A DNA stretch of 64,000 nucleotides, from positions 2,790,001 through 2,854,000 of the forward strand of contig NZ_AFRZ01000001.1 in NCBI RefSeq assembly GCF_000242915.1, in the 5' to 3' direction. The DNA comes from Sulfurimonas gotlandica GD1 (GTDB taxonomy: Bacteria > Campylobacterota > Campylobacteria > Campylobacterales > Sulfurimonadaceae). Below the pieces are notes generated by a model, which was not told the DNA's origin, did no database searches, and was given only the letters and a program-made list of their open reading frames with translations. Position numbers and translations under genes: made by a program. Positions 1 to 64,000 of this stretch are shown here, in pieces (within the stretch, counting starts at the first letter, position 1; every line of letters starts with the position of its first letter).

Positions 1-2
1 GT

Positions 3-2276
3 GTTTATCAGCTTGGTGAAGCAAACGCTCTTGATATTCGTAAAAAAGTAGAAGAGACAATGGTAAGGCTTGAGAGTAGATTTCCAGATGGTGTGACATA
101 TTCAGTTCCATATGACACTACTAAATATGTTAAGGTAGCAATAGATAACGTTGTAACAAACTTATTTACGGCCATTGGACTTGTTATTCTTATTATTTTC
201 ATATTTTTAGGCTCATGGAGACCAACCGTTATAGCATCTGTAACTATTCCAGTTTCACTTATAGGTGCATTTGCAGCGATGGAGCTTGCAGGTGGATTTA
301 GCATAAACTTTTTAACGCTTTTTGGACTTATTCTCGCCATAGGTATTGTTGTTGATGATGCCATACTGGTTGTTGAAAATGTTGAGGTTATCATGTACAA
401 AGAACCTGAACTAACAATGCCACAAGTTGTTAAAAAATCAATGATAGAACTTATAGGACCGATTATCTCAACTACTCTTGTTTTAGTTGCGGTATTTATT
501 CCAGTATCTCTTCTACCAGGTATAACAGGAGCTCTTTATCAACAGTTTGCACTTACTATTGCATTTGCTGTTTTAGTATCATCACTAAATGCTCTTACAC
601 TATCTCCGGCTATTAGTGCTATTATTATAAAAAGAAGAAAAGAAGGCGAAGAGAAGTTTATACTCTTTCAAAAATTTGATCTCTTTTTTGATTTTTTAAC
701 TTCTAAATACAAAGCACTAGTTACACTTCTTGTAAAACTAAGATATTTTATGATTTTAGTTATGGGTGGTATTTTTTATCTTACGTATTATCTATTCGCC
801 ATAACTCCTACAGGCTTTGTTCCATCAGAAGACAAGGGTGTTTGTATGGTTTCTGTAAATCTAAAACCAGGTACTTCTATATCTCAGACCATAAAGGTAA
901 GAAAAGAAGTTGAAGGCATTATATACGACATTGATGGTGTAGAAAACATTGTAGCCATAGAGGGTTACAACATCATCACATCATCTTTAGACGGTTCTGC
1001 TCTAGCCATGTTTGTTTCTTTTAAAGACTGGAGTGAAAGAACTACAAAAGAAAGCAGTGTTTTTGGAATCTTAGAGCAGATTAAACAAAAAACAGCTGGA
1101 ATCACTGAAGCAAATATTGCAGCATTTAATATGCCTGGTATTCCTGGTGTCGGTAATGTAGGCGGATTTGACTTTAGGCTACAAGATTATCTGTCTGGTG
1201 ACTTAGAGACTTTTGAGCATTTTGCGCAAGAGATGATAAAAGGAGCCTTTGCAGATCCAAGAATCGCATATGCATTTACAACATTTGCAACAAACTACCC
1301 TATGTACGACATAAAGATAGATAGAGAGAAAGCAAATGCCCTTGGCATAAATATGTCTGATTTGTTTACTACTATGCAAGCATATCTTGGCTCAATATAT
1401 ATCAATGATTTTACAAAGTTTGGTAAAGTCTTTAGAGTATTTGTTCAAGCCGACAAGGAATATAGAAGTTCAAAAGAAGATATTAACAAATTATTTGTTA
1501 AAAATGCTTTTGATAAGATGATTCCACTCAATGCAGTCCTCAAAATAAAAGAGATAATAGGTCCTCAAAATCTTACTCACTACAATATGTACAGAAGCAT
1601 CCAGATAAATGGTGCTGCAGCTCCAGGATATAGTTCAGGAGACGCGATGCAAGCGATGGATGATATTGCTAAAAAAGTTCTTCCTCCTAGCTATGGATAT
1701 GAATGGTCTGGAATGAGTTACCAAGAAACATTAGCCGGAAATGCTCAGATATATGTAGTTATTTTTGTACTACTTGTTGTATTTTTAGTTCTCTCAGCTC
1801 AATATGAGAGTTGGATATTGCCGCTAATGATTTTACTATCTGTTCCTATGGTTATCGCTGGTGCAGTAGCTGGACTTCATACGGTAGGACTTCCACTTAA
1901 TACTTTTGCTCAAGTCGGACTGGTCTTACTCGTAGCACTTGCTGCGAAAAATGCCATCCTTATTGTTGAGTTTGCAAAAGAACAAAGAGAGAGCGGTATT
2001 GGGATTATTGAGTCAGCTATAAACGCAGGAACTCTTCGTTTTCGTGCGATTATGATGACTATTCTCTCTTTTCTTTTTGGTATTATCCCTCTTGCTTTTG
2101 CAACAGGTGCAGGTGCTATTACACAGATGTCTATAGGTATCGTATTGATGTTTGGTATGATTGCTGCGACTTTTATATCTACACTTTTTGTTCCTGTACT
2201 TTATGTACTTCTAGAGACTATGAGAGAGAAATTTGTAAGTGTTGAAGATGAAATAGCTACAAGGGAGTCAATATAA
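3..2276 (+). CDS. RND efflux pump inner-membrane permease (HAE1/AcrB-like), 5' end missing
   Basis: This is the C-terminal part of a proton-driven multidrug efflux permease of the inner membrane. The reading frame is open to the left edge, and the first visible residues ([17 protein letters not shown]) match the periplasmic porter domain of AcrB/MexB proteins, so the gene begins upstream; the ATG at 60 is internal. The TM4 proton-relay motif is present ([14 protein letters not shown], about nt 340-390), and the TM10 lysine motif is present as [11 protein letters not shown] near nt 1940-1975. The TM block at about nt 130-620, the second periplasmic domain and the C-terminal TM block at about nt 1740-2210 follow the normal order. 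Its stop codon overlaps the start of the next gene, a TolC homologue, by one base. This indicates translational coupling in a tripartite pump operon; the adaptor gene presumably lies upstream. The substrate cannot be told. Confidence 0.93.
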
Positions 2277-3562
2277 TGTTAAAGATTTTAACTACATTTT
2301 TATTAGTTTTAAGTTTGCATGCAGAAGATGTCTATACAGTTGATGATTTAATCCTAGAAGCTCTCAAGAACTCTCCTGATTTGAAGATAAGCTCATCAGA
2401 GTATAAAGCTTCACAAAGTCGTTATGATTTAGCTTTTTCAAGCTATTTGCCAAAGGTCGATTTAAGCCTTACAGCTGGAGAAATAGGTATGAGTGATATA
2501 CCTCTAAATCCAGATACCATGGTAAATGATTCTCTTTTACTTGGGCAACTGTCTCTTCAACAGATTATTTATGACTTTGGCAAGACAGGTGGTAATGTCG
2601 ATACGTTTAAGTATGATTCAGACTCATACCTAAACTCAAACGAACAGCAAATCTCAAATAAAAAAAGAGATGTAAAGCAGGCATACTACGAAGTGCTACA
2701 ATCCATTGCTCTTATCAATGTAAACAAAGAAAATGTAAAACTAAATGAGATTCAACTCTACCGTTCACAAAAGTATTTTGAAGCGGGAATTAGAACAAAG
2801 ATAGATGTATCAGATGCTAAAGTAGAATTAATAAAATCAAAACTCAACCTCAAAAAGAGTCTCTACGATTTAAAGCTTTCATATGCTTCACTAGATCAAG
2901 TTGTTGGTTTCATGGAATCTGTAAAAGAGTATAGAGTATATTCTAAAGAGTTAGTATTAGAAAATCTATACGCATCTTTAAGTGATTATGGTTTAACTCT
3001 GAATGAGTCTATAGCTTATGCCTATGAAAATAGATATGAGCTTAAAAAGTACCTTGCCAATATAAAATCAGCTGAGTCTTCAAACGAATCTGCTTCGGCA
3101 GAGTACTATCCTCAACTATATTTTGGCGCTAACTACACTAAGCAAAAAGCTGACAAGTTTAAAAGTACAACACCAGAAGATCAATGGAAAGCTGCTCTAA
3201 ATCTAGACTGGAATATTTACCAAGGTGGGGCTACTTCAGCATCTACTCAAGAGAAAAAAATCCAGATAGAGATTTCTAAATCACAACTGCAAAACTCTAA
3301 ATTAACAATCAAAAAAGACGCTACACAGGCTTATATAAATGTATATAAAATGAAAGATTCTGTAGAACTCTCTCAAAGTCTGCTAGAAGTGTCTGAAGAT
3401 AAGTTTGATCAAGCTCAAAAACGCTACGAGTATGGTTTATCAGACTACATAGAACTACAACAAGCAAGACAAGGGTATATAGATGCTAAATCCTCTTTAG
3501 TAATTGATTACTATAACTTCTACAACGCAATTGCTGTACTAGACAATGCTATAGGGAAGTAA
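2276..3562 (+). CDS. TolC-family outer membrane efflux protein
   Basis: Outer-membrane channel that would complete the tripartite pump with the RND permease just upstream. The protein has 428 residues, which is usual for the family. It starts with a short signal peptide ([16 protein letters not shown]), followed by two similar halves rich in long amphipathic helices, as in the alpha-barrel of TolC (OEP domains, about residues 20-215 and 235-420). Features such as LNLDWNIYQGG and the final helical repeat with YEYGLSDYIELQQARQ are typical. The start ATG overlaps the permease stop (TAATG). It is preceded by a purine-rich AAGGGAG site, so coupled translation is likely. The family call is firm; the substrate is unknown. 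Confidence 0.93.
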   Translation: MLKILTTFLLVLSLHAEDVYTVDDLILEALKNSPDLKISSSEYKASQSRYDLAFSSYLPKVDLSLTAGEIGMSDIPLNPDTMVNDSLLLGQLSLQQIIYDFGKTGGNVDTFKYDSDSYLNSNEQQISNKKRDVKQAYYEVLQSIALINVNKENVKLNEIQLYRSQKYFEAGIRTKIDVSDAKVELIKSKLNLKKSLYDLKLSYASLDQVVGFMESVKEYRVYSKELVLENLYASLSDYGLTLNESIAYAYENRYELKKYLANIKSAESSNESASAEYYPQLYFGANYTKQKADKFKSTTPEDQWKAALNLDWNIYQGGATSASTQEKKIQIEISKSQLQNSKLTIKKDATQAYINVYKMKDSVELSQSLLEVSEDKFDQAQKRYEYGLSDYIELQQARQGYIDAKSSLVIDYYNFYNAIAVLDNAIGK

Positions 3563-3563
3563 T

Positions 3564-4778
3564 TTGGGTGAAAAGATAGCTCCAATATCCAAAAACAATA
3601 GAGTGGAAATACTTGATGTTGTTCGAGGTTTTGCTATATTTGGGATAATAATCGCAAATATACAAGCTTGGAGTGGATATAAATTTGTTCCTTATGAAGT
3701 TTTACAAACCCTACCCTACTATGACTACAACACAACACTCAAATATCTTTTTATGTTTTTTATTGACACTAAATTTTACACTCTTTTCTCTCTGCTCTTT
3801 GGTATAGGTTTTTATATACAATTTGACAAGCAAAGAGACAGCCAAGCTTCTTTTATGAAGACATACAGAAAGAGACTTGGTTTTTTAATTATGTTTGGTG
3901 CTATACACTCTTTCTTTTGGTCTGGAGACATACTTCTCATATATGGAGCAGTCGGGCTTGTATTCGTTATGTTTAGAAACCTAAGTCATTACACTATATT
4001 TAAACTAAGTATATTTTTCTACTTTATCTGGTTAGCTTATGACATACTATTTGCTCTATTTTTTCCAGAAGTAATGAACTACCCATCCGGTGCTTATAAA
4101 ACTTACCCTGATATATCTCCAGCAGAACTGACCGCTATATTTCAAAACGGAACTTTCATGGAAGTACTTCAGGCAAACTGGCACAACCTCTATTATCGCT
4201 ACATTGACCTTGTCCCATCTGGACGTTTAACAAAGGTTTTAGCCCTTTTTATGCTTGGTTTCTACCTTATGAGCATTAACTACTTTACAACATATGCCCG
4301 CTCTGTAAAACTGTTTACGATCTTTTTCGTACTTGGTGTTGCTCTAACATATATCTCTTATGAGATTGGTGGAAGTATGGGTCAGTTCTCACATGATTTA
4401 AAAAATGTAGCTTACAAGGCTTTTGCAGTATCTGGACAGATATTTTTAGCCATGTCATACATTAATATTCTTGCTATCTTAGATGAGAAAGCTTTTTTCA
4501 AAAAATTCTTTCATCTTTTTGCTTATGTAGGTCGTATGTCATTTACATCTTATCTTACACATACTATATTTGGATTTTTAATTTTCTATCCATTCTTTGG
4601 TGGACTTTTTGGTACTATGGGAATATTAGAGATAACAATACTGGCAATTGTCTTATACGCTCTTCAGATAGTGTTTAGCTATGCTTGGCTTAAATACTTT
4701 AGATTTGGTCCACTGGAGTGGCTATGGAGATGTCTAACATACTCCAAACTATATCCTATTTTAAAAACAAAAAAATAA
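3564..4778 (+). CDS. DUF418/YeiB-like integral membrane protein
   Basis: Polytopic membrane protein of 404 residues with about ten hydrophobic segments. The N-terminus (RVEILDVVRGFAIFGIIIAN) is the hallmark of the YeiB/DUF418 group, which is distantly related to acyltransferase-3 membrane enzymes; the C-terminal half is the DUF418 part (about residues 230-395, with GRMSFTSYLTHTIFGF). No precise reaction is established for the family. The only fitting start is a TTG one base after the tolC stop, with a GGAAG purine run just upstream. The gene therefore looks like part of the efflux transcript, although a functional link to the pump is unproven. There is no sign of truncation. Confidence 0.85.
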   Translation: MGEKIAPISKNNRVEILDVVRGFAIFGIIIANIQAWSGYKFVPYEVLQTLPYYDYNTTLKYLFMFFIDTKFYTLFSLLFGIGFYIQFDKQRDSQASFMKTYRKRLGFLIMFGAIHSFFWSGDILLIYGAVGLVFVMFRNLSHYTIFKLSIFFYFIWLAYDILFALFFPEVMNYPSGAYKTYPDISPAELTAIFQNGTFMEVLQANWHNLYYRYIDLVPSGRLTKVLALFMLGFYLMSINYFTTYARSVKLFTIFFVLGVALTYISYEIGGSMGQFSHDLKNVAYKAFAVSGQIFLAMSYINILAILDEKAFFKKFFHLFAYVGRMSFTSYLTHTIFGFLIFYPFFGGLFGTMGILEITILAIVLYALQIVFSYAWLKYFRFGPLEWLWRCLTYSKLYPILKTKK

Positions 4779-4787
4779 AGGGCAATT

Positions 4788-6203
4788 ATGTCACACCACC
4801 CATTACAAACGATGAAGCAACACTATCTTCAACTATTTATTTTTGCCTTTGGAGCAACAATATGGTTCTCCCCGGTTCCGAGTGGTCTAGAGCCACAGGC
4901 ATGGCAACTCTTTGCTATATTTATAAGTGCTATTCTAGCTGTAATAATAAAAGCTATGCCGATATTTACTTCATCTATTTTAGCCTTATCTGTTTCTGTT
5001 TTAACAGGAACACTAACAACTGACCAAGCTTACAGCGGTTTTTCAGAAGAGTTTATACTTCTTATTATTGTTGCTTTTTTAATAGCAAGAGGGGTTATAA
5101 AATCAGGTCTTGGTAAAAGAATCGCTTTTTTGATCATCAAAAGATTTGGCAAATCAAGTCTCGGTCTTGCCTATTCTATCATAGCAGCTGACATGTTTAT
5201 CTCTCCTGCTTTTCCAAGTAATACCGCACGTTCAGGGGTTTTATATCCTATAGTAAATGCTCTCTCAGTTGACAGTGGTTCAAAGATAGCAGACGGAACT
5301 CGTAAAAAACTAGGTTCGTTTTTGATGATGTCCTCAATGGCTGGACTTACACTATCTTCTACTCTATGGCTAACAGCGATGGCTGCAAATCCAGCTGGTG
5401 CTAAAATGGCAAAAGATTTTGGAGTTGAAATCACTTACGGTTCATGGGCTCTTGGTGCATCTCTTCCTGTTCTTATTCTATTTTTTCTTGTTCCTTGGGT
5501 GATTTTTAAAATATATCCACCAGAGATTAAAGAGACACCTGAAGCTCCTGCAATTGCGATAGAGGCATTAAAACATATGGGTCCAGTTCATAAAAATGAA
5601 TGGATTATGGCAGCTACCTTTGTTGGTATGGTATTTTTATGGGTTATGTCTGGAAGTTGGGGACTGGATAAGACAGCAGTTGCCTTTTTAGGACTTGGTG
5701 TTTTAATGGTTACAAATATCTTTACACTTGAAGATATGAGAGGAGAAGGGAATGCACTCTCGACTCTAGTATGGTTCTCTATACTTTTTGCTATGAGTGT
5801 CTACCTTGATAAACTTGGCTTTATGGGCTGGGTTGGTGCTCATATTTCAGATATGGTTGTTGGACTTGATTGGCCTGTGGTATATGTAGGTCTTACCATT
5901 GCTTATGTTCTTATACACTACTTCTTTGTATCTCAGACAGCTCAGATGCTAGCTCTGTTTTCAGTTTTTTTAAGTGTAGCTATCAGCGCAGGAGTTCCTC
6001 CAGAACTTATGGCTTTAATGCTTCTCTTTGCTACAAACTTTAATGCCATCATAACACCACAAGGTTCTTCTGCAAATGTTATCTATGCAGGTAGTGGCTA
6101 TTTAGAACCTGGAGAAATTTATAAAGTCGGTGGTATAATAACTTTAATCAACACAGTAGTTTTTCTTACTATTGGTACAGGGTGGTTACTATTAATATTA
6201 TAA
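4788..6203 (+). CDS. DASS/SLC13-family anion (dicarboxylate/2-oxoglutarate-type) transporter
   Basis: Inner-membrane transporter of 471 residues with about 12-14 hydrophobic segments, like the DASS family (CitT, SodiT, VcINDY). The first SNT substrate/cation-binding motif is seen in FPSNTARSGVLYPI near residue 145. The second half carries the equivalent hairpin region as TNFNAIITPQGSSANVIY near residue 415. Members move dicarboxylates, tricarboxylates or sulfate, either with sodium or by exchange; substrate choice cannot be read here. Two Opr-type porin genes follow directly (10-base gaps), suggesting that outer- and inner-membrane uptake of the same small anions is co-expressed. It starts at an ATG with AAAGGGC upstream, 9 bases after the DUF418 gene. 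Confidence 0.88.
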   Translation: MSHHPLQTMKQHYLQLFIFAFGATIWFSPVPSGLEPQAWQLFAIFISAILAVIIKAMPIFTSSILALSVSVLTGTLTTDQAYSGFSEEFILLIIVAFLIARGVIKSGLGKRIAFLIIKRFGKSSLGLAYSIIAADMFISPAFPSNTARSGVLYPIVNALSVDSGSKIADGTRKKLGSFLMMSSMAGLTLSSTLWLTAMAANPAGAKMAKDFGVEITYGSWALGASLPVLILFFLVPWVIFKIYPPEIKETPEAPAIAIEALKHMGPVHKNEWIMAATFVGMVFLWVMSGSWGLDKTAVAFLGLGVLMVTNIFTLEDMRGEGNALSTLVWFSILFAMSVYLDKLGFMGWVGAHISDMVVGLDWPVVYVGLTIAYVLIHYFFVSQTAQMLALFSVFLSVAISAGVPPELMALMLLFATNFNAIITPQGSSANVIYAGSGYLEPGEIYKVGGIITLINTVVFLTIGTGWLLLIL

Positions 6204-6213
6204 GGATTTAACT

Positions 6214-7707
6214 ATGCTAAGAACAATTATACTTCTTTCATGCCTATTATCCATAAATGCTCTCGCTAGCAATGATAAAAATATAAATAGCGACGACACC
6301 CAATATGAAGCCCCTCGTCTTGCTGGAGATTCACTTGCCATAAAACCTTTAGTGAAAAGTGTTTCTCAGCAGACAGTCTCACTAAGTGATATGTTTAAAA
6401 ATGGTAATTTTAAGGGACTCATAAGATACAGCGCCCAACACAGAGATACAAACTACCGCTCCAGAGAGAGCTCAGCAATAACAAATTCTGTACAGCAGTA
6501 CTCTGCAATTGGTGGCTATCTAGGCTATGAGACTGCAAAATTTAACAACATATCTCTTGGTGCTACATTTTACACTGCACAAAAAATAGGAAATAATCCA
6601 GACGATAGACTAGGTCTCGGTGGGTTAAACGAAGATGGCGGAACTGCTAATTCTTACGCTGTTTTAGGTGAAGCATATATAAAGTACAGAACTGAAGAAC
6701 ACTATCTGCACTATGGAAGAAGAGAGATGCCAGACTATAGATTTGTATCACTATCTAACATCCGTTTTTCTCCTTACACACACGAAGGTACTACTTATGA
6801 AAATACTATGTACGATGGTTTAAAACTAAATCTAGGATACATAAATTCTCAAAAAGCCAGAAATGCTGAAGATTTTCAAGATATGGTTAGATCAGCCCGT
6901 GTAAATGAATCAAGCATCAGAGGTAGCTATAATCCAAGCAACTACACTTCCGGAAGCTATAGTGGCGCTAATAAATCTATGGCAATGATAGGACTTGCCT
7001 TAAACAAAAATGGCCTTAGCATGGAAGTATGGGATTACTATGTTAGTGATTTTGTTAATACTCTCTATCTATATGGTGATTATAATTTTAAAATAAGTAA
7101 AGAGTTTACTCTTACTACAGCAGCTCAATACGCAAAACAGCAAGATGTAGGTAATCATGTAGCAGGAAATATTGATACATCTTTTTATGGACTAAAGATT
7201 CAAGGCGCATTTAAAAATGGTATAACACTTTTTGGAGCTTATAACAACGTAGCATACAATGAAAAATCTTATGATGGCGGTACTATTTTTGTTAGGTGGG
7301 GTACTCCACAAATGTTCAACTCCTTTCAAGTTCAAGATTCAGAAATCGCAGGAACAAAGTCTATAGGTGTCGGTGCACAATTTGAACTAGGTCGATTAGG
7401 CTTAATTGATAACACAGTTATTAGGTTTAGATACGCTAACTATGATATGCCAGACTCCGTGAATGATAGAGATGCCGCCCAAGATAGAAGTGAAGCCACA
7501 TTTGATTTTAGATACTCTTTTACCAAAAACGATGGATTTGGTATATTTACAGAGATGAAAGGTCTCAGTATTCAATTTAGAATTGCATATGATGACTTTA
7601 AAACAGATTATGATTATGCCGCATACATTGCAAAACACGGCGTTTCTTTTAGTAAAGTCACTGATGATTTTGTTGATACACGTCTATATATAGACTATAT
7701 GTTTTAG
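6214..7707 (+). CDS. Opr-family outer membrane porin
   Basis: A 497-residue beta-barrel outer membrane protein with a signal peptide (MLRTIILLSCLLSINALA). It contains the NGNFKGLIRYSAQHRDTNYR segment typical of Campylobacterota Opr/OprD-like porins. Alternating aromatic and polar strands run through the chain and it ends in YIDYMF, with the C-terminal aromatic residue used for BAM recognition. It would let small anions or substrates cross the outer membrane. It lies 10 bases after the DASS transporter and 9 bases before a second porin, so the three probably form one transcript. The ligand is unknown. Confidence 0.85.
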   Translation: MLRTIILLSCLLSINALASNDKNINSDDTQYEAPRLAGDSLAIKPLVKSVSQQTVSLSDMFKNGNFKGLIRYSAQHRDTNYRSRESSAITNSVQQYSAIGGYLGYETAKFNNISLGATFYTAQKIGNNPDDRLGLGGLNEDGGTANSYAVLGEAYIKYRTEEHYLHYGRREMPDYRFVSLSNIRFSPYTHEGTTYENTMYDGLKLNLGYINSQKARNAEDFQDMVRSARVNESSIRGSYNPSNYTSGSYSGANKSMAMIGLALNKNGLSMEVWDYYVSDFVNTLYLYGDYNFKISKEFTLTTAAQYAKQQDVGNHVAGNIDTSFYGLKIQGAFKNGITLFGAYNNVAYNEKSYDGGTIFVRWGTPQMFNSFQVQDSEIAGTKSIGVGAQFELGRLGLIDNTVIRFRYANYDMPDSVNDRDAAQDRSEATFDFRYSFTKNDGFGIFTEMKGLSIQFRIAYDDFKTDYDYAAYIAKHGVSFSKVTDDFVDTRLYIDYMF

Positions 7708-7716
7708 AAGTGACAG

Positions 7717-8910
7717 ATGCCAAAATATAAACTCAGCTGTTTACTCTTCATCTTTGTAACTCTTACTCTTGAGGCAGACTCAAAACTAGAAGAAGCCTTC
7801 TCTAATGGTAATGTTGATGCAGAGATAAAACTATTTTTCTATGATATCAACAAAGAAACTGGTCTAGATGCCTATGCTACAGCACTCGGTGGTTACCTAA
7901 AATACACAACTGACACTAAAAATTCATTCTTTGCATCTGTTAGATTTCACACATCAAATCCTGTTGGCGATAATCTAAACAAAGGAGCTACAGCTCTATT
8001 TAACAATGACAAAAATGCAGATGCATTAACTACTATTAGTGAGTCATTCCTAGCCTACAAAACAAAAAGTAGAGTAATGAAACTTGGTAACTTTATGCTA
8101 AAAACACCGATGATGAATGATGACACGACAAGAATAGTTCCATGGAGTTATCAAGGTTTTACCTACACAGGTGAGAGTATAAAAGACCTGAAAGTTCAAC
8201 TCTACTATATTAATGCTATACGCTCTTTTACATCTGATACTTATAAACAAGAGAGTGCCAGTGGTGAGTTTGGAGATAGTGGGATAAGTATGTTGTCTGC
8301 TCATTACACTGGTATAAATGGGCTAAAAGCTCAAGCTTTTTATTACTATGCTCCTGAGTTATACTCTACATTTGTAGCACAGACGGATTATGAACTATCT
8401 GTAGATAAAAATGCACTCTTTTGCGTAGGTGCCCAGTACTTCAATAGTGGAGATGGCGGAAAGTATGCAGTTACCCAAAATAGAAATGGCGGAGATGATA
8501 TTAACCTTCTGGCATTAAGAACTTCTGTTGATACAGAAGATTGGATGATATCTATAAACTACTCTCAGAATTTCGGTCTAAGCGGTATAGTAAAAGGATA
8601 TGGTGGTCTAGCAAAGGTCTATACAACTTCTATGATAGCTAACGGTCGTGGAAACTACAAACCTGAGACTTGGATGCTAAAGAGTACTTACAATCTTCCT
8701 TTAGGCTCACATCAAAGCGAACTTGGATTTAGACTGACAAATACCCAAGTGAATGACCCTAGAGGTGATGGCTTTAATGCTTATTATTTTCACTTTAAAC
8801 ACGACTTCACTAAAGAAGCTTCTATATATCTAAGATATGAAAACCTAGCTTACACAAGCACTAAGAGTGACGCCGCTTATTTTCGTGCCATCGCTAGTTA
8901 TAAGTTTTAA
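7717..8910 (+). CDS. Opr-family outer membrane porin, second copy
   Basis: A 397-residue outer membrane barrel related to the porin immediately upstream. The mature N-terminus, with SKLEEAFSNGNVDAEIKLFF, and the GGYLKYTTDTKNSFFASVRF strand are the Opr-family pattern, and the protein ends in FRAIASYKF. The signal peptide is MPKYKLSCLLFIFVTLTLEA. It is about 100 residues shorter than its neighbour, and the two are clearly diverged. A weak ribosome binding site (AGAAGTGA) precedes the ATG, so expression may depend on coupling with the upstream porin. The 3' end overlaps the convergent FAH gene by 17 bases. Confidence 0.82.
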   Translation: MPKYKLSCLLFIFVTLTLEADSKLEEAFSNGNVDAEIKLFFYDINKETGLDAYATALGGYLKYTTDTKNSFFASVRFHTSNPVGDNLNKGATALFNNDKNADALTTISESFLAYKTKSRVMKLGNFMLKTPMMNDDTTRIVPWSYQGFTYTGESIKDLKVQLYYINAIRSFTSDTYKQESASGEFGDSGISMLSAHYTGINGLKAQAFYYYAPELYSTFVAQTDYELSVDKNALFCVGAQYFNSGDGGKYAVTQNRNGGDDINLLALRTSVDTEDWMISINYSQNFGLSGIVKGYGGLAKVYTTSMIANGRGNYKPETWMLKSTYNLPLGSHQSELGFRLTNTQVNDPRGDGFNAYYFHFKHDFTKEASIYLRYENLAYTSTKSDAAYFRAIASYKF

Positions 8911-9514
8911 CAACCCACTCCCGCTCAACAAGTAGTTCATCACCGTAAAACACTTTTCCGACAAAGACATCACCAACTCTGTAGTTACTAACACCCTTTG
9001 GAGTACCACTCATTATGATATCATTATCTTCCAAGCTCATAAAAGTCTCTATCTCATTTATAATCTCAACAGGTTTATGTATCATAAGATCATAAGTCGC
9101 CTCTTGAGTAAGCTTGTCGTTTATGTACAGCACAAGAGCAAGCTTTTTAATATCACCCACAAAAGCTACAAACTCGCTAAAAACAGCAGAGCTGTCAAAA
9201 GCTTTTGCTCTCTCCCAAGGAAGACTTTTTGACTTTAAGTATGATTGGATATTTGCCTTTGTAAGATCAAGTCCAAAACCGACACCTGCTATCTTTTTAT
9301 CTTTGATTAAAAAGCATATCTCACCTTCAAATCTTGTGTCTTCACTAAAGTAATATAGCTCATCACTTATGGCAGAATTTGGCTTATTAAAAAGGACTAT
9401 ACTCTCTGGTGTCTCATTTCCAAGCTCTTTTATATGCTCAACATAGTTTCGTCCGACACAGACTGCTTTGGATGTAAAAACGCTTTGATTATTGTACGTT
9501 ACAGTTTTCATCAC
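8894..9514 (-). CDS. Fumarylacetoacetate hydrolase (FAH) family protein
   Basis: A cytoplasmic enzyme of 206 residues, matching the short FAH-domain proteins (fumarylpyruvate hydrolase, acylpyruvase and oxaloacetate tautomerase types). Metal-binding and active-site signatures are visible: FEGEICFLI (ExE), GFGLDLT, KAFDSSAVF and SGTPKGV. These proteins act on 2-oxo-acid compounds with Mg2+ or Mn2+. The exact substrate cannot be assigned; oxaloacetate tautomerase or acylpyruvase are the plausible choices. It follows the CitE-like gene by 39 bases on the same strand, so the two may act on related C4-C5 acids. The 3' end overlaps the convergent porin by 17 bases. Confidence 0.86.
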   Translation of the reverse strand: MMKTVTYNNQSVFTSKAVCVGRNYVEHIKELGNETPESIVLFNKPNSAISDELYYFSEDTRFEGEICFLIKDKKIAGVGFGLDLTKANIQSYLKSKSLPWERAKAFDSSAVFSEFVAFVGDIKKLALVLYINDKLTQEATYDLMIHKPVEIINEIETFMSLEDNDIIMSGTPKGVSNYRVGDVFVGKVFYGDELLVEREWVVKTYN

Positions 9515-9553
9515 TAGTCCTTTTTTATAAAATAATAGTTAAATATTTTGATA

Positions 9554-10474
9554 TTAGTTAATATTCAAAAGTGCTAAGGCGCCCTTATATATGGGCTCAT
9601 CAACAAATCCATACTCTTCATCCACAAAACCTGTCACTCCAGTATCTCGGTGCATCTCAAAGAGTTTAACTATGACTTTTGCTCTGTTTATTTGAGCTTC
9701 TTCATCAACAAATATTTCATTTACAAGCTTTACCTGATCTGGCGAAATACACCCCTTTGAGTCATAACCCATACTTTTCTCTAACTCTATCCAAAGAGAG
9801 AATTCATCTAGATTTTTAAACTCTTGGTATACAAAAGATACAGGTTTTACTTTCATAGCTCTTGAAGTAATCAGAAAGTGTGAGAGCATATAAAGCATGG
9901 TAGGGTTGTTTAGGTTAATAAGGCTTTGGGATAGTTTCATATCTGCAAAAAGATCCAAGATGCCAAGATAAAAAGTAGTAACTCTAAGATTACCTTTTAG
10001 CGTTGCTAAGTTATGCCAAGCTTCCGATGTTTCAATAGAGAGATGCAACTCTATATCTTCATTTAAAAGAGCAAGAACATTATCTACTTCTTTTTTGTTT
10101 TTAATCTTTGGAACTCTTATGGCATCCGGCATAAACTGGTTTAAATAGGTTATCTCTTCATATCCACCCTCATCTAGTGCATTAACACGGACAACAAGCT
10201 TTTTACTGCACTCTCTATGTTTAGTTAAAAATATTGCACACAAAACAAGTGCAAAATGCTTATCTTCTTTACTTACACCATCTTCAAGGTTTAGCATGAT
10301 GCAGTCAGCATCAAGATTCTCTATCTTATTTAGATGCTTTAGATTATTACATGAGAGCATTAAAACAGAACGAAAATCACTTCGTTTGTTAAGAATTCTA
10401 AAAGTCGGTTCTGCTAATGCATCTAGAGCTACTAAATCTCTTTCTTGGAAGGCTTTTTCTATTTTACTTAGCAT
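9554..10474 (-). CDS. HpcH/HpaI aldolase / CitE-like lyase family protein
   Basis: A 306-residue TIM-barrel protein of the citrate-lyase-beta/malyl-CoA-lyase superfamily. Diagnostic segments are FRSVLMLSCNNLKHLNKIEN, the metal-binding CIMLNLEDGVSKEDK stretch, LVVRVNALD and the glutamate-bearing LHLSIETSEAW. Family members cleave or form C-C bonds in acyl-CoA thioesters or 2-keto acids. No citrate lyase alpha or gamma genes are nearby, so classic citrate lyase is unlikely. The start ATG overlaps the end of the cytochrome c gene by 11 bases, showing coupled translation. A product/substrate link with the downstream FAH-family enzyme is inferred from order only. Confidence 0.82.
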   Translation of the reverse strand: MLSKIEKAFQERDLVALDALAEPTFRILNKRSDFRSVLMLSCNNLKHLNKIENLDADCIMLNLEDGVSKEDKHFALVLCAIFLTKHRECSKKLVVRVNALDEGGYEEITYLNQFMPDAIRVPKIKNKKEVDNVLALLNEDIELHLSIETSEAWHNLATLKGNLRVTTFYLGILDLFADMKLSQSLINLNNPTMLYMLSHFLITSRAMKVKPVSFVYQEFKNLDEFSLWIELEKSMGYDSKGCISPDQVKLVNEIFVDEEAQINRAKVIVKLFEMHRDTGVTGFVDEEYGFVDEPIYKGALALLNIN

Positions 10475-10808
10475 CTGGCTTATCCCTATTTTGTTGAAGA
10501 TAAAGATAGAGTGCTTGAACCTCTTTTTTTGTTAAGAAGTACATTGGCATTCCATTTTTTCTCTTCTCTAACGCATTATAAAAAACATTAAAGTCTAGAC
10601 TGTTTATAGCAGGACCTTCAAAAGTTTTTTTCACTTTTTTATCTATATAACTTGCGACAAGTCTTCCTTCGCCTTTTTCACCGTGACAATGATGACAGCC
10701 AATTCCCCTAGGATTTTTATAGAGTTGAGATGCATATTCAAGCGGAGTTATAAACGAAGTTGCTCCAAACAAGAAATAAGGAAAAGTAAAAAGCAGCAGA
10801 TATCTCAT
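10464..10808 (-). CDS. Small periplasmic c-type cytochrome
   Basis: A 114-residue secreted monohaem cytochrome. The signal peptide (MRYLLLFTFPYFLFG) is followed by one haem motif, CHHCH, at about residues 38-42. A likely axial methionine lies in KNGMPMYFLTKKEV near residue 90, giving a class I fold. It would carry electrons in the periplasm. It is the first gene of the short minus-strand operon with the CitE-like and FAH genes. That pairing with cytoplasmic carbon enzymes is odd and may be fortuitous. The divergent space to the WD40-caspase gene (10809-10961) should hold both promoters. Confidence 0.86.
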   Translation of the reverse strand: MRYLLLFTFPYFLFGATSFITPLEYASQLYKNPRGIGCHHCHGEKGEGRLVASYIDKKVKKTFEGPAINSLDFNVFYNALEKRKNGMPMYFLTKKEVQALYLYLQQNRDKPDAK

Positions 10809-10961
10809 AAAATGACCTTCTAAATATATGATGATATAATAACAAAAAAATAATTTATGAGCTTTAAATCATTAATTTACTATATGCATAGACCACTAAT
10901 AAGAATTTTTTTATTCTATTTAGATAATATTTACATAAATTGCACTAATAGAGGAAGCAGT

Positions 10962-13900
10962 ATGTTTAAAAAACTAGTTAGTTTAACCTTTTCAATTATA
11001 TTAATTTCTTATTTTAATCAAATCCAAACTGAAGCTGTAGCTTTTAGTATATCTAATATATTTGGTAATACAGAGACTACAAAAGTAATTGACTATAGTG
11101 ATCCAGACTTCAAAGTAACTAAGCCCTACGTATCAATCAATCATAGTTTTAATATAGAAAAAGTAGTTATTACTCCTGATGGTAAATATGCCTTATCAGC
11201 TGGCGGTGATTATGATATAAAATTATGGGATATAAAAACTGGTAAAAACATTCGCACATTCGTTGGCCATACTAGGTCTATTATATCTATCAAGATTATA
11301 TCAAATGGTAAACATATACTCTCAGGTAGCTACGATAGTACGATGAAACTGTGGGATATTAGAACTGGAAAGCTTATTAAAACATTTAATGGGCACAGTA
11401 GAGTCTTAACGGGAATATCAGTTATGAAAGATGATACATATGCTTTCTCAGTAGGTGCTTCAGATATTAATAAAAAACTTCAAGGTGAAGTTATATATTG
11501 GAACCTAAAAACAGGTAAAAAACTAAGGAAATACAATATAAGTCTAGAGGGTTTAAACAACGTTCAGATAGATGCAAATGACAAATACTTTTTTGTAAAT
11601 GCTCCAGGTCATAAAATAAAGATGGTTAATATTGAAACAGGTGAAGAAAACAAAATTTTTAGTGGTCATACAAACCACGTAGGATATATTAAAATATTTA
11701 ATGACAACAAACAACTCCTAACAGGAAGTTCTGACGGTAGTATAAAAATATGGGATATAGATAATGCTGAAGCAGTGCAGACACTAGAAGGTCATAAAAG
11801 TAGAATTACTGATATGGTTTTACTAAAAGATAATGAAGAGCTTCTATCACTATCTATTGATGGTATTATATTATGGGATTTAGAAAGTGGTAAACAAATA
11901 AAAGAGTTTAAACGAGATCGTGGGGAATATGGACATTGTTTAGCTTTATATCCAAATGAAAACTATGCCCTTTTGGGAGTAAATGAAAAACTATATAAGC
12001 TAGATATAAATAATGATACGAACTATGGAAAAGAACTCAATATAGCTATGGTTAACCCAGCTATAGTTCGTTCAGTGGGATTTAGCCCAGATAATAGATC
12101 TGTTATTGTCAGCAATAGATCTGTTTTTGGCAGGGATAATAAAAGAATATATGCTGGATTAGTTTACACTATGGATTCTGGTCTTTTTGGGAATATAAAA
12201 AAATATAAAGATTTACAGGGTGAAGTCTTAATAACAAAAGACATGAAGTATATTCTATCAACTTCTCTGTACAAAATACTTCTATCAGATATAAAATCAG
12301 GGAAAAAAATAAAAGAATTCATAGGTCATACAAATAGTATTACCTCAATCACCACTAACTCAGATGGAAGATATCTTATTTCAGCGAGTGATGATATGAC
12401 TATAAAACTGTGGGATATTAAGTCTGGTAAGATTATTGATAGTTTTATTGTAGATACTAAAAAAGATTCGTCTTCCATAGATACACTTAAAGTCTCTTCT
12501 GATGATAAATATTTAGTATCTGTAAGTTCGGACAAAAATATAAAGTTATGGGATATTAAAACAGCTAAAGAAATAAACACTCGCATCTATTCTCACAACA
12601 TAAGGTCCATAGATATTACAACAGATAACAAATATGTAATAGTTGCAGGTTGGAACAATAATATAGATATTCTAGATTTGAAAACATTTAAATTTATCAA
12701 ATCATTCAAAGGTCATACAAACTATCTATATCATATACAAATATCTAGTGATAATAAATATCTTTTTTCAGCAAGCAATGACAGAACAATCAAGCAGTGG
12801 GATATTCAATCAGGTGAATTAATTAAAACATTCAAAGGTCACTCTTCTGGAGTTAAAGGTTTTGACTTAAGTGGCAATGGAGAGTACCTTATCTCATATG
12901 ACAAAGGTGGTGTTATAAAATACTGGAGTATAAAAGAAGCTAAAGAGCTGTTGTCCATAATCTCTTTTGAAGATGGTAGTTCTATAAGTATAACTCCCGA
13001 AGGTTACTTTGATACAACTGCTAGTGGGACTAAGCATTTGAATATACTGACAAACACGATGGAAATCTCCACAATAGACCAGTACTACGAAATATTTTAT
13101 AGACCTGATATAGTTAGCGAAAGCATAAGTGGCATAAATGAAAATTTTAACTATGCATATAAAGAATCATCTTTAGAGTTAAAAGCCAAACCAATCATAA
13201 AAACTGTAAAAGCTAAATCAGAACAAATGCCTAGATTAAAAATAAGTGAAATTAAGCCAGCACAAAAAGTAGCAATCATAGATACCAAAGAGAATATAGA
13301 CAAAGAAGAGCTAAAAGTAACTCTTAAAATAACTCCAAACTCCGGGGGTATAGGTCAGATAAGACTTTATCTAGACGATGTACTGATTAAAACAGATGGT
13401 GATCGTGGACTTAAAAAAGCGCAAGACAAAAACATCGTGCTTAAAACTTATACTATAAAACTAACAAAAGGAAAACATAGTATAAAAGCCATAGTCTATA
13501 ATGAACAAAACACTATGGCATCTAGTGAAGAAATCTTGGCTGTAATATCTACTTACAACCCTATAATAAAGCCAAATATATATGCAGTTGTAGTTGGTAT
13601 AAATGAATATAAGAATCCATCTATAGCTCTAAAATACGCAGTAGATGATGCCAAACTTTTTGCAAAAACCATTAAACAAAGGACTAAGCATCTATATGGT
13701 GAAGTTGATATAAGACTACTCACTTCAAAAGATGCAACCTCAAAAGAAAATATAACCAAAGCACTTAAAGATATGCAAAACATATCTCCAAATGATTTAT
13801 TTATCTTTTTTGTCGCTAGTCATGGGATGATTGAAGAGGCAAGATATCATATGATAACTTCAAATGTAGGAGCATTATCTAGTCGTGGAATAAAGAAAGA

Positions 13901-14333
13901 GGCTATCAATCAAGAGACACTTCGTGACCTAATAGCAAATATACCGACAACTAAAAAATTTATCATTTTAGATACTTGCAACTCAGGAAAATTAGGGAAA
14001 ACTCTTGAGGTGGCATTTCTTACACGTGGACTTACAGAGACAACTGCCATGAAAGTTTTAAGTCGTGCAGTCGGTTCTACTATTATTTCCGCTTCATCGT
14101 CTTCTCAAGAGGCACTAGAGGGCTACAATGGACATGGTTTACTAACGTATGTGCTCGCTGATGGACTAAACGGCAAGGCAGATGCCGACAACGATGGATA
14201 TATAAAAACATTAGAGATTGCAAACTTCGTAGAAGACAGAGTCCCTGAGATAGCAGAAAAAGTGTTTAAACGTGCTCAATACCCGTATATATCACCTCTA
14301 GGTCAAGGCTTTCCATTAGTAAAAATAAAATAA
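10962..14333 (+). CDS. Secreted WD40-repeat protein with C-terminal caspase-like (peptidase C14) domain
   Basis: A large protein of 1123 residues if started at 10962. I prefer this ATG over the upstream in-frame ATG at 10857 because it has a strong AGAGGAAG site 6 bases away and begins with a signal peptide (MFKKLVSLTFSIILISYF). Residues of about 50-680 hold 12 clear WD40 blades ending in LWDIKTGK-type motifs plus two weak ones, enough for two seven-bladed propellers. A beta-sandwich-like linker (about 740-865) follows, then a caspase-fold domain starting at IYAVVVGINEYKN (about residue 870). The catalytic pair is present: His954 in VASHG and Cys1006 in ILDTCNSGK. WD40 arrays usually sense or scaffold, and caspase-like peptidases cut after specific residues. 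The next gene, 18 bases on, is a patatin-like lipoprotein, so both probably act in the envelope. The substrate is unknown. Confidence 0.88.
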   Translation: MFKKLVSLTFSIILISYFNQIQTEAVAFSISNIFGNTETTKVIDYSDPDFKVTKPYVSINHSFNIEKVVITPDGKYALSAGGDYDIKLWDIKTGKNIRTFVGHTRSIISIKIISNGKHILSGSYDSTMKLWDIRTGKLIKTFNGHSRVLTGISVMKDDTYAFSVGASDINKKLQGEVIYWNLKTGKKLRKYNISLEGLNNVQIDANDKYFFVNAPGHKIKMVNIETGEENKIFSGHTNHVGYIKIFNDNKQLLTGSSDGSIKIWDIDNAEAVQTLEGHKSRITDMVLLKDNEELLSLSIDGIILWDLESGKQIKEFKRDRGEYGHCLALYPNENYALLGVNEKLYKLDINNDTNYGKELNIAMVNPAIVRSVGFSPDNRSVIVSNRSVFGRDNKRIYAGLVYTMDSGLFGNIKKYKDLQGEVLITKDMKYILSTSLYKILLSDIKSGKKIKEFIGHTNSITSITTNSDGRYLISASDDMTIKLWDIKSGKIIDSFIVDTKKDSSSIDTLKVSSDDKYLVSVSSDKNIKLWDIKTAKEINTRIYSHNIRSIDITTDNKYVIVAGWNNNIDILDLKTFKFIKSFKGHTNYLYHIQISSDNKYLFSASNDRTIKQWDIQSGELIKTFKGHSSGVKGFDLSGNGEYLISYDKGGVIKYWSIKEAKELLSIISFEDGSSISITPEGYFDTTASGTKHLNILTNTMEISTIDQYYEIFYRPDIVSESISGINENFNYAYKESSLELKAKPIIKTVKAKSEQMPRLKISEIKPAQKVAIIDTKENIDKEELKVTLKITPNSGGIGQIRLYLDDVLIKTDGDRGLKKAQDKNIVLKTYTIKLTKGKHSIKAIVYNEQNTMASSEEILAVISTYNPIIKPNIYAVVVGINEYKNPSIALKYAVDDAKLFAKTIKQRTKHLYGEVDIRLLTSKDATSKENITKALKDMQNISPNDLFIFFVASHGMIEEARYHMITSNVGALSSRGIKKEAINQETLRDLIANIPTTKKFIILDTCNSGKLGKTLEVAFLTRGLTETTAMKVLSRAVGSTIISASSSSQEALEGYNGHGLLTYVLADGLNGKADADNDGYIKTLEIANFVEDRVPEIAEKVFKRAQYPYISPLGQGFPLVKIK

Positions 14334-14351
14334 ATAATTAATAGGCTTAAT

Positions 14352-15545
14352 ATGAAAAAAATACTTTTATCTATACTACTTCCTATACTATTTTTAGGTT
14401 GCACAACAAGACCACCGGCACTTCCGGATGCTCACGCTCATAAACTCCCTTGGGGTGCAATAGATTTAGACATAAACTCTAAAGACAAATCCTCTATAAA
14501 AAACTCCTTAGGAAGTATTTTAACTCAAAAAGCCAATAGATACAGCGAAAGTAACGGCAAAGTCCCTTTTGATATTTTAACCCTTACAGGTGGTGGCTCA
14601 CGCGGTGCATTTGGTACAGGTCTTCTTATTGGCTGGACAAAAAAAGGTGACATTCCAAACTTCGACATAGTAACTGGAATCTCTACCGGTGCGGTTATGG
14701 CTCCATTTATATTTTTAGGTAAAGATGAACTAAAAAAAGTTGAATATTTCTATACAAAAATGCATACTGATGATATATTTGAAAGATCATGGACGAGCTT
14801 CTTCGGCTACGGATATATCATGAATGCCAAACCACTCAAAAAACTTTTTAAACGAACTTTTGACAAAGCTTTTTTAGACAAGGTAGCCTTAGAGCATAAA
14901 AAAGGTCGTCGTCTCTACATAGGAACTACTAACATAGATACGGGACAGCTTATAGTTTGGGATATGGGAGCTATAGCTTCTAGTGACAAACCTGATAAGT
15001 ATCAAAGGTTTTGTGACATAGTCTATGCATCTTCTGCTCTGCCTATCTATCTGCCACCACAATATATAAAAGTAGAAGCAGATGGTCAAGACTACTACCA
15101 GATGCACATAGACGGTGGCATCTACTCTCAGGTTTTTATGATTGGCCTGCTTGTTAACTGGGGAGAAGTTTTGGACTTTAAAAAAACAGCTAACACTGAC
15201 TTCGACGTTACGCTCTACACTGTTTCAAACAGAAAGTACAGACAAAGGGATATCTATAAACCGGTAGAACAAGCACCTTTTAGCATCATAGAAGCCTATG
15301 TATTAACAGAGATGGATCTGCTCTTTGACAGAAGCGTTTATAGACTCTACAGTAGTTGCAAGAAAAAAGGATTTAAATTCAAAATGGCGACCATCCCAGA
15401 GAAGATGACAGACGTCGTAATCGAACCTACAGAGTTTAACTCAAAACAGATGACAAAACTCTACAACATTGGCTACCAGCTTGGCAAAAATCACGTTGAG
15501 TGGAAAGAAAAAATATCATTTGATGAGTATGATAATAACAGATAG
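14352..15545 (+). CDS. Patatin-like phospholipase, predicted lipoprotein
   Basis: A 397-residue patatin-family serine hydrolase. It has a lipoprotein signal (LPILFLGC, lipid-anchored Cys17). The oxyanion loop is GGGSRGAFGTG (residues 80-90), the nucleophile is Ser111 in GISTG, and the catalytic Asp254 lies in DGG. All parts of the Ser-Asp dyad are intact, so an active lipid acyl hydrolase acting on phospholipids at the inner or outer membrane is expected. It lies 18 bases after the WD40-caspase gene on the same strand and is very probably co-transcribed. Patatins are toxic effectors in several bacterial systems, but those are cytosolic; this one is exported. Its regulation by the neighbouring protease is inferred only. 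Confidence 0.87.
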   Translation: MKKILLSILLPILFLGCTTRPPALPDAHAHKLPWGAIDLDINSKDKSSIKNSLGSILTQKANRYSESNGKVPFDILTLTGGGSRGAFGTGLLIGWTKKGDIPNFDIVTGISTGAVMAPFIFLGKDELKKVEYFYTKMHTDDIFERSWTSFFGYGYIMNAKPLKKLFKRTFDKAFLDKVALEHKKGRRLYIGTTNIDTGQLIVWDMGAIASSDKPDKYQRFCDIVYASSALPIYLPPQYIKVEADGQDYYQMHIDGGIYSQVFMIGLLVNWGEVLDFKKTANTDFDVTLYTVSNRKYRQRDIYKPVEQAPFSIIEAYVLTEMDLLFDRSVYRLYSSCKKKGFKFKMATIPEKMTDVVIEPTEFNSKQMTKLYNIGYQLGKNHVEWKEKISFDEYDNNR

Positions 15546-15580
15546 ATAGCTCCTAAAGCGCCTTATTATAATTTGATGGG

Positions 15581-15586
15581 TATAAT
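15581..15586 (+). promoter_or_regulatory. Likely -10 promoter element upstream of folD
   Basis: A TATAAT hexamer preceded by GGG, 27 bases before the folD start, in the 67-base gap after the patatin gene. No convincing -35 box is seen; the upstream stretch is T/A-rich, as is usual for sigma-70 promoters in Campylobacterota. It would start the folD-lepB-M50 transcript. Confidence 0.55.
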
Positions 15587-15612
15587 AATAAAAAAATATT
15601 CATGAGGTTTAA

Positions 15613-16485
15613 ATGCAGATACTAGACGGTAGAGCACTCTCAAAAAAAATAGAAGAAAAAGTTAGTCAAGAAGTTAAAAACCTAAAGTCAACTTGCGGGT
15701 GTACGCCTGGTTTAGCAGTTGTTTTAGTTGGTCAAGACCCAGCAAGTGCTGCATACGTAAACATGAAGAAAAAAGCTTGTGACAGAGCTGGTTTTTACTC
15801 TATCACTCATGATATGCCAGAATCAATATCTCAAGAAGCTATTGAAAAAACTATCGTAATGCTAAACAATGATACAAATGTTGATGGAATCTTAATTCAG
15901 CTTCCTCTACCTGAACATATAGATACAACTAAACTTTTAGAGCTTGTTGATCCAGCTAAAGATGTTGATGGTTTTCATCCTTTTAATGTTGGTCGCCTTG
16001 CTACAGGTCTAGATGGCTTTGTTCCATGCACACCACTTGGAGTTATGGAACTCTTACGTGAATACAACATAGATGTAAAAGGTAAAAACTGTGTAGTAGT
16101 CGGTGCTTCAAATATAGTTGGAAAACCTATGGCTGCCCTACTTTTAAATGCAAATGCTACAGTTGAAATCTGTCATATCTTTACAGATGATTTGAAAAAA
16201 CACACTTTAGCAGCAGATGTTGTTTTAGTTGGTGTTGGTGTTATCAACCTTATAACAGAAGATATGGTCAAGGACAATGTTGTGATTATAGATATCGGTG
16301 TAAGTAGAACTCCAGAAGGTAAACTTGTAGGTGATGTTGACTTTGAAAATGTAAGTAAAAAAAGCTCATATATTACTCCAAGTCCAGGTGGTGTCGGTCC
16401 AATGACTATAGCTATGCTTCTCAGCAACACTGTAAAAGCTGCAAAAATGAATGCAAAAAAACTTTTAGAAAAGAGTGAAGCTTAA
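15613..16485 (+). CDS. folD: Bifunctional methylenetetrahydrofolate dehydrogenase/cyclohydrolase
   Basis: Cytoplasmic one-carbon enzyme that interconverts 5,10-methylene-THF, 5,10-methenyl-THF and 10-formyl-THF. The 290-residue length is standard. The active-site lysine region (AAYVNMKKKACDRAG), the PAKDVDGFHPFNVGRLATG signature, the nucleotide-binding GASNIVGKPMAALLL and the C-terminal TPSPGGVGPMTIAMLL are all present. The start ATG follows a GAGG-type ribosome binding site. Its stop overlaps the lepB start (TAATG), so folD and lepB are translationally coupled. Confidence 0.97.
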   Translation: MQILDGRALSKKIEEKVSQEVKNLKSTCGCTPGLAVVLVGQDPASAAYVNMKKKACDRAGFYSITHDMPESISQEAIEKTIVMLNNDTNVDGILIQLPLPEHIDTTKLLELVDPAKDVDGFHPFNVGRLATGLDGFVPCTPLGVMELLREYNIDVKGKNCVVVGASNIVGKPMAALLLNANATVEICHIFTDDLKKHTLAADVVLVGVGVINLITEDMVKDNVVIIDIGVSRTPEGKLVGDVDFENVSKKSSYITPSPGGVGPMTIAMLLSNTVKAAKMNAKKLLEKSEA

Positions 16486-17294
16486 TGAAAGAAGTTATAA
16501 AAAAGGCCTATAGATTCTCAAACTCTTGGACTGGAACTATAATCATAGTTCTATTCATCATATTTTTTATCGCACAAGCGTTTAGAATTCCATCTGGTTC
16601 AATGAAAGACTCACTTCTCATCGGTGACCACCTTTTTGCTAAAAAGTTTGCGTATGGCATCTCTATGCCGCACATTCCTTTTCTGGAGATGTCAATCATG
16701 CCATGGAGCGATAAGCTTCGTTTAGTTGATGGTGATACACCGGAGCGTGGAGATATTGTAATCTTCAGGTACCCTGGTAATCCAAAACAGCACTTTGTAA
16801 AAAGATGTGTAGCACTTGAGGGAGATGAGCTATTTGTTTCTGAAAAAAACTTATACATTCATCACAGTGAAGGTGACGAGTGGATAAAAGAGAACTTCAA
16901 AGGTTTTGAAATCATAGTTTTTGCAGGAAAGCTTTGGGTTAAAAATCCTTACATGAAAGATCATCCAGGTATTCACCATGATGAAAAGATTGTAAACAAC
17001 GGCAGATATCCGATGCCACTATTTTATTTCTCTCCTATAAAAGTTGAAAAAGGTAACTACTTTATGATGGGTGACAATAGAGACCACTCAAACGACAGTC
17101 GTTTTTGGGGAGCAGTTCCTTATGACAACATCGAAGGAACTCCTTGGTTTGTTTACTTCTCTGTAAATGATAAATGGGAAATCAGATGGGATAGAATCGG
17201 CAAGACTCCGACAGATTTAGAATCAGTTTCACATCTTGACTTAGCAAGAAAAGAGAGATTACAAATAGATAAAGATGACCATGGAATCTATTGA
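16485..17294 (+). CDS. lepB: Signal peptidase I
   Basis: Inner-membrane protease that removes signal peptides from Sec/Tat-exported proteins. The single N-terminal membrane helix is at about residues 18-33. The catalytic Ser39 is in RIPSGSM, the general-base Lys106 is in FVKRCVALEGDEL, and the GDNRDHSNDSRFWGAVP box is intact. The 269-residue length is normal for this phylum. It overlaps folD by one base and the downstream M50 gene by 20 bases, giving a tight operon. Confidence 0.97.
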   Translation: MKEVIKKAYRFSNSWTGTIIIVLFIIFFIAQAFRIPSGSMKDSLLIGDHLFAKKFAYGISMPHIPFLEMSIMPWSDKLRLVDGDTPERGDIVIFRYPGNPKQHFVKRCVALEGDELFVSEKNLYIHHSEGDEWIKENFKGFEIIVFAGKLWVKNPYMKDHPGIHHDEKIVNNGRYPMPLFYFSPIKVEKGNYFMMGDNRDHSNDSRFWGAVPYDNIEGTPWFVYFSVNDKWEIRWDRIGKTPTDLESVSHLDLARKERLQIDKDDHGIY

Positions 17295-17955
17295 TTTACT
17301 AAAAATATTAGCAGCAGTACTAGCACTTGCAGTAGCAATCATCGGGCATGAGATTATGCATGGTTGGGTTGCATACATGTATGGAGACACAACTGCTAAA
17401 AATGCAGGAAGACTATCTATAAATCCATTAATTCATGTTGATTTAGTAGGTACTATTATAGTTCCAGCGACAATGTACTTCTTACCTATGCTTCTTGGTG
17501 GAGAAAGCGGATTTTTATTTGGTTGGGCGAAACCTGTACCTATAAATACGGCTACTGTTATTAGAAGCGGTGGGTATAACGCTGCTATGCAAGTTGACCT
17601 TGCAGGAATAGTTTACAACTTTACAATGGCTACTTTAGCATCTGTAGCTGTAATCGCAATGGCTCAGCCTACAACTGCTGATAGTTTAGTATATATATTT
17701 GCATATATGTTTGTGTTTCAGCTTCTAATCATAAATGTTGTCTTAGGGGTATTTAACTTACTTCCTATTCCTCAATTTGATGGAGCACACTTTTTAATGC
17801 ATCTTGCTCTAAAGTATAGAGTAAATGCTGTTGCAGAGTTTTTTTACAAAAATGAAAGATACGGAATTATAGTAGTTTTAATCATTCTAATGACACCACT
17901 AAAAAACTACCTGCTTTTAATGCCGGTACAAGCCATTTTACAACTATTGACATAA
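17275..17955 (+). CDS. Site-2 protease family (M50) membrane metalloprotease
   Basis: A 226-residue polytopic membrane protein of the Rv2869/SREBP-S2P-like M50B group. The zinc motif HEIMH is at residues 25-29 in TM1, and the third-ligand region is present as NLLPIPQFDGAH (about residue 165), slightly changed from the usual NLLPIPPLDGG. There is no PDZ domain, so it is a minimal member. It could start at 17275 (ATG ACC ATG) or at the second ATG, 17281; both lie inside the end of lepB. The role is probably intramembrane proteolysis; the substrate is unknown. Confidence 0.88.
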   Translation: MTMESIDLLKILAAVLALAVAIIGHEIMHGWVAYMYGDTTAKNAGRLSINPLIHVDLVGTIIVPATMYFLPMLLGGESGFLFGWAKPVPINTATVIRSGGYNAAMQVDLAGIVYNFTMATLASVAVIAMAQPTTADSLVYIFAYMFVFQLLIINVVLGVFNLLPIPQFDGAHFLMHLALKYRVNAVAEFFYKNERYGIIVVLIILMTPLKNYLLLMPVQAILQLLT

Positions 17956-17974
17956 TTAATAAAAAGGACAAATA

Positions 17975-18412
17975 TTGAAGTTTTACATCGCTACAGACCA
18001 TGCGGGAATTGATTTAAAAGACTATACAGTCGAACTACTAAAAGAAAAGGGACATGAGGTTATTGACCTTGGTCCTTTTTCAAAGGATAGAGTTGATTAT
18101 CCAGACTATGCTGTTAAAGTATCTGAGTCTGTTCTAGGAGATCCAACTTCTCAGGGAATTCTTATTTGTGGTTCAGGTATAGGTATGAGTATGGCAGCAA
18201 ACCGTCACACTGGCATCAGAGCTGCACTTTGTCACGATGCTTACACTGCTATGGTAGCTCGTGGTCACAATGACGCTAACATCTTATGTTTTGGTGAGAG
18301 AATCGTGGGTAAAGGTGTAGCTGAGTCTATACTAGATTCTTGGATAGCTTCTAGTTTTGATGGTGGAAGACACTGCGGTCGTGTTGATAAAATCGAAGCG
18401 ATAAACGCTTAG
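17975..18412 (+). CDS. rpiB: Ribose-5-phosphate isomerase B
   Basis: Cytoplasmic pentose-phosphate enzyme converting ribose-5-P to ribulose-5-P. It has 145 residues and the LacAB_rpiB pattern: IATDHAGIDLKD at the N-terminus, the active-site Cys in ILICGSGIGMSMAANR, and HNDANILCFGER. It starts with TTG at 17975, the only codon that includes the essential N-terminal strand, with AAAAGGA 6-7 bases upstream. It lies 19 bases after the M50 gene and is followed by the coiled-coil gene and apt. Confidence 0.95.
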   Translation: MKFYIATDHAGIDLKDYTVELLKEKGHEVIDLGPFSKDRVDYPDYAVKVSESVLGDPTSQGILICGSGIGMSMAANRHTGIRAALCHDAYTAMVARGHNDANILCFGERIVGKGVAESILDSWIASSFDGGRHCGRVDKIEAINA

Positions 18413-18437
18413 TAAAAAACAATTTCAAGGAAAGCTC

Positions 18438-18770
18438 ATGTTTTGGGAATGGTCACTTTTAACAATATTATCAATTGTATCCGTTTATCTATTTGTTAAG
18501 ATGTATTACTTTAAAAGTATTACAAACAAAGAGCAAAGAGGTAACGACTTGATGAAGTTAACGCTTCGAGAAGCAGAGATGCTAATCAGAAAGTATCAGA
18601 TACAACTTCAACGTGCACTTGGTAATGTTGATATTCTGAGTGAAGAGCTTACTAAACTTAGAAATGAGCTTAAAGTTCTAAAACAGAGAAATACTAAACA
18701 CAGACAAGAGACTGATCGTCTAAATGGTAAAATCAAAGCACTAGAGGGTCGTATAGACGCTCTACTATAA
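18438..18770 (+). CDS. Small membrane-anchored coiled-coil protein, function unknown
   Basis: A 110-residue protein with one N-terminal membrane helix (about residues 4-24) followed by a long, charged helical region (about 40-108) with leucines spaced as in a coiled coil ([19 protein letters not shown]). I do not recognise a named family. It sits between rpiB and apt with short gaps (25 and 14 bases) and an AAGGAAAG ribosome binding site, so it is very likely real and part of this housekeeping operon. The layout resembles cytoplasm-facing scaffold proteins, but that is a guess. Confidence 0.8.
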
Positions 18771-18784
18771 AAAGGGGAAATGGC

Positions 18785-19333
18785 ATGACATTAAGCAAAA
18801 CAGAAAGAAAAATAATAGAAGCATCAATTAGGGATATCAAAGATTTCCCTAAACCTGGAATAGTTTTTAAAGATATCACAACGCTACTAAACGATCATAA
18901 AGCTTACGGCGTACTTATGAATCACCTATATCAAAGATACAAAGAGTATAACCTAGACTTTATAGCCGGTATAGATGCCAGAGGTTTTATCTTCGGTGCA
19001 GCTCTTGCTCAGATGCTAGGTCTTGGTTTCGTTCCTATTCGTAAAAAAGGAAAACTCCCATATACGACTATCAGTGAAAAATACTCACTTGAGTATGGTG
19101 TTGATGAAGTTGAAGTACACATAGATGCATTCAGTGCTGTCCCTAATGCAAAAGTTCTAGTTATAGATGATCTTATAGCTACAGGCGGAACTGCAAATGC
19201 TGCTGCTACACTTGTAAACCAAACTGGTGCTACGTGTGTTGAAGCTTGTTTTATTATCGGACTTAGCTTCCTGGACGGCATCAAAAAATTAGAAGAGAAA
19301 ACAACTGTTTATTCTCTTATAGAGGTTAATTAA
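18785..19333 (+). CDS. apt: Adenine phosphoribosyltransferase
   Basis: Purine salvage enzyme that makes AMP from adenine and PRPP. The 182-residue protein has the PRPP-binding loop [14 protein letters not shown], the [18 protein letters not shown] segment and the flexible loop KKGKLPYTT, all typical of Apt. Its last base overlaps the trpB start (TTAATG). It starts at ATG 18785 after an AGGGGAAA site. Confidence 0.97.
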
Positions 19334-20532
19334 TGTATATTCCCTCAGCTTCTAAATTTGACCCGGATGAGAATGGACACTTCGGCATCTTCGGTGGACG
19401 TTATGTTCCTGAAACACTTATGCCTGCACTGCTGCAACTAAAGGAAGAGTACGAAGCGATTCGTTTTGACAAAGAGTTTTGGAAAGAAGTTCACTACTAT
19501 TTGACTGACTATGTTGGTCGCCCTTCTCCACTCTACTATGCTGAAAATATTTCTAAAGAGCTTGGAGCTAAAGTCTACTTAAAACGTGAAGATCTAAACC
19601 ATACTGGTGCGCACAAAGTAAACAATGTTATTGCCCAGGGTTTAATGGCTAAGAGACTTGGTTATAAAAAAATAATCGCTGAGACTGGTGCGGGACAACA
19701 TGGTGTTGCAACAGCGACCATCTGTGCACTCCTAGGTTTAGAGTGTGAGATTTTCATGGGTGCTAAAGATACTGAGAGACAAGAGCTCAATGTATTTCGT
19801 ATGAAACTTCTAGGTGCTAAGGTGAACGCTGTTGAGAGTGGTTCACGTACACTAAAAGATGCTATGAATGAAGCTATCCGCCACTGGGTAACAAATGCTA
19901 GAGATACCTTCTACATCATAGGAACTGTTGCAGGTCCGCATCCATATCCAATGATGGTTAGAGATTTTCAAGCTATCATAGGCTTCGAAGCAAGAGCACA
20001 GATTTTAGAAAAAGAAGGAAGACTACCTGACCACGTAATAGCATGTATCGGTGGCGGTTCAAACGCTATAGGAATGTTTCAGCACTTTTTAGAAGATGCG
20101 GAAGTTGAGTGTATCGGTATTGAAGCCGGTGGACTTGGCATCGATACAGACAAACATGGATGTTCTCTTAAAAAGGGTCGCCCAGGTGTTCTGCACGGTC
20201 AAATGAGCTACACACTTCAAGATGAAGATGGACAGATAATAGAAGCTCACTCTATCTCAGCCGGACTGGACTACCCTGGAATAGGTCCTGAACACTCTTT
20301 TCACAATGATAATAAATCTGTAACTTATGACAATGCAACAGACCAAGAAGCTCTAGATGCATTTGTATGGTTATCACAAAAAGAAGGTATCATCCCAGCA
20401 TTTGAGAGTGCTCATGCAGTTGCATATCTTAAAAAGATGAAAAACATAAAAGACAAAGTAATCATCGTAAACCTTTCAGGTCGCGGTGACAAAGATATGA
20501 TTCAAGCTAAAGACATACTTCACTTCGATTAA
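19333..20532 (+). CDS. trpB: Tryptophan synthase beta chain
   Basis: PLP enzyme that condenses indole with serine to give tryptophan. The 399-residue protein has the PLP lysine in HTGAHKVNN, the phosphate-binding [10 protein letters not shown] loop, and [14 protein letters not shown] at the N-terminus, the usual TrpB1-type pattern. No trpA lies beside it; it is coupled to apt instead, a scattered trp arrangement. It may pair with a TrpA encoded elsewhere. It ends at a hairpin shared with the convergent methyltransferase gene. Confidence 0.96.
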
Positions 20533-20533
20533 A

Positions 20534-20556
20534 ATCCATCCTCTTTTTGGGTGGAT
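20534..20556. terminator. Bidirectional hairpin terminator between trpB and methyltransferase gene
   Basis: Inverted repeat ATCCATCC / GGGTGGAT with eight pairs (one G-T wobble) and a 7-base T-rich loop, located between two convergent stop codons. On the minus strand it is followed by TTTTAAT; on the plus strand by ATTTAT. It fits a shared intrinsic terminator. Confidence 0.6.
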
Positions 20557-20558
20557 AT

Positions 20559-21128
20559 TTATAAGCTAGCACTAACTGTATAGCGCCATTTATGTTTGCT
20601 TATCTCTACTTTAAAACCGTGACTTTCTAACATCTTTTTCAGAGCATCTACTTCGTAAAAATGTCCCGGTTCACCCAGTAGTTTTTCCATAGTACATATT
20701 GCTTTTCCTCTAAACGTGCCAAAGTCAAAATCATAGATAAACAGTTTTCCATCTTTCTTTAACACTCGCACTACTTCCTTCATAGCTACATCTGGATCAT
20801 TGAAGTGATGCAGTGACTCGCCCATAAGTACGGCTTCAAAATTATCATCTTCAAATGGAAGTGCTTCAGCCATCCCTACATGCACTTGTGCGTAGTTTGG
20901 TGCATACTTTAACATTCCTTCTGCTGGATCAACTGCTACATATTTCAGATTAGAGTTGCATCTATGAGCGAACTCACTCATGACACCTGTTCCTGCCCCG
21001 ACATCAAGCACAGATTCTTCACCCTTTAATTGTTCTAAAAATATGCATAGTTCATCAAGTACCTCTTTTGGATATATGACAGAACCAAAATGTTTAAAAA
21101 AGTATCCTAGATAGTTAAAAGGTATCAT
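20559..21128 (-). CDS. Class I SAM-dependent methyltransferase
   Basis: A 189-residue cytoplasmic methyltransferase. The SAM-binding motif I is ESVLDVGAGTGVMSEFA (about residues 39-55), the acidic motif II is YVAVDPAEGML, and the ALPFEDDNFEAVLMGESLHH segment is of the Methyltransf_11/UbiE-like type. The acceptor substrate cannot be told. It is a single gene, convergent with trpB and divergent from the SpoIIAA-like gene. Confidence 0.85.
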   Translation of the reverse strand: MIPFNYLGYFFKHFGSVIYPKEVLDELCIFLEQLKGEESVLDVGAGTGVMSEFAHRCNSNLKYVAVDPAEGMLKYAPNYAQVHVGMAEALPFEDDNFEAVLMGESLHHFNDPDVAMKEVVRVLKKDGKLFIYDFDFGTFRGKAICTMEKLLGEPGHFYEVDALKKMLESHGFKVEISKHKWRYTVSASL

Positions 21129-21242
21129 TAGTTTCTTTCCTTTACTTAATCAGTTTTAATTATATCATAGTGATTGAATCTTCACATTTTAAACACACTC
21201 TTTAGGTACAATATAAATATAAACTATTCAGAGGAGTATGCA

Positions 21243-21839
21243 ATGAGCACAATAGAACATGGTATTTCCATAGGTATTAGTAGAGTAAATAAATTCTTTT
21301 TTATGAAAGTTAAAATAAACGGAACCCTAACTCATGAAGATTATGAGAGAATGGTTCCCATGCTAAGAAGTGCTATAGATGGAGTAAAAGATCCCGATGT
21401 CAGGGTTCTTATGGATGCTACCGAGTTTAGTGGCTGGGAGATGAAAGCCGCTTGGGATGACTTCATATTTGGCATCGAGTTTAGAAATGTTTTTACTAAA
21501 ATAGCATTTGTAGGAACTACTGCATGGGAAGAGTATGGAGTAAAGATAGGAAGCTGGTTTATGAGTGGAGACGTTAAGTTCTTCAAATCTCTAGACGAAG
21601 CATACATCTGGCTAAACAAAGAAAAAATCATACCAACAACTGCTGTGCAAAAAGATTTGCACGCTAGAAAAGAAGAGATAAGAAATGATCTGGAATCTCT
21701 GTTTAAATCAAACCTAAAAATTGTTGACTGGAATGTACCGGAACCTGACGACCAAGATGCTTCTGAGATATTAGTTAGCATCTTAGAAGAAAAACTCCAA
21801 GAGATAAAAGCTGATGTAAAGGACGGTAAATATAAATAA
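21243..21839 (+). CDS. SpoIIAA/STAS-like (DUF3478-type) protein
   Basis: A 198-residue protein when started at 21243, where GAGGAG lies 6 bases upstream. An earlier in-frame ATG (21174) has no such site and would add an unlikely 23-residue tail. Residues of about 8-120 match the SpoIIAA-like fold of the CRAL-TRIO/STAS type (KVKINGTLTHEDYERMVPML, then VLMDATEFSGWEMKAAWDD). The C-terminal 75 residues are charged and helical. The biochemical role is unknown. It overlaps the next gene if that gene starts at AUA 21832. Confidence 0.8.
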   Translation: MSTIEHGISIGISRVNKFFFMKVKINGTLTHEDYERMVPMLRSAIDGVKDPDVRVLMDATEFSGWEMKAAWDDFIFGIEFRNVFTKIAFVGTTAWEEYGVKIGSWFMSGDVKFFKSLDEAYIWLNKEKIIPTTAVQKDLHARKEEIRNDLESLFKSNLKIVDWNVPEPDDQDASEILVSILEEKLQEIKADVKDGKYK

Positions 21840-22461
21840 CTTCTCACTTCTTGAAGAAATTTGGCACGCTATCTCTCATGGACTTGGCTTAGCGTTAAGC
21901 ATAGCTGGACTTGCTATATTAGTTGCATTTGCAAGTATTAACGGTTCAGCAATGGCTATTATAAGCAGTGCAATATTTGGGACAACCCTTATCTTTATGT
22001 ATGGCTCTTCTACTCTATATCATGCTATTACACATCAAGAAATCAAAGAGTTGTTTCAAAAATTTGACCACGCATCTATATATTTTCTCATAGCTGGGAG
22101 TTACACGCCTATTACTCTTGTTTCTCTTGCTGGGCCATGGGGATACTCCATTGCATCTGCTATTTGGGCAACTGCTTTTTTTGGCATCTACATGAAGTTT
22201 ATGTATCCAAATCGTTTTGAAAAACTATCTCTTTTTTTATATCTAATCATGGGTTGGAGTATTGTAGTAGCAATGAAACCTCTTAGCGAGTCTATGGAAA
22301 GTGGAGGTATTTACCTTCTTATTGCCGGCGGTCTTTCTTATACCTTGGGAGTATTTTTCTACATAAATGATCACAAGAATTTTTATCACGCCATCTGGCA
22401 TCTCTTTGTGCTTGGAGGAAGTATTTTCCATTTCTTTATGACATTGTTTTACATCATATAA
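21832..22461 (+). CDS. Hemolysin III / PAQR-family membrane protein, apparent AUA start
   Basis: Seven-helix membrane protein of the HlyIII (YqfA/PAQR) family, about 209 residues. The frame contains the conserved N-terminus (FSLLEEIWHAISHGLGLAL), SSTLYHAI, KFDHASIYFLIAGSYTPI and the last-helix FYHAIWHLFVLGG, which hold the family's metal-ligand histidines. The first ATG in frame is at 21952 and would remove the first helix. There is no ATG, GTG or TTG between the upstream in-frame stop (21817) and 21952. AUA at 21832 has AAAGGA at 21818-21823, 8 bases upstream, and gives a natural N-terminus, so I place the start there. It overlaps the upstream gene by 8 bases. Confidence 0.75.
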   Translation: MNNFSLLEEIWHAISHGLGLALSIAGLAILVAFASINGSAMAIISSAIFGTTLIFMYGSSTLYHAITHQEIKELFQKFDHASIYFLIAGSYTPITLVSLAGPWGYSIASAIWATAFFGIYMKFMYPNRFEKLSLFLYLIMGWSIVVAMKPLSESMESGGIYLLIAGGLSYTLGVFFYINDHKNFYHAIWHLFVLGGSIFHFFMTLFYII

Positions 22462-22526
22462 ATAAACTCTATTTTATACTCTTTTAGATACTATCTTGCA
22501 AAATAATTTAACAACATGGATACTTT

Positions 22527-23939
22527 ATGAACATTCAACTATTAAACAAAAATATTTCTGATATCAAAGCAGATATCACAGTAGAGTTTTTAACTCCAGA
22601 TGCGTTAGCAGAACATACAGAGATAAGAGTTTTAAACCAAGCAGGTTTCAAAGCAGAGCAAGATTCTATTTGTTTTTTACATGAAAAAGGTCTTCTTTTT
22701 TGTGGAACTGATAGTAAAAAAAGTGACGATATAAGAAGTGCAACGGTAAGTATGATTAAAGCACTTAAGTCTTCAAACTATGAAAGTGCAGTATTTAGTG
22801 TTTTAAAAAACAGCTCTCTTGCTGCGATGGTTGAAGGTGTTGTCCTTGGTGGATATGAGTTTAATGAATATAAATCCAAGCCAAAAGAGATAGCTCTAAA
22901 AAATATTTCACTTGCATCTAACGAACTTGATTTTGAAGAACTAAAAAAGACTTTTGATGAAGCAATTATCATTGCTAATGCTACATGTTACACTCGTGAC
23001 ATTGTAAACAAAGCTCCACAAGAGTTAAACCCTGAGACTTTTGCTATACTGGCTAAAAAGCTGGCAGACACTAACTCACTAGAATGCAATATTCTTGCAG
23101 AGCTTGAACTAAAAGCTCAAAACATGAATGCTATGCTAGCGGTTGGTCGTGCTTCCATCCATGAGAGTCAACTTATCCACTTAGCATATAAGCCAGCCAA
23201 TCCTAAAAAAATCATCTCACTTGTTGGTAAGGGTCTAACTTACGATAGCGGTGGACTAAGTCTAAAACCTGCTCTAAATATGGTAACTATGAAAATGGAT
23301 AAAGCCGGTGCTTGTGCTGTTTTAGGAATTATCAAAGCAGCTAGTGAGTTAAAACTGGATGTTGAAATCCATGCATTTATTGGTGCGGTTGAGAATATGG
23401 TTGGTGGAAATGCTTACAAGCCTGATGATGTATTAGTTTCTCGCAGTGGAACAACTATTGAAGTTAGAAACACAGATGCCGAAGGTCGTTTAGTGCTTTG
23501 TGACGTTTTAGACTATGCTCAAGATGCTGTAAAAGCAGATGCTATCTTCGACTTTGCTACTCTTACCGGTGCTTGTGTAGTTGCACTTGGTCAATACACG
23601 ACTGGAGTTATGGGACATTCACATAAACTAAAACATGACATGTCAAAAGCTGCTAGTGCATCAGGGGAGCTAACTGGTTCACTTCCATTTAACAGACACC
23701 TTAAAAAACTTCTAAAAAGTGAAATTGCAGATATCTCTAATGTATCTTCTAAGCCTTATGGCGGGGCTATTACAGCCGGTCTATTTTTAGATAAATTCAT
23801 CAGAGACGAGAATAAGAACAAATGGATGCACTTTGATATAGCAGGTTCAGCATATACTGAGACTCCATGGGATTGTAATGTTTACGGTGGAACTGGAGCT
23901 GGTGTGCGCTTTATGAGTGAGTATTTAAAAAATATATGA
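22527..23939 (+). CDS. pepA: Leucyl aminopeptidase (M17)
   Basis: Cytosolic two-metal aminopeptidase that releases N-terminal residues from peptides. The 470-residue protein has the M17 signatures: VGKGLTYDSGGLSLKP and MKMDKAGACAV (metal and catalytic Lys), plus NTDAEGRLVLCDVLDYA (metal-binding Asp/Glu). The N-terminal non-catalytic domain (about 1-160) is more divergent, as usual. The stop overlaps the next start by 4 bases (ATGA). Confidence 0.95.
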   Translation: MNIQLLNKNISDIKADITVEFLTPDALAEHTEIRVLNQAGFKAEQDSICFLHEKGLLFCGTDSKKSDDIRSATVSMIKALKSSNYESAVFSVLKNSSLAAMVEGVVLGGYEFNEYKSKPKEIALKNISLASNELDFEELKKTFDEAIIIANATCYTRDIVNKAPQELNPETFAILAKKLADTNSLECNILAELELKAQNMNAMLAVGRASIHESQLIHLAYKPANPKKIISLVGKGLTYDSGGLSLKPALNMVTMKMDKAGACAVLGIIKAASELKLDVEIHAFIGAVENMVGGNAYKPDDVLVSRSGTTIEVRNTDAEGRLVLCDVLDYAQDAVKADAIFDFATLTGACVVALGQYTTGVMGHSHKLKHDMSKAASASGELTGSLPFNRHLKKLLKSEIADISNVSSKPYGGAITAGLFLDKFIRDENKNKWMHFDIAGSAYTETPWDCNVYGGTGAGVRFMSEYLKNI

Positions 23940-24817
23940 CAAAAGAGCGCGAAGGCGAACTTTTTATGATAGGACTCTCCATTTTGGAGAGTTGGTTTCC
24001 TATACTTTCCATCGTAGCCATTTCATATATAGGCGCTCTTCACACTTACGCTTTTTCTCTATTTGTATCACTATTCTTTTTCATACTCATAATGCTAAAG
24101 AAAAATCTTTTTCAAGAACTTAAAAACAGAGAAGCTTACAAAGACCTGCTACTTACGAGTTTTTGGATTACAACACTCTTTGCGCTTGTGTTCATAGGTA
24201 TGCAGTTCACTACAGCTGGTAATATGTCCGTTATTATATTTACCCAACTCTTTTTCTCCTACATATACTTCAATGTGTTTGGAAAAGATAAAATGTATTT
24301 TATTCACAGTGCTGGCGCTTTTATTATGGGAGTTGGGGCGATAATAACACTTACTCCTGATGATTTTACTTTGAATAAAGGTGATTTTATAATCCTAATA
24401 GGAGCAGCAATCGCACCCATAGCTAACCTATACTCAAAAAGAGCCAGAATTTTTTGCTCATCTGAGACTATTTTAGGATTTAGAACGATCATTGCACTTC
24501 CATTCATAACTCTTTTAGCATGGATTGTAGAACCTGAGATTACTCTGGATGGCGCACAAAAAGCTCTACCATATTTTCTTCTTATAGGATTATTAGTTTT
24601 TGGCATCTCAAAAATTTTATGGATGGAGGCCCTGCATCGTACATCTATAACCAAGATTAGTGCTATGACTGCGATAGTTCCACCTATGACACTTTTTTTT
24701 GCATATATATATTTAGATGAAATACCTGAGATTCGTCAGATGCTTGGAATAATTCCTATTTTAATAGGTGGCTATCTTTTGACAAAACCAATTAAAACTA
24801 ATGAAATATCTAGCTAG
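23936..24817 (+). CDS. EamA/DMT-superfamily transporter
   Basis: A 293-residue inner-membrane protein with about ten hydrophobic helices and two EamA repeats, of the drug/metabolite transporter superfamily. Members usually export amino acids or other metabolites, or move nucleotide sugars; the substrate is unknown. It overlaps pepA by 4 bases, so the two are translationally coupled. Export of peptide-derived amino acids is a possible but unproven link. Confidence 0.85.
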   Translation: MTKEREGELFMIGLSILESWFPILSIVAISYIGALHTYAFSLFVSLFFFILIMLKKNLFQELKNREAYKDLLLTSFWITTLFALVFIGMQFTTAGNMSVIIFTQLFFSYIYFNVFGKDKMYFIHSAGAFIMGVGAIITLTPDDFTLNKGDFIILIGAAIAPIANLYSKRARIFCSSETILGFRTIIALPFITLLAWIVEPEITLDGAQKALPYFLLIGLLVFGISKILWMEALHRTSITKISAMTAIVPPMTLFFAYIYLDEIPEIRQMLGIIPILIGGYLLTKPIKTNEISS

Positions 24818-25318
24818 ATGCAGACAACAAGTCATAAACCTACTCTCTACCTGTTTACAGATGCAAGTGTAAATCCTCAAGCAAAAATTGGCTTTGGGGC
24901 ATACATACTTCTAGACGAAGAGAAAATTTCTTCTGCAATGTTCTCTAAAGATGATGTAAAGAGTAGAAAATTTGAAAATACAAGCTCAACAAAACTCGAG
25001 CTTGAAACTTTACTTTGGGCTTTAAATGACATTCCCTTGCAAAACAATAAGATTATTATATTTACAGATTGTCAAAATATCATAGGCTTAAATGACAGAC
25101 GAGAGAGATTTGAGAAAAATAACTATCTGACTAGTAAAAACAAACTGATAAAGAATCATGAACTATATAAAGAGTTTTTTAAAATTACAGACACTGCTGA
25201 TTGTGACCTTATAAAAGTCAAAGGTCACAAAAAGCATAAAGATAAAGACATGATAGACAATATTTTCACTCTAGTCGATAAAGCTTCTAGAGATGCTCTT
25301 CGTGAAGCAGTTTTATAA
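24818..25318 (+). CDS. RNase H-like protein
   Basis: A 166-residue protein with an RNase HI fold. The first catalytic Asp is in YLFTDASVNP (Asp15), the helix Glu lies in TKLELETLLWAL, the second Asp is in IIFTDCQNI, and the last is Asp152 in LVDKASRDA after a basic VKGHKKHK loop. All four acidic residues seem to be present, so activity on RNA in RNA-DNA hybrids is plausible. It starts on the base after the DMT gene's stop. The 3' end overlaps the convergent GGDEF-EAL gene by 32 bases. Confidence 0.82.
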   Translation: MQTTSHKPTLYLFTDASVNPQAKIGFGAYILLDEEKISSAMFSKDDVKSRKFENTSSTKLELETLLWALNDIPLQNNKIIIFTDCQNIIGLNDRRERFEKNNYLTSKNKLIKNHELYKEFFKITDTADCDLIKVKGHKKHKDKDMIDNIFTLVDKASRDALREAVL

Positions 25319-27215
25319 ACTCTTCTTCTGGCATTGGTTTTGCAAAGTAATACCCTTGAATAATCTCACAGCCATGCTCTTTTAAATAGCTGTATTGGTA
25401 TTCATGTTCAACCCCTTCAGCTACAACATCAAGACCTAGACTTTTTCCCATAGCCAAAATAGTATTGAGAAGTATCTCATCATTATTTCCCACTTCAGAT
25501 ATGTCATCAACAAAACTCTTATCTATTTTTAGCGTGTCTATTGGAAACTTCTTAAGATAAGAGAGTGATGAATAGCCAGTTCCGAAATCATCTATATATA
25601 TGGAAACACCAAGATTTTTTATCTCTTGTAAGGTTGTGAGAGTTTTCTTAATATGCTGCATCATTATACTCTCTGTTATCTCTATACCAAGTTGTTTTGG
25701 GTCAACATCATTCTTTGATAATTCTTCTTTTAGGTCTTGATAGAGGTCTGTATTTTGAAACTGTCTTGTTGATATGTTAATCGAGACTTTTAAACCATTA
25801 TAGCCTAAATCACTAAATCGTCTAATAGCCAGACTGCTCTCTTGTATAACAAACTTACCAAGACTCAACATAAAACCTGTACTCTCTGAAATAGGGATAA
25901 AAACATCTGGTCCTATAAGCCCTTTTTCATGATGAATCCATCTAAGCAATGCTTCTGCGCCAACAATTTTTTTACTCTTAGCATCTACTTTTGGTTGATA
26001 GTAGAGTTTAAACTCATTATCATAAAATGCTCTTTGCATATCATTTATTATGTCAACTTCATTATGTATCTTGGTATTTAAAGACTGCGTAAAAAAGCTA
26101 AAGTTATCTCGTCCATCTGCTTTAGCATTGTACATAGCTATATCTGCATACTTCATAAGCTCTCGAATACTTGATGAATCATCTGGAAAGATTGAAATCC
26201 CTATACTTGCAGAAAGCCTTAAAGAGTAACCTTTGATAAGCAACTCTTTTCTAAACTCTCTAAGCAGGTTAGTAATTATTGGCAACAGCTCATCATCACT
26301 GTCAAAATCTGAGATCACAATAATAAACTCATCTCCACCTATTCTTGTAATCAAATCATTCTTGTTGACACCATTTCTTAGAATATTTGCCACAGTCTGC
26401 AAAAGGGCATCTCCAATGTCATGTCCAAGCGTGTCGTTAATATTTTTAAAATGATCTAAATCTAAGAAAATAATCGCAAATTTTTTAGAGTTCTCATCAG
26501 CATAATGCTTTACTTTTTCTATCTGCTCATTTAAGTAGAGTCTGTTTGGAAGACCGGTCAAAGAATCATGAAGTGAAGTGTGTTTTAGCTCTTTATTTAA
26601 CTCAAACACTTTGTTTCTCGCAATATTCAGGTCAATATTATGTTCTCTTTGAAGTCTTATAAGATAGCCCAAAACTAAGAATTCACTCACAACAAAGATT
26701 GCATGCAATAAAACAATATCAAAGCCACAACCATAGTTAAAAACCATTACAGGCATATCAAAGAGAGAAACCTCATATAGCTGAAGATAATTAAACACAA
26801 TATGGTGTATGGTAGTCGTTAAAGCTGCAGCCAATAGAGGAAAAATATCCTTATACAGTGTTAGTATAGCCATAGTTATAAATACATGAAAGTGCATCTC
26901 TATTCGACCTAAATACTGCTGAATAAAAATAACTGAAAAGAGCATTAGTGCTATAGCTATAAAATATCTATAAAAATTATCACCCTTTAAAAATGGATAT
27001 AAAATAAGAATAGGAATAACAATTAAAGCCCCGCCAAAAAATCCATAATAATAAGTATCATAAAGTATTGAGGTAATAAATGTAGCAATAAACCACTGGA
27101 GAACAAGTAATCCAATCATCACCTTATCTGCTTGTATATTTAGCAGTTTAAAACTACCCTTTGCAAAAAACGGTATTCTCGGATATGTAAATATGTAATT
27201 CATTACTGTGTTCAT
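25287..27215 (-). CDS. Membrane GGDEF-EAL protein (cyclic-di-GMP turnover) with His-rich sensor domain
   Basis: A 642-residue inner-membrane protein. About six hydrophobic helices (about residues 30-190) form an unnamed sensor domain with notable histidines (EMHFHVF and TTIHHIVFNYLQ). A short coiled linker leads to a GGDEF domain with intact GGDEF at 293-297 (RIGGDEF), and then an EAL domain with EAL at 421-423 (GAEALLRW) and IDDFGTGYSSLSYL. Both catalytic centres look intact, so it may make and break c-di-GMP. Its start overlaps the end of the Sco-like gene by 4 bases (ATGA), implying coupled synthesis. The gene end overlaps the RNase H-like gene. Confidence 0.93.
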   Translation of the reverse strand: MNTVMNYIFTYPRIPFFAKGSFKLLNIQADKVMIGLLVLQWFIATFITSILYDTYYYGFFGGALIVIPILILYPFLKGDNFYRYFIAIALMLFSVIFIQQYLGRIEMHFHVFITMAILTLYKDIFPLLAAALTTTIHHIVFNYLQLYEVSLFDMPVMVFNYGCGFDIVLLHAIFVVSEFLVLGYLIRLQREHNIDLNIARNKVFELNKELKHTSLHDSLTGLPNRLYLNEQIEKVKHYADENSKKFAIIFLDLDHFKNINDTLGHDIGDALLQTVANILRNGVNKNDLITRIGGDEFIIVISDFDSDDELLPIITNLLREFRKELLIKGYSLRLSASIGISIFPDDSSSIRELMKYADIAMYNAKADGRDNFSFFTQSLNTKIHNEVDIINDMQRAFYDNEFKLYYQPKVDAKSKKIVGAEALLRWIHHEKGLIGPDVFIPISESTGFMLSLGKFVIQESSLAIRRFSDLGYNGLKVSINISTRQFQNTDLYQDLKEELSKNDVDPKQLGIEITESIMMQHIKKTLTTLQEIKNLGVSIYIDDFGTGYSSLSYLKKFPIDTLKIDKSFVDDISEVGNNDEILLNTILAMGKSLGLDVVAEGVEHEYQYSYLKEHGCEIIQGYYFAKPMPEEEFIKLLHEEHL

Positions 27216-27805
27216 TTTAAATCCTCGGTTTTTCTTACTTTTAATTGTTTTATATCTTCAGTGATTTTTTCCTTGTTAAATGGATGCACGGAGTAGATAT
27301 TTTTCAGGACTTGTCTATTCGAAGCGTTTTCTATCAAATATAGAAAATCAGTGTGATCTAGTTCTGTCTTATCCGAGAGGCTTCTTGAGAAAAAAAGTCC
27401 GAAAGTCCTATCTATACTCAGTGTCTCTTTTCTTGATAGATATACACCTTTAAAGTCCTTGTTAAAAACTTTTGCAAAATTATCAGGTTGATGCTTTTCT
27501 ACTTCAGGTGTAAGATTTACAAACATCACTTCCACATCTTCTTTAACTGCTTCAAACTCTTTAGACTCATGCATAGTATTTAATTTTTCCAACAAAGGAG
27601 TACATACGTCTACACATCCAACATAACCAAAAAAAAGTAAGATAAATTTTCTGTCACTTTTTACATAGCTGGCTTCTAGCTCTTTATTTATTTCAATTTT
27701 GCCTTTAGTATTTGAGACAAAGATAAAAGATTGTATAAACGGAACCATCAAAAAGAAGATTGAGAGCAGAACAATCGTAACTATTTTATATTTTTTATTT
27801 TTCAA
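27212..27805 (-). CDS. Sco1/SenC-like membrane-anchored thioredoxin-fold protein
   Basis: A 197-residue protein with an N-terminal membrane anchor (about residues 8-28) and a periplasmic thioredoxin-like domain. The two cysteines of Sco proteins are present in FGYVGCVDVCTPLL, and the copper-ligand histidine in LDHTDFLYLI. The classic Sco motif is CxxxC, as here. Sco proteins carry copper to cytochrome oxidase CuA or act as thiol reductases. No oxidase genes are near; instead it is translationally coupled to a GGDEF-EAL protein. Confidence 0.82.
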   Translation of the reverse strand: MKNKKYKIVTIVLLSIFFLMVPFIQSFIFVSNTKGKIEINKELEASYVKSDRKFILLFFGYVGCVDVCTPLLEKLNTMHESKEFEAVKEDVEVMFVNLTPEVEKHQPDNFAKVFNKDFKGVYLSRKETLSIDRTFGLFFSRSLSDKTELDHTDFLYLIENASNRQVLKNIYSVHPFNKEKITEDIKQLKVRKTEDLK

Positions 27806-27914
27806 TTTTTACTATTCCAATTATTAAAGACGTGAATGATTAATATACTCAGTATAAACTTTATGTGCAACATTCAAGTAGCTTTATTTGACGTAATAAA
27901 TCTATGCTTAAATG

Positions 27915-29298
27915 TTATAGATTTTTTAGATTTTTTACTTGCACGCACTCATCAAAAAGTTTTTTATCATTTGAGTGTATAAAATATGTTAGAACATTGG
28001 GATCATCTTTATATATATCACTCTCAACCAACAAAATTAGCTAGTAACTCTTTTGAAACAAATAGTTTTTCTTTATCAGTTTCAAGTCTCCAATACGCCA
28101 AATCAAAAAGAGGGGAGAGATGTTTATTGATAAACTGATCTTTTGCATATAGTTTTGATTTTAGATATTCCAGTTTTGATATTTTCTTAGCTTGGTGTTT
28201 ATACTTTTTTTTCTCAATTGCGTACATTGTGACAACTCCAAAGAACAAAACTATGAAAACAATTGTAAAGATATTTAAAAACATCGACTTTTCACCTTCA
28301 ATGGAATTATCATTATCAATCAAAGTGGAATTTCTTGCGATATACTCCGATAGTATAACTCTTGAGTTACTTAACTCTTTTAAATTAAAAAAATACTCAT
28401 TAGAATCTTTATCTATAGATTCTAAACCTTCTAAAGAACCTTTTTCCAAATATTGTAAAACTAATTTTGCTGCCCCGCCACCTTGCGAAGAACCACTTGT
28501 AACATAACCACCAACAACACCATCATACATATATGAGTCTTCCATGCTCAGTATGATTAAGTTTTTATTTTCTCTAATAATATCAATAGACTCTCTTGGT
28601 AAAAGTGTAATATTTTTACTATCTTTAAAATTTCCTATTGTTGTTAAAATAACAAAACTTCTCGGCTTAGTCGGAAGTTGACTTTTAATTTTAGAAATAT
28701 ACTCATCGCTTAAATAATGAAAATTAATATTAGCAAATTCACTTTGCTTAGATTCAAGTTCTTTTTTTATAGAAGCATAAGTATTTGAGTTGTCTCCTAT
28801 AAAATATATATCTCTGGTTTGCGGAGAAAACTGTTTTATCAGCGCTATATTTGGTTCTATATCTTTTAATTCATAAATCCCTACAAATACATCTTTTGGC
28901 AAGATTTTTTGCATATCTAAATTATTTACTCCAGAAAAGAATATTGGTATTTGCTTATGAAATATTTTTTTATAATTAGAAAAAATAAAATTAAGGGCAT
29001 TATCATCCGTAACGTATATCAAATCTGGATTTATTTCAGCATACTTCATCTTTAAATACTCAAGAAAATACTCTTGATACTCATCTGTAAATTTTAATCT
29101 TTTTGTATCTAAATATTCGCTCGAAAATTCAAATTTTTCAGTAGAGTTATTTAGAGTTTCTACAAATGAATTGTGCTGTTTTTTCGTCCAAGCATATTCT
29201 TGTGAATATGAATGTAAAATAAATACAGAAGTTTTATCTGACGCGTATAAAGAGAGTGTAAAACTAATAACTAGTAATAATTTTTTAAAAGAATCCAA
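27915..29298 (-). pseudogene. Truncated, frameshifted periplasmic-binding sensor protein (ABC_sub_bind + TM + partial PAS)
   Basis: The intact frame (28024-29298, 424 residues) has a signal peptide, a periplasmic ABC-substrate-binding-like domain (about 20-310, with IPIFFSGVNN), one membrane helix (about 343-363) and the first part of a PAS-like domain (LAYWRLETDKEKLFVSKELL). It stops at a TGA after ELLANFVG. If one G is skipped there, reading continues for 37 codons to 27915 (DIYKDDPNVLTYFIHSNDKK), which looks like the next part of the same PAS fold, and then ends. So the gene seems both frameshifted and cut short; a GGDEF or kinase output domain is expected in such sensors but is absent. 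The shortened protein might still be made. Confidence 0.65.
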
Positions 29299-29397
29299 TA
29301 TATAATCACCTTAAGTTGTTTTATTATTATTCCTTATTTTACAATTTATATACTAAAATCACGTTTATATCACTTTTTCTTTCAAGTTATTTTTCGT

Positions 29398-29403
29398 TAT
29401 AAT
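29398..29403 (+). promoter_or_regulatory. Likely -10 promoter element upstream of the Hcp-like gene
   Basis: TATAAT 43 bases before the start codon, preceded by T-rich runs (CACTTTTTCTTTCAAG and TTTTTCG) and no clear -35 box, as is usual for sigma-70 promoters in this phylum. Confidence 0.5.
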
Positions 29404-29446
29404 TATTTATGTGTGTTGCTATATTTGATATACAGAGGAGAAAATT

Positions 29447-30154
29447 ATGAAAAAGTTAATAGTGGGGATAATTTTATTATGCAGTATAAATCTATATGCT
29501 GACTTTGCTGCGGGCATCTATGAATACAATGAAAAAAACTATGAAGATGCAATGGTTCTCTGGGATGAAGCTTGTAATGCCGGTGATATAAAATCTTGTC
29601 ATAACTTAGGTCTAATGCTATATAGCGGTAAAAATGTAAAGCAGGATTATCAAAAAGCTATGAAATCATTCTCTAAGTCTTGTAAAAAAGGCGTTGACAG
29701 CAGCTGCTACAATATAGCCATAATGTATTTACGTGGTTATGGGGTTAAACAAGATTATAAACTTGGGATAGATTTCTATGATAAAGCTTGTAATGCTGGA
29801 AATTCTGAATCTTGCTACAACCTTGGAAATATATATAAAGATGGACAGGTGGTAACCCAAAATTTCCAAAAGTCAAAAGAATATTTCATAAAATCATGTA
29901 CAACTGACAATATGTCTGCATGTTATGAGCTTGGTAATATGTACGTTAAGGGTCAAAAAGAGTATATTCAAGCTAAAGAAATGTTCCAAAAAGCTTGTGA
30001 TGGAGGACTAAACTATGGTTGCTATAATCTAGGCGTATTATACCTAGAAGGAAATGGGGTAAAACAAAATAAAATAAAAGCTAAACAGCTGTTTAAAAAA
30101 GCTTGTGATGGCAGAATTTCAACAGCATGTAAAAACTATAAAGAACTAAAATAA
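29447..30154 (+). CDS. Hcp-like secreted Sel1-repeat protein
   Basis: A 235-residue secreted protein with a signal peptide (MKKLIVGIILLCSINLYA) and six Sel1-like helical repeats. Each repeat carries a cysteine pair spaced as in Helicobacter cysteine-rich proteins (KACNAGNSESCYNLGNIY). These pairs form disulfides that staple the helices in periplasmic or secreted Hcp proteins. Some Hcp members bind penicillin weakly, but the physiological role is not known. It stands alone with its own promoter and a GAGGAG ribosome binding site. Confidence 0.9.
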   Translation: MKKLIVGIILLCSINLYADFAAGIYEYNEKNYEDAMVLWDEACNAGDIKSCHNLGLMLYSGKNVKQDYQKAMKSFSKSCKKGVDSSCYNIAIMYLRGYGVKQDYKLGIDFYDKACNAGNSESCYNLGNIYKDGQVVTQNFQKSKEYFIKSCTTDNMSACYELGNMYVKGQKEYIQAKEMFQKACDGGLNYGCYNLGVLYLEGNGVKQNKIKAKQLFKKACDGRISTACKNYKELK

Positions 30155-30235
30155 ACTTATTACATTATAAACTATGTTATTACTGGGTTATATTGATACT
30201 TATTAATATTTCTGTGTACTTTTGGAGGTCATTTT

Positions 30236-30274
30236 ATGCCATTTTTGTTAATATATATAGTACGATTGTCGTAA
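30236..30274 (+). CDS. Possible 12-residue leader peptide before the acyltransferase gene
   Basis: A tiny ORF encoding MPFLLIYIVRLS. It has an ideal GGAGG site at 30224-30228, 7 bases before its ATG. It ends 31 bases before the acyltransferase start. The palindrome TACGA-TTG-TCGTA (30261-30273) covers its last codons, so ribosome movement could affect local structure. It may be a regulatory leader or a chance ORF. Confidence 0.3.
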   Translation: MPFLLIYIVRLS

Positions 30275-30305
30275 TTAGTTCAATTTTGTACTAAAAAGGG
30301 GCGGC

Positions 30306-30893
30306 TTGAATTTCACATTTTTAGAAGTTAAAGATAGCAACTTATTAGAAGATGTATTTAAGTTCAGATACAAAATTCTTTTAGAAATATATCCTGAGTA
30401 TTTACAAAATCTAAATTTAAGTGAAGAAAAAGAGTATGATAAGTATGACCCGTATTCAGTTCATTTTGCTGTTTTAGATGAAAATTATGAAATTTGTGCA
30501 ACTGTTAGATTAATACATAGTTCTCCGCTTGGATACCCTACTGAAAACTATATGAAAACAGATAGTGATTCTTTCCAAAGAGACAAACTTGGCGAGATGT
30601 CAAGAATATTTATAGATTCTAAATATAGAAAATTAAAAACAACCAAATGTATAATACACGGTCTTATCAAATTGATTTATATAAAAATGATCCAATTGGA
30701 TATTGAGTATACCTATGGCTCACTAGAATCAAACTTTTTAAGACTACTAAAAATTTATAAATTGAATTACGTCACAATTGGCGAAGAACAGAAGCATAAA
30801 TATTTTGGTCTGCGTCATCCATGTATTCTATATACAAAACAGCTTGTTGCTGATAATCCCGAACTTGATAAAACGATAGGAGAACCGTCATAA
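30306..30893 (+). CDS. Autoinducer-synthase-like N-acyltransferase (GNAT fold; PEP-CTERM/exosortase-associated type)
   Basis: A 195-residue cytoplasmic enzyme resembling LuxI-type acyl-homoserine-lactone synthases and the related exosortase-associated acyltransferases. Matching features are the N-terminal VFKFRYKILLEIY (the RYxV-like segment), the acidic EEKEYDKYDPYSVHFAVLD stretch, ATVRLI, and GEMSRIFIDSKYR (the E-x-SRF-like motif). It should join an acyl chain to an amine, but acyl donor and acceptor are unknown. No exosortase or PEP-CTERM genes are visible. The start is TTG 30306 with AAGGGG upstream. Its stop overlaps the apparent AUA start of the TonB-dependent receptor (ATAA), so the two are coupled. 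Confidence 0.7.
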   Translation: MNFTFLEVKDSNLLEDVFKFRYKILLEIYPEYLQNLNLSEEKEYDKYDPYSVHFAVLDENYEICATVRLIHSSPLGYPTENYMKTDSDSFQRDKLGEMSRIFIDSKYRKLKTTKCIIHGLIKLIYIKMIQLDIEYTYGSLESNFLRLLKIYKLNYVTIGEEQKHKYFGLRHPCILYTKQLVADNPELDKTIGEPS

Positions 30894-32965
30894 AAAATAC
30901 TATTTTAAATAAGCTGCCTAAAATTAGCTTTCTTTTGTTCCCTCTGATTAGCTTAACTAGCTTAAATGCTCAAACAGACGCTTTGCTTGATTCTATCTCC
31001 AGTGAAATGGCACATTATAGTAAAGTTGCAACTGCTACTAAACAAAATGAGCATTACCAGCCATACATAATCTCCGTATTTAAAGGTAAAGAGTTAGAAA
31101 AGTTAGGAGTATCTAACTTAAGAGAAGCTCTTGCTTTAGTTCCTGGCGTAGATATGGCTACAGATAACTTTAACAATCAAACACCTGTCTTTAGGGGATC
31201 AAATCCACTTGCATATGGGCAGTCAAAACTTTTTATTGATGATGTACTGGTAAATAGTGTATTTTTTGATGCTTATTTTGAATATCTATCATTTCCTATA
31301 GAGATGATCAAGCGTATCGAAGTCACAAGAGGACCTGGAAGTAAAACTGATGGTGTAAATGCGTATGCAGGTTCTATTCATGTTGTAACATATGCTGAAG
31401 ACTTTAAAGACTTTGAAAACAATGATAAGCTAGTTTTCAAGTATGGTTCATATGACTATATGATGGGCGGATTTGTGAAAAACTTCAAAAGTGAAGACTT
31501 AAAAGTCTTTACAGACTTTTACTATCAGCAGGATGATAAAAAACTGTATGCCGGTCCTGATGGTCTATCACAAGGAGCCCTCGGTGCTGTTAATATACCA
31601 AGATCACAAACAGGGGATGCCCCTGTTTGGTTAAAAGAGTATTCACTAGGTCTTAATATACAATATAAAGATTTTTCTATTAAAGCCAGACTACATGAAC
31701 ATACTCAGGGAAGCGCGTATGGAGTCAACCTATCTTTACCACAACATGATGACAGAGTAAAACTTCCAAACTACTACCTTGAACTTGGATATAACAAAGA
31801 GATAAAAGACTATGCTGTTGATATAAAAGCAGGTATCAAATATAACGCTTTTGACTCTAAAGCTAAACTGGCTCCTGACAATACAATACTATCTGGACCA
31901 ACTCTGTTTTCTCAAGGTGTATATAGTGAACACTTTGCAGGACAAAGAGAATTATACCAATCATCTTATCTAAAGTATAAAGGTTTAAGTAAGCATCTTA
32001 TATCTGCCGGTTATCGATTTACAAACGATGAGACTATAGATATGTCTTCAAAACTATCAAATAGAACAACTGGTGACCCTGCCCTTTTTGACTATACTGA
32101 TACATTACCATTTTTCGATAAAAATGCAAAGCGCAATACTATTATTGTATCTTTGCAAGATGAATTTCAATATAGTAATAGTCTAAGCTTTATCTATGGC
32201 TTCAACTATGAAGAGAACACATATAAAACTGCAGGTTTAGAGCCTAGAGTTTCGATGGTATATCAACACAACAGTAATAATATATTTAAAGCAATATATA
32301 GCCGTTCACACAGAGATGCTTCATGGCAAGAGATGTATACCATGAACAATTTGGCAAGAGTTGGTAATAAAAATTTAGATCCTGAGAAAGTAGATGCTTT
32401 TGAGTTGGCTTACATCAAAAAACTATCTACTGATTCATATTTACAAAGTAATGCATTCTACCTTATAAATAAAGATCAGATATATAACACTGCGTCCGAC
32501 CCAACATATAGAAATGTTGTTGATACAGATATTTATGGTTTTGAACTTGAGTATAAAGGTAATCTCTCATCATCAGACCAAGTATATATCAACTACTCTT
32601 ATGTTAGTGGAACTTCTTATATAAAAGATGAAGATAAAAGCAGCTCTCTTCCTAATGTAGCTAATCACTTAGCTAAGGGCTACTACATATATAACTTTAC
32701 TAGTTCCCTGTCCTTAAGCGGTATTGCTAAATATGTTGGCGCAAAGGAAAGGGTCGATGGTGATACGCGTGACAAAGTAGAAGCATACTCTACACTCGAT
32801 TCAGCTCTTAGTTATAGAAATAAAAAGTATGATTATACTCTAGCTCTTAGTTTAAAAAACATATTTGATGCTACAGTTAAATTCCCGTCTCCACCAAAGA
32901 CATACTCAGAAGATTATGAGCAAGAAGGCAGAAACTTTTTAATCGCTCTAACAAAGAAGTTTTAG
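30890..32965 (+). CDS. TonB-dependent outer membrane receptor, apparent AUA start
   Basis: A beta-barrel receptor of about 691 residues with a plug domain (LEKLGVSNLREALALVPGVD, then IKRIEVTRGPGSKTDGVNAY). It imports or senses a scarce ligand using TonB energy, and the barrel ends in FLIALTKKF. Starting at TTG 30935 would leave only half of the signal peptide. Reading from AUA 30890 gives KNTILNKLPKISFLLFPLI, a full Sec signal with basic head and hydrophobic core. AUA overlaps the acyltransferase stop (ATAA), with AGGAG 6-7 bases upstream. CTG 30914 is a weaker alternative. The ligand is unknown; the upstream acyltransferase product is a candidate. Confidence 0.85.
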   Translation: MKNTILNKLPKISFLLFPLISLTSLNAQTDALLDSISSEMAHYSKVATATKQNEHYQPYIISVFKGKELEKLGVSNLREALALVPGVDMATDNFNNQTPVFRGSNPLAYGQSKLFIDDVLVNSVFFDAYFEYLSFPIEMIKRIEVTRGPGSKTDGVNAYAGSIHVVTYAEDFKDFENNDKLVFKYGSYDYMMGGFVKNFKSEDLKVFTDFYYQQDDKKLYAGPDGLSQGALGAVNIPRSQTGDAPVWLKEYSLGLNIQYKDFSIKARLHEHTQGSAYGVNLSLPQHDDRVKLPNYYLELGYNKEIKDYAVDIKAGIKYNAFDSKAKLAPDNTILSGPTLFSQGVYSEHFAGQRELYQSSYLKYKGLSKHLISAGYRFTNDETIDMSSKLSNRTTGDPALFDYTDTLPFFDKNAKRNTIIVSLQDEFQYSNSLSFIYGFNYEENTYKTAGLEPRVSMVYQHNSNNIFKAIYSRSHRDASWQEMYTMNNLARVGNKNLDPEKVDAFELAYIKKLSTDSYLQSNAFYLINKDQIYNTASDPTYRNVVDTDIYGFELEYKGNLSSSDQVYINYSYVSGTSYIKDEDKSSSLPNVANHLAKGYYIYNFTSSLSLSGIAKYVGAKERVDGDTRDKVEAYSTLDSALSYRNKKYDYTLALSLKNIFDATVKFPSPPKTYSEDYEQEGRNFLIALTKKF

Positions 32966-33511
32966 ATGAAAAAACTAATCTTCTTATCTTTAATCTTTGT
33001 AAATATGCTTTATGGCTATAGCTATAATGATATTTTACTAAAAGCACAAGCTTCAATTTTTCCAAAAATAATGCTCTTAGATAAAAACATAGAAAACAAA
33101 CTCGTAGATGGAAAAATCGTGTACACAATTGCTTACGATAAGAGTGATATAAGCATAGCTCAAGAAATAAGTAAATTTATAAATAAAAATTTTGATGGAT
33201 ATTTTGACAAATACCTATATCAAATAAATTTAGTTGAGTTTTCTGATTTATCAAGTGATACAAAAGCTTCCGCAATTTACACTCTAAATTCAGATGAGCA
33301 TATAGACAAAGTTGCAAATATAGCGAGGGAAAAAGGTGTCATAGCTTTTTCATACGATATAGAAAATTTAAAAAAAGGACTTCTATTTTCTATGATGCTT
33401 GAAAAATCAACAGTCCTCTATTTAAATAAAGAGGATTTAAATAAAACAAAAATTGACTTTGTTGATTCTCTACTGCAGATGGTTAGATTTATAGATAAAA
33501 ACGATCTCTAA
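32966..33511 (+). CDS. Periplasmic YfiR-like (DUF4154-type) protein
   Basis: A 181-residue secreted protein with a signal peptide (MKKLIFLSLIFVNMLYG). The opening ILLKAQASIFPKIMLLD and the order of predicted strands, including the late FSYDIENLKKGLLFSM segment and the final IDFVDSLLQMVRFID helix, resemble YfiR/DUF4154 proteins. YfiR is a periplasmic inhibitor of the diguanylate cyclase YfiN. It starts directly after the TonB receptor stop and is followed by a membrane GGDEF-EAL protein, the right partners for such a role. The family call rests on weak pattern resemblance and context. Confidence 0.6.
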   Translation: MKKLIFLSLIFVNMLYGYSYNDILLKAQASIFPKIMLLDKNIENKLVDGKIVYTIAYDKSDISIAQEISKFINKNFDGYFDKYLYQINLVEFSDLSSDTKASAIYTLNSDEHIDKVANIAREKGVIAFSYDIENLKKGLLFSMMLEKSTVLYLNKEDLNKTKIDFVDSLLQMVRFIDKNDL

Positions 33512-33534
33512 TTGTCTCCCGATTTTTTAATAAA

Positions 33535-33540
33535 TATGAT
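33535..33540 (+). promoter_or_regulatory. Possible -10 promoter element (TATGAT) upstream of the second GGDEF-EAL gene
   Basis: TATGAT after a T-rich run (GATTTTTTAATAAA) in the 85-base gap between the YfiR-like and GGDEF-EAL genes. If used, transcription would begin at or near the 5' arm of the hairpin at 33546-33590. It suggests that the last gene can be expressed apart from the receptor. Confidence 0.35.
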
Positions 33541-33545
33541 AGAAT

Positions 33546-33590
33546 AGCCTCCACAAAGCATAATTCTATATTTTAGAGAAACTGGAGGTT
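33546..33590 (+). promoter_or_regulatory. Inverted repeat that could hide the ribosome binding site of the GGDEF-EAL gene
   Basis: AGCCTCCA (33546-33553) pairs with TGGAGGTT (33583-33590): eight pairs with one wobble and a 29-base loop. The 3' arm contains the GGAGG ribosome binding site, 8 bases before the ATG at 33597. The mRNA could therefore switch between closed and open forms. Confidence 0.4.
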
Positions 33591-33596
33591 TTTGTC

Positions 33597-35537
33597 ATGA
33601 AAATAAAAAATTTTAAATCTCTCTCCAGTAAAATCGTACTATTAATCATGCTTATTTCACTTCTTAGTGTATTAGTGATTTTCACTGTATTTGAAAGAGT
33701 AAATAAAAAAGCTTTTTACAGTGTAGAAATGGAGAAAGCAGACCTTGTTGCTAGAACTATAGAGCCGCTTATAGCCCTCAATATCTACCTTGATATGAAA
33801 AATAAAACAGATGAAGTAATAACTCAGCTTTTAGAAAATCCAAACATACTTGCTGTCAAGGTTTTAAAAAACAATGAAGTAATAAATGAAATAAAATCAA
33901 ATGAGTATGCGCATAATATTGAAGAGTCTTTTATTATTGAAAAAACTATTAATCAACCAAATTATAAAAAGAAACTTGGTACTTTAGTTATAACTTATTC
34001 AAATAAGAACTACAAAGAACTTACAAATCAATATACTAAAATTTTATTGATAATGTTTATTGCTTTTAGTGTACTCTTTACACTCTTTAGTTTATATGTA
34101 AAAAAACTATTATTACCTCTTAGAAAAATTGCCAAATCATTAAAAACATACTCTCCAGATATGGAGATAGACATCCCATACGTATTTCAAAACAATGAGA
34201 TTGGACTAATATCCAAAGCGTTAAATGATATGCAAAAAAAAATCTCACAATATTCAAAAAAACAAAAAAATATCAACCAATACCTTGAAGACAAAGTCAA
34301 CGAAAAGACTTTAGAACTTCGTAAACAGCTCTATATAGACACTCTTACCGGTTTGCCAAACAGACATAGTCTATTAAATGACATAATAGGTACTAATGAC
34401 GGAGCTCTTATTATTGTAAATATAGATGATTTTAAAGAAATAAATGATTTTTTTGGTCAAATAACCGGTGATGATATTTTAAAAAGTTTTGCTTATAAAT
34501 TAAGTAATATGTTCAACAAAGACCATTACACAACTATTAGCAGACTCTCCGGTGATGAATTTGCTATATTCTTTACAAAAAAACCATTACTTAAAGAATT
34601 TATTGAGATTTCAAAAAAACTAGTAGTCGATGTAGAGAAAATGATTTTTTTATATGAAAATAATGAACTATCCATAAGAGTTACTGCAGGTTGTTCATAT
34701 CAAATAGATAATGTTTTAGAAAAAGCTGATATTGCTCTGAAATCTGCAAAAAAACAGCAAAAATCTTTTTTACTTTATGATGAAAAATTAAATATTGAAG
34801 AGCAATATAAAGATAATATAGAATGGGTTAAAAAGCTAAAGATTGCTATTAAAGACGATAAAATAGTTCCATATTTTCAACCGATTTTTGATAACACATC
34901 AGATAAGATTGCAAGTTACGAATGTTTAATCCGCCTCATTGATGAAGATGATAGGGTTATTGGTCCATATAAATTTTTAACAATTGCCAAAAAGAGCAGA
35001 CTGTATAGTAATTTGACAAAAATCATGATTGAAAAGAGTTGTAAATATTTTGAAAATATTAATTGTGATTTTTCAATAAACTTATCAGTTGAAGATATTT
35101 TAAATAAAGATATTGTTGAATATATCAAACAAAAAATAAAACAACATAATGTTTCTAAAAAAATAATATTTGAAATTCTAGAGTCTGAAGGTATTGAAAA
35201 TTATGAAGATATATCAATATTTACAAATGAGATGAAAACTCTTGGCTGTAGAATTGCAATTGATGATTTTGGCTCGGGATATTCTAACTTTGAGCATCTT
35301 CTTCAATTAAAAATTGATTATATTAAAATAGATGGTACTCTTATAAAAAATATTGATCACGACATTAATTCTCAAATTGTAGTTGAAACTATTGTAAATT
35401 TTGCTCAGAGATTAAATATTTTAACTGTGGCAGAGTTTGTTCACAATGAAGACGTATACAAAAAAATTAAAAGCCTTCAAATTAATCGAACTCAAGGCTT
35501 TTTCTTATCTGAACCATTAGAGAAGATAGATAAATAA
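33597..35537 (+). CDS. Membrane GGDEF-EAL protein with variant motifs (YfiN-like context)
   Basis: A 646-residue inner-membrane protein with two helices (about 12-31 and 146-166) enclosing a periplasmic sensor region, then a HAMP-like linker, GGDEF and EAL domains. The GGDEF signature reads SGDEF at 318-322; some active cyclases tolerate this. The EAL signature reads ECL at 442-444 (SYECLIRL), but the later EILESEG and IDDFGSGYSNFEHLL motifs are kept. Activity of either half is uncertain. Following a TonB receptor and a YfiR-like periplasmic protein, it is the likely output of that set. A hairpin covers its ribosome binding site. Confidence 0.88.
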   Translation: MKIKNFKSLSSKIVLLIMLISLLSVLVIFTVFERVNKKAFYSVEMEKADLVARTIEPLIALNIYLDMKNKTDEVITQLLENPNILAVKVLKNNEVINEIKSNEYAHNIEESFIIEKTINQPNYKKKLGTLVITYSNKNYKELTNQYTKILLIMFIAFSVLFTLFSLYVKKLLLPLRKIAKSLKTYSPDMEIDIPYVFQNNEIGLISKALNDMQKKISQYSKKQKNINQYLEDKVNEKTLELRKQLYIDTLTGLPNRHSLLNDIIGTNDGALIIVNIDDFKEINDFFGQITGDDILKSFAYKLSNMFNKDHYTTISRLSGDEFAIFFTKKPLLKEFIEISKKLVVDVEKMIFLYENNELSIRVTAGCSYQIDNVLEKADIALKSAKKQQKSFLLYDEKLNIEEQYKDNIEWVKKLKIAIKDDKIVPYFQPIFDNTSDKIASYECLIRLIDEDDRVIGPYKFLTIAKKSRLYSNLTKIMIEKSCKYFENINCDFSINLSVEDILNKDIVEYIKQKIKQHNVSKKIIFEILESEGIENYEDISIFTNEMKTLGCRIAIDDFGSGYSNFEHLLQLKIDYIKIDGTLIKNIDHDINSQIVVETIVNFAQRLNILTVAEFVHNEDVYKKIKSLQINRTQGFFLSEPLEKIDK

Positions 35538-35561
35538 AAATCTCTTTATAAATAATCCAAG

Positions 35562-35567
35562 TATAAT
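35562..35567 (+). promoter_or_regulatory. Likely -10 promoter element upstream of ychF
   Basis: TATAAT 47 bases before the ychF start, after T/A-rich DNA and without a clear -35 box. Confidence 0.5.
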
Positions 35568-35614
35568 TTAGATAGTATTACACAATTATTTTATAAGCAT
35601 TATAAAGGGCTCAA

Positions 35615-36715
35615 ATGGGATTAAGTATAGGTCTAGTAGGACTTCCAAACGTAGGTAAATCAACAACATTCAATGCACTAACAAAAGCACAAAACGCAGA
35701 GGCAGCAAACTACCCTTTTTGTACAATTGAACCAAATAAAGCAGTAGTACCTGTTCCAGACAAAAGATTAGCAGAGTTAGCTAAAATAGTTAATCCGGAA
35801 AGAATTCAATATTCAACTTTAGACTTCGTAGATATTGCAGGTCTTGTTAAAGGTGCTTCTAAAGGTGAAGGTTTAGGAAATAAATTTTTATCTAATATCC
35901 GTGAAACTGAAGTTATTTTACAAATAGTAAGATGTTTCGAAGATGAAAATATTGTTCATACTGAAGGTGGCATTGACCCTCTTCGTGATGTTGAGATTAT
36001 TGAAGGTGAACTTATCCTTGCTGATATCGAAGTTTTATCTAACCGTATTGATAGACTTAAAAAACAGGCTAAAGCTGACAAAAATGCTAAAGCTGCACTT
36101 GATATGGCAGAAGAGATCATTGAGTTTTTAGCAGACGGAAATCTAGCTAGAAACTTCAAAGATGTTGATAGTGAAATATACCAGCAACTAAACAATGAAG
36201 TTAGATTTCTAACTCAAAAAGAGATCATGTATGGTGCTAATACTGACGAAGATGGTCTTTTAGAAGATAATGAGTATGTTGTATTGCTAAGAGAGCATGC
36301 AAACAAAAACAACTGTGAACTTATAAAACTTTGTGCTAAAGTTGAAGAAGAATTAATAGGACTTGATGATGATGAAGCACAAGAATTCTTAACTGATTTA
36401 GGTGTTGAAGAATCAGGACTAGAGCAGATCATACATAAAGGTTTTGATAAATTAGGTCTAATGAGTTACTTTACAGCCGGCGTTAAAGAAGTTAGAGCTT
36501 GGACTATCAGAAAAAACTCAACAGCTCCAAGAGCAGCAGCAGCTATCCACAATGACTTTGAAAAAGGTTTTATCCGTGCAGAAGTTATATCTTACAATGA
36601 TTACATAGTATGTGGTGGAGAAGGCAAAGCTAAAGAAGCAGGTAAAATGAGACTAGAAGGTAAAGAATACATTGTGCAAGACGGCGATGTAATGCACTTT
36701 AGATTTAACGTTTAA
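35615..36715 (+). CDS. ychF: Redox/translation-associated GTPase (ATPase) YchF
   Basis: Universally conserved Obg-family P-loop NTPase of 366 residues that prefers ATP and associates with ribosomes. The P-loop is [17 protein letters not shown], the G3 region is [19 protein letters not shown], and the C-terminal TGS-like domain (about 282-366) contains [18 protein letters not shown] and ends in the typical DVMHFRFNV. Length and motifs are standard. It stands alone with its own promoter. Confidence 0.97.
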
Positions 36716-36772
36716 ACACAAAAAGCCGATATAGCACGCATAATAAGAACTAAATAAAATAAGGTATTAATT

Positions 36773-37396
36773 ATGGAGTTAAAATATGTCGGTCCCAAAC
36801 CTATCATTTCACATACAGGAATAGAGTTTGACAACAATAAAGAGGACAAGTATGTTTATTTAAATATCGTTGTTCAGCTCTTAAAAGCACTAGACCACGA
36901 TTATTTTGAAGATAGAACATACAATTATCAAGCTCAAACACAGCGCCTCTCTCCAGATGAACTATATAATGAATTAAAAAAGCAGTGTCCAAATATTAAG
37001 GCGCTTATGGAGCAAGAGAATCACAACATTGAAGAAGAAATAGAACACAACCTTCAAAGGGCGGAAGAAAATAGTGTTTTAAATGAAGAGAATAGAGAAG
37101 TGCTACAGAGCAACATCAATATTATGCACGACTACTTAGTTCAACGCTCAATAAACAAAACTATATATTACTGTGCTATAGATGCACTAGCTGAACTACT
37201 TAAAAAAGATCATATTGATCATGTAATAACACCAATGTTTCAAACATTTTCTCATGTACTTCACTCTGTTCAGGGTAGTCTTAAAAAGCAAAAATCACCA
37301 ATAGATACATCTCTTGATGTGTTTGAAAAGAATGGTAAATTACTTGTAAAACTTCAAGTCATAAACACTAAGAAAGGTGGCTCATTCCTATCATAG
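36773..37396 (+). CDS. Conserved-looking protein of unknown function
   Basis: A 207-residue soluble protein that I do not recognise. The N-terminus (MELKYVGPKPIISHTGIEFD) is followed by an acidic helical middle (about 75-125) and a helical C-terminal half ending in a beta-like tail (GKLLVKLQVINTKKGG). There is no signal peptide or membrane helix. An AAGGT site precedes the ATG and codon use matches its neighbours, so it is probably real. Its end overlaps the convergent unknown gene by 29 bases. Confidence 0.7.
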   Translation: MELKYVGPKPIISHTGIEFDNNKEDKYVYLNIVVQLLKALDHDYFEDRTYNYQAQTQRLSPDELYNELKKQCPNIKALMEQENHNIEEEIEHNLQRAEENSVLNEENREVLQSNINIMHDYLVQRSINKTIYYCAIDALAELLKKDHIDHVITPMFQTFSHVLHSVQGSLKKQKSPIDTSLDVFEKNGKLLVKLQVINTKKGGSFLS

Positions 37397-38150
37397 ATTG
37401 AACCATTGTATCTTTTAATCTTTTAATACCTGGATCGAATTTATCTAGTCCCTGATGTTTTAATTTTGTTAATTCTTTATTAGATTTTTCAAGTAAACTA
37501 TAGTATTTCTGCTTTTCATCAGCATCGATATTTGGATTTGCATACTTCTTTTTCATCTCAACAACTTTCATCTTTGCAGTAGTGATGTCAGAATTTTTTA
37601 TATTTTGAGCTGACTTTATGCGAGTAAATAACTGAGAAAAATTATGCATTTCAAGTATTTGTCTATTTTTGATTAAATTACTCTGTAGAGTCTCTTGTAT
37701 AAGCTTAGTAGCATCTTTGTCTTGTTTTACATTTGAGACTAACTCAATAAAAGTATCAGCTATCTCTTCAAATATTTGACGTTTATACTTTTCATAATAG
37801 CTTTTGGCTAAAGAGTGTATAAATTTAACTCTTTCCTTACCTTGAAGTTCTTCAATAGCCTCTTTTTTTGGATAATATAAAATATCAGTAGCAAAACTAA
37901 TCCACTCGTTTGCAATTTCGTGAAAAATTATATTTACAATCTGTGTAAATTTAAAATCATCATAACTCTCTAAATACAAAAAGTTTATCTCATATTTTAA
38001 TTTATCACGAACAAGGGTTTGCGCTAGTATTTGCATGATCTCAAGCCTGTCATAATGAGAAGATACATGTAAAACTTCCCACTCAAACAGTGCTTTGTCT
38101 TTGAAAATTTTATCAATATACTTTTGCTTTTCCTCTTGTGTTCTATACAT
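37368..38150 (-). CDS. Helical protein of unknown function
   Basis: A 260-residue soluble, largely helical and highly charged protein with no recognised domain. The C-terminal third (about 195-245) looks like a coiled coil (KMKVVEMKKKYANPNIDADE). It starts within the last bases of psd (8-base overlap) on the same strand, so the two are coupled. No function can be assigned. Confidence 0.7.
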   Translation of the reverse strand: MYRTQEEKQKYIDKIFKDKALFEWEVLHVSSHYDRLEIMQILAQTLVRDKLKYEINFLYLESYDDFKFTQIVNIIFHEIANEWISFATDILYYPKKEAIEELQGKERVKFIHSLAKSYYEKYKRQIFEEIADTFIELVSNVKQDKDATKLIQETLQSNLIKNRQILEMHNFSQLFTRIKSAQNIKNSDITTAKMKVVEMKKKYANPNIDADEKQKYYSLLEKSNKELTKLKHQGLDKFDPGIKRLKDTMVQSMIGMSHLS

Positions 38151-38961
38151 TTTTAGCTATATTTTCTCCATACTTAACATCTTTGCCAGCTAGGTCTTCA
38201 AATTCTAGCATACCTTTTTGAGATAAGATTACAATAGTAGAACCCATCTCAAAACATCCAAAATCATCACCTTTATTTAGATATAAATCTTCATATTCAT
38301 ACACAGTCGGAATTAGAACATCTGCATTTGTTTTTATATTTGGCTCAAATGAAACTTGCATCACACCAACATTTAAAGCACCTACAAGTACCATATAAAA
38401 CTTCTTACCAGAAGCATTTTCACACATCAGAACAACTCTTTCATTTTCTATAAAAAGATTAAGCCTCTTTCTTAGTGAAGGAAAGTTTACTGGATAGAGC
38501 TTACCTGGAATATGAACAGCTCTTAAAACTTTTAAATTTGTCGGTATATGAAAACGATGATAATCTTTTGGAGAGAGATAAAAGTTAATAAAATTACCAT
38601 CGTGAATAGCTTTCTTCTCATCAGAGCTAAAGTGATTACCTAAAAGTTCATCACTTGAGTATTTCATACCTTTGATTTGAAGAGCATAGTCCTCTTTTAA
38701 CTCTCCACACTCAGAAATAAGAGAATCACATGGTGAAATAAAATCGTCTGCATCTAGAGAATATTTTCTGTCTTCTTTTAATTTTCTTGTAAATAAAGCA
38801 TTTAAACTTTTGTATGTGCCAGGAGCGTGAAACTCGTTCATGTTCAGTCCCATTAAACCTACATAAGAGCTATTTACAATTTTTTGGAACCATTTAGGAA
38901 ACTCTTTATTTGCAAATTTTCCAAAGTTTTGTGATATTGCTGATGTTATATGTCTACTCAT
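38143..38961 (-). CDS. psd: Phosphatidylserine decarboxylase (proenzyme)
   Basis: Membrane-associated enzyme that makes phosphatidylethanolamine. The 272-residue proenzyme keeps the family's key parts: the Asp in FISPCDSLIS, the His in YHRFHIP, and the self-cleavage site GST at 240-242 (FEMGSTIVI), where Ser becomes the pyruvoyl group. Length is normal for the short bacterial type. It precedes the unknown helical gene with an 8-base overlap and lies 29 bases after truD. Confidence 0.95.
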   Translation of the reverse strand: MSRHITSAISQNFGKFANKEFPKWFQKIVNSSYVGLMGLNMNEFHAPGTYKSLNALFTRKLKEDRKYSLDADDFISPCDSLISECGELKEDYALQIKGMKYSSDELLGNHFSSDEKKAIHDGNFINFYLSPKDYHRFHIPTNLKVLRAVHIPGKLYPVNFPSLRKRLNLFIENERVVLMCENASGKKFYMVLVGALNVGVMQVSFEPNIKTNADVLIPTVYEYEDLYLNKGDDFGCFEMGSTIVILSQKGMLEFEDLAGKDVKYGENIAKNV

Positions 38962-38990
38962 TTATATATTTTTCCTTCTATTATAATATT

Positions 38991-40064
38991 TTAGTTGATT
39001 TTTCTTTTAGCTATCTCTTCAATAAGAACAGTTGCGTATGACCCTTTTGGAAGCGTAAAGTTCATCTCATAGTGAGCCTCTACTGGTATAAATCTACCTT
39101 CGATATCTGTAGGAAAAACCCATGCATATCTTCTAGCACCATCTTCATTTATTTCATCATCAAAATCTTTTTCAATAGTTCTTGCTATACCAGATGCTAT
39201 TTTAACTTTTTTGCCGCATAAAAGGCCTGTAGGAGAAATATTTCTTTCATTAAACCTAGCTAAGTCTTCTTGTGTCGCTTCAAAATCAAATAGCCTTCCA
39301 TGTGGATAGTGTTCCATCACATCACCGCTAATCAGCTTAAAAGGATGCTTCTGTGACTTTAATTTTGCAACTTCATCATTTGGCATATTTAAAATTGGCT
39401 CAAGCTCACTTACTTCAAAGTTATTGATAAGTCTACTTATCTCTAATCTTCTGCTTAACCATAGGTTAAAAAGATGACTCTGATAAGCATTTACCAGAAG
39501 CTTCTTTACTCTAGGATTTCTCTCCCTAGCCTCACCTTTAGCAATTTTCTCACCTAAGATATGGTTATCGCCATCATTTCCAAATCTCTGATAACCAAAG
39601 AAATTTGGCATACCAAATTTAGATATTTTTTTTAGAGCCTCATCTATTTTAGCAGCACTGGTAGGATTTACTTTTTTAATTTTAATATAAAATCTATTTC
39701 CTTTAAGATGCCCTATACGTATCTTATTATTGTGATAAGTTTTTGAAATTATTTTTATATTTTCATGTGTAAAGTTTTCGAGCATCTCTTCATGTTTTTT
39801 ATGCAATGATATATACTGCTTTGTCATGGCATGCTTATCTTTTAAGCCTGCATAACCTATCTCTTTATTTTGTATGCCAAGGTATCTTGCAAAAATTCCC
39901 ACCAATTCAGGGGTAGTAAGACTCTTTTTTCTTACAAATAAAATAAGATGCTCCCCCTCCCCTGAAAACTCATAAAGAGGAATTTCTTCAACTACAAAAT
40001 CACGAGGACTCTGCTTAAAATGAAAATCAATACTAGAGTGATCTAGCGAATAAAATCTATCCAT
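38991..40064 (-). CDS. truD: tRNA pseudouridine(13) synthase TruD
   Basis: Modifies uridine 13 of tRNA(Glu). The catalytic Asp76 is in GYAGLKDKHAMTKQ, and the family segments KQSPRDFVVEEIPLY, NFFGYQRFGNDG and the C-terminal RFIPVEAHYEMNFTLPKGSYA are present. I place the start at 40064 (357 residues). Here the N-terminus fits the family, and an AAAGG site lies upstream in the 10-base gap after thiL. An in-frame ATG at 40130 would lie inside thiL and add 22 unlikely residues. Confidence 0.94.
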   Translation of the reverse strand: MDRFYSLDHSSIDFHFKQSPRDFVVEEIPLYEFSGEGEHLILFVRKKSLTTPELVGIFARYLGIQNKEIGYAGLKDKHAMTKQYISLHKKHEEMLENFTHENIKIISKTYHNNKIRIGHLKGNRFYIKIKKVNPTSAAKIDEALKKISKFGMPNFFGYQRFGNDGDNHILGEKIAKGEARERNPRVKKLLVNAYQSHLFNLWLSRRLEISRLINNFEVSELEPILNMPNDEVAKLKSQKHPFKLISGDVMEHYPHGRLFDFEATQEDLARFNERNISPTGLLCGKKVKIASGIARTIEKDFDDEINEDGARRYAWVFPTDIEGRFIPVEAHYEMNFTLPKGSYATVLIEEIAKRKIN

Positions 40065-40074
40065 ATAATTGCCT

Positions 40075-40893
40075 TTAAAAATGATGCGCTTTGCATCTGT
40101 TTGTGTATCTAACTCTTGCGCTTGTTGCAAAAATATTCAGCGGTGTTCTTACCTGTGCAGCTCGTCTTATAAGCGCTTTTTTATATCTCTTGTCAAAGGC
40201 TACTAGCATCTCATATTCTTCACCACTACAAGCTATAGCTTTTGAGATTTTCTTATTAAATTTAAAACCAAGTTTATTTGCACTTGCCAACTTATCTAAA
40301 TCACTAAAAAGACCATCTGAAATATCCATACCGGAACTTAAAAGTCTGCTACAGTTATTTACAAACTTTTCTCTTAACTTAATATCAACAAACTTAGATT
40401 TTTTATGTAGTTTAGCATTACCTAAGAGGCGCTGTAAATCTTTTTTACTCTTGCCTAACTCACCGGTATAAGCAATCATGTAACCTTGTCTCAATCCACT
40501 TCTAAGAAGTGGTCTTTTAGTTGTTGAAATTATAGTAATTGTAATATCTAACTTAATATTACTTATAGTATCTCCGCCAATAATCTCAATTCCATACGTA
40601 GACGCTGTATCTTTAAAACCAGATGCTAGTTCTCGCATCTGTTGTTTTGAGATACTCTTTGGCATAGCAACACTTAAAAGTGCATATTTTGGTTTAGCAT
40701 TCATTGAGATGGCATCTGAGATATTAATCATCATTGACTTAGCAGCTATTTGATAGTGACTCATCCATTTAGTCTTAAAATGTACATTCTCAAAAAACGC
40801 ATCTTTGGAGTAAACAGTGTCACCGATCAAGGCACCATCATCACCTATGCGACTACTGTTAAATTGAGATATAAAATAATTTTCTAAATTCAA
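40075..40893 (-). CDS. thiL: Thiamine-monophosphate kinase
   Basis: Phosphorylates thiamine monophosphate to thiamine diphosphate. The 272-residue protein has IGDDGALIG near the N-terminus, the metal-binding MMINISDAISMNAKP, GGDTIS and GMDISDGLFSDLDKLA. It is slightly shorter than the E. coli enzyme but complete in motifs. It is the first gene of the thiL-truD-psd-unknown minus-strand run. Confidence 0.93.
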   Translation of the reverse strand: MNLENYFISQFNSSRIGDDGALIGDTVYSKDAFFENVHFKTKWMSHYQIAAKSMMINISDAISMNAKPKYALLSVAMPKSISKQQMRELASGFKDTASTYGIEIIGGDTISNIKLDITITIISTTKRPLLRSGLRQGYMIAYTGELGKSKKDLQRLLGNAKLHKKSKFVDIKLREKFVNNCSRLLSSGMDISDGLFSDLDKLASANKLGFKFNKKISKAIACSGEEYEMLVAFDKRYKKALIRRAAQVRTPLNIFATSARVRYTNRCKAHHF

Positions 40894-40981
40894 ATAAACT
40901 TCTTTTAAAGTACCTTTAAGTAAGGATTAAAGGCTATAAATATAAAATGCTTACAATTATATCATTTTTAGGAAAAATAAA

Positions 40982-42187
40982 ATGAAACATTCTATAAATA
41001 AAATTTTCAATAATCTTTCTATGTTTTTAATTTTAACCACTTTAGCTGTTGGTCTAGTTACTCTTTTAGTTCTAGAACAAAACAGTTCATATTCAAAAAT
41101 TAATAATCTTAAAAATCAAAAAGAGCTTATCAATAGTTTAGCAAACCTTCAAAAAAAGGATATAGAGCTAGCTCTAATACAATTTAATGGCAAAAGCACT
41201 CAGCTTCAACATGAAATTGAAAAGCTTCGTAATTTAAACAAATACGACTACACAGGAAAGTTTCTGCTTGGCAACTCAGAAGAGTATTTATCTGATTTGG
41301 ACAACTTGTCAAAACTGACTACTAACTTTAATAAATCTGCTCATGAATATTATATAAAAAATCTTGAAAATGAAGAAGAGAAAAATCAAGAATTAAAAAA
41401 TATTTTTAGTTCTATAAACAAATTCTTAGATTCTATGATAATAAGAAACATAGGCTACAATGAAGAAAAGTTTTACCTCCTTGAAAAGATAACTGTTGTT
41501 GCATTTATACTTACATTTATTACTACATTTTGGTATAGAAGAAGACTAAAATCTGTATATGGTGATATATTACATTTATATGCTATTGATAATAATAAAA
41601 AAGATTATGTTATTTTTTCACAAGAAGCAGATGCTATACAACTTAGAATGAACAGAAAACCTGTTGTTACAGATAACCCTGCTATGCTAGATCCGGTTAC
41701 ACAGATAAACAACCATAAAGGGATGCTAAGCTCATATAGTAATAAAAAAGGGATGAAAGATAGTAACTTCACATCAGTTACTATCTTTGAAATAGATAAC
41801 TTTTCAAAGCAAAAAAGAGCTTTCTCTCAAGAGTTCACTCAAGCTATACTTAAAAAAGTTGCTTTTACGATATCTCTTCATGAGCAAGCAACAGATGTTA
41901 TAGCTAGAACTGACTATAATCAGTTTACAGTGATTTTATCCAGAGCCTCTAAAGAGCAATCATTTAAAGATATAGACATCATTCGTCAAAGCATCTCAGA
42001 GATAAAATTTAAAGCACCTGGCGGAGATTCTATAACCATTACTGCAAGTGGTGGTTTTATTATTAAACCAAATAACCAATCTTTAGATGAATCTCTTAGA
42101 CAAGCTAAAGAAGTTTTACAACATGCTAAGAAAAAAGGCAAAAATAGTATTTCTCAAATTAGAGATGTGGCGGAACATGAGCTCTAA
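40982..42187 (+). CDS. Membrane protein with degenerate GGDEF domain
   Basis: A 401-residue protein with two membrane helices (about 13-30 and 168-184) enclosing a helical periplasmic region, then a GGDEF-type domain (about 235-390). The domain start (DPVTQINNHKGMLSS) and the later SITITASGGFI fit the fold. But the active-site signature reads DYNQF at 311-315 instead of GGDEF, so cyclase activity is very unlikely. It may be a receptor or structural signalling protein. It stands alone. Confidence 0.82.
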   Translation: MKHSINKIFNNLSMFLILTTLAVGLVTLLVLEQNSSYSKINNLKNQKELINSLANLQKKDIELALIQFNGKSTQLQHEIEKLRNLNKYDYTGKFLLGNSEEYLSDLDNLSKLTTNFNKSAHEYYIKNLENEEEKNQELKNIFSSINKFLDSMIIRNIGYNEEKFYLLEKITVVAFILTFITTFWYRRRLKSVYGDILHLYAIDNNKKDYVIFSQEADAIQLRMNRKPVVTDNPAMLDPVTQINNHKGMLSSYSNKKGMKDSNFTSVTIFEIDNFSKQKRAFSQEFTQAILKKVAFTISLHEQATDVIARTDYNQFTVILSRASKEQSFKDIDIIRQSISEIKFKAPGGDSITITASGGFIIKPNNQSLDESLRQAKEVLQHAKKKGKNSISQIRDVAEHEL

Positions 42188-42308
42188 GGCAGATGTTACA
42201 AAAAGTTACTCCATCTATTTCAAATAGTTATATACGTCCTAAATAGTAACAAACTCAAACTTCCTGATTTCAAACTCTACATTTAACATTGCCAAAGGCT
42301 TCACACGA

Positions 42309-42314
42309 TATAAT
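42309..42314 (+). promoter_or_regulatory. Likely -10 promoter element upstream of the sdhABE operon
   Basis: TATAAT, 35 bases before the flavoprotein start, in a 162-base gap. A TTGCCA at 42289-42294 is too close (14 bases) to be a standard -35 box. A GAAGGAAAG ribosome binding site follows. Confidence 0.55.
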
Positions 42315-42349
42315 CAACATTATTTTATATCTTTAACGAAGGAAAGCTA

Positions 42350-44062
42350 ATGAGTATTCCTATTTATACTTACGATGCAATAGTTGTTGGTGCTGGTCTA
42401 GCAGGCTGTGCCGCAGCAAGAGAGTTGCAAAATGCAGGAAAAAAAGTTGCTGTTATTACAAAGTTACACCCTCTAAGAAGCCACTCTGGGGCAGCTCAAG
42501 GTGGTGTTAACGCAGCATTTAGTGATGAAGACAGTATTGAGTTACACGAGTTTGATACAGTAAAAGGTTCTGACTACTTAGCAGATCAAGATGCTGTTGA
42601 GTTCATGTGTCAAAAAGCTCCAGAGACTATCCGTTGGGCAGAGAGAATGGGTGCAGCATTTAGCCGTACTCCAGATGGAAAGATTGCTCAAAGACCTTTT
42701 GGTGGCCAATCTTCTCCTCGCGCATGTTATGCAAAAGACAGAACCGGCTTAACTTTACTACAAACTATTTATGAACAAGCTCACCGTGCCGGTGTTAAGT
42801 TTTGGGATGAGTGGTATGCAGCTGATTTAATCTATAAAGATGGAAAGGTAAGTGGTATTGTTGCGTTTAATATTCGTGATATGCAAACTGTTATCTTTAA
42901 TGCTAAATCAGTAATGTTTGCAACAGGTGGATATGCACGCTCGTACAAGATTAACTCTAATGCTCACGCAAATACTGGTGATGGGCTATCTATCGTTGCT
43001 CGTCACGGTCTTCCTTTAGAAGATATGGAGTTTGTACAATTCCACCCATCTGGTCTTTCAGGAAATGGTGTTTTAATATCTGAAGCAGCTCGTGGTGAAG
43101 GTGGTAAACTTTTCAACTCAGAGGGTGAAAGATTTATGGAGAAATATGCTCCAAATGCAATGGAATTAGCATCTCGTGATGTTGTTTCACGTGCTATTCT
43201 TAATGAGATTAGAGAAGGTCGTGGTGTCGGTCCAAGAAAAGATGCAGTTTTTATTGATGTAACTCACCTAGGAAAAGACATAATCATGGAAAGACTTCCT
43301 GAACTTCGTGATTTAGCTATCACGTTCTTAGGTCTAGACATGATTAAAGAGCCAATTCTAATCTCTGCAACTGCTCACTACTCTATGGGTGGTATTCCAG
43401 TTAATATTGCTGGTAACGTTCGTAAAAACAATGATGAGTTTGTAGAAGGTTTTTATGCTGCTGGTGAATGTTCTTGTGTATCGGTTCACGGTGCAAATAG
43501 ACTTGGTGCAAATTCAGTTCTAGAAGCTTTACTATTTGGCCGTTTTGTTGGTAAGACAATGGTTAAAGAGATTGATGATATCAAACTTAGAGTAGCTACC
43601 CAAGAAGATGCAAATACTGCTTTAGCTGAAATCGATTTTATTTTAAGCAACAATGGTAATGAGACTGTTCCAGGTTTAAGAGAAGAACTTCAACAATGTA
43701 TGACAGATAATGCAGGTGCATTCAGAACTAAAGAAACTTTAGATATAGCAATTGCAAAAGTTAAAGAGCTTCACAAAAGATACAAAAATATTCGTATAAA
43801 AGACAAATCAAAAGTATTCAACACTGAGCTTCAAGAAGCTATAGAATTTGGTCATATGCTTGATTACTCTGCATTTATCGTTGAGAGTGCTGTTGCTAGA
43901 AATGAGAGCCGTGGTGCTCACTACAGAGAAGATTTTGAGTCTCGTGATGATGAAAACTTCTTAAAACATACAATGGCTTACATGGATGAAAAAGGTGACA
44001 TCACACTAGATTATATGAATGTTACTCTTGGGAAACATGAATTAAAAGCAAGAACATACTAA
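42350..44062 (+). CDS. sdhA: Succinate dehydrogenase/fumarate reductase flavoprotein subunit (SdhABE-type)
   Basis: FAD-bearing catalytic subunit of 570 residues. The FAD-binding start ([18 protein letters not shown]), the flavin-linking histidine region ([15 protein letters not shown]), the substrate motif [20 protein letters not shown] and [12 protein letters not shown] are intact. No twin-arginine signal is present at the N-terminus ([10 protein letters not shown]), unlike exported MfrA of some relatives, so a cytoplasm-facing enzyme is expected. It is followed by iron-sulfur and CCG-domain subunits. This is the non-classical SdhABE form, working in the TCA cycle (forward or reverse) with menaquinone. 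The direction cannot be told. Confidence 0.94.
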
Positions 44063-44071
44063 GGAGAACTT

Positions 44072-45052
44072 ATGAGTACAAGTAACATAACTACACAAAA
44101 AGTAAACTTCAAAGTATTTCGTTTTAATGCTGATGAAGATTATCTTCCGTATTACGAAGATTACAATATGGACGTGACTTCTGAAGAAGTTGTATTAGAT
44201 ATATTAAATAGAATTAAATGGGATCATGACGGTAGTTTTTCTTACCGTCGTAGCTGTCGTCACGGTATTTGTGGCGCCTGCGCTATTAAAGTTAATGGTC
44301 GTTCAACTCTTGCTTGTAAAGAGAATATGTCGACAATGATAGAACTTTTTGGCAGTGAACTTACTATTGAGCCATTAAGCATCAAAAGAGCTGTAAAAGA
44401 CATGATAATTGATAAGGGAGATTTTTGGGAGAAGCACGATGCAATTCACCCATACCTTATCTCTGATGTTGATGAACATCCAGAGCATGAGCATATAGTA
44501 ACACCTGAAGAAGCGGATAGACTACTAGAAGCAGATTTATGTATTCAGTGTGGAGCTTGTCATTATGCTTGTCCCGCTCTAGAGGTAAATGACAGATTCT
44601 TAGGGCCTGCAGCTTTTGCAAAGGCATATAGATTTGAAGCTGATGTTCGTGATCAAGCACGTAACGAAAGATTACAAGAACTTCACTCTGAAGAGCAAGG
44701 TATTTGGGATTGTGTTAAGTGTTTTGAGTGTGCAGAAGTTTGTCCTAAAGATGTTAATCCAATTGATAAAATAACTAAACTACACTTAATGCTATTTAAA
44801 GAAGGTGTTGCAACTTCAAATGTAGCCACTCGTCACGCTGTTGGATTTAAACATTCTATAGCTAAGCATGGTATGCTTGATGAAGGTGGATTAGTTCTTT
44901 ATTCAGAAGGTCCTGGAATCGTTAAACATATTCCTGTAGCATTACAAATGTTTAGAAAAGGTAAGATAGTTATGCCTTGGAATATGCCAAAATCTGATAA
45001 TCTTGATGAGATTCAAAAACTAATCAAGTCATCATCAACTGCAAAGTTCTAG
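44072..45052 (+). CDS. sdhB: Succinate dehydrogenase/fumarate reductase iron-sulfur subunit
   Basis: A 326-residue electron-transfer subunit. The N-terminal ferredoxin domain holds a [2Fe-2S] motif (SCRHGICGACAIKVNGR). The C-terminal part has two further cysteine groups, CIQCGACHYACPA and CVKCFECAEVCPKDVNP, for cubane-type clusters. It is longer than classical SdhB (about 240), as is usual for SdhABE and thiol:fumarate-reductase-like enzymes. It starts 9 bases after sdhA with an AGGAG site. Confidence 0.94.
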   Translation: MSTSNITTQKVNFKVFRFNADEDYLPYYEDYNMDVTSEEVVLDILNRIKWDHDGSFSYRRSCRHGICGACAIKVNGRSTLACKENMSTMIELFGSELTIEPLSIKRAVKDMIIDKGDFWEKHDAIHPYLISDVDEHPEHEHIVTPEEADRLLEADLCIQCGACHYACPALEVNDRFLGPAAFAKAYRFEADVRDQARNERLQELHSEEQGIWDCVKCFECAEVCPKDVNPIDKITKLHLMLFKEGVATSNVATRHAVGFKHSIAKHGMLDEGGLVLYSEGPGIVKHIPVALQMFRKGKIVMPWNMPKSDNLDEIQKLIKSSSTAKF

Positions 45053-45062
45053 GAGTAAAAAT

Positions 45063-45944
45063 ATGAAAAAATTAAAATATGCACTTTTTACTGGTTGTAC
45101 AGCTAAACAAAGTACTCCAGAACAGATGATGTCAACTTTAGCAATAGCTGAGAAACTAAACATAGAGCTTGTAGAACTTACAGAAGCTTCATGTTGTGGT
45201 GCTTCTCACCTGCAAGACTATGATGATTTTTTATCTCTTGTTTTAAATGCTAGAAACATTGCTTATGCTGAAAAGCATGAGTTAACAATGGTAACTATCT
45301 GTAATACATGTCAACTAAATACGGCTATGACTAAGCACCGTCTTGATAACAATGCCGATCTAAAAGCTAAAGTAAATGAGAAGCTTGCAGAAGTTGGTTT
45401 GGAGTATAAAGGTACTTCTAACATCATTCACTTCTTATATGCAATCATTGATGATATAGGTCTTGATAAAATTGCTGAGATGGTAACTACTCCTCTTACT
45501 CAGTTCAATATTGCACCATTCTATGGTTGTCATAACATTCGTCCATCTGAGCTTCAAAATGAATCTCACAAGACTAAAGAGAGTGCTTACCGCCCTACTT
45601 CACTTGATGATTTAATTATTGCATGTGGTGGTCAAACAGTTGAGTATGTAGAAAAAAATAAATGTTGTGGTTTTCACGTAGAGTTACAAGCTCCAAAGAC
45701 TGCAGCAATACTAACTGGTAATGCAATTGCCGGTGCTATGGATGGTAATGCAGACTGGATGGTAACTCCATGTCCATTATGTCACTTAAAACTTGATACA
45801 CAGACACATCATGCTTCTCAAGCTATCGGTCGTGAAGTTAAGCTCCCGGTTCTTCATATGCAACAAATGATTGGTCTTGCTCTTGGCTGCTCTTCTGAAG
45901 AGCTAGGTCTAAAGCATCACGTAACAAAAGTAGACTTTATATAA
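45063..45944 (+). CDS. sdhE: SdhE-type CCG-domain subunit (heterodisulfide reductase B-like)
   Basis: A 293-residue subunit with two cysteine-rich CCG domains like HdrB: ASCCGASHLQ near residue 45, TICNTCQL near 80, then FYGCHNIRP, NKCCGFHVEL and TPCPLCHLKL. Such domains bind unusual [4Fe-4S] clusters. In SdhABE enzymes this subunit replaces the membrane anchor SdhC/D and passes electrons to quinone at the membrane. It lies 10 bases after sdhB. The symbol follows archaeal/Campylobacterota use and is unrelated to the flavinylation factor SdhE. Confidence 0.9.
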   Translation: MKKLKYALFTGCTAKQSTPEQMMSTLAIAEKLNIELVELTEASCCGASHLQDYDDFLSLVLNARNIAYAEKHELTMVTICNTCQLNTAMTKHRLDNNADLKAKVNEKLAEVGLEYKGTSNIIHFLYAIIDDIGLDKIAEMVTTPLTQFNIAPFYGCHNIRPSELQNESHKTKESAYRPTSLDDLIIACGGQTVEYVEKNKCCGFHVELQAPKTAAILTGNAIAGAMDGNADWMVTPCPLCHLKLDTQTHHASQAIGREVKLPVLHMQQMIGLALGCSSEELGLKHHVTKVDFI

Positions 45945-45951
45945 TTCTAAG

Positions 45952-45974
45952 GCTCAGGAATGAATTTCCTGAGC
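45952..45974. repeat. Strong 9-bp inverted repeat after sdhE
   Basis: GCTCAGGAA and TTCCTGAGC flank a 5-base loop, starting 8 bases after the sdhE stop. No T-run follows on the plus strand, so it is not a classical intrinsic terminator. It may be an mRNA-stabilising end, a factor-dependent terminator, or the remains of a mobile-element end. Confidence 0.5.
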
Positions 45975-46064
45975 TACGAACAACTCTACGTTTACTTCAT
46001 CAGTAGGCGCTTTCACATTAGAATGCTCTCTATCTTAATCACATTACAATAAAAGTAGATATAC

Positions 46065-46840
46065 ATGTCAAACTCAATAGAAATAATCTCATGGAATGTA
46101 ATGGTGTTCGTGCTGTTGCGAACAAAGAAGCTCTAAAATGGATAGATGAACGTCAACCAGACATATTATGCTTGCAAGAGATAAAAGCCCTAGAAGATCA
46201 AATACCAAAAGATATGTTTGAAAAAGAATATCAAGATATCATCGTGAACTCTGCTATAAAAAAAGGCTATAGCGGGACTATGACTTGGAGTATTCTGCAA
46301 AATAGCTATAACTCAACTTGTCTAGATATAGATACAATGGGTGAAGGCAGAATAGTTGAGACTCACTATGATGATATAGTTCTTTTCAATGTATACTTTC
46401 CAAATGGCCAAAAAGATGAAGAGAGACTTGCTTATAAGATGAAGTTTTACGATGATTTTTTAGATTATTGTGAAAAACTGCGTGAAAATGGTAAATCTAT
46501 AATTATTTGTGGGGATGTAAATACTGCTCACAAAGAGATAGATCTAAAAAATCCTAAAGCAAACTCTAAAACATCAGGTTTTTTACCTATTGAAAGAGAG
46601 TGGATGGACAAGCTGGTAAATCACGGCTATATAGACACTTTCAGGTATGTAAATGGAGATGAAATAGACAGATACAGTTGGTGGTCTTATCGCTCTGGTG
46701 CGAGACTAAAAAATGTTGGCTGGAGAATTGACTACTTCTTTATATCTGAAGATTTAGCAGAAAACTTAGAAGATGCATTTATACTAGACTATATAGAAGG
46801 CTCAGACCACTGTCCCGTTGGCATAAAACTCTCTATATAA
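46065..46840 (+). pseudogene. xth: Exodeoxyribonuclease III (xth/APE-like) gene with a one-base frameshift near its start
   Basis: An AP-endonuclease/exonuclease III gene. Translation from ATG 46065 reads MSNSIEIISWNV and then leaves frame. The body continues from 46091 in another frame as NGVRAVANKEALKW, followed by LCLQEIKAL, VYFPNG, ICGDVNTAHKEIDL and the catalytic GSDHCPVGI near the end. The expected WNVNGVRA is restored if one base is added after TGGAATGT (46088-46095). An internal ATG at 46091 could give a 249-residue protein. It would lack the first strand and the WN asparagine that helps bind metal. Either a true mutation or a sequence error. Confidence 0.8.
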
Positions 46841-46853
46841 AAGAGAGTTTTAT
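46823..46853. terminator. Bidirectional hairpin terminator after xth
   Basis: ATAAAACTCTC (46823-46833) and GAGAGTTTTAT (46843-46853) form an 11-bp perfect stem with a 9-base AT loop. A/T tails lie on both sides. It spans the xth stop codon and lies just beyond the stop of the convergent outer-membrane protein gene, so it fits a shared intrinsic terminator. Confidence 0.75.
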
Positions 46854-46856
46854 ATA

Positions 46857-47717
46857 CTAAAAGAAACTAGAAGCACTTAGATAGAAGAGTACAGTTTTAT
46901 CTTTATCTACACCATCTAGCTCATTGACTAAAGGTATTTTCACCCCAAAACCTAATGGAGCATCACCAATTATCTTACTACTATTCCAAGATAGCCACAA
47001 GTCTGCACTTTTTACTTCTCCAGTTTTTACTCCTAAAGAGCTTACACTATCAACATGAAAATACGTCAATTTAGCATTGGTAGTAACTTTATCTGTCATT
47101 AGGCAAGGCATTGCTCCACCAGCCATAAGCATATATGCGTTACCAGAATCTAAGTCATCATTAACTGTATATGATACAAGACCATGGGCTTGATACCTGC
47201 CATCCATATACTTAGTAACTCTATGAGACAAAGTAGTTGACTGTCTAATTGTACCTAGTCCTTTATCTTCATCACCCGTAATAGTTTTATACAGAAGTGT
47301 TGTGATATTATTTCCCATCATATCAGAGTACTTACCAAAGTGAAAATTTCCACCAATAGAGACATCACCAAGTCCAGTGTTTTCTTCATCAAGCATAGCA
47401 TTGTAAACTCTTAAAATAGGGACGTTAGCTTCTATTCCAAAGTTTGATCCAATATTTACTCCAACAGGTATATTTAATACTTTAATATCACCTGCACTAA
47501 TAATCTGTACTCCTACCCCAGCTAGCTTACCACTATTTATAAACTCTACTTTTGTTGGTGTAGTAATAATATCATTAACCACTGTTTGATTTGTTACATA
47601 AGTCTGCTGATCTGTCTTATCTGAGTTAGAAGGAAAATTGGCATGAGGATCATAAGAAGCTCCAAACAATAATGTAGTAGCTACTAATAATGATATTGTA
47701 ATTTTTTTCATTTTCAA
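46857..47717 (-). CDS. Outer membrane beta-barrel protein, transporter-like
   Basis: A 286-residue secreted protein with a signal peptide (MKMKKITISLLVATTLLFGA) and alternating beta strands, ending in LFYLSASSFF. The pattern of glycine/aromatic strands and LGDVSIGGNFHFGK resembles the MetA-pathway phenol-degradation/FadL-like barrel group, whose members may move hydrophobic compounds. I cannot name the ligand. A single gene with its own upstream space (47718-47837) and a TTAAAGGATTG ribosome binding site. Confidence 0.7.
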   Translation of the reverse strand: MKMKKITISLLVATTLLFGASYDPHANFPSNSDKTDQQTYVTNQTVVNDIITTPTKVEFINSGKLAGVGVQIISAGDIKVLNIPVGVNIGSNFGIEANVPILRVYNAMLDEENTGLGDVSIGGNFHFGKYSDMMGNNITTLLYKTITGDEDKGLGTIRQSTTLSHRVTKYMDGRYQAHGLVSYTVNDDLDSGNAYMLMAGGAMPCLMTDKVTTNAKLTYFHVDSVSSLGVKTGEVKSADLWLSWNSSKIIGDAPLGFGVKIPLVNELDGVDKDKTVLFYLSASSFF

Positions 47718-47837
47718 TCCTTTAATATAGTATAATTTTATGATATAACTTGTATACTTAAAAAAACTTTATATTTAATTGATTATTTATTATGATTGTT
47801 TAATTTAGTTAGTATGTTACAAAGGCTAAATAAAATA

Positions 47838-48371
47838 TTATTTAGCCTTTGGTCTAAATGCCTTTATAACATCTTCATTAGTCTCAATAAATGGACCTTC
47901 TATCAGATCTATACAGTAAGGAACAGCTGGAAATACTGCATCTAAACATTCACGAATTGACTTTGGTTTTCCTGGTAGATTTATAATCAGTGATTTTCCT
48001 CTTATTCCTGCTGTTTGACGTGAAAGAATCGCTGTTGGTACATACTGTAGACTCACTTGACGCATCAGCTCACCAAAGCCAGGCATCATCTTTTCACATA
48101 CATTCTCAGTTGCCTCAGGAGTCACATCTCTTAGTGCTGGTCCTGTTCCGCCTGTTGTAACAACCAAGCAGCACCCTTCCTCATCACAAAGCTCTTTCAT
48201 AGTTTCTTCCAGTACATCTTGCTCATCTGGTATACATCTGTAAACAATCTCAAATTTACTAACTAAATAATCTTTCATAGTATCTTGTATAGCCACACCA
48301 GAGATATCTTCATATATCCCTTTACTAGCTCTGTCACTTGCTGTTATTACGCCTATTTTAATTTCACTCAT
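47838..48371 (-). CDS. mog: Molybdopterin adenylyltransferase (MogA-like)
   Basis: Adenylates molybdopterin before molybdenum insertion. The 177-residue protein has GVITASDRASKGIYEDISG at the N-terminus and the MPT-binding VVTTGGTGPALRDVTPEAT loop, then MPGFGELMRQVS. It is the last gene of the aroB-to-mog run, 25 bases after bioV. Molybdoenzymes are common in this phylum (e.g. nitrate reductase). Confidence 0.92.
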   Translation of the reverse strand: MSEIKIGVITASDRASKGIYEDISGVAIQDTMKDYLVSKFEIVYRCIPDEQDVLEETMKELCDEEGCCLVVTTGGTGPALRDVTPEATENVCEKMMPGFGELMRQVSLQYVPTAILSRQTAGIRGKSLIINLPGKPKSIRECLDAVFPAVPYCIDLIEGPFIETNEDVIKAFRPKAK

Positions 48372-48396
48372 AATTATGTATTCCTTTTATATTTTA

Positions 48397-48918
48397 TTAG
48401 TTTAGTTGTAAAAAATGGTTTGCTTCTTTTATGTATGTCACAGATGCTACCTCTAAAAACAATTCTCTTGCACCTTCTACATCAATTATCTTATCTTTTC
48501 CACCAAGATATACTTCTATTCTCACACCTTTGGCAACAAGCTTTTGCAACTCTTCTAAGTCCCATTCATAACTAAGCAACTCGTCAAGCTCCTCTGATGT
48601 ACTTTTTTTAAATTCAACTATTTTTTTCTCATATGGATCAAAACACGAATCAATAAAATGTTTCATATACTGCAATCTATCTTTAGAATGAGAAAGCATC
48701 TGTAATCTTTTAAACTTAGTATCTTTTGTTTGAAAAAAAGCTGGAGAAAGCAGTTGCAGAGTATCTACTCTTTTACCAGATGCTAATTGTTCTTTTGCAT
48801 AATTAAACGCTTTTATAGCTCCATAACTAAAGCCAGATACACAGTATGCTGATCTATTTAAATATTTATCAAAAAGGTATTCTTCATTTTTAAGTGAAAA
48901 TCCACTATAAAACTGCAT
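48397..48918 (-). CDS. bioV: Pimeloyl-ACP methyl ester esterase, BioV-like
   Basis: A small alpha/beta hydrolase of 173 residues resembling BioV, the BioH-replacing biotin-pathway esterase found in Helicobacter and relatives. The nucleophile Ser is in VSGFSYGAIKAF, the Asp in YLGGKDKIID, and the His in KEANHFLQ at the end. The short length, without the usual lid, is characteristic. It would release pimeloyl-ACP for biotin synthesis. It overlaps the FtsH-like gene by 14 bases. Confidence 0.8.
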   Translation of the reverse strand: MQFYSGFSLKNEEYLFDKYLNRSAYCVSGFSYGAIKAFNYAKEQLASGKRVDTLQLLSPAFFQTKDTKFKRLQMLSHSKDRLQYMKHFIDSCFDPYEKKIVEFKKSTSEELDELLSYEWDLEELQKLVAKGVRIEVYLGGKDKIIDVEGARELFLEVASVTYIKEANHFLQLN

Positions 48919-50548
48919 CTATCTCTTTTCTCACATCAGCTTTTGTGATGCTTTCTCTTTCTATTAATACATCTTCAACTGCTTGCATAGCACTAGTCAT
49001 AGATTCTAAAAGCAATTTTGTCTCATTATATAATCTACTCATTAAAATTCTATTCTCTTCATCTGTAGAGATTAAAGATGAACCCATTCCATAATCTTTT
49101 AACATCTTTGTAACTAGTTCTTTGGCTTCATCCAAATCTGCTTTAGCACTACTTGCATGTTCACCGTATTTTATGTCAGATGCTACCATTCCAGATAAAA
49201 GCATCTTCACTCTTGATTCTAATTCATGCTTAATTAGTGGCTCATCAATGCTTGGTGTCAGTTTTTCATTTGATAGCATCAGCTTCTCAAATGGGAGATC
49301 AAAGTAAGTAGCACATATAGCTTTAGCCGCTTGATATGTAACACGATAGGCTTTTTGTTTATCACTTAGCATCTGAAGCCTTTTCTTACCAAACATAACC
49401 TTATCTTTTACCTGATGAAAGTGCTCTGTATTTACCTGAAAATCATTTTGTCTAAGAGCAAGAAGTGCTGCTTCATTTACAAGAGCAGCAAGAGATGCGC
49501 CGTTAAAGCCTACTGTCATATTTGCGACTGCCATTACATCTAGGTTATGAGGAACTTTATTAAGGTATTTTTCTAAGATAGAAACTCTCTCTCTTTTTGT
49601 TGGAAGTTCTACAAATACTCTTCTATCAAATCTACCAGCACGAAGAAGTGCTGAGTCTAGGACATCTATCTTGTTTGTAGCAGCAATTACAATTATTCCG
49701 CTTTGACTCTCAAACCCATCCATCTCAGTAAGAAGTTGATTTAAAGTAGCTTCACGCTCATCATTTCTCTGCCCATCTCTTTTTTTACCGACAGCATCTA
49801 TCTCATCTATAAATATGATTGATGGAGAATTATTTTTTGCAGCATGAAAAAGCTCATGTACTCTTTTAGCACCCATTCCTACATATATCTGAACAAATGA
49901 AGCTCCACTTTGATAGAAAAACGGAACCCCCGCTTCATGTGCCACGGCCTTTGCAATCATCGTCTTTCCAACACCTGGAGGCCCAACTAGTAATACGCCG
50001 CGAGGCATTCTAGCTCCGAAACTTTTATAGCGCGCAGGCTTTTTCATAAAGTCTATAATCTCTTCAAGTTCCATTTTTACATCACTGATACCACCAATGT
50101 CACTAAACTTAACATCACTTTTTATAGCTTCAACCGGAGTGTTTTGAGCAATATCTAATCTTGAAGCGGAAGAGACACCACCACCTTCAAAAAGAGGTGA
50201 TTTTTTCTGCCACCACCTAAGCAACAGTGTTCCCAAGCCCAAAAACAAAACACCAAAGAGAATATAGACTATTACACTAGACCCAGAATCAACTTCCACT
50301 TTGTAGTTTACAAACATCTTAGGTGTAACTTGAGAAGAAGCAATCTTATAAAATTCATTATCCGTTTTCAGGTATACATAATCTTTAGTTACTGTAACAC
50401 TTTTTACAGAATGGTTCTCCAGAATTTTCTGAGCATTATGCAGAGTAATATCAGATGCGTTATCTCTTAGTATTGCAAATAAGACCAAAGCAATTATTAT
50501 AAATGCCGAAGCATAAAGTAAAACTCTGTTTATTTTAGAGTTTGGCAT
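48905..50548 (-). CDS. FtsH-like AAA+ membrane ATPase lacking the protease zinc motif
   Basis: A 547-residue membrane protein with two N-terminal helices (about 8-26 and 91-110) and a full AAA module. The module has Walker A GPPGVGKT at 189-196, Walker B SIIFIDEIDAVGKKRDG, and the second region of homology with LRAGRFDRRV. The C-terminal domain aligns with the FtsH M41 peptidase, but the HEAGH zinc motif is replaced by YQAAK (405-409), so it should not cleave proteins. It may unfold or remodel membrane proteins. The gene overlaps mtaB by 14 bases and bioV by 14 bases. Confidence 0.88.
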   Translation of the reverse strand: MPNSKINRVLLYASAFIIIALVLFAILRDNASDITLHNAQKILENHSVKSVTVTKDYVYLKTDNEFYKIASSQVTPKMFVNYKVEVDSGSSVIVYILFGVLFLGLGTLLLRWWQKKSPLFEGGGVSSASRLDIAQNTPVEAIKSDVKFSDIGGISDVKMELEEIIDFMKKPARYKSFGARMPRGVLLVGPPGVGKTMIAKAVAHEAGVPFFYQSGASFVQIYVGMGAKRVHELFHAAKNNSPSIIFIDEIDAVGKKRDGQRNDEREATLNQLLTEMDGFESQSGIIVIAATNKIDVLDSALLRAGRFDRRVFVELPTKRERVSILEKYLNKVPHNLDVMAVANMTVGFNGASLAALVNEAALLALRQNDFQVNTEHFHQVKDKVMFGKKRLQMLSDKQKAYRVTYQAAKAICATYFDLPFEKLMLSNEKLTPSIDEPLIKHELESRVKMLLSGMVASDIKYGEHASSAKADLDEAKELVTKMLKDYGMGSSLISTDEENRILMSRLYNETKLLLESMTSAMQAVEDVLIERESITKADVRKEIDAVL

Positions 50549-51782
50549 GATTGAATTCTCCTCTTACTTCATAGTTTTCTATATTTACCCAGTTTCCAAG
50601 AAGGTCTTCATCTGACTCAACTACAATCTTATTGAAATGCTGATCATGTCCTATAAATAGAGAATCTTTTTGACTTTCTAGTAAAACTTCCAGTTCACCA
50701 CTAAAAGCTTTTCTGAAATTTAGATTCTTTTGCTTGATGATCTCTTCCAACTCATGCAAACGCTCCTTTGCAACTTTGCCATTAACTTCTGGCTTTAACG
50801 TTGCAGAAGGAGTACCATCGCGCTTAGAATATGTAAAAGCATGCAAATGTGTCAATGGCAAATCTCTTACATTTACCATAGCTTCATCCCAAAGCTCTTT
50901 ACTCTCCCCTGGATGACCTGTAATAAAATCAGTCCCGATTGCAAAACCTTTAGATGCTAGAAATTCAAACAATTCTCTATCTTGCTTATATACATTTCTT
51001 CTATTCATTATACGAAGCATCTCTGGAGATGTATGTTGCAGTGCAATATGAAGATGCTTTTCAAGCCATGGTTCGTCTAGTATCTCTTTAAATTCATCAC
51101 TTACCTGAATAGGTTCTACACTTCCTAGTCTTATGCGTCTAACTCCACGAATTTGTGAAATCTTTTTCATAAGTTTTGCTACAGAAGTTCCTGTTTTTTG
51201 TCCATAACTGCCAACATTTGTGCCAGTTAAAATGAATTCTCCAAAACCATTTAAAGCAAGTCTAGTTATTTGCTCTAAAATTCTGCCTTCATCCATACTT
51301 CTCGCATCACCGCGAACAAACGGGATGATACAGTAGGAGCAACGGAAGTTACATCCTTCTTGGATTTTTATAAACGCTCTGCTCTTACCTACAAAGTCAT
51401 CAACAACAGCTTCATCTATATGGTTTAAGTCACCTGGATCGTAAAAAGGTTTTTGAGTAGATAAAAGAGAATTAATCTTTAGTTTTTCACTCTGCCCAAA
51501 TACTCCGTGGACTCTTCCTGATTCCAAAAGACTTTCACCCTTGGTATGTGCGCCACAACCAGTTAAAAAAACTTTGGCATTCATAGTCTTTTCTACATGC
51601 GAGAGGTATGAGCGAACATGAGAATCAGCTCCGTTTGTAACTGTACATGAGTTTATAACTACAGCATCTGCTTCCTGCTCATCTTGTGTAATCTCATAGT
51701 CTTTTAAGGCACTCATCATAACTTGAGAATCATAAAGATTTGTTCTGCAGCCAAAAGTTTTAAAAAATACTTTCTTCTTCAA
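50535..51782 (-). CDS. mtaB: tRNA (N6-threonylcarbamoyladenosine-C2)-methylthiotransferase MtaB
   Basis: Radical-SAM enzyme of 415 residues that adds a methylthio group to t6A37 of tRNA. The N-terminal UPF0004 domain has its three cluster cysteines (TFGCRTNLYDS, NSCTVTNGAD and LTGCGAHTKG), followed by the radical-SAM motif GCNFRCSYCIIPFVRGDARS. A C-terminal TRAM-like tail is present. It adjoins mscS with no gap and overlaps the FtsH-like gene by 14 bases. Confidence 0.92.
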   Translation of the reverse strand: MKKKVFFKTFGCRTNLYDSQVMMSALKDYEITQDEQEADAVVINSCTVTNGADSHVRSYLSHVEKTMNAKVFLTGCGAHTKGESLLESGRVHGVFGQSEKLKINSLLSTQKPFYDPGDLNHIDEAVVDDFVGKSRAFIKIQEGCNFRCSYCIIPFVRGDARSMDEGRILEQITRLALNGFGEFILTGTNVGSYGQKTGTSVAKLMKKISQIRGVRRIRLGSVEPIQVSDEFKEILDEPWLEKHLHIALQHTSPEMLRIMNRRNVYKQDRELFEFLASKGFAIGTDFITGHPGESKELWDEAMVNVRDLPLTHLHAFTYSKRDGTPSATLKPEVNGKVAKERLHELEEIIKQKNLNFRKAFSGELEVLLESQKDSLFIGHDQHFNKIVVESDEDLLGNWVNIENYEVRGEFNHAKL

Positions 51783-53423
51783 CTATACAACCTCATTTGT
51801 ATCAAAAGGAGCTTCTCTTCTCTCATCTTGAATATGTAACTTTTGAGTTGGATACGCAATAGTTATATCATCTGCAGCATTAAATGCATCTACAATCTCA
51901 ACAGAGATAACACTCCTTAGAGTCAGTGTTGCATAAGCATTTGTCAAGTACCATGAATCAATAGATATACCGTTAGGTTGTATAAATGAAAAGATTCTAG
52001 GCTCTACATTTGTATTTTTAAGACTATACTGATTTCTAAGTTTATTTAGCTGTTTTCTTGTAATATCTGTGTATCCCTTAGAATATTTTTTAACTATCTC
52101 TTTAGCTAGATGCATTGCTTTTTTATGATTTGAATCAAACGTTATAGTTATAGCAACACCATCCCAAACAGTTTTTAAAGAAGAGTGAGTATAGTTTGCT
52201 ATCATGTTCGTAAAAACATAATTATTTGGAACAAATATTATTCTTCCTGCTCTTCTGTTGTTCATAATCGATGTAAGTGTAATATCTTCCAGTATTGTCA
52301 TACGAAGAAGTGAGATATCCATAACATCTCCAACATATTTCATGCTACCCATATCTACACGAATTCTATCGCCAACATGAATACTTCCACCAATAACTAT
52401 TACAAGCCATCCCAACATACTCATAAACCAATCTTTCATAGCAATGGCGATACCCGCAGATGCAAAACCTAAGATTGTAACGAGATAACTGGCATTTTCA
52501 ATGTAGTTAAAAAACACGATTAAAATAATCAAAGTAACATTAATAAATGTAATGATTTTATTTGCCATATAAAATCGTTCATTATCTGTAATATATTTTT
52601 TGACAAAGAATTTAAGCAGAAAAAAGATAAAAAACACAACTAAAACAACTACACCGATTTTAGCAAGTTTTATTACTTGAACTTCAATATCTTTATTTAT
52701 ATTTATCTCTATTATCTCTAGTCTTTTCTGGTAAAGTTCCGCAGTAACGATCATTGTATCTAGTGCTGTCTCAAATCTATCTATCTGCTTAAGCTTAGCT
52801 TCTGAATCTTTTACATATTCCTTGTTGATATCTAAGGTAGCTATCTCTTTATAGATAGTATTTTCTTTATGCAAAAGAGCAATCAAATCCGTCAACTCAT
52901 CTTTTCTTATTATATAGTCATTATAATCAGCATAAAGTGTTTTGATAAGAGAAAAGCCTGTAAATATATCAAAAGGATTAGTTATACTTGGTTTATCCTC
53001 AATGATTGGAGGAGTAATTATTTTTGAAAAAGGTGCGCTATCTTTTTCTTTTAATTTTTCTATTTGTGAAGTTAAAATCTTCTCTTTTGAAATTAGAGCA
53101 TTTAGTTCATCTTGTTGACTTAGGGTTTTTTTTCTTATTTTCTGAAGATATTTTATACGTTCTTTTATCGTCTGTAGAGAATTTCTAACATCTAAAGATG
53201 TGAGATAAGAAGCATAACTTTTAGTCCATACTTTCTCTTCTGATATCTCATTCTCAATCTTTTGCAAAACTTTTAAATGATCAGAAATTCTACTAATTCT
53301 TTCTTTTTCTTTCTGAACTTCCAGTTCTTTGAGTTCTGTTTTACTTAGTGTTGATTTATCTTCTGTAACTTCTGCAAAAAGTACAGATGCAAGAAACAAA
53401 AAGGCAAAGAGTATTTTTTTCAC
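51783..53423 (-). CDS. MscS-family mechanosensitive ion channel
   Basis: A 546-residue inner-membrane channel with a signal peptide (MKKILFAFLFLASVLFA) and a long periplasmic coiled region (about 25-230). Three or more helices lead to the pore-lining helix, with SAGIAIAMKDWFMSMLGWLVI and GGSIHVGDRIRVD typical of MscS. The cytoplasmic beta and C-terminal domains follow. It would open on membrane stretch and release solutes. The start abuts the aroB stop with no spacing and the stop abuts mtaB. Confidence 0.9.
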   Translation of the reverse strand: MKKILFAFLFLASVLFAEVTEDKSTLSKTELKELEVQKEKERISRISDHLKVLQKIENEISEEKVWTKSYASYLTSLDVRNSLQTIKERIKYLQKIRKKTLSQQDELNALISKEKILTSQIEKLKEKDSAPFSKIITPPIIEDKPSITNPFDIFTGFSLIKTLYADYNDYIIRKDELTDLIALLHKENTIYKEIATLDINKEYVKDSEAKLKQIDRFETALDTMIVTAELYQKRLEIIEININKDIEVQVIKLAKIGVVVLVVFFIFFLLKFFVKKYITDNERFYMANKIITFINVTLIILIVFFNYIENASYLVTILGFASAGIAIAMKDWFMSMLGWLVIVIGGSIHVGDRIRVDMGSMKYVGDVMDISLLRMTILEDITLTSIMNNRRAGRIIFVPNNYVFTNMIANYTHSSLKTVWDGVAITITFDSNHKKAMHLAKEIVKKYSKGYTDITRKQLNKLRNQYSLKNTNVEPRIFSFIQPNGISIDSWYLTNAYATLTLRSVISVEIVDAFNAADDITIAYPTQKLHIQDERREAPFDTNEVV

Positions 53424-54473
53424 TTACACTTCCCCGAACTTATTTAAAACAGAAATAACAACTTCCATTTTTACACTATCCGTAATACTTACATCACCTA
53501 TCCCCACGGGGATAATAAATGTAATATTGCTATCTGAACTCTTTTTATCCAAAAAGAATGTCTCATAAAAATTATCGCTATTTTTAACATTATAAGTTGT
53601 AGGAAGATCGTATTTTTCTAAAAGAGCTTTAACTCTTGAAGCTTCTTCTACGCTCATTAAACCCATGCTTATTGCTGTCTCATTGGCCATAACCATGCCG
53701 ATAGCTACTGCTTCACCGTGAAGATACTTTTTATATTTTGTCTCATTTTCTATAACATGACCAAAAGTATGTCCATAGTTAAGTGCAGCTCGCAATCCAT
53801 GTTCTTTTTCATCTTTAGCTACTACATCTGCTTTTGTTTGAACAGCCTGCTTAATTGCTTCTTGAAGAACATCAGGATTTTTAAGATCAGCACTCTCCAG
53901 AAATTCAAAGAAACCTCTGTTAAAAGTTACAGCCATCTTAACAATCTCTGCTACACCGGCACCAAATTCACGAGAAGGAAGAGTTGTTAAAAAATGAGGA
54001 TCAATATATACTGCTTTAGGCTGATGGAAAGCTCCTATTAAGTTTTTTCCATAAGAGTTATTCATCCCTGTTTTTCCACCAACACTTGCATCTACTTGAG
54101 AGAGAAGTGTAGTTGGAATTTGAATAAAGTCTATTCCTCTTTGATAGATGCTAGCCGCATAACCAGTCATATCACCTATAACACCTCCACCAAAAGCTAT
54201 AAGCATTGACTTACGGTTAAAACGGTGGTTAAATAGAGACTCAAGGATAGTATCTATGCTCTCCTGATTTTTATACTCTTCTCCATCTGAAACAGTAATT
54301 ATATAAAGCTCTTTAGCACTTATTTTACTAAGAAGGTATGCCAGATGCAAACCTGCCACTTTAGGGTTCGTTACTATTGCTACTTTAGTGTCAAAATGAG
54401 TTTTAGTAAGAGAGTCTATAGTAATATTATATGAGTTATCGACAACTTTTTTTAGGGGGATGTTTACTTGCAT
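53424..54473 (-). CDS. aroB: 3-dehydroquinate synthase
   Basis: Second enzyme of the shikimate pathway (DAHP to 3-dehydroquinate), using NAD+ and Zn2+ or Co2+. The 349-residue protein has AFGGGVIGDMTGYAAS, QIPTTLLSQVDASVGGKTG and the metal-binding NYGHTFGHVIE. It heads the compact six-gene minus-strand operon aroB-mscS-mtaB-ftsH-like-bioV-mog. Confidence 0.96.
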   Translation of the reverse strand: MQVNIPLKKVVDNSYNITIDSLTKTHFDTKVAIVTNPKVAGLHLAYLLSKISAKELYIITVSDGEEYKNQESIDTILESLFNHRFNRKSMLIAFGGGVIGDMTGYAASIYQRGIDFIQIPTTLLSQVDASVGGKTGMNNSYGKNLIGAFHQPKAVYIDPHFLTTLPSREFGAGVAEIVKMAVTFNRGFFEFLESADLKNPDVLQEAIKQAVQTKADVVAKDEKEHGLRAALNYGHTFGHVIENETKYKKYLHGEAVAIGMVMANETAISMGLMSVEEASRVKALLEKYDLPTTYNVKNSDNFYETFFLDKKSSDSNITFIIPVGIGDVSITDSVKMEVVISVLNKFGEV

Positions 54474-54550
54474 TATATATCCAAAATTTTTAATTAATTA
54501 ATTGAATATATAATACTTAAAAAAGAGTAAAAAAAAGCTAAATCATGCTT

Positions 54551-55957
54551 CTACAGCTGAACAGGTATAAAAATTTGATGATAATTATCTAGTTTATAAT
54601 AAAGTTTTTCACTATCTGTTGATAAAAACGAGTAAATTCGTCTTTTTGTCAACTTTTGCGTAAATGGCAATATGTGAACAAAATTGTCCTTTTGCCTAAG
54701 CGTTCTAATCGGATTTTGGTTCTCTTTAATAACCTTAATACTTTTAGAAAAAATTGTTGCTAGATTATAATAATGCTCTATTACTTGTTCTTTTTCTTCT
54801 TGATGCTCGTTCATATAGTTATATATTTCTAAATTAAATCCCATCTGCTCAGAAATATCAAATATAGTAGCAGATATTTTTTCCAAGTCACGGTTATCAC
54901 TTAGTATAATAGCGGCATCTTTAACACTGGAAAATGACCTATCTGAGAGCTTTAGTACCGGAACATGTGACTCATAAAGAGTTTTCCTTATGCGATAGTT
55001 TGCGAACATTTCAGCAGATACTATTACAAGCCCTATATGGTAAGCTTTTATATCATTGTAAAATGTATTTCTCAAATCACGAGACTCATATTCTATGTCA
55101 ACTACTACATTGTTATCTCTAAACTCTTTGATGTATTGAAGAGTAGCTATATTACTTGGATTTACCACTTTAATTACGAGGTCATGCTTGAACTTTTTAT
55201 GAGCAAACACTGCTCTTCTAATAAGCTCTTTTATAGTTGATAAGTTAACGATATTCATATCTACATATAGAAAGATATTTGATCCAAACGGTTCAGGAAA
55301 TTGTCCAAGTTCTCTTTTAATTGCACGATAAACTGATTTAAGAACTGCTGGCTCACCAACCAATACAAGAAGATCATTTGGCTGTATCATTCTTCTTCTT
55401 GATGGCATTAGAAGTTTTCTGTTTCTGTATAGTGCAACAATGCGCCAATTTTTCTGCTCTATTACACCAATATGTCTATAAACGAACGAACTTCCAAATG
55501 GAACTAAAACTTCCATTATCTCACCCTCGCCTATTCCAACATTTTGTGCAATTACAGGAACATTTGGAAGATAGTCTAAAAGTCTAGATGCTAAAAGCTC
55601 ATTTGCATTAACCATAACAACATCTGTATCTTCATTTTTCATATCCCATTGATTTAAAACTATTACACGAAGATGCTTTTTAACAAGTTTAATGTTTTTA
55701 ATAGTATTTTCAACATCAAGCTGACTATCCATTGCAATAATAACTTGAACAAATTCCATTTTAAGAAGGTTTGAGAGTTTATAAAAGCTTGTTGGATCAA
55801 ACTCATAAAACTTAAAACGTGCTGGATTCACGTCTTCATACTCTCTAGATTTCAACTCAACTACATAGTAAATATTTTCACTGGTGTAAGTTTTTAAAAC
55901 TCTTTGTATGAAATGTTCTCCGGCAGTACCGTCACTAATTATTAAAATTTTTTTCAA
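54551..55957 (-). CDS. TrkA-type NAD-binding/TrkA-C protein (COG3400-like)
   Basis: A 468-residue soluble protein. Residues of about 1-125 look like a Rossmann/TrkA-N fold (KKILIISDGTAGEHFIQRVL and VQVIIAMDSQLD). Residues of about 135-215 match a TrkA-C (RCK) ligand domain with PNDLLVLVGEPAVLKSVY. The C-terminal half is characteristic of a Campylobacterota family filed as COG3400. Such proteins gate potassium or other ion transport, but no channel gene adjoins it. It lies 77 bases upstream of aroB. Confidence 0.78.
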   Translation of the reverse strand: MKKILIISDGTAGEHFIQRVLKTYTSENIYYVVELKSREYEDVNPARFKFYEFDPTSFYKLSNLLKMEFVQVIIAMDSQLDVENTIKNIKLVKKHLRVIVLNQWDMKNEDTDVVMVNANELLASRLLDYLPNVPVIAQNVGIGEGEIMEVLVPFGSSFVYRHIGVIEQKNWRIVALYRNRKLLMPSRRRMIQPNDLLVLVGEPAVLKSVYRAIKRELGQFPEPFGSNIFLYVDMNIVNLSTIKELIRRAVFAHKKFKHDLVIKVVNPSNIATLQYIKEFRDNNVVVDIEYESRDLRNTFYNDIKAYHIGLVIVSAEMFANYRIRKTLYESHVPVLKLSDRSFSSVKDAAIILSDNRDLEKISATIFDISEQMGFNLEIYNYMNEHQEEKEQVIEHYYNLATIFSKSIKVIKENQNPIRTLRQKDNFVHILPFTQKLTKRRIYSFLSTDSEKLYYKLDNYHQIFIPVQL

Positions 55958-56038
55958 ATTATACTCTGCTAGCTTAAAATTTTTATTATTATATCATTTT
56001 TAGAGTGGTCTTAACTTAGAGCAAACATATGCTTACAA

Positions 56039-57823
56039 TTATCCATTAATCTCTTTACAAAGAGCTAAAAAATCTTCTCCATATCTCTCATATTTAACTT
56101 CTCCAACTCCATTTACATCCAACATCTCATCTTTTGTTTGTGGAAGTTTTTGTGCAAATTCTAAAAGTGTTTTATCTGAGAAAACTATATACGCAGGTAT
56201 CTCATTTTTTGAAGCAATCTCAGATCTCAATGCCCTAAATTTATCAAAAACTCCATCCTCTACAGGAGTTAGTTTCTCTTTCTTAGAAGTTCTGCCTTTA
56301 ACATCCATTTTATGCTTATCTATTTCTACAGTTGCTTTTTTTTGTAAGATTCCTGCTCCAAATTTTTTAAGTTTAATAGCTCTAAATTCACCTACCTCTA
56401 TAGCATCTAACTCAAACAATCTATCAGCAATAGCATTCCATACTTCTTTAGAAACATCTTTACCTATCCCATAAACAGAAAGCTTATCGTGATTAAACTG
56501 CAGAATCTTTTGTCCAGTAGAACCTCTTAAAACATCTATCATATGAATCATTCCAAATTTTTGTTCGCATCTGTAGATGCAAGAGAGAAGTTTTTGTGAT
56601 TCGAGTGTAATATCTATTTTCTCAACTTCTCCTCGCCTACAGTTATCACATATATCTCCACAACTGCCTATATCATCTTCAAAGTACTTTGCAATCAACT
56701 TATGTCTGCACTCACTTGAGTTTGAGTAGCTGTACATCTTGCGCAGTTTGTTATAGAGTAACTCTTTGTACTCTGAATTCTCTATAACATCTATAAACGA
56801 TCTCATCTTGACATCATCACTCTTCGTATACAGAAGTAATGTTTGTGCTTCTAAACCGTCTCTTCCTGCACGACCAATCTCTTGATAGTAGTTTTCCATA
56901 GTCTTTGGCATACTCATATGAACAACAAAACGAATATTACTTTTGTCTATACCCATACCAAATGCTATGGTTGCAACTATAATATCAACCTCTTCATAAA
57001 TAAAATCTCTGTATACTTTATTTCTAACTTCACTTGAAAAGCCTGCATGATATGCTGCTACCTTAAAGCCTTTTGTTTTTAAAAAACCTGCAACTGCTTC
57101 AACATCTTTTTTACTAAAGGCATAAATTATTCCACAGTTCCCACTATGTTTTGATAAAAAGTTTATAAGTTGAGTGCGTCCATTGCCTACTCTTTGCTCT
57201 GAAGATATTGTAAGATTGTCTCTAAGAGTTTTGCCTCGAAGCTGTAAAGGATTATTGAGGTTTAGAGTCCTAACTATGTCATCTTGAACTTTATGAGTTG
57301 CAGTTGCGGTGAATGCCGCTATGTTAACATTAGGAAAGATTTGTTTTAATTTAGAGAGATTTCTATAATCGGCTCTAAACTCATGTCCCCATTCACTTAC
57401 ACAATGAGCCTCATCAATTACAAAAAAGTTTATTTTTACTCTTTGAAGAAGTTCAATAAAACCATTTGCACTTAGTCTCTCCGGCGCGATGTAAAGTAGT
57501 TTTATATCACCTTGAAGTAGTCTAGAAGTTATCTCTTGCACATCATTAAAATCTTGTGAAGAGTTAATCATCTCTGCTTTAATATCATTATTTTTAAGTG
57601 CATTCACTTGATCTTGCATCAGAGCTATTAGTGGGGAAACAACAACAGTTACACCATCCATCATAAGAGACGGCAATTGGTAACAAAGAGATTTGCCACC
57701 ACCTGTTGGAAGTATGGTGATTAAATCTCTTGAGTTTAAAATAGCATCTACAGCTTCTTCTTGTGATTGGCGAAAACTATCATGTCCGAATGTAGTTTTT
57801 AGTAGGTTACCTTTAATCATCAA
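56039..57823 (-). CDS. recQ: ATP-dependent DNA helicase RecQ
   Basis: A 594-residue 3'-5' DNA helicase for recombination and repair. Motif 0 is DSFRQSQEEAVDAI, Walker A is LPTGGGKSLCYQLP, the DEAH box is FVIDEAHCVSEWGHEF and motif VI is QEIGRAGRDG. The zinc-binding cysteines (CRHK...CGDICDNC) and a C-terminal HRDC domain (about 515-590) are intact. The start overlaps the end of a small upstream gene by 11 bases. Confidence 0.95.
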   Translation of the reverse strand: MMIKGNLLKTTFGHDSFRQSQEEAVDAILNSRDLITILPTGGGKSLCYQLPSLMMDGVTVVVSPLIALMQDQVNALKNNDIKAEMINSSQDFNDVQEITSRLLQGDIKLLYIAPERLSANGFIELLQRVKINFFVIDEAHCVSEWGHEFRADYRNLSKLKQIFPNVNIAAFTATATHKVQDDIVRTLNLNNPLQLRGKTLRDNLTISSEQRVGNGRTQLINFLSKHSGNCGIIYAFSKKDVEAVAGFLKTKGFKVAAYHAGFSSEVRNKVYRDFIYEEVDIIVATIAFGMGIDKSNIRFVVHMSMPKTMENYYQEIGRAGRDGLEAQTLLLYTKSDDVKMRSFIDVIENSEYKELLYNKLRKMYSYSNSSECRHKLIAKYFEDDIGSCGDICDNCRRGEVEKIDITLESQKLLSCIYRCEQKFGMIHMIDVLRGSTGQKILQFNHDKLSVYGIGKDVSKEVWNAIADRLFELDAIEVGEFRAIKLKKFGAGILQKKATVEIDKHKMDVKGRTSKKEKLTPVEDGVFDKFRALRSEIASKNEIPAYIVFSDKTLLEFAQKLPQTKDEMLDVNGVGEVKYERYGEDFLALCKEING

Positions 57824-58004
57824 GCAGTGAACTGAGAAACGATTTTTTTTCTTTTACTTTTTCGTGCACACTGGTTCTTTCATCAACAAAATTAGGATCG
57901 CCGTTTTCAAAAATTGTCTGGGCGACTCTTTTTATATGTTTTTTAGGTTTTATCTCAATATAACCATTATCTACTCTGCCAACGGCACCATGAGGGATAC
58001 ACAT
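57813..58004 (-). CDS. Small protein of unknown function upstream of recQ
   Basis: A 63-residue protein starting MCIPHGAVGRVDNGYIEIKP, which could fold as a small beta-barrel, followed by a charged tail. The GGAGG ribosome binding site 8 bases upstream and the 11-base overlap with recQ support a real, coupled gene. The MCIP start is faintly like HypC-type chaperones, but the match is too weak to use. Confidence 0.6.
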   Translation of the reverse strand: MCIPHGAVGRVDNGYIEIKPKKHIKRVAQTIFENGDPNFVDERTSVHEKVKEKKSFLSSLLDD

Positions 58005-58152
58005 AATAAACCTCCTACTATAGAGTACTAAGCCTACAAAGCCCCTCTCAAACTAGAGAAACGCTTTATACTAGACCCTTTTCACCTACCTATAGAAATG
58101 ATACTATGATTATGCTTATCATTACATGAGCTTATTGGATTACTTTATAAAT

Positions 58153-58722
58153 CTAAAACCCTAATTTAGCAAAATCTTGTTCATTCATTTTTCTGTCTTT
58201 GCCATTACTTTCGTAAATACGTCCTTTTTTAGCACGTCCATCTTCCATTGTAACATTATATTTCAAATTGCCATCTGCATAGTACTCTTTTTGAGTACCA
58301 TAAAACTTTCCACTGTCATCAAAGTTTAATTTTGCTTTCATGTTTCCATTTGGATAGTAAACTTTCTTGGATCCAATAATTTTGTCCATTCTGTATTCTG
58401 TTGTAGATTTTAATTGAGAATTATCATAATACTCTTTTTGAGTACCATCTATTTGACCCATTCTCATAGGTATCTGAGCTTTTAAAACACCATTTTCATA
58501 GTAACCATATGTAGTGCCGTTAACTTTACCATTTTTAAAGTTTGTCTTTGTTTTCAGGCGACCATTATCATAATAAGCTTTAGCAATTCCATTTAACTTA
58601 CCATTTTCATAGTTTCTCTCAAACTTAACTTTTCCATTTGGATATAGAGTTTTTTTAACCTCTGCACTTAAAGATACTGTTGCTAAGATTGCTACTAGAG
58701 CAAGACTGATTTGTTTTTTCAT
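58153..58722 (-). CDS. Secreted MORN/YwqK-type repeat protein
   Basis: A 189-residue protein with a signal peptide (MKKQISLALVAILATVSLSA) and about six tandem MORN-2-like repeats of the form YYENGVLKAQ or YYPNGNMKAKL. These are common in proteins labelled YwqK-family 'antitoxin', but no toxin gene lies beside it, and its export argues against that role. It probably binds a ligand or surface in the periplasm. It lies 28 bases after the split RND genes on the same strand. Confidence 0.82.
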   Translation of the reverse strand: MKKQISLALVAILATVSLSAEVKKTLYPNGKVKFERNYENGKLNGIAKAYYDNGRLKTKTNFKNGKVNGTTYGYYENGVLKAQIPMRMGQIDGTQKEYYDNSQLKSTTEYRMDKIIGSKKVYYPNGNMKAKLNFDDSGKFYGTQKEYYADGNLKYNVTMEDGRAKKGRIYESNGKDRKMNEQDFAKLGF

Positions 58723-58750
58723 TTTATTCCTTTTTTTTGATTTAAATTAA

Positions 58751-60505
58751 CTATAATCCAATTTTCTCAGGATCTATATGTCCTTCTATTCCACCTTCAC
58801 ACTCATGTGGCTTATGGTCTCTACCCTCTGGACAAATAGCCACTGTATCATCTATTAATACAGGTACTAAAAACAGAGATACTGCTGTTGAAGCGATTGA
58901 ACCAAAGATAAGAGCAATACCCAAACCACCAAAAATAGGGTCAGTTGAGAGTAGTAAACTACCAAGAATAATAGCTACCGCTGTCATTAAGATAGGTTTC
59001 GCACGTGTTGATGTAGATATAGCGATAGCTCTTCTCTTTTCAACACCCTTCTCTATCAATGCTTTTGAAAAGTCAATCAGCAGCAGAGAACTTCTAGCAC
59101 TAATTCCCATCAATGATATAAATCCTATCAAAGATGTAGCCGTTAAAAAGAAGTTTATATCTGCAAAAAGCAGAGATATCATATCTGTAATGAAATGGCC
59201 TACTATAACACCGATAATTGAGAGAAAGCTTGCAAGTAATATAATTCCGCTTAAGGCAAAAGATTTATAGTACATTACCATCAGTAAAAACATCAATACT
59301 AAGGCTGCTATAAATGCACCGCCTAGATCACGAAATGTGTCTAGTGATACCTTCATCTCTCCATCCCAACGAAGCAACATCTTATTACCAGTTTTTTTCT
59401 CTACAAGATTCAGATCAAACATGTAAGTAGACATACCATCTACCTTGGTGACATTGAAATCATTTGATAACTTTTCTATCAGCTTATCTCTAGCTTCCAT
59501 AAGTGGATATACCTGTGAGACCAAATCACACTCAGCAGTAATACTTACAAAGTTTTGCAGATTTTTTCTAAATATGGTTGGACTCGATGGAATCTCTTTA
59601 ACATTTACAACTTCTTTAATCGGTATCATCATACCCATAGGGTTTAGAAGTTTCAACCTTGAAAGCTTAAAATAAATTCCATCCCTAGAGTTTGGATGTA
59701 TTAAACGACTAGCATCATCAAGGCGAACAAAAATAGGAATTTGGTCTTGTTGAATCTTTGAATTTTTAACAGCTACTATCATTCCTTCAAAAGCTATATA
59801 AAGAATATTATTTACCTGCTCAACACTTAAACCACTTCTAATAACTTTTTCTTTGTCCGGAACAATCTCATAGTATGGATAAATATCATCTTGCATTATA
59901 TCAATATCAACCAGTCCCTCTGTCTCAGCAAAGACTTTAGCAATACGTTCAGCAGTTTCACGCATTAAAGCACTCTCTTTGCCAAAGAGATTAACAACAA
60001 CTGTTGCAAAAGTAGGTGGACCTGATGGCATCTCTATAAACTTTATAGTGGTAGAATCTACTAAAGGCTCACAACGCTTTTTTATAAGGGGACGAATGCG
60101 ATGAACCATTTTATAAGAAGCCTCATCACGAGAGTGTTTATCACTCAGATTTACAACTATTTCAGCTTGATTTTTCATTCGCTTAAGCGCACTGCCCTTA
60201 ACCAAACCAGCATAATCCAGTGGAGCACCTTGAGCTAAATATACTTCAGCATTATGAACTGCACTTTCCTGCTTCAGATAACTAAGAACACAACTTGTAA
60301 CCTTGCTAGTCTCTTCTATAGAACTATTAGTCGCTGTGTCTACATAGATGCTAAAAGTATTAGCACTCTTTCCAGGGAGCATCTTAGCAAGTACTATTTT
60401 TGTAGGTATCATCATCACAGATAGAAGAAAAGCTAAAACAATATAAAGAATAACTTTTCTTTTTTTCTTTTTAGAATTTAAAATTCCATAAATCAGCTCT
60501 TCCAT
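58751..60505 (-). CDS. RND efflux permease, C-terminal half (split gene)
   Basis: A 584-residue protein equal to TM7-TM12 and the second periplasmic domain of an RND permease. It begins with a cytoplasmic, basic stretch (ILNSKKKKRKVILYIVLAF) entering TM7 and has FNVTKVDGMS in the porter part. TM10 carries ISARSSLLLIDF, with Arg at the usual lysine position. It ends in a cysteine- and histidine-containing tail (CPEGRDHKPHECEGG). It begins 2 bases after the N-terminal half stops, in a different frame. A weak AAAGGA site is 11 bases upstream, so reinitiation is likely. Confidence 0.85.
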   Translation of the reverse strand: MEELIYGILNSKKKKRKVILYIVLAFLLSVMMIPTKIVLAKMLPGKSANTFSIYVDTATNSSIEETSKVTSCVLSYLKQESAVHNAEVYLAQGAPLDYAGLVKGSALKRMKNQAEIVVNLSDKHSRDEASYKMVHRIRPLIKKRCEPLVDSTTIKFIEMPSGPPTFATVVVNLFGKESALMRETAERIAKVFAETEGLVDIDIMQDDIYPYYEIVPDKEKVIRSGLSVEQVNNILYIAFEGMIVAVKNSKIQQDQIPIFVRLDDASRLIHPNSRDGIYFKLSRLKLLNPMGMMIPIKEVVNVKEIPSSPTIFRKNLQNFVSITAECDLVSQVYPLMEARDKLIEKLSNDFNVTKVDGMSTYMFDLNLVEKKTGNKMLLRWDGEMKVSLDTFRDLGGAFIAALVLMFLLMVMYYKSFALSGIILLASFLSIIGVIVGHFITDMISLLFADINFFLTATSLIGFISLMGISARSSLLLIDFSKALIEKGVEKRRAIAISTSTRAKPILMTAVAIILGSLLLSTDPIFGGLGIALIFGSIASTAVSLFLVPVLIDDTVAICPEGRDHKPHECEGGIEGHIDPEKIGL

Positions 60506-60507
60506 AA

Positions 60508-62085
60508 TTAATGCGTTCCTTTCGCACGTTTAATCATTTTCTTAGCCAGAAATGGGGTAAACACATAGGCAACAAATAGTGAAACAGCTAGAGCTACAGG
60601 AACATTGAGGGGTATAGGTTTCATAAACTGACCCATCATTCCACCAACAAATGCCATCGGTACCATTGTTAAAATAATTGCAATAGTTGCAATATTTGTA
60701 GATGGTCCAATCTCATCTGTAGCTTCGACTATGATTCTGTCAAAACTATGGTCTGCTGTCTCTTTTAAGTGCATTCTTCTATGAATATTTTCTATAACTA
60801 TAATCGCATCATCAACAATCAAACCAAGACTTAGTAAAAATGCAAATAGCGTGATTCTATTGATAGTCTGGTCTGTCATATATGCAATAAATAGTGTAGT
60901 CGCAAGAATCATTGGAACAGCAATTGATACAACTGCCGACTCTCTCCATCCAAGAAATGGGATAAGAATCAATCCTATAATCCCGATAGTTATTATAAGG
61001 TGATGCATCAACTCACTTACAGCTTCATTTGCACGCTCACCATAATTTCTTGTAACTATATAACCTATTCCAGCTTCTTCAAAATAATCACCCTTATCTT
61101 CAAGAAGTTTTAAAACATCACCTGCCACATGAACGGCATTAGTACCTTTTAATTTTGATACAGTTAGTGTAACTTGCTGAATTGGATCATCAAATGTAGT
61201 ATTATTATCTCTTGTGACTATTTGAGAGTTTTGAAAGTGTTGAATATCATATCCATATTCAATCTGAGCAACGTGCTTTAAATAGATAGGAGAACCCATA
61301 TATTGTGCAATGATTAGATTTTTAAGATCTTCAATATCTTCAATAGAATTTTTAACACCAAAAACAATAATTGATTCATTACTGGTTGGTGCATTTATAT
61401 TTGGAGCATTATTAGCTATCGCTTTAACAGAAGCTGCAATCTGACCTAAAGACAGATGAAAAGAAGACAACCTGTCTAAATCAACTTTAATATTAAACTG
61501 TGGTTGATGGATACCTTTTAAAGTACTCTTAGAAACATTATCAATTGCATTTATTTCTTGTTGGACTTCTCTTACTAAATGGTACTGCTTTAGTGTGCTT
61601 GGCTTACGAGAGTTTTTTTGATAAAAAGCAACTGTAACAACTGGAATATCAATATCTATATCAAATGGCTTAACTAATGGTAAATTTACACCTTGTGGAA
61701 GCGTATCCATGTTTTGCATAACTTTATCATATAGCTTTAGATTAGAATCTTCACGATTTTCACCTATAAGATACTGCACATTTATCATTCCCACATTATT
61801 CATAGCTGTGCCATAAATGTGCTCAACACCCTTTATCTCACGGATTCTTCTCTCAAGTGGTTTTATTACAACATTCGTAATTGCTTCTGGAGATGCGCCG
61901 GGTATCATAACAATAATAGAACCACCACTAACTTCTATTTGTGGATCTTCTTCTCTAGGAGCAATATTAAGCGTGATATATCCAAGCAGTATGATTGAAA
62001 CTGCGAATATCATTGTCAAGGGGTTATTTAGAAATGCTTGAGCTAAATATCCAGCTATATTTTTACTTTTGTAACTATCCGACAT
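60508..62085 (-). CDS. RND efflux permease, N-terminal half (split gene)
   Basis: A 525-residue protein equal to TM1-TM6 and the first periplasmic domain of an RND permease. TM1 (about 20-40), the PREEDPQIEVSGGSIIV start of the porter domain and the TM4 proton-relay motif GLIVDDAIIVIENIHRRMH are typical. It stops after TM6 (FTPFLAKKMIKRAKGTH), exactly in the cytoplasmic link between halves. With the next gene it adds up to about 1109 residues, the usual RND total. It starts 5 bases after the adaptor stop. Confidence 0.87.
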   Translation of the reverse strand: MSDSYKSKNIAGYLAQAFLNNPLTMIFAVSIILLGYITLNIAPREEDPQIEVSGGSIIVMIPGASPEAITNVVIKPLERRIREIKGVEHIYGTAMNNVGMINVQYLIGENREDSNLKLYDKVMQNMDTLPQGVNLPLVKPFDIDIDIPVVTVAFYQKNSRKPSTLKQYHLVREVQQEINAIDNVSKSTLKGIHQPQFNIKVDLDRLSSFHLSLGQIAASVKAIANNAPNINAPTSNESIIVFGVKNSIEDIEDLKNLIIAQYMGSPIYLKHVAQIEYGYDIQHFQNSQIVTRDNNTTFDDPIQQVTLTVSKLKGTNAVHVAGDVLKLLEDKGDYFEEAGIGYIVTRNYGERANEAVSELMHHLIITIGIIGLILIPFLGWRESAVVSIAVPMILATTLFIAYMTDQTINRITLFAFLLSLGLIVDDAIIVIENIHRRMHLKETADHSFDRIIVEATDEIGPSTNIATIAIILTMVPMAFVGGMMGQFMKPIPLNVPVALAVSLFVAYVFTPFLAKKMIKRAKGTH

Positions 62086-62090
62086 ATTGG

Positions 62091-62903
62091 CTAGTCCCTT
62101 GTATAGTATTTTTCATCTATGTCGATTAAAATTTTTGCGTACATACCTGGAAATATTTTATCACTCTTCTTTTCAAAATTAATAATGATTTTAAATGTAT
62201 GTGCCATAGGATTTGCACTGGGAACTATCGATTTTACATAACCTGTGTCTCTATAGCTGATTGAAGGAATATCAATCTTTACTTTTTGAAATTTATTCAC
62301 GTATTTTAAATCTGACTCAGCAACTTCGCCTTCTATCTGCAAGTGATCTAAGTCTACTATAATCATTCCAAGCATTCCAGGAGCTACTAAATCGCCTACA
62401 CGAATTCTTTTCTCAACTATAATCCCGCTATTTGGTGCTTTAATTTCTAAATAACCTGTAACGGTTGCCACTTGTTTAATTTTTGATGCAGCATTTTTTA
62501 CCAGTACTTGAGCAGATGCAAGTCCAGCTTGAACATTATCCGCAGTTATATCAAGGTTTTGCATATCTTGTGAGTTAAACATACCCTGCTTTTTAAGTAG
62601 CTTCTTTTCTCTGTTGATAGTATTAATGCGAGTTTGATACATATTTACAATAGAGTTTGCTTGTTCTAGTGCCAAATCAGCCTGAGACTTTAAAATATCA
62701 AATTCTGCAGATTCCATCTCAAAAAGAGTATCCTCTCTCTCAACTCTATCCCCAATATCAAAATAGATGTGCTTAATATATCCCATATACCTTGCACCAA
62801 CCATTTTTTGGTTGTAAGAAACCACTGTACCTGTTACTGGCAACTCAAAGGCTGACAACTCTGCTAAAAGTAGAAATAAAATGGTTAAACTAATTTTTTT
62901 CAA
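62091..62903 (-). CDS. RND periplasmic adaptor (membrane fusion protein)
   Basis: A 270-residue exported protein with a signal peptide (MKKISLTILFLLLAELSA). It contains a biotinyl-lipoyl-like half motif (GARYMGYIKHIYFDIGDRV), a coiled-coil hairpin (about 75-150), the second lipoyl half (IKAPNSGIIVEKRIRVGDLV) and a beta-barrel domain. It links the split permease to an outer-membrane channel; no TolC gene is present in this cluster. It is short but complete. Confidence 0.88.
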   Translation of the reverse strand: MKKISLTILFLLLAELSAFELPVTGTVVSYNQKMVGARYMGYIKHIYFDIGDRVEREDTLFEMESAEFDILKSQADLALEQANSIVNMYQTRINTINREKKLLKKQGMFNSQDMQNLDITADNVQAGLASAQVLVKNAASKIKQVATVTGYLEIKAPNSGIIVEKRIRVGDLVAPGMLGMIIVDLDHLQIEGEVAESDLKYVNKFQKVKIDIPSISYRDTGYVKSIVPSANPMAHTFKIIINFEKKSDKIFPGMYAKILIDIDEKYYTRD

Positions 62904-62923
62904 TATTTAAATCCCAACCTATC

Positions 62924-63331
62924 TTACCACTCTCTAATTTCATGATGGCATTTCATGCACTGCTTCATTATTTTTGTATAGGCTTGAACAGATGCTTGAA
63001 CATCTCCCTTAGCAAATCTTTCTATTATTGTTTTTGCTTTTATATCTATGTTCTTAACTATCTTATTACTAAATACAACTTTATTATTCATATATCTAGC
63101 CATAGGGTCTTTTTCTTCAATTTCTTCAAGAGGAGGCTGAACTCTTCTAATTGCGTCTGAAAGTGCTAATGCACCATTTTGAACTATATCATTATTGTTA
63201 TAAAAAAAACCAGTCTCTATAGTCGACATTGCTTCTGCCATTGTTTGCATATCTTTTATGCGATCTTGTTTTGTATATACTCCAGCAAAAAGCGCAGTCC
63301 CTAATAATAGTGCTATAGATATTTTTTTCAT
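62924..63331 (-). CDS. Periplasmic cytochrome c with C-terminal haem motif (class II-like)
   Basis: A 135-residue secreted protein (signal MKKISIALLLGTALFAG) predicted to be a four-helix bundle with one haem motif, CMKCH, at 127-131, near the very C-terminus. This placement is that of class II (c'-like) cytochromes. It starts the operon that continues with the RND adaptor and the split permease, with a 20-base gap. A redox or gas-binding role linked to efflux is inferred from position only. Confidence 0.8.
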   Translation of the reverse strand: MKKISIALLLGTALFAGVYTKQDRIKDMQTMAEAMSTIETGFFYNNNDIVQNGALALSDAIRRVQPPLEEIEEKDPMARYMNNKVVFSNKIVKNIDIKAKTIIERFAKGDVQASVQAYTKIMKQCMKCHHEIREW

Positions 63332-63719
63332 TTACCAACCTTTTATTTAAATTTCTTTATCCTACCTAGAGTATAACTAAAATATTTATTTATGTAACAT
63401 TTTTTATAAATATTTAAAATTTTAATTTTGTCACAAGTTTGTCACAAAAAAACCTTATACAACATCACATTTCAGGACATTAAAAGGACATCATAATATT
63501 TTTGCATAAAAAACATCACAACTCTTTATAAGCTAGTATTATAGGGCTACATAAGGGTTTTTAATATAAAAAAAATCAAAAATATAAAAAATAATTATAT
63601 GTGAATTTAAGTTACACTTTAGCTTTTAAGGGTTATAGTTGTGATGTAACACACTATTTATCACACAAATGTGATATCAATAAACATATTGAGATAGATA
63701 GTAAAAATAAGGAGTGTAC
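63332..63719. promoter_or_regulatory. 388-base divergent intergenic regulatory region with repeated TCACA/TGTGA sites
   Basis: This is the only gene-free stretch over 300 bases. On the minus side a -10 element TATACT (63370-63375) serves the cytochrome gene. On the plus side there are seven TCACA or TGTGA pentamers at 63431, 63442, 63465, 63516, 63640, 63661 and 63670. They include a perfect ATCACA-CAAA-TGTGAT palindrome (63660-63675). A direct repeat of GGACAT occurs at 63475 and 63487. A TATTAT at 63537 is a possible plus-strand -10. The pattern suggests an array of operator sites for the gene at 63720. No small ORF with a good ribosome binding site was found. Confidence 0.5.
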
Positions 63720-64000
63720 ATGAAGAAAACAATTGTAATGAGTAGTATCGTTTTAGGTTTATTAACAACATCGGCTTCGGCAGGGGATTTTAGTTTTGGG
63801 GACATGTTCAAGGACATGAAAGAAGCTACAACAACGATGAGTCATGATGCTCGTGACACAGCTGATTCAATGAAAGATGGAGGGGTTGAAATTAGTAAGA
63901 GTGGGGAAAGAACTGCTACTAGTCTAGGTCACGATGCTCGTGACACAGCTGTTAAAGTTTCTGATGATCTTAAAACAAGTGAAATAGCAACTGTAAAAAG
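63720..64000 (+). CDS. Secreted repeat protein of unknown function, 3' end missing
   Basis: The frame begins at ATG 63720 after a strong AAGGAG site, and runs off the right edge without a stop (93 full codons seen). It has a signal peptide (MKKTIVMSSIVLGLLTTSASA) and a mature part starting GDFSFGDMFKDMKEA. A SHDARDTADS / GHDARDTAVK repeat occurs twice, about 28 residues apart, suggesting an amphipathic helical repeat protein. I do not recognise the family. Its long, site-rich upstream region suggests tight regulation. Confidence 0.75.
   Translation, partial: MKKTIVMSSIVLGLLTTSASAGDFSFGDMFKDMKEATTTMSHDARDTADSMKDGGVEISKSGERTATSLGHDARDTAVKVSDDLKTSEIATVK

Follow-up and report, generated by a model that had tools for sequence, protein, structure and literature searches.

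A candidate LuxR-free acyl-signal circuit with a c-di-GMP output in a four-gene cassette of Campylobacterota

Four consecutive genes of Sulfurimonas gotlandica GD1 encode an acyltransferase (AT) with the LuxI/FeeM fold, a TonB-dependent receptor, a periplasmic YfiR-like protein, and an inner-membrane GGDEF-EAL protein. We consider that this cassette is best explained as a self-contained, LuxR-free self-signaling (quorum-sensing-like) circuit acting on c-di-GMP, and we put the probability of this reading at roughly 0.6. It is supported by the observed gene content, folds, and catalytic residues, the linkage of the genes as a unit, the repeated loss of the synthase, the matching of enzyme and receptor sub-types, and the absence of LuxR from the sampled genomes. 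That the AT product is the ligand of the receptor is an inference and has not been demonstrated.

Organization of the locus

The genes lie in a stretch of 64,000 nucleotides, referred to here as the window, with the following features.

30306..30893, plus strand: LuxI/FeeM-fold acyltransferase (AT), candidate signal synthase; 195 aa, TTG start, TAA stop
30878..30882, plus strand: Shine-Dalgarno-like AGGAG for the receptor gene, within the AT coding sequence
30890..32965, plus strand: TonB-dependent receptor with plug and barrel, without an N-terminal signaling domain; probable ATA start overlapping the AT stop
32966..33511, plus strand: periplasmic YfiR-like relay protein; 181 aa, ATG start, signal peptide, mature part without cysteine
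33597..35537, plus strand: inner-membrane HAMP-GGDEF-EAL protein, c-di-GMP output; 646 aa

The first-pass annotation described four consecutive plus-strand genes in this order, and the window sequence bears this out; all four reading frames are present and uninterrupted. It also placed the start of the YfiR-like gene at the receptor stop, where the ATG indeed follows the TAG directly. The GGDEF-EAL gene starts 85 bp after the YfiR-like gene. The claimed overlap of the AT and receptor genes (ATAA) agrees with the likely receptor start, ATA 30890, which overlaps the TAA of AT. A full receptor signal peptide is obtained only from ATA 30890 or ATT 30902, the first ATG, GTG, or TTG of the frame (TTG 30935) would truncate it, and the AGGAG sits 7 nt upstream of ATA 30890. 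Judged from the sequence alone, ATA 30890 is probably the start codon. ATA is a rare start codon, and in many relatives the receptor start overlaps the AT stop; both a sequencing error and genuine ATA initiation are possible. The position of the AGGAG inside the AT gene implies that translation of the two genes may be coupled. A promoter scan gave no excess over shuffled sequences (42 vs 38.1); hence, no promoter is claimed.

The Sel1-repeat gene upstream (29447-30154) and ychF downstream were excluded from the cassette because neither is conserved with it. Just upstream of the Sel1 gene, the divergent minus-strand region 25287-29298 encodes a GGDEF-EAL protein, an SCO1-like gene product, and a membrane ABC_sub_bind-like protein, which may form a second sensory c-di-GMP set.

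Conservation of the cassette

Our reading of Campylobacterota gene neighborhoods yielded 50 genomes in which AT is intact. AT adjoins the receptor in 46 of them, including locus L094, in which the GGDEF-EAL gene lies between the two, and all four genes stand in a row in 32. In the genus g14, AT, receptor, and YfiR-like genes are accompanied by a related GGDEF-EAL gene that is adjoining but divergent, on the other strand. The median spacing is −4 nt between AT and receptor and −1 nt between receptor and YfiR-like gene. The flanking genes are unrelated between lineages and mostly housekeeping (trpB/pepA, bamA/tamB, ychF, an RND pump, and others); therefore, the four-gene set behaves as one unit, and a chance neighborhood is ruled out by the 46/50 adjacency with varying flanks. 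The cassette occurs in named records of Sulfurimonas, Nitratiruptor, Hydrogenimonas, and Arcobacteraceae, so that the synteny that the first-pass annotation proposed as a check is conserved across at least four named lineages. The pattern that it said would refute the proposal, an acyltransferase regularly found without the other genes, is absent, since just four of the 50 ATs are not beside a receptor. Two of these four genomes (G046 and G466) keep an AT-less cassette elsewhere; G085 and G267 have AT and no cassette.

The Arcobacteraceae receptors nest inside the Sulfurimonas receptors; therefore, the set has moved between families. A profile scan across 84,980 species recovered 41 loci, labeled as Campylobacterota or only as "bacterium". 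That scan used an AT set closer than all 38 relatives, and its patterns suit close relatives, which leaves room for more distant members in other phyla; our in-depth sampling was confined to Campylobacterota. Pairwise distances are correlated between AT and receptor (rho 0.74) and between receptor and YfiR-like protein (rho 0.89). We do not take these values as proof because shared ancestry alone can yield such correlations.

Loss of the synthase and matching of sub-types

In the receptor tree, cassettes with and without AT are interspersed, with 12 label changes, of which at least 10 are forced by well-supported branches. In L086, L098, and L108, recognizable AT remnants persist upstream of the receptor gene. 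Thus, AT was lost many times while the receptor and the relay stayed.

A distinct enzyme clade, AT2 (support 100), was found in five genomes. It lies inside the cassette in L148 and L155; in G046 and G466, it lies away from the AT-less cassette, beside a methyltransferase gene; the fifth genome, G085, is without a cassette. Among 80 receptors, those of L148, L155, G046, and G466 form, with one AT-less relative, a five-member clade (100/96). The AT2 sub-type thus tracks one receptor sub-clade even when unlinked, which is supportive and not conclusive, as it concerns four genomes with shared ancestry. Together with the repeated loss of AT from cassettes that keep the receptor, this matching supports an enzyme-receptor link beyond gene order.

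These patterns also bear on the main rival explanation, in which an external nutrient or foreign compound is sensed by the receptor, the YfiR-like protein, and the GGDEF-EAL protein, and AT is not the source of the ligand but an output or a companion that, for example, produces a surfactant or an N-acyl amino acid lipid under the same conditions. We judge this to be unlikely, while recognizing that it has real support. The TonB-YfiR front end is a widespread module: in the family sample, a YfiR-like hit was found in 111 of 200 genomes and an AT hit in 45, and pairs without AT occur with other outputs (histidine kinases, GGDEF). Such AT-less pairs are common, and they speak against the self-signaling circuit in that the front end must often read a molecule that the cell does not make. 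AT is also the cassette part most often lost, and the AT genes without a cassette in G085 and G267 point the same way. However, AT leads the operon, overlaps the receptor gene, and keeps its place beside the receptor across the genomes read; its sub-type follows the receptor sub-clade even where the genes are apart; and its fold is that of signal synthases. Gene order and co-inheritance indicate that enzyme and receptor share one process, and they do not prove that AT makes the ligand of the receptor.

TonB-dependent receptor

The receptor contains a plug domain (Pfam, E=2.7e-15) and a barrel of the siderophore-receptor type that matches TonB-siderophor/CirA-like models; its sequence matches in the PDB are CirA and siderophore receptors. 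The Pfam scan found the plug domain alone, with no N-terminal signaling (STN) domain. No match to the receptor was found among plasmids at E<=1e-20.

The resemblance to siderophore receptors counts against the self-signaling circuit, because the ligand could be metal-related. On this basis, the cassette might serve metallophore or nutrient retrieval, in which the AT product is a chelator or carrier of a metal or another nutrient, is taken back up by the receptor, and has its successful retrieval reported by c-di-GMP. Pyoverdine, which is sensed through FpvA, is a self-made, TonB-imported signal and sets a precedent; in the FpvA-FpvR-PvdS system, as proposed for the cassette, a molecule made by the cell is sensed via a TonB-dependent receptor. 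However, FpvA uses an N-terminal signaling domain and an anti-sigma/sigma pair, whereas the receptor described here lacks this domain of FpvA and FecA, and the output is c-di-GMP. Moreover, in the neighborhoods read, the cassette is not consistently accompanied by genes for siderophore synthesis, an ABC importer, or a ferric reductase, and we know of no single acyltransferase that makes a chelator on its own. We therefore rate metallophore retrieval as less probable again than the sensing of an external ligand.

YfiR-like relay and GGDEF-EAL output

The AlphaFold model of the YfiR-like protein (pLDDT 90) superimposes on YfiR (4zhu) with Z 13.9 and rmsd 3.1 over 144 aa, and the YfiR fold anticipated for the 32966 product is thus confirmed at the level of the model. 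Substrate-binding proteins such as 3lkv tie with YfiR as fold matches. The window protein was not matched by Pfam DUF4154 (YfiR/HmsC-like), which recognizes 10 of 53 relatives (best E 6e-6). In the mature part, 64 of 94 relatives have no cysteine, 25 have one, and five have two; the window protein has none.

The output protein contains EAL (E 2.4e-63), GGDEF (9.1e-22), and HAMP (3.2e-4) domains in Pfam and resembles YfiN and LapD, below the NCBIfam cut-off. The EAL catalytic residues (E of ExL, N, E, DD, K, E, Q) are kept across 53 proteins. The GGDEF motif is SGDEF in the window protein and in most relatives, with a few degenerate forms.

Other arrangements of the front end were noted. In L115 (8873-11453), a TonB receptor and YfiR-like pair is followed by a HAMP histidine kinase and a response regulator. 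In L107 (7945-9683, genome G171), a Xre-HipA-like pair occupies the expected GGDEF-EAL position after an AT-less receptor-YfiR pair.

Family, fold, and probable product of the acyltransferase

The window AT matches Pfam Acetyltransf_5 of the GNAT family (38.2 bits vs a cut-off of 22.4) and falls just short of Pfam FeeM (26.9 bits, cut-off 27.0); Pfam Autoind_synth gives no match to it. Among 38 relatives, 25 match Autoind_synth and 27 match FeeM at E<=1e-3, and the L155 enzyme exceeds the Autoind_synth cut-off (38.8 vs 24.0 bits). The top PDB sequence match for a profile of the 38 relatives is the acyl-homoserine lactone (AHL) synthase TofI (E 6.8e-5). In structural comparisons, the AlphaFold model of AT (pLDDT 93) aligned with TofI (Z 19.0, rmsd 2.7, 175 aa), LasI (Z 18.9, rmsd 3.0, 185 aa), and FeeM 2g0b (Z 17.9, rmsd 2.7, 169 aa). 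The nine best matches are all AHL synthases (TofI, LasI, RpaI, BjaI) or FeeM, which match the whole chain and rank ahead of general GNATs. The LuxI-like fold that the first-pass annotation expected of the 30306 product was accordingly recovered, with TofI, LasI, and FeeM as the best matches.

Residues R21, D45, D48, E97, and R100 of AT align without change with those of two AHL synthases annotated beside LuxR-type genes on rhizobial plasmids. This R-D-D-E-R catalytic set (R24, D45, D48, E97, and R100 in LuxI numbering) is also invariant in the 38 relatives. The equivalents of LuxI F28 and W34, the aromatic positions of the SAM pocket, are not kept in the window AT, which has L25 and no Trp there; therefore, we do not class it among the AHL synthases. 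The AT2-type enzymes retain the SAM-pocket Trp. A tblastn search of 72,556 plasmids with an Arcobacter AT variant returned only three records, all annotated as AHL or autoinducer synthases.

A leucine-carboxyl-methyltransferase-family gene (PF04072) lies immediately upstream of AT2-type enzymes in L155 (6178-7065), L170 (6957-7844), and L081 (9396-10283). This pairing suggests, by inference, an AT2-linked product with a free carboxylate, and an N-acyl amino acid methyl ester as the product of the two genes. FeeM-like N-acyl amino acid synthesis is favored over AHL synthesis also because the related enzyme type pairs with the PF04072 protein; the product chemistry of AT itself is inferred. The methyltransferase was rejected as a core part and regarded as accessory, as it adjoins only AT2-type enzymes in three genomes.

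Two further assignments of AT were already disfavored and are very improbable. Association with exosortase/PEP-CTERM is suggested by the nearest NCBIfam model, exosort_acyl TIGR03694 (E 5.5e-20), and by the FeeM matches of most relatives, but the score is 71.8 bits against a cut-off of 111.95, no exosortase was found in the window genome, none of the 11 family genomes (of 121) in which exosortase was found belongs to those with an AT hit in the 200-genome sample, and the linkage of AT to the receptor is not loose. Canonical AHL quorum sensing with a LuxR encoded elsewhere and the cassette as incidental, to which the fold and catalytic residues of AT would lend themselves, is opposed by the unconserved SAM-pocket aromatics and by the absence of the autoinducer-binding domain (Autoind_bind, PF03472) from all 121 family genomes, the window genome and 120 relatives; a LuxR partner was rejected on the basis of this sample.

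In another family of the order, a distant FeeM-like acyltransferase (~252 aa) is encoded between 7TMR-DISM histidine kinases and response regulators (L173, 5475-10169; L174, 4961-9059; similarly in L175-L179). This arrangement is possibly a second acyl-signal circuit with a different type of receptor.

Proposed circuit

In the self-signaling reading, the LuxI/FeeM-fold enzyme would acylate an amino-acid-like amine with a fatty acyl chain, the donor probably being acyl-ACP, and yield an N-acyl amino acid (favored) or an AHL. The amphiphilic product may leave the cell by diffusion or through a general pump, a step that is inferred. It would be captured outside by the TonB-dependent receptor and brought into the periplasm, if the identity of the ligand is inferred correctly. 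The YfiR-like protein, with its YfiR/substrate-binding-protein fold, might then bind the ligand or the ligand-loaded receptor and change how it holds the periplasmic part of the GGDEF-EAL protein; this binding is likewise inferred from the fold. The GGDEF-EAL protein would shift c-di-GMP, in a direction that can only be inferred, and presumably alter attachment or motility according to population density or signal retention.

In Hydrogenimonas, the cassette is directly preceded by an RND-type efflux gene (1036 aa; L149, 5817-8927; L167 and L168, upstream of AT), which possibly encodes an exporter of the AT product. It was rejected as a general cassette part because it precedes AT in Hydrogenimonas only.

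Comparison with known systems

The cassette resembles the LuxI/LuxR systems (TofI, LasI, BjaI) in the whole-chain fold and R-D-D-E-R set of the synthase and in the presumed small acylated product. The repeated loss of the synthase with retention of the receptor is reminiscent of LuxR solos. Unlike these systems, the cassette is without LuxR, and a TonB-dependent receptor, a periplasmic relay, and c-di-GMP replace the cytoplasmic transcription factor. FeeM and the PEP-CTERM/exosortase N-acyl amino acid synthases share the fold, HMM similarity, and probably the product class with AT. A link of N-acyl amino acid synthases to PEP-CTERM/exosortase is reported (Craig 2011, cited in PMC7293339). In contrast, AT scores below the exosort_acyl cut-off in a genome without exosortase, and its stable partner is the TonB-YfiR-GGDEF/EAL set.

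A precedent for the relay parts is YfiBNR of P. aeruginosa (PMC4655355), in which a periplasmic YfiR-fold protein also stands between an outer-membrane protein and an inner-membrane HAMP-GGDEF protein. The cassette differs in having a TonB-dependent receptor in place of the lipoprotein YfiB, an EAL domain in the output protein, and a synthase in the operon; the cysteines and disulfides of P. aeruginosa YfiR are missing from the window relay. Periplasmic control of a c-di-GMP enzyme has a precedent in NspS-MbaA of V. cholerae (PMC8967002), where a periplasmic ligand-binding protein responds to an extracellular small molecule and thereby steers a bifunctional membrane enzyme of c-di-GMP turnover. 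The periplasmic protein of the cassette differs in its YfiR fold. The ligands of NspS-MbaA are polyamines, and a dedicated synthase plus TonB-dependent receptor is not known among its operon partners.

No published description of the cassette, and no paper combining these families, was found in the papers available to us; subscription literature was outside the search. There is a fair chance that the cassette is a new architecture, and we know of no earlier case in which a LuxI-type synthase is paired with TonB-dependent active uptake and a direct c-di-GMP output.

Implications

Acyl-signal communication in Campylobacterota has so far been without a clear receptor, and LuxR domains are missing from the searched genomes. 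In bacteria of vents and sulfidic waters, one operon now offers candidates for synthase, receptor, relay, and output, and many sulfur-oxidizing and related bacteria appear to carry the traveling four-gene set. A wider proposal, to which we give somewhat less than even odds, is that Campylobacterota have their own acyl-signal quorum-sensing class, in which a LuxI/FeeM synthase works in stable association with a dedicated TonB-dependent importer, a YfiR-fold periplasmic reader, and c-di-GMP writing without LuxR, the whole set moves between families together, and synthase-less lineages are listeners. Such lineages provide natural listeners for comparison, and the cassette leads to a testable prediction on the decision between attachment and swimming. 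If the reading is correct, these bacteria would make a fatty-acid-based signal, re-import it through a dedicated receptor, and convert it to c-di-GMP, and they would thereby communicate without the usual LuxR receptors.
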